This document shows positions 1 through 36,607 of a stretch of DNA of 36,607 nt, in pieces. The position numbers and the translations under genes were made by a program. Origin of the DNA: a virus. A model generated the notes under the pieces. It saw only the letters and a list, made by a program, of their open reading frames with translations, ran no database searches and was not told where the DNA came from. Within the stretch, counting starts at the first letter, position 1. Every line of letters begins with the position of its first letter. The stretch spans positions 1-36,607 of IMG/VR virus record IMGVR_UViG_3300042328_000216; one strand, 5' to 3'.

Positions 1-77
1 GTTACTTGCTCAAACGGTTGTTTAGCTAAGATAGCTAAGATGCCATTCATTTCTTCTACGGTAAAGTTAAAGTTCAT
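1..77 (-). CDS. 5' part of the 52-aa protein gene (full copy at 36399-36557)
   Basis: The start codon is at 75-77 on the minus strand and the reading frame runs off the left edge. It is the same gene as the complete copy at 36399-36557, split here only by the window edge. GGAG lies upstream of the start. Confidence 0.8.
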   Translation of the reverse strand, partial: MNFNFTVEEMNGILAILAKQPFEQV

Positions 78-127
78 TTTAATCTCCTATACACTGCGAC
101 GACGACGTGATGTTTCTTCTACAGCAG
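1..127. repeat. Terminal overlap, copy 1 (circular contig)
   Basis: Bases 1-127 are identical to the last 127 bases of the window (36481-36607). The length 127 equals a common maximum assembler k-mer, so this is most simply the overlap of a circular assembly, not a biological terminal repeat. The repeat cuts through the 52-aa gene and the 3' end of the SSB-like gene, both intact when the circle is closed. Confidence 0.93.
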
Positions 128-731
128 GTGTAGCTTCTTCGGCTTCGTTCGTAGCCTCTTTAGCATCCATGCCAGTCCACTCAACGATGTCAAACACTGG
201 CGTAAAGATACGGCCATAGCTCTTATGTTGATAGTGTTCTTTTTTAAGTAGAATGACAGGCACTGGATTAGCTTGGTCTTTCTCTACTTGGTTTGCGATG
301 GCTACGGCCAGTGCTTGCACTGCACGTTTACCACCAACAGACGTTGTAGAGAAGCGGGCCTCTAAGCCTTTGTCTTCACCTGTTAGGCACTTCAATGAAA
401 GGCCGACTTGCGTTTCCCATCCGCGTTTAGCGGCTTGAGGTGCGCCTTCTAGCTCAGGTAATGGTTGTGATACAGATACCATTTTCTCGCCTAACACTTC
501 ACCGTCGCCCCAGGCAATAAAGCCGTGAACGAATGAGAAAGGGTTAACAGCCCAAGTAGAGTCGTCTTCGATTTCAGTTTGATCAGCACCGTATACCCAG
601 TGGCCAGTCTTATCCATTTTAAGGATTGCAACGCCAGCAGGTGACACGTCTTGCTCTAAAGCGCGAAGTGCAGTGCTTAATGATGCTACGGTTGGTAGAT
701 TTGCTTGATTGAAGTTTACTAGATTAGTCAT
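87..731 (-). CDS. Probable phage ssDNA-binding protein (by context)
   Basis: This is a 214-aa protein without an enzyme motif I can name. The central part has a run of aromatic and glycine residues (WAVNPFSFVHGFIAWGDGE, about residues 60-78), a KCLTGEDKG stretch and a C-terminal half ending in an acidic, low-complexity tail followed by a four-arginine cluster. Similar proteins sit next to DUF2800 nucleases and family A polymerases in many podophages, in the slot often filled by an ssDNA-binding protein (DUF2815 or gp2.5-like). It lies 11 bp downstream of the DUF2800 gene and upstream of the 52-aa gene and DNA polymerase, so it is part of the leftward replication operon. The SSB role is inferred from neighbourhood and acidic tail, not from a recognised fold. 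Confidence 0.6.
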   Translation of the reverse strand: MTNLVNFNQANLPTVASLSTALRALEQDVSPAGVAILKMDKTGHWVYGADQTEIEDDSTWAVNPFSFVHGFIAWGDGEVLGEKMVSVSQPLPELEGAPQAAKRGWETQVGLSLKCLTGEDKGLEARFSTTSVGGKRAVQALAVAIANQVEKDQANPVPVILLKKEHYQHKSYGRIFTPVFDIVEWTGMDAKEATNEAEEATPAVEETSRRRRSV

Positions 732-742
732 TTTAATTTCCT

Positions 743-1867
743 TTAGATTATTTTACTAAGGGCAGCGGTCAATTGCTGTCCAATTTGCAACAAAGCTGGG
801 CGAGGGTCATCCTCGTTTGCCAGCGTACTACCTGAACTAATGGCGACGACTGTACCCTCCGGTAGCGTGAGGCCGTGTTTTTTAAGCACCTTCTCAGCCT
901 TGGCCGGAGAGATTAAAGCTGTCTCCACTATCTCAGATTCTTTCAGGTCTTTGAGGAGTGCAGCCTTAGCGTCATCCTCATTAACCCATTGTCTTGTAGC
1001 GCGTTTAGCGACTAGTTTAAAGCCTGGCACAGGTTTGCCTGTCTCCAGTAGTTGAAATGCCAGCGCACGTAGATCGGTAATCCACTGCTCTAATATGTCA
1101 GCATTGTGTAAGTATACACCGATTTGTTCGACAGGCAACGCGTCGAGTTTTGTGTGCAGCGCACGGTCAACAGCGCCCGTCATCTGTGGGCAGATAGGTT
1201 TGGCCGCACACCAACGGCAATGTTCACCCACGTTTAACTTAGCGTTAGGTGACTCAGCTAGGCGCACCGCAGACGCTAAGTCCTGCTCAAACTTCTTAAT
1301 GCGTTCAGGGTTTGTCGTCCAGCGTTTAACGGCAGGCGGTTGAACAATAACCATCTCTATATTAGTGACGCCTTCAAACACCCACGCTACCTCTTTAGTT
1401 CGCATGGCCGCTGCCGCGTAGAACATAAGCTGTGGGTTTTCTTCTACCTCAACGGCTACGCCATCGCCGAACTTCCAGTCTACTACATAGGCAGTGTCAC
1501 CGATGCGGCCAAGGAAGTCAGTCGATCCGAACACGTCAGGCAGGAAGTCACCAAAGCCTACGCGTGTCTCGACTGCATACTCCATTTGTTTGTCAGGGTC
1601 GATTGCATCAAGCGCAGCCAAGGCAGGCTTAATCTTGTCGTCTATTAGTTCTTGCGTTAGCACTTGGGATTCGTATGTGGTGCCAAGGTAATGCTCAGGG
1701 GCAAAGCCTTTGTCTAATACGTCTGCAATCACATTATGTAGCAACGTGCCTACATCGGCGTATTTACTGGAAGGGCGTGGTGGCATCTTGTCGCATAGCG
1801 CCACAGAGCCAGGGCATGAGATAACACGTTTGGCGGTTGAGCCGCCGACTACGGATGAATGTTTCAT
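743..1867 (-). CDS. DUF2800 PD-(D/E)XK nuclease, Cas4/RecB-like
   Basis: This 374-aa protein has the layout of DUF2800 phage nucleases. A GTLLH motif (His44), GSTDF (Asp117), a VVDWK motif (Asp130, Lys132) and a QLMFY motif (Gln146, Tyr150) make up a RecB-type nuclease core. One early cysteine (Cys18) and a late C-x2-C-x5-C group (Cys216, Cys219, Cys225) match the split four-cysteine iron-sulfur arrangement of Cas4 and AddB. The likely role is DNA end processing or recombination during replication. It is the first gene of the leftward replication operon, with AAGGA before the ATG and a TTGACA promoter about 40 bp upstream. Family assignment is firm; substrate is inferred. Confidence 0.88.
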   Translation of the reverse strand: MKHSSVVGGSTAKRVISCPGSVALCDKMPPRPSSKYADVGTLLHNVIADVLDKGFAPEHYLGTTYESQVLTQELIDDKIKPALAALDAIDPDKQMEYAVETRVGFGDFLPDVFGSTDFLGRIGDTAYVVDWKFGDGVAVEVEENPQLMFYAAAAMRTKEVAWVFEGVTNIEMVIVQPPAVKRWTTNPERIKKFEQDLASAVRLAESPNAKLNVGEHCRWCAAKPICPQMTGAVDRALHTKLDALPVEQIGVYLHNADILEQWITDLRALAFQLLETGKPVPGFKLVAKRATRQWVNEDDAKAALLKDLKESEIVETALISPAKAEKVLKKHGLTLPEGTVVAISSGSTLANEDDPRPALLQIGQQLTAALSKII

Positions 1868-1899
1868 TTACTGTCCTTTAGATTACCTATTGAGATTGC

Positions 1900-1929
1900 A
1901 TTTTAGCATTTAAAAATAAATGTTGTCAA
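1900..1929 (-). promoter_or_regulatory. Sigma70-like promoter for the leftward replication operon
   Basis: On the minus strand TTGACA (1929-1924) is followed by an 18-bp spacer and TAAAAT (1905-1900). This is a perfect -35 and a 5/6 match to the -10 box. It points at the DUF2800 gene whose ATG is at 1867. Its -35 overlaps the -35 of the opposite promoter. Confidence 0.75.
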
Positions 1930-1952
1930 TATATTTTTTATTGTGTTATTAT
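1923..1952 (+). promoter_or_regulatory. Sigma70-like promoter for the rightward early operon
   Basis: TTGTCA (1923-1928), an 18-bp spacer and TATTAT (1947-1952) are 5/6 matches each to the consensus. Transcription would start near 1959, giving a leader of about 18 nt that carries GGGAG (1966-1970) before the ATG at 1977. Confidence 0.75.
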
Positions 1953-1976
1953 TTAAATCATCAACGGGAGATAAGC

Positions 1977-2270
1977 ATGTTAGAAAAACAAGTTGAAGCC
2001 TACTTTAAGAAGGTAGTAGAGCAGTTAGGCGGTAAAAGCTACAAGTTTACAAGCCCAGCACATCGGGGCGTAGCGGATCGAGTAGCGTGTTTACCTAATG
2101 GTGACACATGGTTTGTGGAAATAAAAACAGATGGCGGTAAGTTGTCCGAACTGCAAAAAGTATTTGCAATAGAGGTTACACGCCTTAATCAGAAGTACGC
2201 ATGTTTATGGAATAAGGAAGACATTGATGACTGGGCTAAAGCTACGTCCCTACCAAGAAGTCGCGGCTGA
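1977..2270 (+). CDS. VRR-NUC family nuclease
   Basis: This 97-aa protein has the compact VRR-NUC form of the PD-(D/E)XK fold: GVADRV (Asp34), then WFVEIKTDGG with Glu48 and Lys50, then a downstream Gln60. The family cleaves or trims branched DNA; in phages it usually sits beside an SNF2-like helicase, as here. The open frame extends upstream to 1920, but the ATG at 1977 is preferred because GGGAG lies 6 nt upstream and the promoter occupies the earlier part. It overlaps the helicase gene by 44 bp, which suggests translational coupling. Confidence 0.88.
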   Translation: MLEKQVEAYFKKVVEQLGGKSYKFTSPAHRGVADRVACLPNGDTWFVEIKTDGGKLSELQKVFAIEVTRLNQKYACLWNKEDIDDWAKATSLPRSRG

Positions 2271-3534
2271 CTTTATATACGAGCATGACCGTGCCATGAT
2301 ACTTGCGCCTGTGGGCGCAGGTAAGACGGCCATCACGCTCACTGCGATGCAGGACGCTATCGAGGCAGGGCTTGTTAAGCGCTTCCTAGTGGTTGCGCCT
2401 AAGCGTGTCTGCACTGACGTGTGGCCCGTCGAGCAACCTAAGTGGGCGCCACGCCTGTCACTTGTAGTGGCAGTAGGCACACAGAAGCAGCGCCAAGATG
2501 CGTTCAAGACCGACGCCAATGTAGTGGTGACGAACTACGACAGCCTGCAATCGCTGGAGACATTGAAGGGCTTTGATGCCGTGGTGTTTGACGAGCTGAC
2601 TAGGCTAAAAAATCCTACAGGCAAACGTTTTAAGGCTATCGCCAAGCTGATGGACAAGATAACAATACGCTGGGGCTTGACCGGATCGTTTACCAGCAAC
2701 GGCTTAGAGGATGTATTTGGCCAGTGCAAGATAGTAGACCAAACCTTGTTAGGCCGTAGCAAAGGCGCGTTCTTACAGCAACACTTTGTGCTACTGAACA
2801 AAGACTTTAATGACTGGAAGCCTCGCCCTGACGCGCTTAAGACCGTGATGCAGATTATTAAGCCTGCCACGTATGTGTTAGAGGCTGGCGAATACAGCGA
2901 CAAGTTACCGCCATGTCACACGGTAGAAGTGCGGTGCGAGTTGCCTAACCGACAAGAGTACGAACACTTTAAGAAGACGTTTGTCATGGAGCTAGACGGC
3001 AAAACATTGACCGCCGTTAACGCTGCCGTGCTGACGTCCAAGCTACAGCAGTTGGCGTCAGGTTTTATCTACGACACCGAAGACAGCAGCGAGACTAAAT
3101 GGTTGAGCTTTCATAAGTTCGACATGCTAGAAGACTTACTGGACGAGAACCAACACGACAACACTATCGTGGTGTACAACTTTCAGGCGGAACTTAAAAA
3201 GCTAAGACAGCGCTTCCCTAAAGCCGTGACAATAGACGAGCCTGACGCCATCAAGCGTTGGAATAACGGTGAGATTGAGCTGTTACTGATACACCCTAAG
3301 TCAGCGGGTCACGGTCTGAACTTACAACACGGCGGATGTAAGATAGTGTTCTTCTCACTGCCGTGGAGCTTAGAGCTGTATGAACAAACCATAGGCCGTC
3401 TGCATCGCAGTGGCCAAGCGCATGATGTGTGGTGCTACATACTGTTGGCTAACAAGACAGTAGACGAACGTATTTGGGCGGCCTTGCATGACAAGCGGGC
3501 TATTTCCGATGTTGCAATGGAGGAGTTGAAATGA
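2227..3534 (+). CDS. SNF2-family DNA helicase/translocase
   Basis: This 435-aa superfamily 2 ATPase has LRPYQ near the N-terminus (Q motif), the Walker A GAGKT at residues 30-34, the Walker B VVFDEL at 119-124, TGSF motif III, and a C-terminal RecA-like half with SAGHGLNLQ and IGRLHRSGQ (starting near residue 389; arginines 391 and 394 of motif VI). Such phage helicases are thought to work with the neighbouring VRR-NUC nuclease on replication or recombination intermediates. An in-frame TTG lies one codon upstream, but the ATG at 2227 is better spaced from AAGGAAG at 2214-2220. The stop overlaps the next start as ATGA. Confidence 0.92.
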   Translation: MTGLKLRPYQEVAADFIYEHDRAMILAPVGAGKTAITLTAMQDAIEAGLVKRFLVVAPKRVCTDVWPVEQPKWAPRLSLVVAVGTQKQRQDAFKTDANVVVTNYDSLQSLETLKGFDAVVFDELTRLKNPTGKRFKAIAKLMDKITIRWGLTGSFTSNGLEDVFGQCKIVDQTLLGRSKGAFLQQHFVLLNKDFNDWKPRPDALKTVMQIIKPATYVLEAGEYSDKLPPCHTVEVRCELPNRQEYEHFKKTFVMELDGKTLTAVNAAVLTSKLQQLASGFIYDTEDSSETKWLSFHKFDMLEDLLDENQHDNTIVVYNFQAELKKLRQRFPKAVTIDEPDAIKRWNNGEIELLLIHPKSAGHGLNLQHGGCKIVFFSLPWSLELYEQTIGRLHRSGQAHDVWCYILLANKTVDERIWAALHDKRAISDVAMEELK

Positions 3535-3740
3535 AAAGTAAGATTTCACAACGACACGACTTTGAGCCTTTTAAAATACCCCTTGGAGAAAAATACAGGT
3601 TATTTTGTTGTGATTGCGGGCTAGTACATGATGTTGTTTTTATACTGCATGAAGACGAGTTATGGATGACGGCTGCGCGTAATAGCCGATCAACAGGGCA
3701 AAGACGCAGGCAATTAAAGGAGGAGATGAAATGTTCATAG
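3531..3740 (+). CDS. Small conserved phage protein with a Cys pair
   Basis: This 69-aa protein starts inside the helicase stop codon (ATGA overlap). It has a FCCDCGLVHD stretch that resembles half of a zinc knuckle and a C-terminal NSRSTGQRRRQ motif. Proteins with this pattern (CDCGLxH, later RNxRxT..RR) recur in phage early regions but have no known function. Strong coupling to the helicase gene supports real translation. Confidence 0.75.
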   Translation: MKSKISQRHDFEPFKIPLGEKYRLFCCDCGLVHDVVFILHEDELWMTAARNSRSTGQRRRQLKEEMKCS

Positions 3741-3922
3741 TAATGGCTGTACAAAGTGAAGCTAACCTTAAAATGCTTGGCGCCCCTACACCGGTAGAGT
3801 TAAAGTTTGCCAGTGGCATGATTGGGGTATTGCCTGTGTTTATGTCTCGTAAGGCTGCCGAAAGGTATTCTAAAAAGAAGTTTACTATAGTTGAAATAGG
3901 GGAGAAAAGTGATGCCATGTAA
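3731..3922 (+). CDS. Hypothetical early protein
   Basis: This 63-aa protein overlaps the previous gene by 10 bp and has AAAGGAGGAG just upstream, an excellent ribosome binding site. No domain is recognised. The C-terminal half is rich in lysine. The tight packing and the strong binding site support a real early gene. Confidence 0.65.
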   Translation: MFIVMAVQSEANLKMLGAPTPVELKFASGMIGVLPVFMSRKAAERYSKKKFTIVEIGEKSDAM

Positions 3923-4133
3923 TCAAGATTGTAATCAAGGCCGCAAGTGTGACTGCCAACCTGAAAGAAATGTAGATCGTGCAATGGTTGTGATATCGGT
4001 ATTGCTGATTCTGTGTTTGTTTTCCATTGGATTTGGGCTAATCAAACTAATCAATAGAAACAAAGGCCAGGAGTGTGCTGTGACTTTGCAATTTAAAGAC
4101 AGTAAGGCTACTTACATTGGTAAGACTGTTTGA
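3912..4133 (+). CDS. Small membrane protein with a cysteine-rich N-terminus
   Basis: This 73-aa protein begins with MPCNQDCNQGRKCDC, four cysteines in 15 residues, then one hydrophobic segment of about 22 residues (MVVISVLLILCLFSIGFGLI), then a short polar tail. A GTG lies one codon upstream, but the ATG at 3912 is preferred. AGGGGAG precedes the start. The topology suggests a single-pass inner membrane protein. Function is unknown. Confidence 0.6.
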   Translation: MPCNQDCNQGRKCDCQPERNVDRAMVVISVLLILCLFSIGFGLIKLINRNKGQECAVTLQFKDSKATYIGKTV

Positions 4134-4169
4134 TATATCACTTTTTTGCAATTAATTAAGGAGAACAAG

Positions 4170-4409
4170 ATGGCGGCACATAACGACATCACAGGCGACT
4201 TGATACAGAGCCGTGTAAACAGTAAAGAGTTTGAGGATAACTTTGATTTAATCTTTAGAAAGAAAGACCCTATCTGCAACATTTGCGGTAAAGGGTTAGC
4301 CTCAACAAAAGAGTGTGCATTTACGGGGTGCCCCCTTCACTGGGACGAACAAAGAATTGATGTTATTTCGGCCAACGGTAACGACGGCCTACATTACCAA
4401 GGAGAGTAG
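4170..4409 (+). CDS. Small putative zinc-binding protein
   Basis: This 79-aa protein has CNICGKGL followed by further cysteines and a histidine (KECAFTGCPLHW), a plausible four-ligand zinc finger. A clear AAGGAG lies 6 nt before the ATG at 4170; an upstream TTG frame extension is not needed. It belongs to the rightward early operon. Host-directed action is possible but only a guess. Confidence 0.65.
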   Translation: MAAHNDITGDLIQSRVNSKEFEDNFDLIFRKKDPICNICGKGLASTKECAFTGCPLHWDEQRIDVISANGNDGLHYQGE

Positions 4410-4410
4410 G

Positions 4411-4605
4411 ATGGAAAGACTAAACTGGCGTTCACTGAACGCTATCATTAACGACAAGACAGAGGAAGAAGTGCTGGAGTTGCTAAACCATGAGCGACAG
4501 ACCGAGCGCCGTATTTCAATGTTACAACGATTACATCAACGCTACACCATCTTACGCGCTGCGCGTGAGCGTGTGGAAATAATTAAGGAGGCAGTACGAC
4601 CATGA
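4411..4605 (+). CDS. Hypothetical helical protein
   Basis: This 64-aa charged protein is predicted mostly helical by eye (NHERQTERRISMLQRLHQR region). The ATG at 4411 has GGAGAG upstream and begins one base after the previous stop. No family is recognised. Confidence 0.6.
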   Translation: MERLNWRSLNAIINDKTEEEVLELLNHERQTERRISMLQRLHQRYTILRAARERVEIIKEAVRP

Positions 4606-4736
4606 ACAACTATCGTGAAGTTTGGGATAGGCAAAATTACAAGTTTACTAACGTAGACGCAACACCTTGGCTACCGATTGAGGAATTTGAGCCAGTCGGC
4701 TTTTGGACTAGGGTTTGGATGTGGGTGACAAAATGA
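4602..4736 (+). CDS. Small hypothetical protein, Trp-rich
   Basis: This 44-aa protein overlaps the previous gene by 4 bp (ATGA type) and has AAGGAGG upstream. It is rich in tryptophan, ending FWTRVWMWVTK. The stop overlaps the next ATG. Function is unknown; translation is likely because of the overlaps on both sides. Confidence 0.6.
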   Translation: MNNYREVWDRQNYKFTNVDATPWLPIEEFEPVGFWTRVWMWVTK

Positions 4737-4954
4737 TATACACAATCAATCTATACGGCATCGAGCTAGACGTGTACGCAGACATTACGCGTTACTCAGA
4801 TGGGTTTGGCACTGGCGACAGCCCTGACGACGTTGATGTAGAAATCCTGTCAATAGAACTGCCGGACTCTACGCAAGACATATCAAATTTGTTATCAGAC
4901 GACACGCTGATCCGCGTCGAAGACTTAGTATTGGAGGTAGCTAACAATGAGTGA
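4733..4954 (+). CDS. Hypothetical acidic early protein
   Basis: This 73-aa protein is strongly acidic (GTGDSPDDVDVEIL). A longer form from 4715 is possible, but the ATG at 4733 overlaps the previous stop as ATGA. Acidic small proteins of this type (VxVxAxIxRxSxGFGTGDSP pattern) are common in phage early operons; function is unknown. Confidence 0.65.
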   Translation: MIYTINLYGIELDVYADITRYSDGFGTGDSPDDVDVEILSIELPDSTQDISNLLSDDTLIRVEDLVLEVANNE

Positions 4955-5234
4955 TGGAATGACAGAGATGTTAAAAGATGAAGACTGGCTTGAAGAAGTT
5001 GCTGAAGCAGAAAATATGCGACTTACTAATGCCTTAGACAATCAAGTGGGCGGGTCGCATTACGCTGAGATGACTATTCAACCAGCAGAGTTTATAGTCT
5101 TTAACGAAATTGGTTTTCTTGAAGGCAACGTCATAAAATATATTTGCCGTCATCAAAATAAGAACGGTGCCGAAGACATTAAAAAAGCCATTCATTATTG
5201 CGAACTGCTTTTACAATTAAAATACGGAGATTAA
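4947..5234 (+). CDS. DUF3310 family protein
   Basis: This 95-aa protein carries the DUF3310 signature: VGGSHY (about residues 34-39), MTIQPAEFI, then NVIKYICRH and DIKKAIHYCELLL. In phages such proteins are sometimes called nucleotide kinase-like, but no ATP-binding loop is visible and the biochemical role is not established. It overlaps the previous gene by 8 bp and has GGAGG upstream. Confidence 0.85.
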   Translation: MSDGMTEMLKDEDWLEEVAEAENMRLTNALDNQVGGSHYAEMTIQPAEFIVFNEIGFLEGNVIKYICRHQNKNGAEDIKKAIHYCELLLQLKYGD

Positions 5235-5235
5235 C

Positions 5236-5400
5236 ATGACTGAAAAAATGACATTACCAAAATGGTTATGGTGGAACAAAGGCGAATGTATAGTTGAAAT
5301 TCTATCTCGCGGTCATTTTCCGACCACGGCTATGGTAAAATTGCCGTCCGACAAAAAAATAGAGATAGAAATACATGAATTACGAATTGAACATACTTGA
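5236..5400 (+). CDS. Small hypothetical protein
   Basis: This 54-aa protein starts one base after the DUF3310 stop, with GGAG upstream. It has a short Trp cluster (PKWLWWNKG) and an alternating charged C-terminus. It was too short to stand out by length alone. No function is recognised. Confidence 0.55.
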   Translation: MTEKMTLPKWLWWNKGECIVEILSRGHFPTTAMVKLPSDKKIEIEIHELRIEHT

Positions 5401-5572
5401 ATACGTGATTTGCTACTTTCCTGCGTTTTTGACAGGTTTTTGTACATGCGTGGCTATCAGTGCATTACCACCTTATCAATCGTCTGTTATACAGCGATTG
5501 GTGAGGTCGTTTTTTAGCTTTACCCGTCAAATTTGTCGGTTTCGACGTACATTGCTAAATCATCACCAGTAA
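5375..5572 (+). CDS. Possible small membrane protein, end of early operon
   Basis: This 65-aa frame has one hydrophobic segment near residues 9-30 (YVICYFPAFLTGFCTCVAIS) and a basic C-terminus. It overlaps the previous gene by 26 bp and runs 53 bp into the oppositely oriented gene at 5520-5693. The ribosome binding site is weak. It may be real, but the antisense overlap lowers confidence. Confidence 0.4.
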   Translation: MNYELNILEYVICYFPAFLTGFCTCVAISALPPYQSSVIQRLVRSFFSFTRQICRFRRTLLNHHQ

Positions 5573-5693
5573 ATTCAATTCTACCCATGCTAGTGGTGAT
5601 GACAATGATTTCGTTGTCGTAGTCCACTTCAATTTCATCGATAGACTGACCTAACAAGTCGTAACAGATTTCTTCCGGTGTACGTTTAGCCAT
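5520..5693 (-). CDS. Small acidic protein at the end of the late operon
   Basis: This 57-aa protein begins MAKRTPEEICYDLL and is acidic throughout. It starts 2 bp after the stop of the metallophosphoesterase gene, with GAGGTAGGT as the likely ribosome binding site. It is the last gene of the 23-kb leftward late operon and converges on the early operon. Function unknown. Confidence 0.55.
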   Translation of the reverse strand: MAKRTPEEICYDLLGQSIDEIEVDYDNEIIVITTSMGRIEFTGDDLAMYVETDKFDG

Positions 5694-5695
5694 AC

Positions 5696-6850
5696 CTACC
5701 TCAACATATCAGAGTTAATTGTTAACCGGCTGACTTCACCGTAGCGGCGATCATAACTTATTACCTTAGCATCTCGGCCTGATAGCCAACCGCCCCTGGC
5801 AGAATACGCATCACCTGGTGCTAGTGTACGATGCTGTTCAACTATCATCAAGTTGTTTTCTTTAATATCGATAGAATGGTAATGGCCCATGTGAGCGTAG
5901 GCATACTTAGTCCTGCCGAACATTTCCCTGAACTGGCCAGCAAATACTTCTGATACGTTTGCGACCTTACGCTTGTGGCCGTGGTGAAAGAACAGCGCTA
6001 CGATACCAAACTCATACGCATTGTACGGGTTAGGCGACTTGTCCACGGTAACGCGTGGCTCGTTCTCGTATAGCACACTGAACCACTCGCGCAGCCATAT
6101 CTGACTGACCGGATCGTGGTTAGCGTCAGCCATAATAATGTGTAGCTTTTGGTGCTTGGCTAACAGCATGTCTATTATCGTGCGTAATACACGTATCGCA
6201 GACCGGACTAACTTAGCAAAGCGCGTGTCCACGTCGAGCAGATGTTTAGACGCAGGCGTTACAGCGTCCATACCGTCGAAGTGTAAGAAGTCCGATAGTT
6301 GTGCGAACACAGCCGTGTCTGCGTTAGGTGACTGAGCGATGGCCTGCTCCATCCACTTGACGACTAGCTGTTCAGCAATGGCCACGTCCCAGTTCTCACC
6401 AGTCTCCTCGTCCCACGATAGCATGCCCAAGTGGTAATCGGTTATAACGTAGCAGTTTAATAGGTTGTCATTAGACAGCGGTGGCGCTGGTAGTGCAGTC
6501 AGCCGAGGGATGTCTTCTTTCATGGCGTCAATCGACTGACGCATTATTTCCTGTAGCTTAGTGTCCTCAATGCGTGTCTTAACCCATTGTATTTTAGCTA
6601 CGCCATCTTTATAAAGCGTTGACGTACCGCGCACCACAAAGGGGTCGGGTACTATGTGAACCATATCATTTTGGGGAGCGTAACCGCGAATGGCGGCTTT
6701 GCGTTTTACACGGTCAAGACCGTTTTGAATGGTGCCTGCCGTAATCTGTAATCTTTCGGCGGCTTTTCTTAATGAACCGTATTTGTTTACAGCATCAATA
6801 AATTCAATTTGCCTATCCGTGCCAAACTGCTTTAAATCTTCGCTAATCAT
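5696..6850 (-). CDS. Calcineurin-like metallophosphoesterase with N-terminal HTH
   Basis: This 384-aa protein starts with a helix-turn-helix-like segment (about residues 14-50, SLRKAAERLQITAGTIQNGL), which would bind DNA. The rest has the metallophosphoesterase motif series: ITDYH (Asp138, His140), LSDFLHF (Asp187), ADANHD (Asn244, His245), FFHHGHK (about 288-293) and MGHYHS (His323, His325). These residues hold a dimetal centre that hydrolyses phosphoester bonds. Phage homologues are often named DNA exonuclease or phosphoesterase. Its ATG overlaps the spanin-like gene stop (ATGA). A nuclease role late in infection is inferred. Confidence 0.85.
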   Translation of the reverse strand: MISEDLKQFGTDRQIEFIDAVNKYGSLRKAAERLQITAGTIQNGLDRVKRKAAIRGYAPQNDMVHIVPDPFVVRGTSTLYKDGVAKIQWVKTRIEDTKLQEIMRQSIDAMKEDIPRLTALPAPPLSNDNLLNCYVITDYHLGMLSWDEETGENWDVAIAEQLVVKWMEQAIAQSPNADTAVFAQLSDFLHFDGMDAVTPASKHLLDVDTRFAKLVRSAIRVLRTIIDMLLAKHQKLHIIMADANHDPVSQIWLREWFSVLYENEPRVTVDKSPNPYNAYEFGIVALFFHHGHKRKVANVSEVFAGQFREMFGRTKYAYAHMGHYHSIDIKENNLMIVEQHRTLAPGDAYSARGGWLSGRDAKVISYDRRYGEVSRLTINSDMLR

Positions 6851-7032
6851 TTGCGTTCCAGTTCAAGGATGTAAACGCCCAACTTAGCGGCGTTGTCCTT
6901 ATCTAAGCAAATGCCACCGTCAGCTTGCTTTTGTATCGTCAGGTGTGGTTTTGTCGGCTGGAGTGTTTGCTGGGTTTGACACGCTGTCAAAATGAGCAGC
7001 GTACCAATCAGCAGGGTTTTCTTCGAGTGCAT
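6847..7032 (-). CDS. Rz1-like outer-membrane spanin lipoprotein
   Basis: This 61-aa protein has a lipoprotein signal: basic N-region (HSKK), hydrophobic core TLLIGTLLIL and lipobox L-T-A-C with Cys18. About half of the gene lies in another frame of the putative inner spanin gene (113-bp overlap), as in classic Rz/Rz1 pairs. AAAGG lies 7 nt upstream of the ATG. The mature part has little proline beyond one, unlike lambda Rz1. The position after endolysin and holin supports a role in outer membrane disruption. Confidence 0.72.
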   Translation of the reverse strand: MHSKKTLLIGTLLILTACQTQQTLQPTKPHLTIQKQADGGICLDKDNAAKLGVYILELERK

Positions 7033-7126
7033 CGCGCAACCTTTGGGCTTTCGCCTGTTCTCTTGCCACAGCCCACTTAACTACTAAAAGTAGTAAGCGG
7101 TCTATGATAGCAAGAATAGCGGTCAT
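6920..7126 (-). CDS. Putative inner-membrane spanin (Rz-like)
   Basis: This 68-aa protein has one N-terminal membrane segment (about residues 2-20, AILAIIDRLLLLVVKWAVA) followed by a charged, helical stretch (AREQAKAQRLRDALEEN). The topology is that of an i-spanin, though it is shorter than most. The ATG at 7126 overlaps the holin stop (TAATG), so this start is preferred over an in-frame start at 7255. Overlap with the lipoprotein gene in another frame supports a spanin pair. Confidence 0.62.
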   Translation of the reverse strand: MTAILAIIDRLLLLVVKWAVAREQAKAQRLRDALEENPADWYAAHFDSVSNPANTPADKTTPDDTKAS

Positions 7127-7296
7127 TACTTTTTGTCCGCTGTGAATACACCTAACGTACCGATGGCGGCTAGACCTAAGGCTACAATCGCCTCGCCTTG
7201 CGCTGGAGATAGCGTTACGCCAATGGCGGTTAGTAGCGCTACGATACCGCGCCATGTAGATGCTTCTTTAAGTCGTTCAATTAGATATGCTTTCAT
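7126..7296 (-). CDS. Putative small holin
   Basis: This 56-aa protein has an amphipathic N-terminus (MKAYLIERLKEAS), a first hydrophobic segment (WRGIVALLTAIGVTL), a short turn (SPAQGE) and a second (AIVALGLAAIGTLGVF), ending with a charged ADKK tail. This two-helix hairpin topology fits a class II holin. AAGGGG precedes the ATG, which overlaps the endolysin stop as ATGA; its stop overlaps the spanin-like start. It was too short to be flagged by length. Holin is inferred from topology and cassette position. Confidence 0.68.
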   Translation of the reverse strand: MKAYLIERLKEASTWRGIVALLTAIGVTLSPAQGEAIVALGLAAIGTLGVFTADKK

Positions 7297-7709
7297 AATG
7301 TTTTCCCCTTTTGAAAATCGAGTAGTGACAGACCGCCGCTAAATTGGCAATGCGCCGATTCTTTGAACTTGCCAGCCCATCGGCCTGCCCATTCAAGTCC
7401 TACGCTTTCTGCGATATTACCGCAGGTTGCAAACAGTGCCTTATCGTTCCATTGGCATTTGCCGTTAACAATAGGGCAGAAGTCAAATGCGACTTTCCAA
7501 TTATGAAAAGACTGCCCCGCCTTGGCATTAGTTACTATGTTGCCAGGCTTTGTACGGCCTTGATTATAAAGGGCTGTTTGACTGTCTGCATCACGATACG
7601 TGGATGTTATCAGTACGTCAATACCTTTCTTATCACATTCTTCAATAAAAGCCTTGCACATTGCAGCGACTTTAGGGTGTAAATCGGTCAAACTGCGGCT
7701 ATTTACCAA
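7293..7709 (-). CDS. Endolysin, M15 family peptidase
   Basis: This 138-aa protein resembles L-alanyl-D-glutamate endopeptidases (T5-type, M15C). SRSLTDLHPKV leads to TSTYRD, QTALYNQGRT, and the zinc motif SFHNWKVAFD with His69 and Asp76; His120 (SAHCQF) is the third ligand. It cleaves the peptide stems of peptidoglycan. The start appears to be TTG at 7709, supported by GGGGA 9 nt upstream; the next Met is past the conserved N-terminus. No signal peptide is seen, so release needs the holin. It overlaps the upstream gene by 11 bp. Confidence 0.9.
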   Translation of the reverse strand: MVNSRSLTDLHPKVAAMCKAFIEECDKKGIDVLITSTYRDADSQTALYNQGRTKPGNIVTNAKAGQSFHNWKVAFDFCPIVNGKCQWNDKALFATCGNIAESVGLEWAGRWAGKFKESAHCQFSGGLSLLDFQKGKTL

Positions 7710-7959
7710 GGTATAAAGTCCCCATGATGATACCGCAAACTATGACCCACACCACGCGCTCAACCCATGCGCCTGACGCATGAGACACTTCAACCTTAGT
7801 CACGCGGCCCTCTAAGGCGCGGTGATGGTCGTCGTAGCTGTCCATGCGTTTGAACAACGTAATCATTCGTTCTTCCATGCGGGCCAATGAAACAATCGCT
7901 TCGGACACTTTGTCCAGCTTTTCTTCTATACGGTTGAGGCGCGTTGTTTGATCGTCCAT
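7699..7959 (-). CDS. Coiled-coil membrane protein, XhlA/holin-like
   Basis: This 86-aa protein has a heptad-rich N-terminal coiled coil (RLNRIEEKLDKVSEAIVSL) and one C-terminal membrane segment (VERVVWVIVCGIIMGTLYL). This is the layout of haemolysin XhlA-type proteins found with phage holins. It sits directly upstream of the endolysin. It may be a holin partner or antiholin; that is inferred from topology and context only. Confidence 0.6.
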   Translation of the reverse strand: MDDQTTRLNRIEEKLDKVSEAIVSLARMEERMITLFKRMDSYDDHHRALEGRVTKVEVSHASGAWVERVVWVIVCGIIMGTLYLGK

Positions 7960-7968
7960 ACTAAATCC

Positions 7969-9984
7969 TTATTGGGCTAATGCGTTGACGCTAGTTGAAA
8001 CCCCACGTTGTACGTTAGGGTCTTTTTGAAATGCTTGAAGTACAAAGTTACGTTGCGCTGCTGGTACAGAGGTAAGCATTTCGTTTAATGACTGACCTGA
8101 CTTCATACCGTTTAACAATGTAGCCATAACTTTTTTGTTTAATCTAGATTCTAAAACGTCTACGGTTTCATTGGCCAAAGTAACATCACGACGCAATAAA
8201 TTAATTCTAGGCGTTTTTTTAGTCTGAGATCTAATAACGTCTTCGTACATGGCAGCGCCAGCTTTAGATTGTTCAGCCATCGTTTTAGCTTGTGAAACTT
8301 TACCGGACACTGACTTAAGTGTTTGCATAGCTTCATTGCTTAGTTCTTTAGCAATATTGTAGTTGCCTTTACCAAATACCTTTTCTACGACTTCAGGTGA
8401 ATTGCCTTCAACTAAAGCTATAAATTTATCCGGTGAGTCTTTATACAACTGCAACGCTTTAGCGCCGAGTTTAGTTTGAGATATAGCTTGACGACCAGCA
8501 GTGTAGTCGGACAAATACTTACCGTAGCCTGTACCGCCAGCGTTTTCAATTGCGTCAACAAGGATAGGTTTAATTTTAGTAATGACTTCAGCCGCAGCGT
8601 TCTTTTGTGCTGTCTGATCCATGCTTGGGCGCAAGCGTTGCACCGCCGCGTTAACTGAGTTTTTACGAATACTATCTAATGCCCACGCATCAATCACACC
8701 GCCATTAGCAGTCCATTTAGCAATGTCATCGGTCACATTTTTTAATGCGCCTTCAATAATATCGTTACCCGCATAGGCAGGGTCTTTTGCTTTACCAGCA
8801 ATACTAGCAATAATTGCGTCAGACTTAAGCGGTTTAAGGCCATGTGCAGCAAGGCTGTCTGCACCAGCTTGGGCAAACCGTGCGGCTTCACCAAAGTTCA
8901 ATGATGCGTCGGCGGCTTTAGCGGCGACTTCATCTGCCGCCTTAGCTAATTGACCAGGGTAAGTATATTGTATTGGTCTGCGTACCAAGCCTTCAGCACC
9001 GCCTGCACTACTAATCCAAGTCTTAGATAGCTTTTTAGCGCGTTCGCCTGCGCCAGTCATGCGGCGTACGTCTTCAACTTTACTTGCGGCTGCTTGAGCT
9101 AGTCTATCTGCTTCACCTTGAAGTCTAGGCAACTGTTGACCCGCTATGTTTGCGGCATTAAGTTCGGTTGATAGCGTAGGTATTAGTTGAGCGTTAAGTG
9201 CATTTTTAGCTTCGGTTTGCGCTACTTTAGATCCAGTTTGAGATGTGCCTTTAGCTAACCGTTGTAATTGATTTAATGTTTGAGCCTCTTGCGCTTGATT
9301 AATAGGACGGAATACATACGGTAATTTTTCACCTGCGCGTGTAGCAAGCGTTTGTAATGGCGGCGCATCTACGCCAGCAATAGCTTGGCCAGCAGTAACA
9401 CCTTTAGGCGCTTTTGCAGTAGCGGCTTTAAGCGCTTCTAATTCAGGGCCAGCAAGCTCTTGCACAATCTTGCCTGCTTTAATTTGTGCAAGTCTACCTG
9501 ATGCCGCGTCCCATACCCAACCAGCCGCTTTAGCAGCAGGCGGTATTAACGCACGGCCACCTACTTCAAATATGGCGCCAACCAATGTATTTTTAGCCGC
9601 ATCAAGTGCTTCATTAGCTAAAGGTTGTGCAGCGCGTTGACCTAAATTGTTTTCTATTAACTTTTCTATCTCTTTAGCGCCAGCGTAGCCTAAACCTGCA
9701 CCTGCTGCTGCGCCCGCAGCCGTACCCGCTGGGCCAAAGATAGTACCAGGAACGCCGCCTAGAACACCGCCTATAGTAGATAGCCCTGCCTCTATTATAG
9801 GGTAACCGTATGTTTGCGTAGCTGTGCGTTTAGGTATTGAATCTGCCGCAGGCTCTTCTTTTATAGGCGCTGGCGTAGCTGAACTTTTCATTGCTACAAG
9901 ACCTTGCGTTGACACTTTACTCAAATCACCAGACTTAAGTGCAAGTAAATCTTCAGTTGATAATTTAGAGTAATCAAGAGCCAT
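7969..9984 (-). CDS. Internal virion / DNA ejection protein, P22 gp16-like
   Basis: This 671-aa protein starts with DYSKLSTEDLLALKSGDLSK, a short duplicated motif (DYSKLSTEDLLAL and DLSKVSTQGLVAM) common to large podophage ejection proteins. A Gly/Ala-rich hydrophobic segment follows (about residues 62-100, IGGVLGGVPGTIFGPAGTAA), typical of membrane-penetrating ejection proteins; the remainder is helical and Ala/Gln/Lys rich. No lytic transglycosylase motif is seen. In P22 gp16, gp20 and gp7 are ejected ahead of DNA. Position after two other ejection-type proteins supports the call. Confidence 0.78.
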   Translation of the reverse strand: MALDYSKLSTEDLLALKSGDLSKVSTQGLVAMKSSATPAPIKEEPAADSIPKRTATQTYGYPIIEAGLSTIGGVLGGVPGTIFGPAGTAAGAAAGAGLGYAGAKEIEKLIENNLGQRAAQPLANEALDAAKNTLVGAIFEVGGRALIPPAAKAAGWVWDAASGRLAQIKAGKIVQELAGPELEALKAATAKAPKGVTAGQAIAGVDAPPLQTLATRAGEKLPYVFRPINQAQEAQTLNQLQRLAKGTSQTGSKVAQTEAKNALNAQLIPTLSTELNAANIAGQQLPRLQGEADRLAQAAASKVEDVRRMTGAGERAKKLSKTWISSAGGAEGLVRRPIQYTYPGQLAKAADEVAAKAADASLNFGEAARFAQAGADSLAAHGLKPLKSDAIIASIAGKAKDPAYAGNDIIEGALKNVTDDIAKWTANGGVIDAWALDSIRKNSVNAAVQRLRPSMDQTAQKNAAAEVITKIKPILVDAIENAGGTGYGKYLSDYTAGRQAISQTKLGAKALQLYKDSPDKFIALVEGNSPEVVEKVFGKGNYNIAKELSNEAMQTLKSVSGKVSQAKTMAEQSKAGAAMYEDVIRSQTKKTPRINLLRRDVTLANETVDVLESRLNKKVMATLLNGMKSGQSLNEMLTSVPAAQRNFVLQAFQKDPNVQRGVSTSVNALAQ

Positions 9985-11261
9985 TATTTAACCCCTCTTT
10001 TAGCAAGTTCAGCATCAATTGCACTTGTGTCTATACCCGCGTTAACTGGAGTTACGCCTTCTTGCGCCATGTCTTGCGTAACGAATTGATTTTTACGCAA
10101 TTTCATTAAACGTAAAACTTCTTTACCTGCGTTTTTACGCACTTCAGTAGGTACTGACGCATCTGCAAGTTGCCCTGCGGCTTGTTTGTATGACATTGTA
10201 TCTTTATCTGATTGAGGGCCTTCAAAACGCGGAACCATTTTAAGGGCCAAATCAGCAATTGGTTGCAATTTACCAATTGCAATATCGCCTGGGGTGGCTG
10301 TATTAAATGCGCGAGCAGCTATATCTACGCCTTTACCAATGTAACCGCCAGTAGACTGATCAATTAATCCACCGTCTTTAGTGACGTTTTCAAGCTCAGT
10401 AATAGCCATAGAAAGATCAGAAGTAAGTCTTTTTGCTTGTTCTTTAGTTTTAGTAAACTGTGCGCTAGGTTTACCCGCGCCTTTAACCGTATTAATAATT
10501 TCACCAAATTTATTAAAGTTAGTAACGGTACCGTCTTCAGCCACTTGTTGATGTGAAACTACATCTCTACGATCACCTTGTCTAATACGCTCACGTTCAC
10601 GCGCGTTAGTCATTAATTCGCTTGGCGTGGCAGTCTTTTTAGTAGTGCCAACAACAGTAGGTAGCCCTGTTAATGGGTCTATGTTTGTGTAATTTATTGC
10701 GCCGCCAACATCAACACGTTCTGATTTAGGCAATAGTTTATCTGCTTCAAGTGCATGACCTGCCGCCCAACGACGGATAGCTTCAGGGTTATCGCCTAAC
10801 GCTGTTAGCTCTGCTATATCAGACGCTACGTCTGAGCCTGTCATACGGCCTACTTCTTGCGTAACACGGATAGCGTTAGCTAACGTAGGGTTGGCCAAAA
10901 CTTGCGTTGCGCCTGTCTTAAGAACGCCGTGTATTTTAGTAATTTGTTCTAACTCAGCATTTTTAGCTAATGTTTTTTCTTTACTTGTTTCAGCTTGAAA
11001 CTTTTCATACGCTTGTCCTATTTTAGGCGACACGCCGTAAAGCCCTTTAACAAAATCAGGTGAAGACCTATCTTGTTGGGCAAAGTAATTACGGACAGCT
11101 TCGTCTTCAGCTATTGCACGTTGTCTTTCTTGCATAGCTAATTGATTGGCTTGGCTAGACTGTTGCATATTTTGCAACTCGTATACTTTCGCCATCTGAT
11201 TAATTGGTGACTCAAACTGGACAGGCTTAACGCCTAAAGCAATACTTGGATCTATTGGCAT
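9984..11261 (-). CDS. DNA ejection protein, P22 gp20-like position
   Basis: This 425-aa, mostly helical protein is rich in Gln, Ala and Met near its N-terminus (ELQNMQQSSQANQLAMQERQ). Its stop overlaps the start of the next ejection gene (TAATG). Helical, Gln-rich proteins in this slot of P22-like operons are DNA ejection proteins. No enzymatic motif is seen. Assignment is by order and composition. Confidence 0.68.
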   Translation of the reverse strand: MPIDPSIALGVKPVQFESPINQMAKVYELQNMQQSSQANQLAMQERQRAIAEDEAVRNYFAQQDRSSPDFVKGLYGVSPKIGQAYEKFQAETSKEKTLAKNAELEQITKIHGVLKTGATQVLANPTLANAIRVTQEVGRMTGSDVASDIAELTALGDNPEAIRRWAAGHALEADKLLPKSERVDVGGAINYTNIDPLTGLPTVVGTTKKTATPSELMTNARERERIRQGDRRDVVSHQQVAEDGTVTNFNKFGEIINTVKGAGKPSAQFTKTKEQAKRLTSDLSMAITELENVTKDGGLIDQSTGGYIGKGVDIAARAFNTATPGDIAIGKLQPIADLALKMVPRFEGPQSDKDTMSYKQAAGQLADASVPTEVRKNAGKEVLRLMKLRKNQFVTQDMAQEGVTPVNAGIDTSAIDAELAKRGVK

Positions 11262-11273
11262 TTTTAATTATCC

Positions 11274-12056
11274 TTAAGCATTATTATAATAATCAAAAGA
11301 TTGCGACGCAGGCAACATATCATACGTTGCCGTATTAGTTTGCGGAAGTAATCGATTTAACATTTGATTTTGACTGTAGGTATTAGCCGCTTGACCTAAT
11401 GCGTTAGACCACGCGTTAGCGCTACCCACGTAACCTGATGCGCGGGCGTTGCCTGCACCCATGTAGGCTTCACCGGCTTGATTAGCGTAGTTCTGACCTG
11501 CGTTAGCTACTTGACCTGCGGCAGTTTGACCTGCGCCCATTAGACTTTGTAGCGGGTTTAGCTGGTTGGCACGATTGGTTTGATATCGGTTAAACGCGTT
11601 AGTGTACTCTTGTGACGCCATGTCTTGACCGTAACGTGTAGCGCCGCGTAATGCAGCACCTGACAACATACCGCCCCTAGACGCTGCCGTACGATCTAAT
11701 GCCTTAAGTCCTTCTGACATTCGGAACGCATAGCCTGGGTCTTGTTGAAAGTCCGTCATGCTAAAGTCTTTAGTGTACTTACCGCCAGCGCCAGGGGTTA
11801 ATCCCATGTAGTCTAACAGTTTGTTTTGCGCAGATAGCCCCGCTTCGCGGAATGGCGCTTGCAGTTCAACGTTCTTATCGAACATCTCTTTCTGTAGTTG
11901 CGCGGCGTAATCAGCTGAAGCGGCTTGTGTGTTAGCGGCGCTCTTAGCGGCTTTGCTTCCCATTGCGCCGCCAAGTAAGCCTACGCCTGCGGATAATATA
12001 TCTCCGCCAGTTAGACTCCCTACGGCTTTACCTATACCTTTAACTATACCGCCCAT
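11274..12056 (-). CDS. DNA ejection protein, P22 gp7-like
   Basis: This 260-aa protein opens with a glycine-rich hydrophobic region (GSLTGGDILSAGVGLLGGAM, about residues 13-32), then Ala/Gln helices, then a conserved DPGYAFRMSEGLKALDRTAA block (around residues 106-125) and an Asn/Gln/Ala-rich tail. The DPGYxFRxxEGxxAL motif is a hallmark of phage DNA transfer/injection proteins. It would be packaged in the head and ejected. The start overlaps the GNAT-like gene by 13 bp. Confidence 0.82.
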   Translation of the reverse strand: MGGIVKGIGKAVGSLTGGDILSAGVGLLGGAMGSKAAKSAANTQAASADYAAQLQKEMFDKNVELQAPFREAGLSAQNKLLDYMGLTPGAGGKYTKDFSMTDFQQDPGYAFRMSEGLKALDRTAASRGGMLSGAALRGATRYGQDMASQEYTNAFNRYQTNRANQLNPLQSLMGAGQTAAGQVANAGQNYANQAGEAYMGAGNARASGYVGSANAWSNALGQAANTYSQNQMLNRLLPQTNTATYDMLPASQSFDYYNNA

Positions 12057-12412
12057 AATTGTTTCTCCAATCTAATAAGCCCATCATTACGGCTAACTTC
12101 ATTAAACTTAAAATGTTTTGCTAACCGTAAAGATTTAGCGTTACCCTCTTGTATTTGTATTATAGCCGTTGGGTAATCCTTGGCTATTGAATCTATTACT
12201 TTTGTAATCTCATGCTTTACATTCCACTTGCCTTGTCTAGCTTGAGATACGAATAAATCAAATTCATTCTCTACTACAATAAACACACCGCCGTCAAAAT
12301 TAACAACTTTAGCCTGGTGTTCTACTGCTTTCTTTGCTTCTTCGTCATACGTTACATTATCATATTTCTTATAGTGTTCAACGATAACTTGCCATACATC
12401 ATCCGGTATCAT
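12044..12412 (-). CDS. GNAT-like protein (T7 gp13-like)
   Basis: This 122-aa protein has a VFIVVENEFDLF strand region and near its end NAKSLRLAKHFKFNEV, which matches the final helix/strand of GNAT acetyltransferases (N-x-x-S-x-R-L-A-K-x-x-x-F). The central acetyl-CoA loop Q/RxxGxG/A is not visible, so catalysis is doubtful. Similar small GNAT-fold proteins near tail and ejection genes in podophages are virion assembly factors. Either role is possible. Confidence 0.6.
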   Translation of the reverse strand: MIPDDVWQVIVEHYKKYDNVTYDEEAKKAVEHQAKVVNFDGGVFIVVENEFDLFVSQARQGKWNVKHEITKVIDSIAKDYPTAIIQIQEGNAKSLRLAKHFKFNEVSRNDGLIRLEKQLWAV

Positions 12413-12415
12413 GCG

Positions 12416-12913
12416 TTACTGTACAAACTCCACAACGTCGCCTGCATTTAAACCGCTTACAAACGTAATAGTTGTGCTATTGGTTTCAACGTAATTTAAT
12501 GTAACAATCTGTTTAGATCCATTGACCAACACATTTAATGTATTATTACCAACAGAATATGTAAACCCTACAGTGAACACAGTTTGATTTGCTGTAGCTA
12601 CTTGGTCATCTTGACTACCTGCTGAAGGTAGCCCCGTGATGTTATCCATAACCCATATTTGCACACCTGTAGATGTTTTTAGCACAAGTTTATATGCGTC
12701 GGCAGATAGCCATATTTCGCTTGGCGGCCTACCAGCGGCGTCTAATATGATGGGGTTTGAGTTAGCTGTTGAACCTGATTTAGAAGTGTAGGTTGCAAGG
12801 GGGGTAGTTGTACCAGCAGCGTAAGAATATATTAGACCGCCAGCTAAAGGCACACCATTATTATCAAAGAATTGCCAGCCTGCGCCGCCTAAAGGGGATA
12901 GGTTAAGTGCCAT
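12416..12913 (-). CDS. Tail adaptor protein with tailspike-type head-binding domain
   Basis: This 165-aa protein contains GGLIYSYAAGTTTPLATYTS (about residues 25-44), then SNPIILDAAGRPPSEIWL and YKLVLKTSTGVQIWVMDNI. This is the head-binding domain pattern seen at the N-terminus of P22-like tailspikes. Here it stands alone, followed only by a small beta-rich domain (residues about 104-165). It probably links another receptor-binding protein to the tail. Confidence 0.75.
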   Translation of the reverse strand: MALNLSPLGGAGWQFFDNNGVPLAGGLIYSYAAGTTTPLATYTSKSGSTANSNPIILDAAGRPPSEIWLSADAYKLVLKTSTGVQIWVMDNITGLPSAGSQDDQVATANQTVFTVGFTYSVGNNTLNVLVNGSKQIVTLNYVETNSTTITFVSGLNAGDVVEFVQ

Positions 12914-13172
12914 ATATAACTCCTAGTGTAACAATAGCCCCTAAAACCGTGGCTACCCAATCATAAATATCTGAGGTATGGTTAGGATGCTTGTAATCAT
13001 ACCACTCTTTTGTGCCAGCTACTATAGCTACAAGTAATAAGGCCCAGTAGCCTATGACAAAGTACGCTACAAACGCCAAAATAGCGCCTGTATTAAAGTG
13101 GGCTTGCTTATCCAACGGTACTGGAATACGAGGGCTGGACAACTTCATAAATAGTGAGAATAGTTTATTCAT
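12903..13172 (-). CDS. Small membrane protein, DUF2279/VanZ-like pattern
   Basis: This 89-aa protein has DKQAHFNTGAILAFVAYF, a further hydrophobic segment (ALLLVAIVAG), the motif TKEWYDY, and DIYDWVATVLGAIVTL. The DKxxH...KExxDY...DxxDWxAT order resembles small membrane proteins of the DUF2279 type in phages. Its start is 2 bp after the tailspike stop. Function unknown; a lysis or superinfection role would be speculation. Confidence 0.55.
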   Translation of the reverse strand: MNKLFSLFMKLSSPRIPVPLDKQAHFNTGAILAFVAYFVIGYWALLLVAIVAGTKEWYDYKHPNHTSDIYDWVATVLGAIVTLGVIYGT

Positions 13173-13174
13173 AT

Positions 13175-14659
13175 TTAAGGGGTATATGTTCCATTAAAAG
13201 AATTATTGTTTATAGATGCAGTGCCTATTACAGTTAAAGCTGGGCCTTGAAAAGTATTTCCTGAAATAATACAACTTTGAGTAGCTGCACCCGTATAACT
13301 AGCTCCAGCTTGTTCAGCAGTAATAGCTTGATTATATGCAGCTACAGTTAAGTCTGTTTTAATAAAAGTATTTCCTGTAATAGTTATGTTCGTAGCTGAT
13401 GTTGCAGTTCCATCACCAACATTAATAATAGCGTGGTCGCCAGTATTATAAAAATAATTTCCTACAACGCTTGAATTTTCTGATACTGATATAAACTGTC
13501 CAATGGCTGCCCCTGAAAAATAATTATTATTAACTAAGCCCGAAAGAATGCCAACAACTGTAGTAGAACTACCGCAGTCAAAATAATTATTGCTTACCAA
13601 TGCTGACGTACCTGCAATAGAAACCCCTTTAAACCCTATAAATCTTGTGTTAGTAACTGTGCAAAAATTTAAACTTGTAATCCCGTTTTGCCCAGTTACG
13701 GCTGCGGAAGCCCAAAAATTACAAAAATCTAAATCAAAATAACTATTTGCGTCGTTATATATAGTTTCGCCAAATAAATATTCTGATGTGATGTTTGTAA
13801 TGTGTACGTCAGTACACGATGTATTTTGTGATATGCCTCTAAAGCCCGAACTTAGCCAAAGATTTCTAAAAGTAAACCCATTGGTATTTTGACAATTTAT
13901 TAGGGTTAAGTTTGTGTTAGTTTGTATATAGTTGCCAGGGCCTATAAAGGCTATTTCTCTTACATTTGAAGGTGGGCCACCTGGTCTATAAAAAGTGATT
14001 AATTTATAATATTCGTCTGATAAAGGATTATTGGTATTAAAAAAAGCAGAATCTTCTTTTGGAGTAATAATAGTTTGATAAACGCCATCGCCAACAATGG
14101 TTTGTTCTTGCCCTTTCATAATAATTAAGCCGTTAAATGGCGCTCTAGCATTATTAAGATTAATTACATAAGATCCAGCAGGGATGTACGTTGCAGCTTT
14201 ACCTGCTCCACCTCGCCATAAACAAAGTGAAATGCCTATGTAATCCCAAGTATCTGTATTTGAAAAAGGCTTTGCTGTTGGCGGCACAAATGACCCTGTA
14301 GTACCATAAGGTGAGTACGAAAGATTAGTCTTAAATGGCGTTCCATCCCATGTATTCCATATAGCATTAGTAATATCATCGCCAGTATCCGCAGGAGTAT
14401 CTCCTGTACCATCACCTAAAGCACCGAAGTCTTTAACTGAAACAACATCCCCAAGCGTTTTAGATAATAGTCTAACTGTTTGTGTATTAGGCATTTTTAC
14501 AGCTAAGTCTGTTTGAGTGCTTAATGTATCGGCATAAGTATTAAAATTAGCTTCAGTATCAAAATCGCTAACATTAGGCATTTCGTTAAATTTATTACTA
14601 ATATCCCTATTAATAGCCCCTGTACCATTTTGTTTATGTTTTGGTATTAAAGTAGTCAT
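13175..14659 (-). CDS. Tailspike, right-handed beta-helix (pectate lyase-like)
   Basis: This 494-aa protein has an N-terminal stretch ending in VSVKDFGALGDGTGDTPADT (about residues 72-91), the classic entry to a pectate-lyase-type parallel beta-helix. After it come repeated Asn-rich turns (SNNYFDCGSS, NNNYFSGAAI, VGNYFYNTG, ITGNTF, ISGNTF), each about one helix coil. Such spikes bind and often cleave surface polysaccharide. No clear head-binding domain is present at the N-terminus, so it may attach through the adaptor encoded at 12416-12913. AAGGGG precedes the ATG. Confidence 0.82.
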   Translation of the reverse strand: MTTLIPKHKQNGTGAINRDISNKFNEMPNVSDFDTEANFNTYADTLSTQTDLAVKMPNTQTVRLLSKTLGDVVSVKDFGALGDGTGDTPADTGDDITNAIWNTWDGTPFKTNLSYSPYGTTGSFVPPTAKPFSNTDTWDYIGISLCLWRGGAGKAATYIPAGSYVINLNNARAPFNGLIIMKGQEQTIVGDGVYQTIITPKEDSAFFNTNNPLSDEYYKLITFYRPGGPPSNVREIAFIGPGNYIQTNTNLTLINCQNTNGFTFRNLWLSSGFRGISQNTSCTDVHITNITSEYLFGETIYNDANSYFDLDFCNFWASAAVTGQNGITSLNFCTVTNTRFIGFKGVSIAGTSALVSNNYFDCGSSTTVVGILSGLVNNNYFSGAAIGQFISVSENSSVVGNYFYNTGDHAIINVGDGTATSATNITITGNTFIKTDLTVAAYNQAITAEQAGASYTGAATQSCIISGNTFQGPALTVIGTASINNNSFNGTYTP

Positions 14660-14745
14660 TTTGTTACCCCTTGTAATGCTTTATTTTGTTTAGCTTGAAT
14701 ATCTATAGTTGCTAATTTTTTACTTAACACTAATGTTTTATTCAT
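14656..14745 (-). CDS. 29-aa peptide gene between fibre and tailspike
   Basis: This short frame starts in a TAATG overlap with the fibre gene stop and ends in an ATGA overlap with the tailspike start. The peptide (MNKTLVLSKKLATIDIQAKQ...) is basic and helical. It also carries the AAGGGG ribosome binding site of the tailspike gene. Exact overlaps on both sides suggest translational coupling; a function of the peptide itself is unknown. Confidence 0.5.
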   Translation of the reverse strand: MNKTLVLSKKLATIDIQAKQNKALQGVTK

Positions 14746-15707
14746 TAAGAAATTCTTGTTAATGAATATTTATACGTTTGATTTGTAACTAAACTTGTAA
14801 TTCTAAGCGTATTTGCGGAAGGACTTGATATAGTAAACCCGTTTCCATTTGATATAGTGGCTAATGTAATTCCACCAGCACTATTTACATACGCAGTACA
14901 AACGACAAAAGTTGTTGTATTGTTATTTCCATTACAAACAACAAGATATGCAGCTATACTGACTAATCCTGTAATATCTTCTGTTGCGCCATTTGGTAGT
15001 GATGCCGTTTGTCCAACAAGTGTAATAAATCTACCGCTAACACAATTTTTTGTATTTGCTAATGTGCCTGACGCATTAGTAGTTCCTGCCAAAACATTAT
15101 CTGTTGTATTTATTAACCCAAAAGATTGTGTTCCTGTAAATGTCTGCGCTGCGTCTGTTCTAGCAATCGTGGCTGACGTTGTAGGGAACGTCATTGTAGT
15201 ACTATCAGTACCTGTTAATGCAATAGAGTTATTAACTGAAAGCGTTTTTCCATCTGTACCATTTAAAGTTAATGTTCTGTTAGCTGTTAGCGTCTTACCA
15301 TCTGCTATTGTTAACGTGCTTGATGTTGCAGGTGCAGTAATAGCCATTTTGTTAATGCTAGTGGCTGTAGCTACGCCAATCGTCGGAGTTACAAGTGTAG
15401 GAGATGTACTAAACACTAAATTAGTTGAGGTTGTGCCAGTAGCGCCTGTAGCCGTATAACCTGTAATGTTATTAAACGCAGTAATGCTTGCTGAGGTAAC
15501 CCCTGTGCCGCCTGCTGAAACAGGCACGATTTTCCATCCAATAACTTGTACAGCATTAGAGCTATCTTTATAAAACAGTTTGCCATCAAAAATATTAATG
15601 GCTAATTCAGAGCCGCCAGTGCTATTCAATAAGTCAGCAGCCGCAGGTGTATTACCTGTGGATGAGCTAGAATAAATCTGAATTGGTGTAAAGCCTGTTT
15701 GAGCCAT
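14745..15707 (-). CDS. Tail fibre-like protein
   Basis: This 320-aa Ser/Thr/Gly/Ala-rich protein begins with MAQTGFTPIQIYSSSSTGNT and continues SELAINIFDGKLFYKDSS, a conserved N-terminal segment of many phage fibres, then a VSAGGTGVTSAS motif (around residues 82-93). The middle has repeating T-L-T-x-x-G-K-T units (residues about 133-165). The start overlaps the previous stop (TAATG). It is likely a trimeric fibre or receptor-binding component. Confidence 0.7.
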   Translation of the reverse strand: MAQTGFTPIQIYSSSSTGNTPAAADLLNSTGGSELAINIFDGKLFYKDSSNAVQVIGWKIVPVSAGGTGVTSASITAFNNITGYTATGATGTTSTNLVFSTSPTLVTPTIGVATATSINKMAITAPATSSTLTIADGKTLTANRTLTLNGTDGKTLSVNNSIALTGTDSTTMTFPTTSATIARTDAAQTFTGTQSFGLINTTDNVLAGTTNASGTLANTKNCVSGRFITLVGQTASLPNGATEDITGLVSIAAYLVVCNGNNNTTTFVVCTAYVNSAGGITLATISNGNGFTISSPSANTLRITSLVTNQTYKYSLTRIS

Positions 15708-16105
15708 TAAAACACTCCCCCTGAAATACCTACATACCTAGATGCAGTTGCTGTCGTAAATGTGCCTGTTGCTGGCGTTGTTGCCCCGATTGTCGTACTA
15801 TTAATCGTGCTACTCGTAATTGCGCCGTTTGTATACCCAATGCCATTAAGTATACCCGAAATAACTTGACTTGCGTTAATTGCAATGGTTACATTTTGTA
15901 TACCTGTTATACCGCCAAACTCATCTACGGTTATTTGAGGCACTACAGATGCAGAGCCGTACGTGCCTGCCGTAACAGACCCTGTGCTTGAATACGCTAT
16001 GGTAAACAGGTTATTAAAAAACCTAAACCATTCATTCGACACAATGCCTGTCTGTGGATCGACAAGCGTAACCCTAGGTGCCGGAATACGGGTATAGTTA
16101 AGCAT
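15707..16105 (-). CDS. Short tail protein sharing fibre motifs
   Basis: This 132-aa protein starts MLNYTRIPAPRVTLVDPQTG and has NEWFRFFNNLF, a conserved opening of podophage tail proteins next to gp10. Its C-terminal part STTIGATTPATGTFTTATA and final GISGGVF resemble segments of the 531-aa fibre at 22229-23824. It overlaps the gp10-like gene by 8 bp. In gene order it takes the place of the P22 tail needle, but no coiled coil is visible. Confidence 0.6.
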   Translation of the reverse strand: MLNYTRIPAPRVTLVDPQTGIVSNEWFRFFNNLFTIAYSSTGSVTAGTYGSASVVPQITVDEFGGITGIQNVTIAINASQVISGILNGIGYTNGAITSSTINSTTIGATTPATGTFTTATASRYVGISGGVF

Positions 16106-17537
16106 TAGTTCCGCTGATAAGTAACTCAGCGCCCATAATTGCTATTTTAACTGGGTCAGTCCCTGATACCTCATACACGCGGTCACGTAGCTTTTGTGTC
16201 ATGCCTAGACGCCGCCAAATAGTACGATAGCCGTATTGACCTATCGCCCCCATAGACTTCCAATGTTCATTAGACCAAGTGTGACCGCCATCGTCAGACC
16301 AACGTAGCATGGCCTGGGGGTCGTTACCTTGACCAACAACAAGACCCACGCCTGACTCAGACTCTAATTGCAGACTGTGTTGCGCTGTGCGTCGTAAGTT
16401 GTTTTGACCGCTAGGTAGCGCTCTCCATGAGCGTAACCACTTCTGCGTTGCGCCGTTATCGGCATAGACGTCTAAATCAAACTTGTAGATGTTGCCATTT
16501 TGGTAGTCGCCTACAAGTGTGGTAGATTGGAAGTTGCACTGACAATTTGAACGGTGACGTGTAAACTCACCGTTAGTTAAGTAAGCACGTTCATGCCACG
16601 CGCCAGTAGCAACATCGTATACCCATGTGGCATTGCCAGTAGGGAACGATATAACGTAGAACGCATGACCTTCTTGTTGGTATGTGTAAGCCACAGCGTC
16701 TGATATGTCGGTGTAGCCTTGGATAGCGTATTCGATAGCATGTGTTGACACGCGTTGGGATGCGTAGCCGTTAGACCTGTAAATAACACCGAACCCCCGT
16801 GGGTCGTTGCCTAACCAAAACAATGAGTTATCTAGCTTTGCTACAGAATAAGGTGCGATACAGCCTGTCTCGTTAAACGCACCTTGGATTGGTATCAGAG
16901 GAAAATCGGTAGCACCGGAGTCATACCAAACCTCTGTCGTGTCTGTACCGAATACCCATAGCTCACGGTGGATAGAGTTAACGGCTACAACGCCGTCAGG
17001 TGAACCTTCAGCACTAGCAAAGTCTAGCGGATCTACGGATGTACCATCTAATAGCTGGGTAATCCATATTTTTTGGCTGTCAGGCTCGTTGTAGACGAAA
17101 TAGCCGTCAAGATACGTTACAGTTCCAGCGCCAGTAAAGTCAAGGTCAGTAATTTCAGCAAATACATCTGTAACTTCATTGTATATGTACCCTTTAGGGT
17201 TAGCTGCAATAAATATTTGCGTACCGTTATCAGCAAATGTTACTGGGCCTGAACCTTCTACTTCACCTATGTATTCGTAAGTGTAGTCGGTATTGATGCG
17301 ATAAAAACCTGTGCCTGATACGCAATACGCATCGGTGCCATTGGTTTGATGCGCCCATAGCCCACGAATAGGCCCTGTGCCTATGGTGACTAGCTTAGTT
17401 AAGCCTGGCGCACGATTAAGGTAGCCTATCTCAAGACCGTTCTCAGGCGTCTGCTCAGGAAACAAGTTAACCATGCGGTTGTCCGCAGCGTTAATTGAAC
17501 GAGCTACATAAGATTGTCCAAGGATAGGCGTTTTCAT
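16098..17537 (-). CDS. Packaged-DNA stabilisation protein, P22 gp10-like
   Basis: This 479-aa protein begins MKTPILGQSYVARSINAADN, followed by MVNLFPEQTP and RAPGLTKL, the conserved N-terminus of P22 gp10-type tail hub proteins. The body is beta-rich with propeller-like repeats (GLWAH, YCVSGTGFY, IFIAANPKG, WVFGTDTTEVWYD). In P22 gp10 joins gp4 below the portal and closes the packaged head. It follows the gp4-like gene with a TAATG overlap. Confidence 0.88.
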   Translation of the reverse strand: MKTPILGQSYVARSINAADNRMVNLFPEQTPENGLEIGYLNRAPGLTKLVTIGTGPIRGLWAHQTNGTDAYCVSGTGFYRINTDYTYEYIGEVEGSGPVTFADNGTQIFIAANPKGYIYNEVTDVFAEITDLDFTGAGTVTYLDGYFVYNEPDSQKIWITQLLDGTSVDPLDFASAEGSPDGVVAVNSIHRELWVFGTDTTEVWYDSGATDFPLIPIQGAFNETGCIAPYSVAKLDNSLFWLGNDPRGFGVIYRSNGYASQRVSTHAIEYAIQGYTDISDAVAYTYQQEGHAFYVISFPTGNATWVYDVATGAWHERAYLTNGEFTRHRSNCQCNFQSTTLVGDYQNGNIYKFDLDVYADNGATQKWLRSWRALPSGQNNLRRTAQHSLQLESESGVGLVVGQGNDPQAMLRWSDDGGHTWSNEHWKSMGAIGQYGYRTIWRRLGMTQKLRDRVYEVSGTDPVKIAIMGAELLISGTNA

Positions 17538-18250
17538 TAATAGTTACCCGCAAAGATATTAAAGCGTTGACGCGTAGCCACAATGCTATAAGGCATGGAC
17601 ATAATGTCGTCAGGATTATTAATACGTTTCAAGTCACGTTTAGCTGTCATAGCAATTCGTTGCACAGTAGGAGAAGGCTCTACGCCAAACTCAGGTGCAA
17701 TCTCACAGGCTAGATTGTATTTAAACGCACGTAGATAGCCTGGGGGGAACGCAAGGTTAGTGGCCAAAGTAGCAGGTGCAGTTAACTCTTGAACAGATAC
17801 AATGTGGAACTCCAACACTTTGGTTGGCACTGGGTACACTGTCATAGTAATGTTAGGGTAATCCATGTTTACCCACATGACCTGTGGATAAGTAGATGTC
17901 ACGGTCTTAACAGCAATACCATCATATTGTTGTTGATTGATTAATTTAATGCCGAATGATATACCGCTTGATGGGTCACGGAAGTATGACGCGTCGTCTA
18001 CTAAGATAGGACGGTTGCCTATAGTGTCGCCTGACGGCCCTAAAGTATGTGTTTTAGTGTTAGGTATCCAAGTCACAATTTGGTCTTGGGTAGAGAATAC
18101 GGATAAACGCTCAGTATTCCAGCTATCAATCATTTGATTTAGCGCGGATAGAGCGTCTTGTGAGGTTGCGGCAGATGGAGTTTCGCCTTCGGCTAAAATG
18201 CCAAGTAATCGTAACGCTCCATTAATTTGATCGCCTGCGGTAGTGGCCAT
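17537..18250 (-). CDS. Tail accessory factor, P22 gp4-like head completion protein
   Basis: This 237-aa protein has an N-terminal helix region (GDQINGALRLLGILAEGE, LNQMIDSWNTERL) typical of gp4/gp11-type adaptors and a C-terminal block FPPGYLRAFKYNLACEIAPE. In P22 a dodecamer of gp4 binds below the portal after packaging. It is directly upstream of the gp10-like gene, as in P22. It is longer than P22 gp4 and lacks any visible muramidase motif. Confidence 0.85.
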   Translation of the reverse strand: MATTAGDQINGALRLLGILAEGETPSAATSQDALSALNQMIDSWNTERLSVFSTQDQIVTWIPNTKTHTLGPSGDTIGNRPILVDDASYFRDPSSGISFGIKLINQQQYDGIAVKTVTSTYPQVMWVNMDYPNITMTVYPVPTKVLEFHIVSVQELTAPATLATNLAFPPGYLRAFKYNLACEIAPEFGVEPSPTVQRIAMTAKRDLKRINNPDDIMSMPYSIVATRQRFNIFAGNY

Positions 18251-18261
18251 ATTACGGCTCC

Positions 18262-18459
18262 TTATTCTTTTCTACGTCGTTTGACATCCAGCGTATTGAC
18301 GGGAGCCGCTTCAACTTTAACTTCAGCCTTAGCTTCAGTTTTAATTGGCGTATCAGGATTATACTCTATCCATCCGTTTTGTGCATCAGCTTCAGCTTCC
18401 TCAATCATAGTAGCTACTTTAGTACCATGAACGGGGTGTCTTAAATATATGGTGGGCAT
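18262..18459 (-). CDS. Small basic-tailed virion-region protein
   Basis: This 65-aa protein begins MPTIYLRHPVHGTKVATMIE and includes NGWIEYNPDTP. The HPxHGxKVAxxxxEAxxDxxxGWxxYxP pattern recurs in small phage proteins between coat and gp4 genes. The tail is highly charged (KRRRKE). It is probably a minor head or connector component; function unknown. Confidence 0.65.
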   Translation of the reverse strand: MPTIYLRHPVHGTKVATMIEEAEADAQNGWIEYNPDTPIKTEAKAEVKVEAAPVNTLDVKRRRKE

Positions 18460-18477
18460 GTTTTTTCCGTTAATTAA

Positions 18478-18499
18478 ATAGGGAGCCTAGGCCCCCTAT
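18478..18499 (-). terminator. Hairpin after the 78-aa gene (weak terminator)
   Basis: ATAGGG-A-GCCTAGGC-C-CCCTAT folds into a stem with one internal mismatch, 3 bp after the stop of the 78-aa gene. The leftward transcript continues as TTTAATTAA, so the U-tract is poor. It may attenuate or protect the mRNA end. Confidence 0.4.
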
Positions 18500-18502
18500 A
18501 TT

Positions 18503-18739
18503 TTAGCCTATTAGCCAAGCAGTACCGTTACAGAATACTGGAACAACATAAGAACCGCCAGTAGCAACAGCAGCACCGATACCGGCAGTGTAAGCAGCAT
18601 TAGAGTCACTAACCACCGCGCGTGTGCCAGCAATAGCTGTAGCCGCGGTAGGAAGGGTAGCAACTGTATATAGCTTATATTGCACAGTATCAAAGCCTGG
18701 ATCTAAATACGCAACGCCTGTAGCTTTTGTATTTGCCAT
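18503..18739 (-). CDS. Small virion-region protein, possibly decoration or fibre base
   Basis: This 78-aa protein starts MANTKATGVAYLDPGFDTVQ and ends FCNGTAWLIG. The VVSDSNAAYTAGIGAAVATGG segment (RAVVSD...VPVFCNGTxW) is common at the C-terminus of phage virion proteins with a small beta domain. It lies between two hairpin terminators downstream of the coat gene. Role inferred from location. Confidence 0.6.
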   Translation of the reverse strand: MANTKATGVAYLDPGFDTVQYKLYTVATLPTAATAIAGTRAVVSDSNAAYTAGIGAAVATGGSYVVPVFCNGTAWLIG

Positions 18740-18753
18740 GATTATATCCTTTT

Positions 18754-18776
18754 AAAAATCCGCCCCGAAGGGCGGA
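18754..18776 (-). terminator. Rho-independent terminator
   Basis: On the minus strand TCCGCCC-TTCG-GGGCGGA is followed by TTTTT. The stem has 7 GC-rich pairs closed by a stable UUCG tetraloop. It lies between the 131-aa and 78-aa genes and should reduce downstream transcription. Confidence 0.8.
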
Positions 18777-18785
18777 GGTATTTCA

Positions 18786-19181
18786 TTAACCTGCTATACG
18801 ATAGAACACGTAAGTAGCATCGCCTGTTTTGCGAACACGCCAAATACAAGCAGAGTTTGCAGCAACAGCAGCAACACCTACTAATGTACAGCCTGTGTTA
18901 GCAGTTACAGTACCAGCGTTAGTGCCGCCGATATTGATGATTGAAAAATCAAAAGAGCTATTTACTTTCATGCTTGTGAAAGCAGAATCTAAATCAGTAC
19001 CTAGTGGAACTGTTAAGTTTACTGCCGCACCAGTGTAAGTAATAAGACCAGTTGCTAATTCAGCCGCAGTGAATGTAGCCGCTGCTGTTTTAGCTACTGG
19101 AGCCGTTTGAGTACCTAAAATTACTTCGCTTAAGTTACCGTCACCAACTTGATAACCGCCTGCACCATTTGCTAGAGCCAT
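18786..19181 (-). CDS. Putative head decoration protein
   Basis: This 131-aa protein follows the coat gene. It is rich in Ala, Thr, Gly and Val (VAKTAAATFTAAELATG, TVTANTGCTLVGVAAVAANS) with predicted beta structure and no charged clusters. The ATG is preceded by AAGGAA. Between two terminators and right after the coat gene, a highly expressed decoration protein is plausible, but no homologue is certain. Confidence 0.6.
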   Translation of the reverse strand: MALANGAGGYQVGDGNLSEVILGTQTAPVAKTAAATFTAAELATGLITYTGAAVNLTVPLGTDLDSAFTSMKVNSSFDFSIINIGGTNAGTVTANTGCTLVGVAAVAANSACIWRVRKTGDATYVFYRIAG

Positions 19182-19210
19182 GATAATTTCCTTTTCTTAA
19201 TTAATTGCGA

Positions 19211-19229
19211 AACCCCCGCCGAAGCGGGG
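19211..19229 (-). terminator. Hairpin terminator after the coat gene
   Basis: On the minus strand CCCCGC-TTCG-GCGGGG is followed by GTTTCG. The GC stem with UUCG loop is stable but the U-tract is short. It starts 11 bp after the coat stop and probably attenuates readthrough. Confidence 0.6.
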
Positions 19230-19239
19230 ATTACCTAGA

Positions 19240-20454
19240 CTAACCCCAAATACGGGCAGCCATTTGTGGACGAACTGCGCTATAGCCATATAGAACGTCA
19301 ATACGGCAAGGTAAGCGGTCGTTGTTGATGTCGTACTGACGGACTACACGTAGAGAGATACCGTTGTGTACTTGACGTGAAGCCATATCAACACCTTGTG
19401 GTAATAACAAGTCAGCAGTCGCGAAAGTGATTGCATCTTTGTGGTATACCAAGTTTTGAGCGTATTGAGAAGAAGCTGCACCAACAAAGGTGATAGCTGC
19501 GCCGTCTTGTGGGAAAGCACTGATAGTTGCCAAAGCATTGTTTGGAGTGTACATAGCTGGTGAAACAGCGATGTTAGTCCAAGCGCCACCTGAAGCAGTG
19601 TTAGCAGCAGTTACAGTGAATTGTTGTAATGAACCAGTTGACTCACGAGTTTGTGGGTTAACTGCGTACACGTTAGCAACAGTGAACACATCACCTACAG
19701 TAACTGTAGCTGAACCTGTACCGCCATCGATGCTGATAGTAGATTGGCCTTCAGTAGTGATTGTGCCATTTACTAAGATAGTATCGCTAGTAGAACGTGT
19801 ACCAGTGGTGTGTTGTTTGATAGATTGAGACATATTAACTTCTTCGAAGCCTAATACGCCCATGCCCATCATACCGTTACGGAATTGACGTGAAACAGTG
19901 TCAGTTGGGTTGAACAAACCTTTCATACCTTCAACTAGGCCCGCGTTGGCAGCTGGGTTAACAGTTGCGTAACGTGGAGACATAACAGCAGCGCCTTCGT
20001 TTAGTTTTTGTTGAGCTTGCAACAATACTAATGAAGTAGCAGGTGTAGTGCCTGGAGTACCTACTGAGTTGTAGATTGATTTGTAAGCATTAGCAACGTC
20101 TGCATCAACGCTAGAAGCCAATTGTGAGATACGTGGTTTCAATACACGTTCTGCAAAATCGTCTAATTGCATTGTTAATTCAGCAGATGTGAAGTTAACG
20201 CCAATGTGTTTTTGTGAAGCAACAGACAATGTTGTGTATTGTTCGTTGTCATCTTGCACTTGTAAAGCCGCGCCGTCAGTTACTAAAGCACGATCCGGTA
20301 AACGGATACGCAATGTAGAACCAATTTTAGCGCCTTCAACGGCAAAAGAATCGTCGTATTGACGATTTACGTTACGTGTGATCACAAGGTTATTCTCTAG
20401 GATTTCTAGGGCTTTACGAGTGATCATATCAATGGTTAAGATTGAGTTTGACAT
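19240..20454 (-). CDS. Major coat protein, P22 gp5-like
   Basis: This 404-aa protein starts MSNSILTIDMITRKALEILEN and continues with RNVNRQYDDSFAVEGAKIGSTLRIR, the conserved N-terminal region of the P22 coat protein family (HK97 fold). The KHIGVNFTSAELTMQLDDF segment and the inserted beta-rich stretch (around residues 225-300) fit the P22 insertion domain. It is preceded by a scaffold gene, as in P22. The length is close to P22 gp5 (430 aa). P22-type coat folding depends on GroEL/GroES, relevant to the GroES-like gene upstream. Confidence 0.92.
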   Translation of the reverse strand: MSNSILTIDMITRKALEILENNLVITRNVNRQYDDSFAVEGAKIGSTLRIRLPDRALVTDGAALQVQDDNEQYTTLSVASQKHIGVNFTSAELTMQLDDFAERVLKPRISQLASSVDADVANAYKSIYNSVGTPGTTPATSLVLLQAQQKLNEGAAVMSPRYATVNPAANAGLVEGMKGLFNPTDTVSRQFRNGMMGMGVLGFEEVNMSQSIKQHTTGTRSTSDTILVNGTITTEGQSTISIDGGTGSATVTVGDVFTVANVYAVNPQTRESTGSLQQFTVTAANTASGGAWTNIAVSPAMYTPNNALATISAFPQDGAAITFVGAASSQYAQNLVYHKDAITFATADLLLPQGVDMASRQVHNGISLRVVRQYDINNDRLPCRIDVLYGYSAVRPQMAARIWG

Positions 20455-20473
20455 GATATTTCCTTATTAAAAG

Positions 20474-21259
20474 TTAGCGGTTTCTTTTCGCTTCCCATGC
20501 CTTAGCTTGTCTAGCTCTTTCGGCAGCAATCCAATCAGACGTTGACATTGACTTCATTGACCTAGGGTCAGTCGTGTCGTACGCTGGTGAACCGTTACCT
20601 TTAGCCGTGACAGGCGAAATAGGCGCAGGTGCGCTAGTTGTTTTCTTAATTACCGGCTCGTTAGCGATTTTTGCTTCAAGACGGCCAATTTCTTTAGCTT
20701 GTAAGATTGGCGGTAACTGAGCAATCCGGTCAGCTTCTTTAATATTAGTCCCTAGGTAATAAGCCAGTTCGGGGCCAACATCAGATGCCTGAATGGATTG
20801 GGCCATCACGTCAGTAATCGGAACGCTGGGGTTATATGCAACTTGCTCGAAGTCATCATACTTAGCTCGTGCTTCTTCTTCTCTATCGTGGTAAGACTCA
20901 ATGATTTCACGCTGTTGCTTTTGACGATCTCTTTGCTCAAGCAGTTGTTCAGCTTTCTGCACTGCCAATGCTTCGGCGTATGCTTCTACTGTATCAAATT
21001 GCTCAGGCGCAGGAAGGTCTCTAGGCGTCGCAGGGGTTGAAGCCTGTGCAGCACGTTCTCTTTCCCATTTACGTTGTTCTCTTGCCAAGCGTTTGCCAAT
21101 CGCAGCATCAAGTTCCTCTTGCGAGAATGTCTTGCTTGCTTCTGCTGGCTTTTCTTCCGACACTTCTACTTCATTTGCTACAGTTTCAGGAGCTGTCGTA
21201 ACTTCTTCTACTGGCGCGGGTACTTCCGCTAATACTTCTACTTCTTGGTTTTCACTCAT
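20474..21259 (-). CDS. Scaffolding protein
   Basis: This 261-aa protein has an acidic N-terminus rich in Glu, Val and Pro (about residues 1-42), then a long charged helical segment (FSQEELDAAIGKRLAREQRK...), a second helix with REIIESYHDREEEARAKYDD, and a basic end (WEAKRNR). Acidic start, coiled helices and basic C-terminus are the usual scaffold layout; the basic end is where P22 scaffold binds coat. It sits just upstream of the coat gene. Confidence 0.85.
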   Translation of the reverse strand: MSENQEVEVLAEVPAPVEEVTTAPETVANEVEVSEEKPAEASKTFSQEELDAAIGKRLAREQRKWERERAAQASTPATPRDLPAPEQFDTVEAYAEALAVQKAEQLLEQRDRQKQQREIIESYHDREEEARAKYDDFEQVAYNPSVPITDVMAQSIQASDVGPELAYYLGTNIKEADRIAQLPPILQAKEIGRLEAKIANEPVIKKTTSAPAPISPVTAKGNGSPAYDTTDPRSMKSMSTSDWIAAERARQAKAWEAKRNR

Positions 21260-21277
21260 TTTGTTTCCTTAGAAACC

Positions 21278-21294
21278 CTGGTGAAATGCACCAG
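21278..21294. other. Hairpin between the scaffold and coiled-coil genes
   Basis: CTGGTG-AAATG-CACCAG forms a 6-bp stem in the gap between genes. A T-run follows only on the plus strand, where no gene reads. On the late leftward transcript it would be a plain hairpin in the scaffold leader. Confidence 0.4.
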
Positions 21295-21305
21295 TACATT
21301 TTTTA

Positions 21306-21797
21306 TTATACGTTTATTGCTGCCACTTTAGCTTGAAACGCTTTTACGCGTAATTCTAATGCGGCTGAATCTGCTTGTAGTTTATCGTTTGCTGCGTTAA
21401 TTTCGCTAGAACGGCGCTCAACTGCCGCTTGGTTAGCGTCTACTTTTTTCTCTTTGGCAGCAAGGTCTTTTTCGCGTGTGTCTAATGCGGCTTCAGCGGC
21501 TGTAACTTTAGCTTCAAAAGCCTTAGCGTCTGCTTTAAGTTTAGCGGCTAAACTTTCAGCTTCAGCTTTAGATACTTTAGCGGCGTCTAACAAGCCATCT
21601 ATTTCAGCTTGTTTAGTCAACGCATAAGAGTCTGCTTTAGATTTAACCTTAATTGCGTCTTCAACGGCGGTTAATGCGCCTTGGCGTTTAGCCAATTCGT
21701 CTCTAAGTTCAGCCATTCTACCTAAATCAGTTAAAAACTGTTTAGTAAAATAGCCTACGAAATCAGGGCTTCCGGTATTGTCATTAGTAATGTTCAT
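21306..21797 (-). CDS. Coiled-coil virion-region protein
   Basis: This 163-aa protein is almost entirely predicted coiled coil from about residue 25 on, with Ala/Lys/Glu/Asp heptads (SKAEAESLAAKLKADAKAFE, ALDTREKDLAAKEKKVDANQ). It lies between a small beta protein and the scaffold. It could be a second scaffold-like or minor head protein. No family is named with confidence. Confidence 0.6.
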   Translation of the reverse strand: MNITNDNTGSPDFVGYFTKQFLTDLGRMAELRDELAKRQGALTAVEDAIKVKSKADSYALTKQAEIDGLLDAAKVSKAEAESLAAKLKADAKAFEAKVTAAEAALDTREKDLAAKEKKVDANQAAVERRSSEINAANDKLQADSAALELRVKAFQAKVAAINV

Positions 21798-21806
21798 TTT
21801 GATTCC

Positions 21807-22112
21807 TTACGCGTAATAGCTAATATTTATCTTAGCGCCACTAGTTTGCTCAATAAATTTAATTTGTGTTAAGTCACCATCATATTGCAATGTAACGCCT
21901 ACTGCAAGAGGCATACCCACAGATGCAGTTGGATCTACGCCATCATCACGCCAGCGTACAGCTTGACCTTCAGGGGTAATTAATGCGATGGATGGAGTAC
22001 CAGCTAAACCACTTAGGTTTTTAGTTGGCACGGTTAAATTTGTAGCCGCGCTTAATGAGGTAATTTGCTGATACCCTAAGCGCGAGGTAATTGCTTTTAA
22101 AGTTGTTGCCAT
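21807..22112 (-). CDS. Small beta-rich virion-region protein
   Basis: This 101-aa protein includes NLSGLAGTPSIALITPEGQA, VRWRDDGVDPTASVGMPLAV and IKFIEQTSGAKINISYYA. The VRWRDDGxxPTxxxGxxL pattern recurs in small phage structural proteins, where it is sometimes annotated as a head or tail decoration protein. The start has AGGAGA 7 nt upstream, inside the end of the 38-aa gene. Confidence 0.65.
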   Translation of the reverse strand: MATTLKAITSRLGYQQITSLSAATNLTVPTKNLSGLAGTPSIALITPEGQAVRWRDDGVDPTASVGMPLAVGVTLQYDGDLTQIKFIEQTSGAKINISYYA

Positions 22113-22229
22113 CTAAATTCTCCTACTTTGTGTAAAGGATCGAATTTCGACCCATAATTGTTGACCTGCTGTAATAATACTACCAAAAAACCCACCTGCA
22201 AAAAATTGTCCGCCAAAAAAATTACCCAT
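22113..22229 (-). CDS. 38-aa Gly/Phe-repeat peptide gene
   Basis: This short frame starts in a TAATG overlap with the 531-aa fibre gene stop and ends right before the next ATG. The peptide opens MGNFFGGQFFAGGFFGSI, with FF doublets spaced by Gly, then ITAGQQLWVEIRSF. Short FFGG-type peptides occur beside phage tail genes, but no role is established. Overlap and coupling support translation. Confidence 0.55.
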   Translation of the reverse strand: MGNFFGGQFFAGGFFGSIITAGQQLWVEIRSFTQSRRI

Positions 22230-23824
22230 TAAAACGCACCTCCTGATATTCCGGATGTAGCAGTTAATGTAGTAAATTTACCCGTATTAGGCGTTGTGCC
22301 TCCTATAGCAGGGGGCGCTGAAAGATCTAATGTGCCGCCTAAGGTTAAACTACCTGTGCTAGTGACTGTACCTGTTAGCGTAATGCCATTGACTGTGCCA
22401 GTACCACCTACGCTAGTAACCGTACCGCTACCCTTACCATTAAAGGTATTCCAATCTGTAGAGCTTAAGTAACCGTTGGTGCTTGTTGTAGCTTGTGAAA
22501 TTACTATTGGGCTACCAACCGTTCCTGACCCCGACAAAGGTGTGCTTGCAGTAACGATCGTTAAATAACTACCTGCTGGCTGCTTGTTATTAAATGTATT
22601 CCAATCTGTGCTAGACAAATAACCGTCTGTGCTTGTAGTAGCTTGGCTAATACTAATAGCAGGTGTGGCACCCCCACTTGACGCGACAGGAGCTGTACCT
22701 GTTACGCTAGTCACTGTGCCACTAGGTGTCGTGATAGTGAAGTTAGGGTATGCGCCTGTCACTACTGCACCGCCAGCACCTGTAATCGCTACAGTTTGGT
22801 CAGGAGCAGTGTTTGTTATAGTAAGTGTGCCACTAGATGTTATAGGGCTACCAGTTACGCTAATGCCAGTTCCTGCTGTGGCTGCTACGCTAGTTACTGT
22901 ACCGCCTGAACCTGTAGCAGATAGTGTGCCCCCAGCAAATGTTACGCCTGTGCCTATTGTTACATTGCTAAAGCCACCAGAGCCATTACCGTATAGGATA
23001 GATGTGCCTGATGTAGCTGGAGCGTAATCTGTGCCACTTGTTGCAGCAGATACCACACCCGATGTAAGTTTAGCTAGACCACTCAATGATGTAGCTAGTG
23101 TAGTGGTGCCTGTTACATCCAATCCACCCGACATAGTGACTTTTTCAGCCGCATTTGTTGTGACAATTTTTAAGATGCCAGCTTTGCCTGTAGTATCTAT
23201 GCTTAACGCAGATGTTTCATTATCCGGTACGGCCCATGTTTGCGTAACCGCAGAGTAGATGTTACCGCTTGCCATAAACAATGAGTAGTTAGACGCACCG
23301 CCTGTAGCTTGTGAATACAGCCCAATGTTTTGACCGCCCGCGTGGGTATTAGTAGCGTACCCGCGAACGCCGATAGCTGCCGCTGTGTCTGCCGTGTTGC
23401 CTACATGGCCATCGCCTACTATACCTATACCTCTTGTAGCGCCTGCTGTAGCACCTGTGCCGTATACACCAACACCCCATTGACCAGCACCAACCACATC
23501 AGTAGCTACACCTTCGCCAGCAACCCCTATGTTGTAGATATGTGCGCTGCCTGTGTTAGCTTGACTGAATACAGCTTGAGCGTTAGGGAAGTCTGTGAAA
23601 TTAGCGTTAGTACCCACTAGCGCAGTAGTAAACTTGCTGCTGCTTGGTGTTGTTGCACCTATTGTAGTGCCATCAATAGCGCCACCTGTAATAGCAACAT
23701 TATTGGCATTTTGTTCCGCCATTGTCCCTACGCCTGACAGCGTATGATTTGCTTCCCACGCAGCCGCGCCTGTAGCACTAAAGCTATCATCAGCTACTGT
23801 TGAATGGGTAACAGCTATTGTCAT
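22229..23824 (-). CDS. Tail fibre-like protein with internal repeats
   Basis: This 531-aa protein starts MTIAVTHSTVADDSFSATGA, has GAIDGTTIGATTPSSSKFTT, a Gly-rich middle (VGVYGTGATAGATRGIGIVG), and a C-terminal half built of repeated GxVTSV units. Two copies of a block with SQATTSTxGYLSSTDWNTFN occur about 50 residues apart; this motif is widespread in phage fibres. It ends PNTGKFTTLTATSGISGGAF. A fibre gene between portal and coat clusters is not in the P22 order and suggests a mosaic insertion. Confidence 0.72.
   Translation of the reverse strand: MTIAVTHSTVADDSFSATGAAAWEANHTLSGVGTMAEQNANNVAITGGAIDGTTIGATTPSSSKFTTALVGTNANFTDFPNAQAVFSQANTGSAHIYNIGVAGEGVATDVVGAGQWGVGVYGTGATAGATRGIGIVGDGHVGNTADTAAAIGVRGYATNTHAGGQNIGLYSQATGGASNYSLFMASGNIYSAVTQTWAVPDNETSALSIDTTGKAGILKIVTTNAAEKVTMSGGLDVTGTTTLATSLSGLAKLTSGVVSAATSGTDYAPATSGTSILYGNGSGGFSNVTIGTGVTFAGGTLSATGSGGTVTSVAATAGTGISVTGSPITSSGTLTITNTAPDQTVAITGAGGAVVTGAYPNFTITTPSGTVTSVTGTAPVASSGGATPAISISQATTSTDGYLSSTDWNTFNNKQPAGSYLTIVTASTPLSGSGTVGSPIVISQATTSTNGYLSSTDWNTFNGKGSGTVTSVGGTGTVNGITLTGTVTSTGSLTLGGTLDLSAPPAIGGTTPNTGKFTTLTATSGISGGAF
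22438..22662. repeat. Imperfect direct repeat inside the fibre gene
   Basis: Two segments near 22438-22510 and 22590-22662 share ATTCCAATCTGT and following bases and encode the repeated GYLSSTDWNTFN block. The copies differ at several bases, so this is an old duplication. Confidence 0.65.
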
Positions 23825-24183
23825 GCTAAGAACCTTAATTTATACAAGGTAGATAGGTATAGCGCTATTACTTCATCAATCAAATTCTGTATAGCAGAAT
23901 CTGATTCATCGCACACTTTATAGCGATCAGCTTCTATTTCTTCTAATTGATTTTGTAAGAAGTCAATTACGTTTGTAGTCTTTTTAGCAGATTGAAGCGA
24001 TATAGGCCCCATCAAACCGTGACGGCCTTGGTAGGCTTCAGCAAAGTTGTCTGCTAACTCAATTATACTTTCATAAAACTTTTGCAAAGCCTTATGCTTA
24101 GAGTAGCTTCTAGTGTTTAAGTGGACGGAGTGCGTCACGTCTCTAGCTAAAAATAGTATTCCTACAAAGTCACAGGCTTTCAT
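23821..24183 (-). CDS. DUF5856-like helical protein, possibly ferritin/Dps-like
   Basis: This 120-aa all-helical protein includes FLARDVTHSVHLNTRSYSKH, KALQKFYESIIELADNFAEA and YQGRHGLMG. The repeated His/Glu pattern (H18, H21, E38, E42 region) is like a four-helix bundle seen in DUF5856 and Dps-like phage proteins. Metal binding is not shown. It overlaps both the portal and fibre genes by 4 bp (ATGA type), so it is coupled to head genes. Confidence 0.65.
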   Translation of the reverse strand: MKACDFVGILFLARDVTHSVHLNTRSYSKHKALQKFYESIIELADNFAEAYQGRHGLMGPISLQSAKKTTNVIDFLQNQLEEIEADRYKVCDESDSAIQNLIDEVIALYLSTLYKLRFLA

Positions 24184-26393
24184 TGTTGTATTCCTTCGGG
24201 TGGCATCATTGGTTGTTCAGGTTGCATTTGTTCTTCAGGCATCATACCTTCAGGCTGTTCCATTGTTTCGTCAGGCATTTCTCTGCCTGGCATCTCGCCA
24301 ATTAAGTCACCGCTGTCCATCATGCCGTGAACTGTACCCATAACGATGTCTTGGATTTGCTCCGGCGTCATGCCTGCCTGCACTGCGCTGATACGTTTAG
24401 TCTCAGCGTCGTATGCTTTAATGTTAGCCTCTTGTTCTTTAATAGCCATCTCTTGCGCTTCCATAGACTTGCTGACGTTTTGCAACATACCGTGCAATTG
24501 GTCTAGCTCTTGGCCCATAGCTTCGAGTTGTTGCTGTGCTGCTTGCAATGCTGGGTCTTCATCGGCATCGCTTAGTAGTTTAGGATCGATAGTCTTAGCA
24601 AAGCGTTTAGCCATCTCTTGTGCGCCAGGCCAGTCCATGTTTTTAACAAATAAATCGCCTGCCACAGCCCATAGTTGTGGGTTGCCTTGCAACAATTGGC
24701 TCATAGCGTCTAATGACTCTTGACGTTTAGTCATGTAGCTTGGGCCAGTTGATACGCACACATCGTACTTACCAACGCTAGGATTGTAGATTTTTTCAAT
24801 CACAACGCCTGTTTCGTCCACTATTTTCTTCACTGGCTCGGCTTGTGATGGGTTAATTTTAGCCCGTTTTACTTCGCCATCTACGCCAATAATGCGAGCA
24901 ATACGCTCTGTATCGTAAATTTTAGGTATCATGTCAACTAATTGACGTCCACAGTGACGTATAGCACGGGCTAAATTGTCAACGTAGTGGTAAGTACCCG
25001 TGTCGCCTTGTTTTTCCCGCGCTAAGATGGCGCGGCCTGAGCGTTCGTTACTTGTAGCACCTAAACTGGAGTCGTATTGGCCAGTTGAGGACTTAATATC
25101 GTCAGATGCACCAGCTTTAGCCTGTAATAGACCGCTAGACGCCATAGGCGGTTGAGCGCGTTGCGGTAAAGGCAATATAGCACCGTTGCCGTCTGTAACG
25201 TCAGGGTTAACCTCCAAATACGGCCAGTTGGTCGTGTTGGCTGTCTTCCATTGTGTCTCGTAGCCCTCAAATTGACCGCCGTAACCTATGAATGGCGCTT
25301 TTGGAGCCAATGCCAACATCTCGGCTTCTTGTGAAACCCAATAGTTGTACATACGTTGTGCGTCTTTTGCGTTACGGATCAAGCCTGACACGTATAATCG
25401 GCCATCAACTTCGTATTCGTTACCTACAACACGGATAACAGGTATAAATTTACCTGCCCATTCTTGTTCTTCTAGCACTTCAAAGCCGTTAGTTTTAAGC
25501 CATTTGACTTTTTTAACGTCTGCCATGCGTGATTTAAGCGGTTTTAAGCCTAAAGCCTTCAATTCTTTGTCTTCACGGCTACCTTCTACCGCGCTCATGT
25601 TGCCTTGGTATAGATTTAGCTTGGTTGGCGTATGATCAAAGTAAAAATACTCAGCAACACGCACTGTGTTCTCAGTCAACCACTGACTTAGTGAGGAGTC
25701 GCCCACACCTTGCTGCATCATGGACGATATTGGCGCGGCATCAGGGAACTGACGCTCGTATTCTGCCTTCGTCATGTCTTCTGTGACAAAACACCACTCG
25801 GCATCGCTGCCGCATGGGTCTTGTATTGTAGGATCCATATAAACGCTAAAGGAATTGCGGATGCGGCCAATGTATAGATCTTGGTCAAATGAATTGTCGT
25901 CGCAATATTTAGTGAGTACACGGATGTAGCCTTCACCGTAGGTGACTTGGTTTTCACATGCTGTGTCGTATGCGACATCTGCATCTGAAATATATTCAAT
26001 ATGCCTAATTACACCCTCAAATATCTCCGCGACCTCTACGTCAGCGTTATCATCCACAGGGATTACCTTCACCGAAGGTCGATTTTGGCGTTGTTCATTA
26101 GTAACTTGATGAACATGTTGCGGTAACTTATTGATTGTTAAGCAAGGACGCGCGTTGATGGTTTGACCTTGAACTGAGCCACGGGTAGCCAGTACGTCCG
26201 CAGGCCATTGCCACTGATTGTCGGGGGAGCCTGCCTCGAAACGTAAGTCATCAAGCTCGTCTTCACGGCTCTCTGAATACGCAGAAACCGCCATAGTAAA
26301 GCGGCTTCGCATCGTTGCAAGCATGTCTTTTTTGTCGTTAGGCTTATTAGCGCCTTCTGCGACAACCCCAACGGTGGTCATGTCATCATTCAT
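24180..26393 (-). CDS. Portal protein, P22 gp1-like
   Basis: This 737-aa protein is close in size to P22 portal (725 aa). The N-terminal block with FTMAVSAYSESREDELDDLR, RPCLTINKLPQHVHQVTNEQ and NRPSVKVIPVDD is characteristic of P22-type portals, as is TACENQVTYGEGYIRVLTKY. The C-terminus has a long coiled-coil barrel-like segment (AAQQQLEAMGQELDQLHGML) and a Met/Gln/Pro-rich tail. It forms the dodecameric ring for DNA entry and exit. It overlaps the GroES gene end by 8 bp. Confidence 0.93.
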   Translation of the reverse strand: MNDDMTTVGVVAEGANKPNDKKDMLATMRSRFTMAVSAYSESREDELDDLRFEAGSPDNQWQWPADVLATRGSVQGQTINARPCLTINKLPQHVHQVTNEQRQNRPSVKVIPVDDNADVEVAEIFEGVIRHIEYISDADVAYDTACENQVTYGEGYIRVLTKYCDDNSFDQDLYIGRIRNSFSVYMDPTIQDPCGSDAEWCFVTEDMTKAEYERQFPDAAPISSMMQQGVGDSSLSQWLTENTVRVAEYFYFDHTPTKLNLYQGNMSAVEGSREDKELKALGLKPLKSRMADVKKVKWLKTNGFEVLEEQEWAGKFIPVIRVVGNEYEVDGRLYVSGLIRNAKDAQRMYNYWVSQEAEMLALAPKAPFIGYGGQFEGYETQWKTANTTNWPYLEVNPDVTDGNGAILPLPQRAQPPMASSGLLQAKAGASDDIKSSTGQYDSSLGATSNERSGRAILAREKQGDTGTYHYVDNLARAIRHCGRQLVDMIPKIYDTERIARIIGVDGEVKRAKINPSQAEPVKKIVDETGVVIEKIYNPSVGKYDVCVSTGPSYMTKRQESLDAMSQLLQGNPQLWAVAGDLFVKNMDWPGAQEMAKRFAKTIDPKLLSDADEDPALQAAQQQLEAMGQELDQLHGMLQNVSKSMEAQEMAIKEQEANIKAYDAETKRISAVQAGMTPEQIQDIVMGTVHGMMDSGDLIGEMPGREMPDETMEQPEGMMPEEQMQPEQPMMPPEGIQQ

Positions 26394-26673
26394 TTAATAT
26401 TCCGATCACGTCTTTTTCGTTCATAAGAAGATAGTCTTCGTCTTCGTATTTAAACTTCTGTCCTGAATACTCACCGAACAGTATTGTGTCACCTACTTTA
26501 ACTGTCATCGCTCTGACCGAGCCATTATCTAATATAGCGCCTTGGCCTGCTGCAACAATCACACCTTCAAACTTCTTCTCAGCTTGCTTGGCCAGTACAA
26601 TGCCACTGGCCGTTGTTAGTTCTTCTTCTTTTTGCTTTACTACAATGCGTTCACCGAAAGGTTTTAATTTCAT
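26386..26673 (-). CDS. groES: GroES-like co-chaperonin
   Basis: This 95-aa protein matches the full length of bacterial GroES. It has MKLKPFGERIVVKQKEEEL, a mobile-loop region with SGIVLA (about residues 24-29; the I-V-L tripeptide contacts GroEL), the FEGVIVAAGQG strand, ILDNG roof region, VKVGDTILFGEYSG and a YLLMNEKDVIGIL end. It would cap the host GroEL and help fold phage proteins. Its place between terminase and portal, in a phage with a P22-type coat, suggests it assists coat folding. ATGA overlaps with the upstream 46-aa gene. Confidence 0.92.
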   Translation of the reverse strand: MKLKPFGERIVVKQKEEELTTASGIVLAKQAEKKFEGVIVAAGQGAILDNGSVRAMTVKVGDTILFGEYSGQKFKYEDEDYLLMNEKDVIGILNE

Positions 26674-26810
26674 TTTTTGCCTTTTTTAGTTGATTCACGT
26701 TTTACACTGTAGGCGATGGCCACAGCTTGCGCTGGTTTTTTACCAGCATCTATCTCAGCCTTAACATTAGCACGAAAGGCCTCTTTACTAGGTGATTTTT
26801 TTAATGGCAT
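26670..26810 (-). CDS. Small basic conserved phage protein
   Basis: This 46-aa protein starts MPLKKSPSKEAFRANVKAEI and has KKPAQAVAIAYSVKRES. The SKEAFxxNVxxEIxAGKxxxQAVAIAYxxKR pattern is common in small phage proteins near terminase and portal genes; its function is unknown. GGGGAG lies upstream, and its stop overlaps the GroES start (ATGA). It is too short to stand out by length. Confidence 0.75.
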   Translation of the reverse strand: MPLKKSPSKEAFRANVKAEIDAGKKPAQAVAIAYSVKRESTKKGKK

Positions 26811-26812
26811 AG

Positions 26813-28339
26813 CTAACTCCCCATCCAAGAGCTTGATGCTCCGCTACCAGTAGCATACGACTTACGGGGAGCTTTGTCAACATATTCACGATGGGCTACA
26901 GGGAACGCAAATGTCACGCATAACGCGTCTGCTGCGTCCGGACTTGCCATGCCCCTGGCCTTCATCTCTTTCTTACCTTCTAAGAATATTGTCCCGCTGC
27001 TGTTAGGCTTTTTCATCGGGCCTGTCAAGTCCGATTTTAATTTTCTATCCTCCGGTATGCTGGCGCTGCGTAGCCACTCCCGCATCGCGCCCCACATCTC
27101 GGCCCGCTTGTTGCCCCACATTATCGAGTTCTTAGCCCGTGACCCGAAGTTCACACCGCGCACCTTGTACCGTTGCTCGGTTAGCCTGTCCAATATGCCA
27201 TACCCTAGGCCGCCCTCGTCGATGACGGTCATCACTGGTTTGTATTCTTCTATGGCCTCAATCACCCGACCTACGACAGTCATTGTATCTTCGCCCTGAT
27301 AGCGCTTAATAGCAACGATATCCCGCCCTTGACGGACAACGATGACCGTGCTGTCTGCGCCCCCGCGTGCTGGATCCACCCCGATAACGATAGGCGCAGA
27401 CGTATCCTTATATCTCTCACGTTTGAACGCGTCCTCAACGAGTGTCGGGCTGATAAACTGGTCTTCGCCTGACGATGGAAACTCACCGTAAACCTCGACC
27501 CTCGCCTGGCTACTGTCCTCACCATACTCGGCAATAATCTGTTCATATACCGCTTTATCCGTGTCCTCGACCTGCCGCGCATCAATTTGTCTGCCATGCC
27601 AAAAGTCCCGTTTAGAGTTAAAGCACTCAAAGAAGTAGCCTTGGTTGCGACGCGGGTTGCTGAACGCGAACCAATACCGGTCTAATATGTTCTCTGTAAA
27701 GAAGCCCGCCCCCACTGACCATATCGTGTCCGGTATACCGCTGGCCTCGTCAAATATCAACATCATGCCGTCATGGTTGTGGACACCGGCGTAACTGTCA
27801 GGATTCTCTTCACTCCACAGCTTACCTTCTGCCGCCCAGTACCGCGTACCTTTTTTCAAGTCACGCTCCACTAGCTCGCATACCCATTTGGCTGGCACCA
27901 GCTTGGTCGCGCTGATCTCCCACCAGTGTGAGTTTATTATCATGGCCTGCCACTTAGTCAGCTCACCCCAGGTGACTGACCGCAGTTGTGACTCACTGTT
28001 GGCGCTGACGACAACACTTGAGCCGATCCTTGTGGTTAACATCCACATTATAAGCCAGCTAACGAGGGCCGACTTACCAATACCCCGTCCGCTTGAGACC
28101 GCCTCACGCAGTGTCGACATGTCGACCTGTCCTTGGTTGTCCTTGATGTGCTTACCGATTGTGCGTAGCACCTCGCGCTGCCACTGACGTGGCCCTTTGA
28201 ACTTAGCCAGTGGCGTGTTGGCTTGGCCCCACGGGAACGCGAACAGCACGAACGCTTCAGGGTCGTCCGCAACACGCGGATCCCACAGCCGTGACATGAG
28301 GAGTTGTTCTTCGTCCGAGCTATATATAGGTAGTTGCAT
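26813..28339 (-). CDS. Terminase large subunit, P22-type
   Basis: This 508-aa packaging motor has Walker A GRGIGKS (residues 84-90), Walker B MLIFDE (Asp197, Glu198), and a RNase H-like nuclease domain with VIGVDPARGG (Asp322), TVIDEGG (Asp374) and SPDAADAL near residue 467. It pumps DNA into the prohead through the portal and cuts it. Relatives package by headful, which agrees with the circular map. Its start overlaps the small subunit stop (TAATG). Confidence 0.94.
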   Translation of the reverse strand: MQLPIYSSDEEQLLMSRLWDPRVADDPEAFVLFAFPWGQANTPLAKFKGPRQWQREVLRTIGKHIKDNQGQVDMSTLREAVSSGRGIGKSALVSWLIMWMLTTRIGSSVVVSANSESQLRSVTWGELTKWQAMIINSHWWEISATKLVPAKWVCELVERDLKKGTRYWAAEGKLWSEENPDSYAGVHNHDGMMLIFDEASGIPDTIWSVGAGFFTENILDRYWFAFSNPRRNQGYFFECFNSKRDFWHGRQIDARQVEDTDKAVYEQIIAEYGEDSSQARVEVYGEFPSSGEDQFISPTLVEDAFKRERYKDTSAPIVIGVDPARGGADSTVIVVRQGRDIVAIKRYQGEDTMTVVGRVIEAIEEYKPVMTVIDEGGLGYGILDRLTEQRYKVRGVNFGSRAKNSIMWGNKRAEMWGAMREWLRSASIPEDRKLKSDLTGPMKKPNSSGTIFLEGKKEMKARGMASPDAADALCVTFAFPVAHREYVDKAPRKSYATGSGASSSWMGS

Positions 28340-28743
28340 TATTGGGTGTCTACGACGGTGCCTTCAATGATACGTGATTGAGCCTCGGCTAACGCCTGAG
28401 TGATACTTATCTTTTGGTACACATCCACACTGATCTCAGTCTTGGCTGTCCATGCGTGTGCATGCTGCAACACAGCCAGTGCTGACTTAGCGTCGCCTTC
28501 TTTAGCGGAGGCGATCAGCACCTGGGCCATCTCCAGCTCACCGTCTGCTTTACCTTTCTGCGCCGCCATCTCCGCTACGGGGTCTAGCTGGCACAGTTGC
28601 CGGTACTCGGACGGCAACATGCCCGCAGCGAGGGCCAAAGAGTCATTCTTCAGACCCAGCTTGGCTGCGTCGTATATTTTCTGTAAACGCGATTCGGTGG
28701 CTTTTACCTCGCGTGGCGTAAAAGGTATCGATAGGAATGTCAT
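28339..28743 (-). CDS. Terminase small subunit (putative)
   Basis: This 134-aa helical protein directly precedes the large subunit. It has EVKATESRLQKIYDAAKLGL, then an HTH-like stretch LALAAGMLPSEYRQLCQLDP (about residues 36-55) for recognition of packaging DNA, then AQKGKADGELEMAQVLIASA. The family is inferred from size, position and HTH. A promoter ends about 7 bp upstream of the ATG and no Shine-Dalgarno is visible, so the mRNA may be leaderless. Confidence 0.8.
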   Translation of the reverse strand: MTFLSIPFTPREVKATESRLQKIYDAAKLGLKNDSLALAAGMLPSEYRQLCQLDPVAEMAAQKGKADGELEMAQVLIASAKEGDAKSALAVLQHAHAWTAKTEISVDVYQKISITQALAEAQSRIIEGTVVDTQ

Positions 28744-28749
28744 TAGCGC

Positions 28750-28778
28750 ATAGTATTTGTTTACATGCGTGGTGTCAA
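28750..28778 (-). promoter_or_regulatory. Sigma70-like promoter for the late operon
   Basis: On the minus strand TTGACA (28778-28773), a 17-bp spacer and TACTAT (28755-28750) precede the terminase ATG at 28743. The -35 is perfect and the -10 matches 4/6. The predicted start of transcription falls on or next to the ATG. Confidence 0.6.
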
Positions 28779-28797
28779 GGGCGTAGATTTGGTAGTT

Positions 28798-28809
28798 GTT
28801 ACATGTAAC
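28798..28809. promoter_or_regulatory. 12-bp palindrome upstream of the late promoter
   Basis: GTTACATGTAAC is a perfect inverted repeat centred about 28 bp upstream of the -35 of the late promoter. GTTAC half-sites recur further upstream (near 28829, 28942, 28954 and 28976, some within pqqA). It may bind a dimeric regulator. Confidence 0.45.
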
Positions 28810-28953
28810 GCAGAAAGCCGAAAAACTCGTTACTTACTACATCCTCTAATGTCGGCTTAACCGCACCTTGTTTAAACAATTGTATAGACTTTATTGTACG
28901 ACTTTGAATAAAAGTCGCAACTATTATACATTACGAACATAGTAACTTATATG

Positions 28954-29025
28954 TTACTTGTTCATTACGTACATTGTTACTTCAAAACCGAAACGCATTT
29001 CTGTAGCTGCTGGTGTTGTCCACAT
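28954..29025 (-). CDS. pqqA: PqqA: PQQ precursor peptide (phage-encoded)
   Basis: This 23-codon gene encodes a peptide opening MWTTPAATEMRFGFEVTMY and ending VMNK. PqqA peptides are about 23-24 residues with W-x-x-P near the start and R-x-G-x-E-V-T-x-Y in the second half. Glu15 and Tyr19 are present in the E-x3-Y spacing; the radical SAM enzyme PqqE joins these two side chains on PqqA held by PqqD, and the pair becomes pyrroloquinoline quinone. AAGGAGAT sits 7 nt upstream of the ATG. It lies upstream of terS and leftward, alone, with no pqqB-E in the genome, so the host must supply the enzymes. Family recognition is strong for such a short peptide; role in infection is inferred. Host DNA contamination is unlikely as the circle is closed. 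Confidence 0.88.
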   Translation of the reverse strand: MWTTPAATEMRFGFEVTMYVMNK

Positions 29026-29049
29026 GGTAGATCTCCTTAAGTCGATTGA

Positions 29050-29080
29050 GTGTACACATTGAGGTGTACGTGTACACATT
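29050..29080. promoter_or_regulatory. GTGTACACATT direct repeat in the pqqA leader
   Basis: GTGTACACATT occurs at 29050-29060 and 29070-29080, a 20-bp period (about two helical turns), with a related GGTGTACG between. Each copy contains the palindrome GTGTACAC. They lie about 25-55 bp upstream of the pqqA start and could be operators. Confidence 0.5.
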
Positions 29081-29089
29081 CTCAGCTTT

Positions 29090-29110
29090 TGTATATACAT
29101 TGTATATACA
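29090..29110. promoter_or_regulatory. Tandem TGTATATACA palindromes
   Basis: The 10-bp palindrome TGTATATACA occurs at 29090-29099 and again at 29101-29110, an 11-bp period. No classical -35/-10 pair for pqqA was found nearby, so these boxes may recruit a regulator or contain a noncanonical -10 (TATACA). Confidence 0.45.
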
Positions 29111-29130
29111 GATAACCATGATTCTATGTG

Positions 29131-29178
29131 GCTAGTGGGCAGGTGGGCAGATTGCTAGTGGGCAGGTGGGCAATCTGC
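29131..29178. repeat. 19-bp direct repeat with inverted arms
   Basis: GCTAGTGGGCAGGTGGGCA occurs at 29131-29149 and 29154-29172. Overlapping this, GCAGATTGC (29147-29155) and GCAATCTGC (29170-29178) form perfect 9-bp inverted arms around a 14-base loop. A partial GCTAGTGGGC recurs near 29325. Confidence 0.7.
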
Positions 29179-29346
29179 TATTTGCATTAAAAAATAAAAA
29201 TTTCTTCTGACACCATCGTCCACGAAGGCCCTTCCCCCAAGGCCCTACCCCCCCCCAGCAAAATGCAAACAGTTCCCAGCTGCCAGGCTAACAGGCTGTA
29301 AATAAATGTCTTACAGGCTGGCGGGCTAGTGGGCGCGCAGCTGATC

Positions 29347-29370
29347 GCAGTCTGCAGTCTGCAGTCTGCA
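29347..29370. repeat. Three tandem GCAGTCT units
   Basis: The 7-bp unit GCAGTCT is repeated three times (29347-29367) and followed by GCA. CTGCAG palindromes arise at the junctions. Function unknown. Confidence 0.65.
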
Positions 29371-29425
29371 TTGGCATTATTGCCATATTGCCATGCGCTT
29401 TTTACTTGCAGCTGGCCAGGCGCTT

Positions 29426-29496
29426 ATTGGCAATATTGTCATTTAGAAAACATTGGCAATATTGTCATTTAGAAAACATTGGCAATATTGTCATTT
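29426..29496. repeat. 26-bp iterons, 2.7 copies
   Basis: Units at 29426-29451 and 29452-29477 are identical and a third partial copy covers 29478-29496. Each unit carries TTGGCAATATTGTCATTTAG, which includes the palindrome CAATATTG. The related boxes upstream and downstream (29370-29400, 29548-29575, 29655-29668) suggest one binding protein for the whole cluster. Confidence 0.75.
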
Positions 29497-29716
29497 GGTT
29501 TTAAGTGCTGGAATTATGCAAAGGGAAAAAAGCTGGAAACAAAAAGATTGGTCATATTGCCATATTGTCATGGCAATTTAAGTCGTATACGTTTGCGCCT
29601 TTCGTGTCTGCATACCTTATATATATACTTTTCTAAGTATAAGTATAAATAAATGACAATATTGCCAATAAACCTTTAAGACTCGCTTGCCATGTGCCTT
29701 TGCACGATCCGCCACA

Positions 29717-29749
29717 ATTGCCAATCTATTGCCAATCTATTGCCAATCC
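29717..29749. repeat. Three tandem 11-bp ATTGCCAATCT units
   Basis: ATTGCCAATCT occurs at 29717-29727 and 29728-29738, and ATTGCCAATCC at 29739-29749. Eleven bp is about one DNA turn, so bound proteins would line up on one face. It ends 45 bp upstream of the early promoter. Confidence 0.7.
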
Positions 29750-29793
29750 ATGACAATAAAATGCCAATAACGTCAAATAGTGTAAAGAATTGT

Positions 29794-29821
29794 TTGACAA
29801 TCTATTTTATTGGTGTATTAT
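29794..29821 (+). promoter_or_regulatory. Early rightward promoter
   Basis: TTGACA (29794-29799), a 16-bp spacer and TATTAT (29816-29821) make a strong sigma70-like promoter upstream of the small-gene block 29869-31984. The ATTGCCAAT boxes lie immediately upstream and could regulate it. Confidence 0.75.
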
Positions 29822-29868
29822 TCATTCATGCGCTGGATTTAGCGCGATTATGTGAAAAGGCCTTAAAA

Positions 29869-29946
29869 ATGATTGTTATCTATTCTTTTTATGTTTTAGT
29901 TTTAATTGGCGCAGCTTTAATTGTTTACAGCTGCTTTAAAATTTAA
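29869..29946 (+). CDS. 25-aa membrane peptide
   Basis: This short frame encodes MIVIYSFYVLVLIGAALIVY followed by SCFKI, essentially one membrane helix. AAAAGG lies about 8 nt upstream. A longer in-frame reading from 29692 crosses the promoter and is rejected. It would be the first gene after the early promoter. Translation is plausible but unproven. Confidence 0.45.
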   Translation: MIVIYSFYVLVLIGAALIVYSCFKI

Positions 29947-29957
29947 GGGGATTAATC

Positions 29958-30146
29958 ATGGAAACTTTAATATATGCACTAGAAAAAGGCGAAAGCCGGG
30001 ATTACATGGAAACTTTAATTGCATGTAATGTAAACCTTGATATTGAAGGCGTGAAAAAAGCAGCAGCAGCCATGGGCTGGCACTCTTTTAGAATTGCTTA
30101 TTTTAACGGCGAAAAACCTAATTTTGCAAAGGCGATAAACGTATGA
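29958..30146 (+). CDS. Hypothetical early protein
   Basis: This 62-aa protein starts METLIYALEKGESRDYMETL; the METLI pentapeptide is repeated at residue 17. AAGGGG precedes the ATG. Its stop overlaps the next start (ATGA). No family is recognised. Confidence 0.6.
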   Translation: METLIYALEKGESRDYMETLIACNVNLDIEGVKKAAAAMGWHSFRIAYFNGEKPNFAKAINV

Positions 30147-30265
30147 TCATGCACGATTATAAAAACCATAAACCAGCAGCAGAAAAGACAAGCGCCGTTG
30201 AAATACTCGGCGCCGTATCATTCGCCATTATTCTTTTATCTTTAATCTTTATTGCAACAATTTAA
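30143..30265 (+). CDS. 40-aa single-pass membrane protein
   Basis: A charged N-terminus (MIMHDYKNHKPAAEKTSAVE) is followed by one C-terminal membrane segment (ILGAVSFAIILLSLIFIATI). The ATGA overlap with the previous gene supports translation. Function unknown. Confidence 0.55.
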   Translation: MIMHDYKNHKPAAEKTSAVEILGAVSFAIILLSLIFIATI

Positions 30266-30278
30266 GGGAGTGTAAAAA

Positions 30279-30425
30279 ATGAATCATTACCACATTTGGG
30301 CTTCGGGTTTTGCGTATTGTGTTGACGAGTATGCAACCAGTAAAAAAGTAGCATTAGCACAGTTTAAAAAGCGCTGGGATTTTAAGCGCATGCCAGCCGG
30401 CAGTTATATCTGTTTAGCTTATTAA
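30279..30425 (+). CDS. Small basic early protein
   Basis: This 48-aa protein starts MNHYHIWASGFAYCVDEYAT and has a basic, aromatic centre (KKRWDFKRMP). AAGGGAG is upstream. It is not long enough to be found by length alone. No function is recognised. Confidence 0.55.
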   Translation: MNHYHIWASGFAYCVDEYATSKKVALAQFKKRWDFKRMPAGSYICLAY

Positions 30426-30440
30426 TAGGGAGAATTAAAA

Positions 30441-30758
30441 ATGACTGATACTAAATACAATGGCTGGGCCAATTATGCAACCTGGCGCGTAAACTTAGAA
30501 TTATTTGATGGCATTGATTTAAACGAAACTTTTACTATCTTATGGTGGGATGATGATAGCAAGCAAGATTTGCCAGCCATTACTTATGATTTATCGAAAG
30601 ATTTGGAAGCGTATGCCGAAGATTTAATTTTCATTGATACGCCTGAAGGTTTATCCCGTGATTATGCGCTGGCTTTTTTATCTGAAGTTAATTGGTATGA
30701 AATAGCAGATCACATGATCCGCGACCATATAGCAGAAAACGAAAATATTGCAGCATAG
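30441..30758 (+). CDS. DUF7249-like early protein
   Basis: This 105-aa acidic protein has YNGWANYATWRVNLELFDGI near its N-terminus. The NGWxNYxTWxVNL motif defines a family of small proteins found in phages and plasmids (DUF7249), function unknown. AGGGAG precedes the ATG. Confidence 0.75.
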   Translation: MTDTKYNGWANYATWRVNLELFDGIDLNETFTILWWDDDSKQDLPAITYDLSKDLEAYAEDLIFIDTPEGLSRDYALAFLSEVNWYEIADHMIRDHIAENENIAA

Positions 30759-30832
30759 AATTATCTGTTAGCCTTTGCCTGGCGCGAAGGTTAACGGGCT
30801 AATTTTAGCCGGCTAATTGTAAAGGGAATCAA

Positions 30833-31429
30833 ATGCAATTCACAATTAAAACCAATGAATTAAAAGCGCTGCTATTATGCGCTGCTAAAAATGACGTGCG
30901 CTATTATCTAAACGGAGTGCACTTTGAATCAAGCGCCAATGGCATGATCGCAGCCGCGACCGATGGCCATCGTTTATTATGTGTAAACTTGCCAGCAGAA
31001 AATGCGCCAGGCATTAAAAACTTAATCCCGCGTGCATTGATTGAAGCCGCCGTTAAAACTAAATCCGTATACATTGAAATAACAATAGACGCCGGTAATG
31101 TTACGCTTGCCAGCGCCGGCCAGTCTATCAGCGGATCAATTACCGACGGAGTTTTTCCGGATTATCGCCGCGTCATACCTAATAGCGTAAGCGGCATACA
31201 AGGTAATGATTTTAACAATACCTATTTAGTAGATTTTGACAAAATAGGCGCATTGATTGATGGCGGCAAGGCCAGCGTATTACAGAATGGCCCAGGCATG
31301 AGCGCTTTAGTGCGATTTGATAACGAAAATGCAATTGGCGTCATTATGCCCTTGCGCCATGATCTGCATAAAAACCTAAGCCGCCCGGCCTGGATCGAAT
31401 TGCCAGTGCCTATGCAAGCCGCAGCATAA
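30833..31429 (+). CDS. Shortened DnaN-like sliding clamp
   Basis: This 198-aa protein carries landmark motifs of the bacterial beta clamp: VRYYLNGVHFE (residues 22-32), ATDGHRL (42-48), FPDYRRVIP (108-116) and VIMPLR (170-175). In E. coli DnaN (366 aa) these belong to domain 2 and to the end of domain 3. Domain 1 is absent and the part matching domain 3 is only about 80 residues. It might be a mini-clamp of different oligomeric state, or a clamp mimic that competes for clamp-binding proteins. AAAGGGA precedes the ATG and a terminator follows. Confidence 0.85.
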   Translation: MQFTIKTNELKALLLCAAKNDVRYYLNGVHFESSANGMIAAATDGHRLLCVNLPAENAPGIKNLIPRALIEAAVKTKSVYIEITIDAGNVTLASAGQSISGSITDGVFPDYRRVIPNSVSGIQGNDFNNTYLVDFDKIGALIDGGKASVLQNGPGMSALVRFDNENAIGVIMPLRHDLHKNLSRPAWIELPVPMQAAA

Positions 31430-31437
31430 TAACAACC

Positions 31438-31471
31438 AGCGCCAGGCCCACAAGCCCGGCGCTAATTTTTT
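31438..31471 (+). terminator. Rho-independent terminator after the clamp gene
   Basis: AGCGCC-A-GGC, loop CCACAA, GCC-C-GGCGCT form a 9-bp stem with one mismatch, followed by AA and six Ts (31466-31471). It lies 9 bp after the clamp stop and would reduce expression of the two downstream genes. Confidence 0.8.
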
Positions 31472-31483
31472 GGAGTGTATAAC

Positions 31484-31654
31484 ATGAACAATGACAAATT
31501 AATAAACAAGCTAATCGATATGAACATGAAACTTTGCTATAACGATAGCGCTTTCAATGATGAATTCTTACACGATCTATTGCGCTATGGTTTTAAAGGT
31601 TTTGAGAATATGACGCCTTCAGAATTAGCGACTGAATTGGAGCATTTAAAATGA
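31484..31654 (+). CDS. Small hypothetical helical protein
   Basis: This 56-aa protein (MNNDKLINKLIDMNMKLCYN...) has TGGAG upstream and ends in an ATGA overlap with the next gene. No family recognised. It follows the terminator, so it depends on readthrough or an unseen promoter. Confidence 0.6.
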   Translation: MNNDKLINKLIDMNMKLCYNDSAFNDEFLHDLLRYGFKGFENMTPSELATELEHLK

Positions 31655-31923
31655 ATTTAAAAGATCGTTTACAGATAGAATTATCACGCCAGGATAATGA
31701 ATTGCTGCGCGAAGTGCTGGACTATGTTGAAATTACCAGCGCTGATAGTGAAGCGCTTGGCCGGCTGCATGAAGTATTAGATTATCATGATCTGCCGGTA
31801 GAATATGCCGCGCTGGATAAAGCGCTGGAGCGCTTACGCGCTGATCATACGGCGCTAATTGATCGTTATGACAAGCTAAACGATGATTATGAAGCGCTTA
31901 TCGATTTACACTCGTTTAAATAA
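31651..31923 (+). CDS. Coiled-coil early protein
   Basis: This 90-aa acidic protein is predicted helical, with heptads in its C-terminal half (YAALDKALERLRADHTALID, RYDKLNDDYEALIDLH). It is coupled to the previous gene by ATGA; TTGGAG lies upstream. Function unknown. Confidence 0.65.
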   Translation: MNLKDRLQIELSRQDNELLREVLDYVEITSADSEALGRLHEVLDYHDLPVEYAALDKALERLRADHTALIDRYDKLNDDYEALIDLHSFK

Positions 31924-31924
31924 T

Positions 31925-31984
31925 ATGCTAATAGCAATTGCGGCCTTAATCGCGGCGCTTATAGCGATCATATTAGATATTTGA
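31925..31984 (+). CDS. Possible 19-aa hydrophobic peptide
   Basis: The frame starts 1 bp after the previous stop and encodes MLIAIAALIAALIAIILDI, a single strongly hydrophobic helix with duplicated IAALIA. No clear ribosome binding site is seen; translation would need coupling. It resembles type I toxin or small membrane peptides only in composition. Confidence 0.3.
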   Translation: MLIAIAALIAALIAIILDI

Positions 31985-32003
31985 CACAATCCCATCAACC
32001 AAA

Positions 32004-32035
32004 AAAGAAAACGGCCCTAAGGCCGTTTTTCTTTT
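32004..32035. terminator. Bidirectional rho-independent terminator
   Basis: AAAACGGCC (32008-32016), loop CTAA, GGCCGTTTT (32021-32029) with A-run before and T-run after (TTTTTCTTTT). It works on both strands and lies between the converging early block and the replication operon. Confidence 0.88.
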
Positions 32036-32038
32036 GTC

Positions 32039-32072
32039 TAGCATGTAATAAAGTTTAATTTATTACATGCTA
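32039..32072. repeat. 14-bp perfect inverted repeat
   Basis: TAGCATGTAATAAA (32039-32052) and TTTATTACATGCTA (32059-32072) are exact inverse copies around GTTTAA. It is AT-rich, follows the bidirectional terminator and precedes the primase stop by 37 bp. It could be a second termination/processing hairpin or a protein site. Confidence 0.7.
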
Positions 32073-32108
32073 ATAAACTATTAGTTTATATATGCAACAC
32101 TAAATAAA

Positions 32109-34409
32109 CTATTTCACAACCACCATCTTAGGCGGATCGTTTACTTCAACCATGCGCCGCAGATCCGACTTGCTATAATTAGCAAAGCCTGGAGCGCAGA
32201 ATATGTGCTTTTTATTCATATACTCGGCGCTGGCTAAACGGCCACAATCAATCCAGCCGGCTTCTTTTAGCGCATGCAATAAAGCAGCCTGCGGCACTTT
32301 AACACCTAAGGGAGCAGATCCGGCCAGCCTATCACATATAGAATGGAATGGGCTGCCAATGACGCCTTTGCTAAACTCGCCTATACGCTCTCGCATCTGC
32401 TCAACCAAGAATGACTCGGCCATACTCATGCCATGTTCAACCAGGTTAGATTTAAACTCAGTCCACATAGGCGCGGCGCTAGGGTTAAACTTGCTAACAT
32501 CACGAAGCATAAGCCACGAAGCACAAGCACTAAAGCCACCGGCCTTATACCAGCGCCATAGTTTCGCGGCCTCGCTAGGCTCCATGCGCGGGGCTTGGCT
32601 CCATACGCAGAACCAGCGCCTATCCTGTGAAGCGAGGCTTATAGGCACAGGGTCATTCGAGAACGCTAGAACGAAAACACGGTTTAACATCATATAGGGG
32701 TGCAAGCCCTTGCGGTTGATAGGCAACATCTCAGGCGGCGCGGCTATGATAGGTTTCAACTGGTTGGCCAACTGCCTACGCGCTGCCGCGTCAGGTTCTT
32801 TTAGTTCGTTGATGATTAAAATTTCACTCTCTAATTGATAACCCCATTGCGAGTTCACGCTGTTGTTATCCATAATGCCACGGTTGCGTAAGTTATCGCC
32901 ACAGACAGCCCATAGGAACGGCGCCCAAAATGTATCTTTACCGCTACCCTCGTCGCCGCCATGTAAAACAGCATGGTTTATCTTAATCTCAGGGTGCTGC
33001 ACCTTATAAGCCATAACATCAAATATATGCTCTAGCTCGTCCTCGTTAGGTATAAGCGTCCTCGCATGCTCTAGCCACGGGGTTATATCGCCAGCCACTA
33101 GGTTCTCAGGCCGCGCATTGCGCCAGCGATTACCGTATATTTCACCATCACGGGACACAAGCACGGTTTCGCCAGCCGCGTAGGTGATACCCACTAGGGC
33201 CTTAGCACCCATAGTTTGACGGTTCTCGTCATAGGACACAGCCGGCAACACTCGCGCTGCGGTGTGGATAGAACGGCAATCAATATGACGGAACAAGGCA
33301 TTAAAGGTAGAACGGCTCACCTCTCTACGATCTTGCAAATCAAAGTAGGCGTCGTCCTCTTGTATATAGGCAAAGCGTTTATACCAGTCTGCCTTCTCTA
33401 TACGGCCTAGCTCTTTGCGCTCTACCTCGGCGATGATGTCGTCTGCATCGTGCGTAAACATCTCAGAGGGTTGAATTTTTGATAAGGCCGTTTCCATAAC
33501 ATCCGCCAGTAGTTCTTCACGAAGCCCGTGAGTATGCTTAGGGCCACCGTTATCGGCAACCCATGATAAGAAGGTCTTGCTGTCTAGCTCTTGGCAATGC
33601 TCATGGTAACAGCAGAATGAACGGTCTAGGGGTTTGTATCTAGCTTCAGGGTTGCCATCGCTATGGCTAATGCTATTAGGACAGACAACGCCTACCCAGC
33701 CCTCGCCGTTCTTAGGCGTGATAATCATACCGTTACTGCTCATCCAACTAAGCACGTCATCACCGCCATCGTCTTTAAGACGGATTGATGTGTGCGTAGC
33801 GGTGTCAGCCGGTGCAGGTGTAACGTCTAACGCTACACATATTTGAGGCAGACTGAACTCACGTTCAGGGTGTAATTCTACAAGGCGCGATGCAAAGCTA
33901 TCACGACCAGGCTTAAGATTGACGCTGCCAGGCACACGAAAGTTACGAACAGGGTTAATTGCACCGCCATCTGTGTAGCCAGCGTCAGCAATTGCTTTAA
34001 TCGCAGCACTAAAATCTCCCTTTAAAGGTTGGTCATCAAGGGCAAAGGTGTAGCCCCATTGGTAATTGTCCGGTGACGTTTCGATAATCCACGTAGGCTC
34101 AAGCGGTGGCACTTTAGACTTCGTACCGATGTCGTCTAGCACCATGAACGCTACGCGCTCACAATTAGCCGCAGACGCAGAAACTTTACCGTCGGTAAAG
34201 CGGTCAATGATAAAGCAGGCGGTGTTGGCATACCAAGCATCGGCCTTCTTAATCTTAGCTTGCTCAGGTAGAAAGGCAGGCCAAACACACTTCATAGCAC
34301 CGTCATTATGATATTGGATAGCGCCATCGGCTAGGATAGGCTTTTGCTTTACCAATAAAATAGTTTCGCCTTCGGGCGCAATGTTTGTGATATAATCGAG
34401 GAAATCCAT
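32109..34409 (-). CDS. Primase/helicase (DUF5906, D5-like superfamily 3)
   Basis: This 766-aa protein joins an N-terminal primase-like domain to a C-terminal helicase. The N-terminal part has FMVLDDIGT (88-96) and NFRVPGSVNLKPG (156-168), a RepB/prim-pol type pattern. A cysteine/histidine group (Cys243, Cys266, Cys267, His269, His271, Cys272) may bind zinc. The helicase has Walker A GGDEGSGKDTF (484-494), a Walker B ILIINEL further on, and an FSNDPVPI sensor region, as in DUF5906 phage helicases. The ATG at 34409 is chosen over an upstream TTG because TGGAG is 7 nt before it and the upstream region is a hairpin. It unwinds and primes phage DNA. Confidence 0.9.
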   Translation of the reverse strand: MDFLDYITNIAPEGETILLVKQKPILADGAIQYHNDGAMKCVWPAFLPEQAKIKKADAWYANTACFIIDRFTDGKVSASAANCERVAFMVLDDIGTKSKVPPLEPTWIIETSPDNYQWGYTFALDDQPLKGDFSAAIKAIADAGYTDGGAINPVRNFRVPGSVNLKPGRDSFASRLVELHPEREFSLPQICVALDVTPAPADTATHTSIRLKDDGGDDVLSWMSSNGMIITPKNGEGWVGVVCPNSISHSDGNPEARYKPLDRSFCCYHEHCQELDSKTFLSWVADNGGPKHTHGLREELLADVMETALSKIQPSEMFTHDADDIIAEVERKELGRIEKADWYKRFAYIQEDDAYFDLQDRREVSRSTFNALFRHIDCRSIHTAARVLPAVSYDENRQTMGAKALVGITYAAGETVLVSRDGEIYGNRWRNARPENLVAGDITPWLEHARTLIPNEDELEHIFDVMAYKVQHPEIKINHAVLHGGDEGSGKDTFWAPFLWAVCGDNLRNRGIMDNNSVNSQWGYQLESEILIINELKEPDAAARRQLANQLKPIIAAPPEMLPINRKGLHPYMMLNRVFVLAFSNDPVPISLASQDRRWFCVWSQAPRMEPSEAAKLWRWYKAGGFSACASWLMLRDVSKFNPSAAPMWTEFKSNLVEHGMSMAESFLVEQMRERIGEFSKGVIGSPFHSICDRLAGSAPLGVKVPQAALLHALKEAGWIDCGRLASAEYMNKKHIFCAPGFANYSKSDLRRMVEVNDPPKMVVVK

Positions 34410-34424
34410 AGCAATACTCCAGTT

Positions 34425-34453
34425 AAGACCGCCCTGCAAGGCGGTCTTTTTTT
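34425..34453 (+). terminator. Terminator-like hairpin facing rightward
   Basis: AAGACCGCC (34425-34433), loop CTGCAA, GGCGGTCTT (34440-34448) and a T-run to 34453. The U-tract is only on the plus strand, against the direction of the flanking genes. On the leftward mRNA it is a stem just before the primase ribosome binding site. Confidence 0.75.
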
Positions 34454-34455
34454 AT

Positions 34456-36399
34456 CTACTTACCATAACGCAACATAACGCCAGCTTCGACAGACAAAGG
34501 TAATCCCTTAGCCCAGTCAGGTGGCGTACACATTACATCGCTCATTTGTTTCAAAACTTCATCCGGTTTATCTGTCTCTACGACAATCTCGTCGTGAACG
34601 TGAAGAATAACATCGTCAATCAATCTCAATGAATGTCGGAGTAGATCGTTAGCAACGGCCTGCGTAATGTTTTCACACGCAAGACCCTTCCATAATCTAG
34701 CTCTAGGCCATTCGGTAGCATCGGCGGCTGGCTTCCATGAAGCCTTAGCATAAGTCACGCCATCAGGGTCTAACCTTGCAAATGGATAGCAAAGTATGCG
34801 ACCTGAAGGCAAAGCATACCATAAATGCACACCGTCGTATAAGTATGTCACGCGGCCTGCACTAAATTCTTTGCCCTTGTTACGCAACGCCCGTGTATAG
34901 GCTTCCTCTAGCGCTTGCCAATAGTTAACAGCCCATTGATTAGACCTTCTCCACGCATCAACAGTGCGTTTAGCATCCGATTCGTTGAGGATAATACCGT
35001 AGTTGCGACCCATAGCGGCAAAAGCACCAACTCCACCACCGAAGCCGCAAGATAAGATAGCGACCTTACCAATCTGTCTTTTATCTGACGTGATTTGATT
35101 CTCCGAGACATTAAATATACCCGCTGCCTCTCGTACATATATGTCCCTGCCTGATCTGAATACATCCAGCACCTCCTCAGCGCGTTTGTCATTGGATAGC
35201 CAAGGGGTTAGCCTGGCCTCTACTGCGTTCCAGTCTGCTACCACTAGCGACTTGCCTTGTGACGGTATTAGCGCAGGACGCAACATGCCTTTTAACACGT
35301 CAGTCACACGTTTACCATACTTAGGCACGATAGCATGACCACGCACCATAGCCTGCCTTACTTCGTCAGGCTCTTTAGCACACTTGCGCGTAAAGTTGTG
35401 TACTTGCGCCCCATAGCTAGATGCACGGCCAGTCGCGCTACCGCCGGCAAAGACAAAGGCGCCCCTGACGCGGTGATCTTCTTCGTCAGCAAGTTGAGAT
35501 AGTCGGTTGAACTTCGCAACCGATGACGCCCATAAATCGTCCGCGCACTGGATAACGTCCGCGACTTCGTTTGGTACTTCATCAGGGTTTTCCTCTGCAA
35601 GTAGTAGTAAGTTGGCGCGAACGGTCTTGTCAATAGACATTTTCGTTTCGCCTTCTTTAATTGTAGTCATTAGCTTTAATGCTTCAGGGCCAACACGCTC
35701 TTGCACCCACTCACGCATACGCGGGGAGCGTACAGACGTTATCGCACCCTTGGTCACATCAGTCACGATGCGCTCTATTTCCTCAAGCTCTACGCTTGCG
35801 TAGCGCACAGCAGAGTCGGCCAATGGCCTATCTAATAACACGCCCTTGTCATTGATGCGCTCGTTGACATGGTAGTCAAACAGCTCATCGTCAGACAGGT
35901 TACGCATAGCCTTAGAGATAGTCCGCATGACCTTAACGTCCTGCTCACAATACGCAATCATCTCAGCCATCAAGGTAGGGTCGTTATTGAATGTGCCATC
36001 AGCGCGAGGTATAGACAGCAAACGGATTAGCTGCTTACCGCGATGGTCTTTACGCATGGTAGCGCCTGAGAAGCGACCTACGTCCTCAAGTGAGCCAGGC
36101 GCACAGTTCGCACGGGCTTGTGCAGCCGTGCAATAGAATTGGGTAATATCGAAGTTAATTTGTAAAACATACCAAAATATCAGCCTCTCGAACGCAGCGT
36201 TATGTGCGCGTATTTGACCGGTGAAGTGTCGCACCTCGTCAGGAAAAGGTTGATCAGGCGTCCATGTAATGACGTCACCATCATCAAACGCATAAGACAT
36301 GCACAACACATCGGTGCTGGCGTCCTGAGCGTAGTTGTAGACGCCGCGACTTAATAAGTCGCAGCGGCTACGTGACTCAAAATCGAGCCACAGGATCAC
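34456..36399 (-). CDS. Family A DNA polymerase with 3'-5' exonuclease
   Basis: This 647-aa replicative polymerase starts with a proofreading domain: LDFES (Asp6, Glu8), AHNAAFE (Asn67, Glu71) and YCEQD (Tyr150, Asp154) of the DEDDy type. The polymerase part has motif A VVADWNAVEAR, motif B DKRQIGKVAILSCGFGGG and motif C LHVHDE (602-604). There is no 5'-3' exonuclease. The start is GTG at 36399, overlapping the previous stop by one base (TAGTG), with AAGGAT upstream. Confidence 0.95.
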   Translation of the reverse strand: MILWLDFESRSRCDLLSRGVYNYAQDASTDVLCMSYAFDDGDVITWTPDQPFPDEVRHFTGQIRAHNAAFERLIFWYVLQINFDITQFYCTAAQARANCAPGSLEDVGRFSGATMRKDHRGKQLIRLLSIPRADGTFNNDPTLMAEMIAYCEQDVKVMRTISKAMRNLSDDELFDYHVNERINDKGVLLDRPLADSAVRYASVELEEIERIVTDVTKGAITSVRSPRMREWVQERVGPEALKLMTTIKEGETKMSIDKTVRANLLLLAEENPDEVPNEVADVIQCADDLWASSVAKFNRLSQLADEEDHRVRGAFVFAGGSATGRASSYGAQVHNFTRKCAKEPDEVRQAMVRGHAIVPKYGKRVTDVLKGMLRPALIPSQGKSLVVADWNAVEARLTPWLSNDKRAEEVLDVFRSGRDIYVREAAGIFNVSENQITSDKRQIGKVAILSCGFGGGVGAFAAMGRNYGIILNESDAKRTVDAWRRSNQWAVNYWQALEEAYTRALRNKGKEFSAGRVTYLYDGVHLWYALPSGRILCYPFARLDPDGVTYAKASWKPAADATEWPRARLWKGLACENITQAVANDLLRHSLRLIDDVILHVHDEIVVETDKPDEVLKQMSDVMCTPPDWAKGLPLSVEAGVMLRYGK

Positions 36400-36557
36400 T
36401 ATTCAGCATCCTTATCGGCTTCCGTTGGGGCAGGTTGCATTTGAGCCATCGCTTGTTGGCGAATTTTCTCAATGATGCTAGTTACTTGCTCAAACGGTTG
36501 TTTAGCTAAGATAGCTAAGATGCCATTCATTTCTTCTACGGTAAAGTTAAAGTTCAT
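36399..36557 (-). CDS. 52-aa helical protein of the replication operon
   Basis: The peptide starts MNFNFTVEEMNGILAILAKQ, continues with PFEQVTSIIEKIRQQAMAQM and ends acidic. The N-terminal FTxEExNxIlxxLakqPxxqVxxLIxkIrqQ pattern is common in small phage proteins near polymerase genes; function unknown. ATAGGAGA lies upstream of the ATG. Its stop overlaps the polymerase GTG. The gene is whole only here; its 5' part is repeated at window positions 1-77. Confidence 0.75.
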   Translation of the reverse strand: MNFNFTVEEMNGILAILAKQPFEQVTSIIEKIRQQAMAQMQPAPTEADKDAE

Positions 36558-36607
36558 TTTAATCTCCTATACACTGCGACGACGACGTGATGTTTCTTCT
36601 ACAGCAG
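36481..36607. repeat. Terminal overlap, copy 2 (circular contig)
   Basis: Identical to bases 1-127. It includes the first 77 bases of the 52-aa gene and, from 36567, the last part of the SSB-like gene. Confidence 0.93.

Follow-up and report, generated by a model that had tools for sequence, protein, structure and literature searches.

The question raised by this locus is whether a 72-bp open reading frame in a viral genome encodes PqqA, the peptide precursor of PQQ, and, if it does, what a phage could gain from carrying it. The reading frame lies on the minus strand of the window, by which we mean the whole stretch of DNA analysed, a virus record of 36.6 kb. PqqE, acting with PqqD, joins a Glu to a Tyr residue of PqqA, and PqqA is consumed. 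The gene and the sequences preceding it are arranged as follows:

28954..29025, minus strand: pqqA, encoding the 23-aa PQQ precursor peptide MWTTPAATEMRFGFEVTMYVMNK followed by TAA; cross-link pair Glu15/Tyr19
29031..29038, minus strand: Shine-Dalgarno sequence AAGGAGAT, with a 5-nt spacer to the ATG; an SD-like sequence occupies the same place in relatives
29026..29185, minus strand: 5' leader of variable sequence; TGTGTACA boxes at 29051-29058 and 29071-29078; candidate promoter/operator region
29186..29256, minus strand: G-rich element, then a T-rich run; conserved between the window and its close relatives L264, L265, L271 and L040

The reading frame is intact and comprises 24 codons, 23 for amino acids plus the stop. 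An initial annotation had assigned it to PqqA from residues W2, P5, R11, G13, E15, V16, T17 and Y19 and from a ribosome binding site; all of these residues are present as described, with AAGGAGAT 5 nt before the ATG, and profile searches bear the assignment out. The peptide scores 40.3 bits against PF08042 (curated cut-off 21.1, E = 3e-10) and 38.8 bits against TIGR02107 (curated cut-off 20, E = 5.6e-10), covering the whole of each profile and lying about 19 bits over both cut-offs. A degenerate PqqA codon pattern matched once in the window and not at all in 100 dinucleotide shuffles. These E-values and the absence of the pattern from the shuffles lead us to conclude that this is not a chance reading frame and, on the strength of its sequence, that the peptide is PqqA. 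The Glu-x3-Tyr pair on which PqqE acts corresponds to E15 and Y19. A search for a PDB sequence match to the window peptide found none.

The leader varies among close relatives, while the reading frame is kept. The G-rich/T-rich element at 29186-29256 is preserved in relatives that have different pqqA leaders. Both matches to TGTGTACA in the whole window fall within the pqqA leader, a weak result given a chance mean of 1.66; because the box count is not above chance, the boxes were rejected as an operator. We found no consensus sigma-70 promoter directly 5' of the window gene and no strong hairpin 3' of it (z -0.13), and an Rfam search around the leader gave chance-level matches only.

On one side of the gene is a long divergent intergenic region; on the other lie the packaging and portal genes, arranged as follows:

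28750..28778, minus strand: promoter-like TTGACA-17-TACTAT directly before terS (10/12 matches)
28339..28743, minus strand: terminase small subunit gene (terS), assigned from its position and the layout of annotated relatives, with no PHROG or Pfam match of its own
26813..28339, minus strand: terminase large subunit (TerL; phrog_2, E 7e-45), 73% identical to the TerL of phage DSL-LC05
24180..26393, minus strand: P22-like portal protein (PF16510, 595 bits; phrog_156)

The promoter-like sequence belonging to terS suggests that terS is transcribed separately from pqqA. The window also encodes a major head protein, a scaffold, a head-closure protein, an endolysin, a family A DNA polymerase and a helicase, and the portal, TerL, head protein and DNA polymerase together mark it as a genuine phage genome. 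Its TerL is nearest to those of environmental phages, such as DSL-LC05, which came from a lake. A phage co-chaperonin GroES (PF00166) is encoded at 26386-26673 and is annotated in the DSL-LC05 relative too. In the divergent intergenic region, a 26-nt repeat of the ATTGGCAATATTGTCAT type occurs five times in direct orientation, together with inverted copies, and forms an iteron- or operator-like array (29370-29670). No tRNA was found in the window.

PqqA is not peculiar to this record. The window, Acinetobacter and Klebsiella PqqA peptides were used as tblastn probes against 50,697 phage records. The window peptide matched nine named isolate records (P19250A, Venkman, MEP301, MEP401, MEP402 and four Melnitz variants) and one uncultured Manatee Spring phage, 10 records in total, and the other two probes recovered the same set. 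Identity to the window peptide ranges from 73 to 100% among these Methylophilales phages. In P19250A (KX815270.1, 28085-28153, minus strand; L002:4001-4069), the peptide is unannotated and 100% identical to that of the window; this contradicts the statement that P19250A has no reported auxiliary genes (PMC7678222). Every cultured Methylophilales phage that could be checked in the collection carries pqqA, although several others that have been named were not found among the 50,697 records, which leaves the denominator incomplete; a search of the collection for further Methylophilales phages by way of other proteins added none. Among the phages of many PQQ-making hosts represented there, pqqA is kept only in those of methylotrophs. 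None of the phage records inspected has a feature annotated as PqqA at the match, where there is either nothing or an antisense 'hypothetical' ORF or a tRNA, in line with the prediction that gene callers would miss the gene.

One further match, 'Acinetobacter phage MD-2021a' (L008, CAKLQF020000010.1), carries ppk, fur and pqqABCDE; we rejected it as chromosomal and apparently mislabelled. It is a real example of host DNA filed as phage, and the window gene could in principle be host contamination or a binning artefact of the same kind. The probability of this is close to nil, however: the window has TerL, a P22-like portal, a major head protein, a scaffold and a DNA polymerase, and the presence of pqqA in the complete genomes of cultured phages already refutes an artefact.

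The distribution of the gene within the lineage of the window was examined among TerL relatives whose available upstream sequence was 1.1 kb or longer. As had been expected for related phages, pqqA is found upstream of terS in 8/9 relatives whose TerL is at least 94% identical; it occurs in 0/54 of the more distant ones. It thus marks one clade within the lineage and is absent from the sister lineage. The expectation that the reading frame would be kept in relatives holds for these eight and fails for the ninth, L264, a near-identical relative in which the pqqA reading frame has been deleted upstream of terS with the leader and Shine-Dalgarno sequence retained (ATGTAAACAAATAG). L264 is either a natural deletion variant, so that pqqA is dispensable, or the product of an assembly fault.

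Uncultured phages extend the picture considerably. Searching IMG/VR with degenerate DNA patterns for the 23-aa peptide yielded at least 120 contigs that carry pqqA, and in the copies listed the start, the stop and an SD-like leader are intact. A second pattern fixed residues 1-14 only, so that E15 and Y19 played no part in selection, and in all 120 copies listed from it Glu15, Thr17, Tyr19 and the 23-aa length are invariant; Glu15 and Tyr19, whose loss in related phages would have counted against the initial annotation, are likewise kept in 132/132 distinct phage sequences. Across these 132 sequences pN/pS is 0.18 (0.29 at the positions that the patterns left free) and the synonymous divergence, pS, is about 0.6, from which it follows that the peptide is conserved and not the DNA. 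Judged from this pattern of substitution, purifying selection acts on phage pqqA, and neither cross-link residue varies. Grouping by common immediate neighbours resolved 140 loci into about 44 local contexts, which indicates that pqqA has been acquired or moved many times; the counts do not represent independent events, however, since many contigs are fragmentary and some nearly duplicate one another. The gene is antisense to both neighbours in 48/121 copies, and hairpins with z < -2 are found downstream of pqqA in 59% of relatives versus 18% upstream. Both traits bear on whether pqqA forms a moron-like cassette with a promoter and terminator of its own, but the window copy shows neither a consensus promoter nor a strong hairpin. 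A Gamma-type PqqA pattern (as in Acinetobacter), validated on L008, had no match in IMG/VR. One copy lies on a 356-kb viral contig (L250, IMGVR_UViG_3300023174_000036), possibly a jumbo phage of methylotrophs.

These data bear on the idea that the gene is a neutral passenger, a short piece of host DNA that entered by recombination and has persisted by chance or serves only as a region of homology. The loss of pqqA in L264 is what such an account would predict, as is the exact DNA identity of phage and host copies in two cases. Against it, the peptide is kept in spite of a pS of about 0.6, and pN/pS strongly disfavours it; moreover, the start, stop and SD-like leader are intact throughout the copies listed, the gene recurs in some 44 contexts and the downstream hairpins are enriched. 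We regard a passenger as very improbable.

The host link comes from the Methylophilaceae, which carry the gene in all 121 genomes searched, with 1-12 copies each (mean 4.5) and at least 2 copies in 118/121. These bacteria have been described as having 3-12 pqqA genes and typically one set of the remaining genes, pqqBCDE (PMC4109929). Among host copies of PqqA the window peptide is the most frequent (53/127), and the most frequent phage peptide is identical to it; at the DNA level the window gene is 64/66 identical to copies in the Methylophilaceae single-cell genomes L181, L186 and L192. A TerL search of 150 Methylophilaceae genomes gave a single match, at 39%, and no close prophage or other host link. 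The assignment of the window to this host is therefore partly circular, resting as it does on pqqA itself. In Methylovorus MP688, PqqA availability is cited as rate-determining for PQQ (Ge 2015, cited in PMC11317620); this, together with the multiplication of pqqA in the hosts, makes pqqA the gene one would expect a phage to acquire if it acquired only one. Methylobacterium extorquens AM1 was reported to make PQQ without pqqA (Toyama and Lidstrom 1998, cited in PMC11317620), although that work did not look at orphan copies. The AM1 result counts against the role proposed below and the MP688 result for it.

A second, independent orphan case concerns phages of another methylotroph class: at L349:2715-2804 a 29-aa Methylobacterium-type PqqA (34.9 bits) lies near a phage DNA polymerase, and no pqqB-E genes were found in that locus. 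More widely, PqqD or PqqE scored above the cut-off in 0/50 phage records, and tblastn found no PqqB-E in the phage loci. It follows that phage PqqA must rely on host enzymes. One 72-kb contig (L045, IMGVR_UViG_3300025120_009955) does encode a consumer of the cofactor: some 6 kb away from its pqqA lies the gene for a full-length, 624-aa methanol dehydrogenase that has a WDYDG motif and is nearest to the lanthanide-dependent XoxF (L345:1441-3315, same contig). This pairing agrees with the Lake Baikal population VP_266, which encodes both (PMC7678222). Beside the XoxF-type gene are a repeat protein, curlin-like in look, and a large ORF matching phrog_7800.

A peptide without its pathway might instead act as a decoy or inhibitor, titrating PqqD/PqqE and so shutting off or redirecting host PQQ synthesis. 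The absence of pqqB-E from the phage loci, leaving the peptide alone, fits such a role, and small phage peptides often block host enzymes. But a decoy needs neither both reacting residues nor the exact host sequence, and in all 120 copies listed E15 and Y19 never vary, while the commonest phage peptide is the commonest host peptide; a methanol dehydrogenase alongside pqqA in one phage points to more use of PQQ, not less. We consider a decoy quite improbable. Somewhat less so, though still unlikely, is that PQQ or a PqqA product serves a purpose other than methanol oxidation, such as antioxidant protection, lanthanide handling or another PQQ enzyme. Hosts retain many orphan pqqA copies, for which a response to the source of lanthanide and a possible part in taking up metal have been suggested (PMC11317620); yet restriction to methylotroph phages and the XoxF gene in one of them fit methanol oxidation best. 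The two readings overlap, XoxF itself being the lanthanide enzyme.

Overall, we hold with considerable confidence that the window carries a functional, host-derived orphan pqqA of a probably lytic Methylophilaceae phage, a gene that would top up the PQQ substrate and so sustain methanol dehydrogenase during infection. The phage would make PqqA during infection, and host PqqD would present it to the radical-SAM enzyme PqqE, which would link Glu15 to Tyr19; a host protease and PqqB/PqqC would then complete PQQ. As one PqqA is destroyed per PQQ, the peptide is a consumable and can limit flux. In this way a 72-bp gene could keep PQQ, and hence the PQQ-dependent methanol dehydrogenase (XoxF/MxaF), supplied as host expression falls, and a dehydrogenase kept running would feed the infection. 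Expression in infection, use by host PqqD/PqqE and a gain for methanol oxidation and phage yield are what we infer from the genomic evidence. The initial annotation had proposed a probable auxiliary metabolic gene, and that grading stands: the viral genome is genuine, the profile scores are high, the peptide matches that of the host, it is under selection, it is essentially restricted to methylotroph phages, it recurs in many contexts and is absent from the sister lineage, and the remainder of the pathway is left to the host.

The implied novelty of a phage PqqA was too strong. It was reported in 2020 for the Lake Baikal methylophage population VP_266, with support of methanol dehydrogenase as its proposed role (PMC7678222), and PqqA was among listed viral genes in 2026 (PMC13188868). 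What seems to be previously unreported is the near-universality of pqqA in methylophages; papers on Methylophilales phage isolates in the open-access literature searched make no mention of phage pqqA, mention elsewhere being possible. We think it likely that nearly all phages of obligate methylotrophs carry an orphan pqqA as a hallmark, that unrelated types acquired it independently (P22-portal, P19250A/Venkman, MEP301, Zobellviridae, T4-like Kyanoviridae, the 356-kb contig and the alphaproteobacterial-type case) and that it was missed because it is 72 bp long. If this is true, pqqA would be among the smallest widespread phage metabolic genes, one that supplies a consumed cofactor precursor and not an enzyme, and the one limiting input to PQQ would be routine cargo in phages of methylotrophs that abound in fresh and coastal waters, linking infection to methanol oxidation. 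The annotation of model methylophages is corrected, and the 72-bp gene can serve to flag uncultured viral contigs whose hosts are methylotrophs. Genes like it are concealed by length cut-offs and by phage family libraries (PHROGs v4 has no family matching PqqA). Its role is directly testable in cultured phage-host pairs.

Among known systems, Baikal VP_266 resembles the window in encoding PqqA but is T4-like and has its own methanol dehydrogenase, whereas the window is a small phage with a P22-type portal and pqqA only (PMC7678222). Methylophilaceae PqqA (PF08042/TIGR02107) is the same 23-aa peptide with Glu15/Tyr19 and, in many hosts, identical residues, and these bacteria, like the phages, usually have orphan copies that lie apart from pqqBCDE (PMC4109929); the window gene differs in its phage genome, phage neighbours and phage leader. 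The Methylophilales phages P19250A, Venkman, MEP301, MEP401/402 and Melnitz have, like the window, a stand-alone intact pqqA, but they belong to other phage lineages and carry it at other insertion places. By analogy only, a parallel in principle is psbA of cyanophages, likewise a single host gene for a fast-used component of the central energy machinery and likewise common in the phages of its host group; there is no homology between the two, psbA encoding a protein subunit and pqqA a 23-aa substrate peptide.
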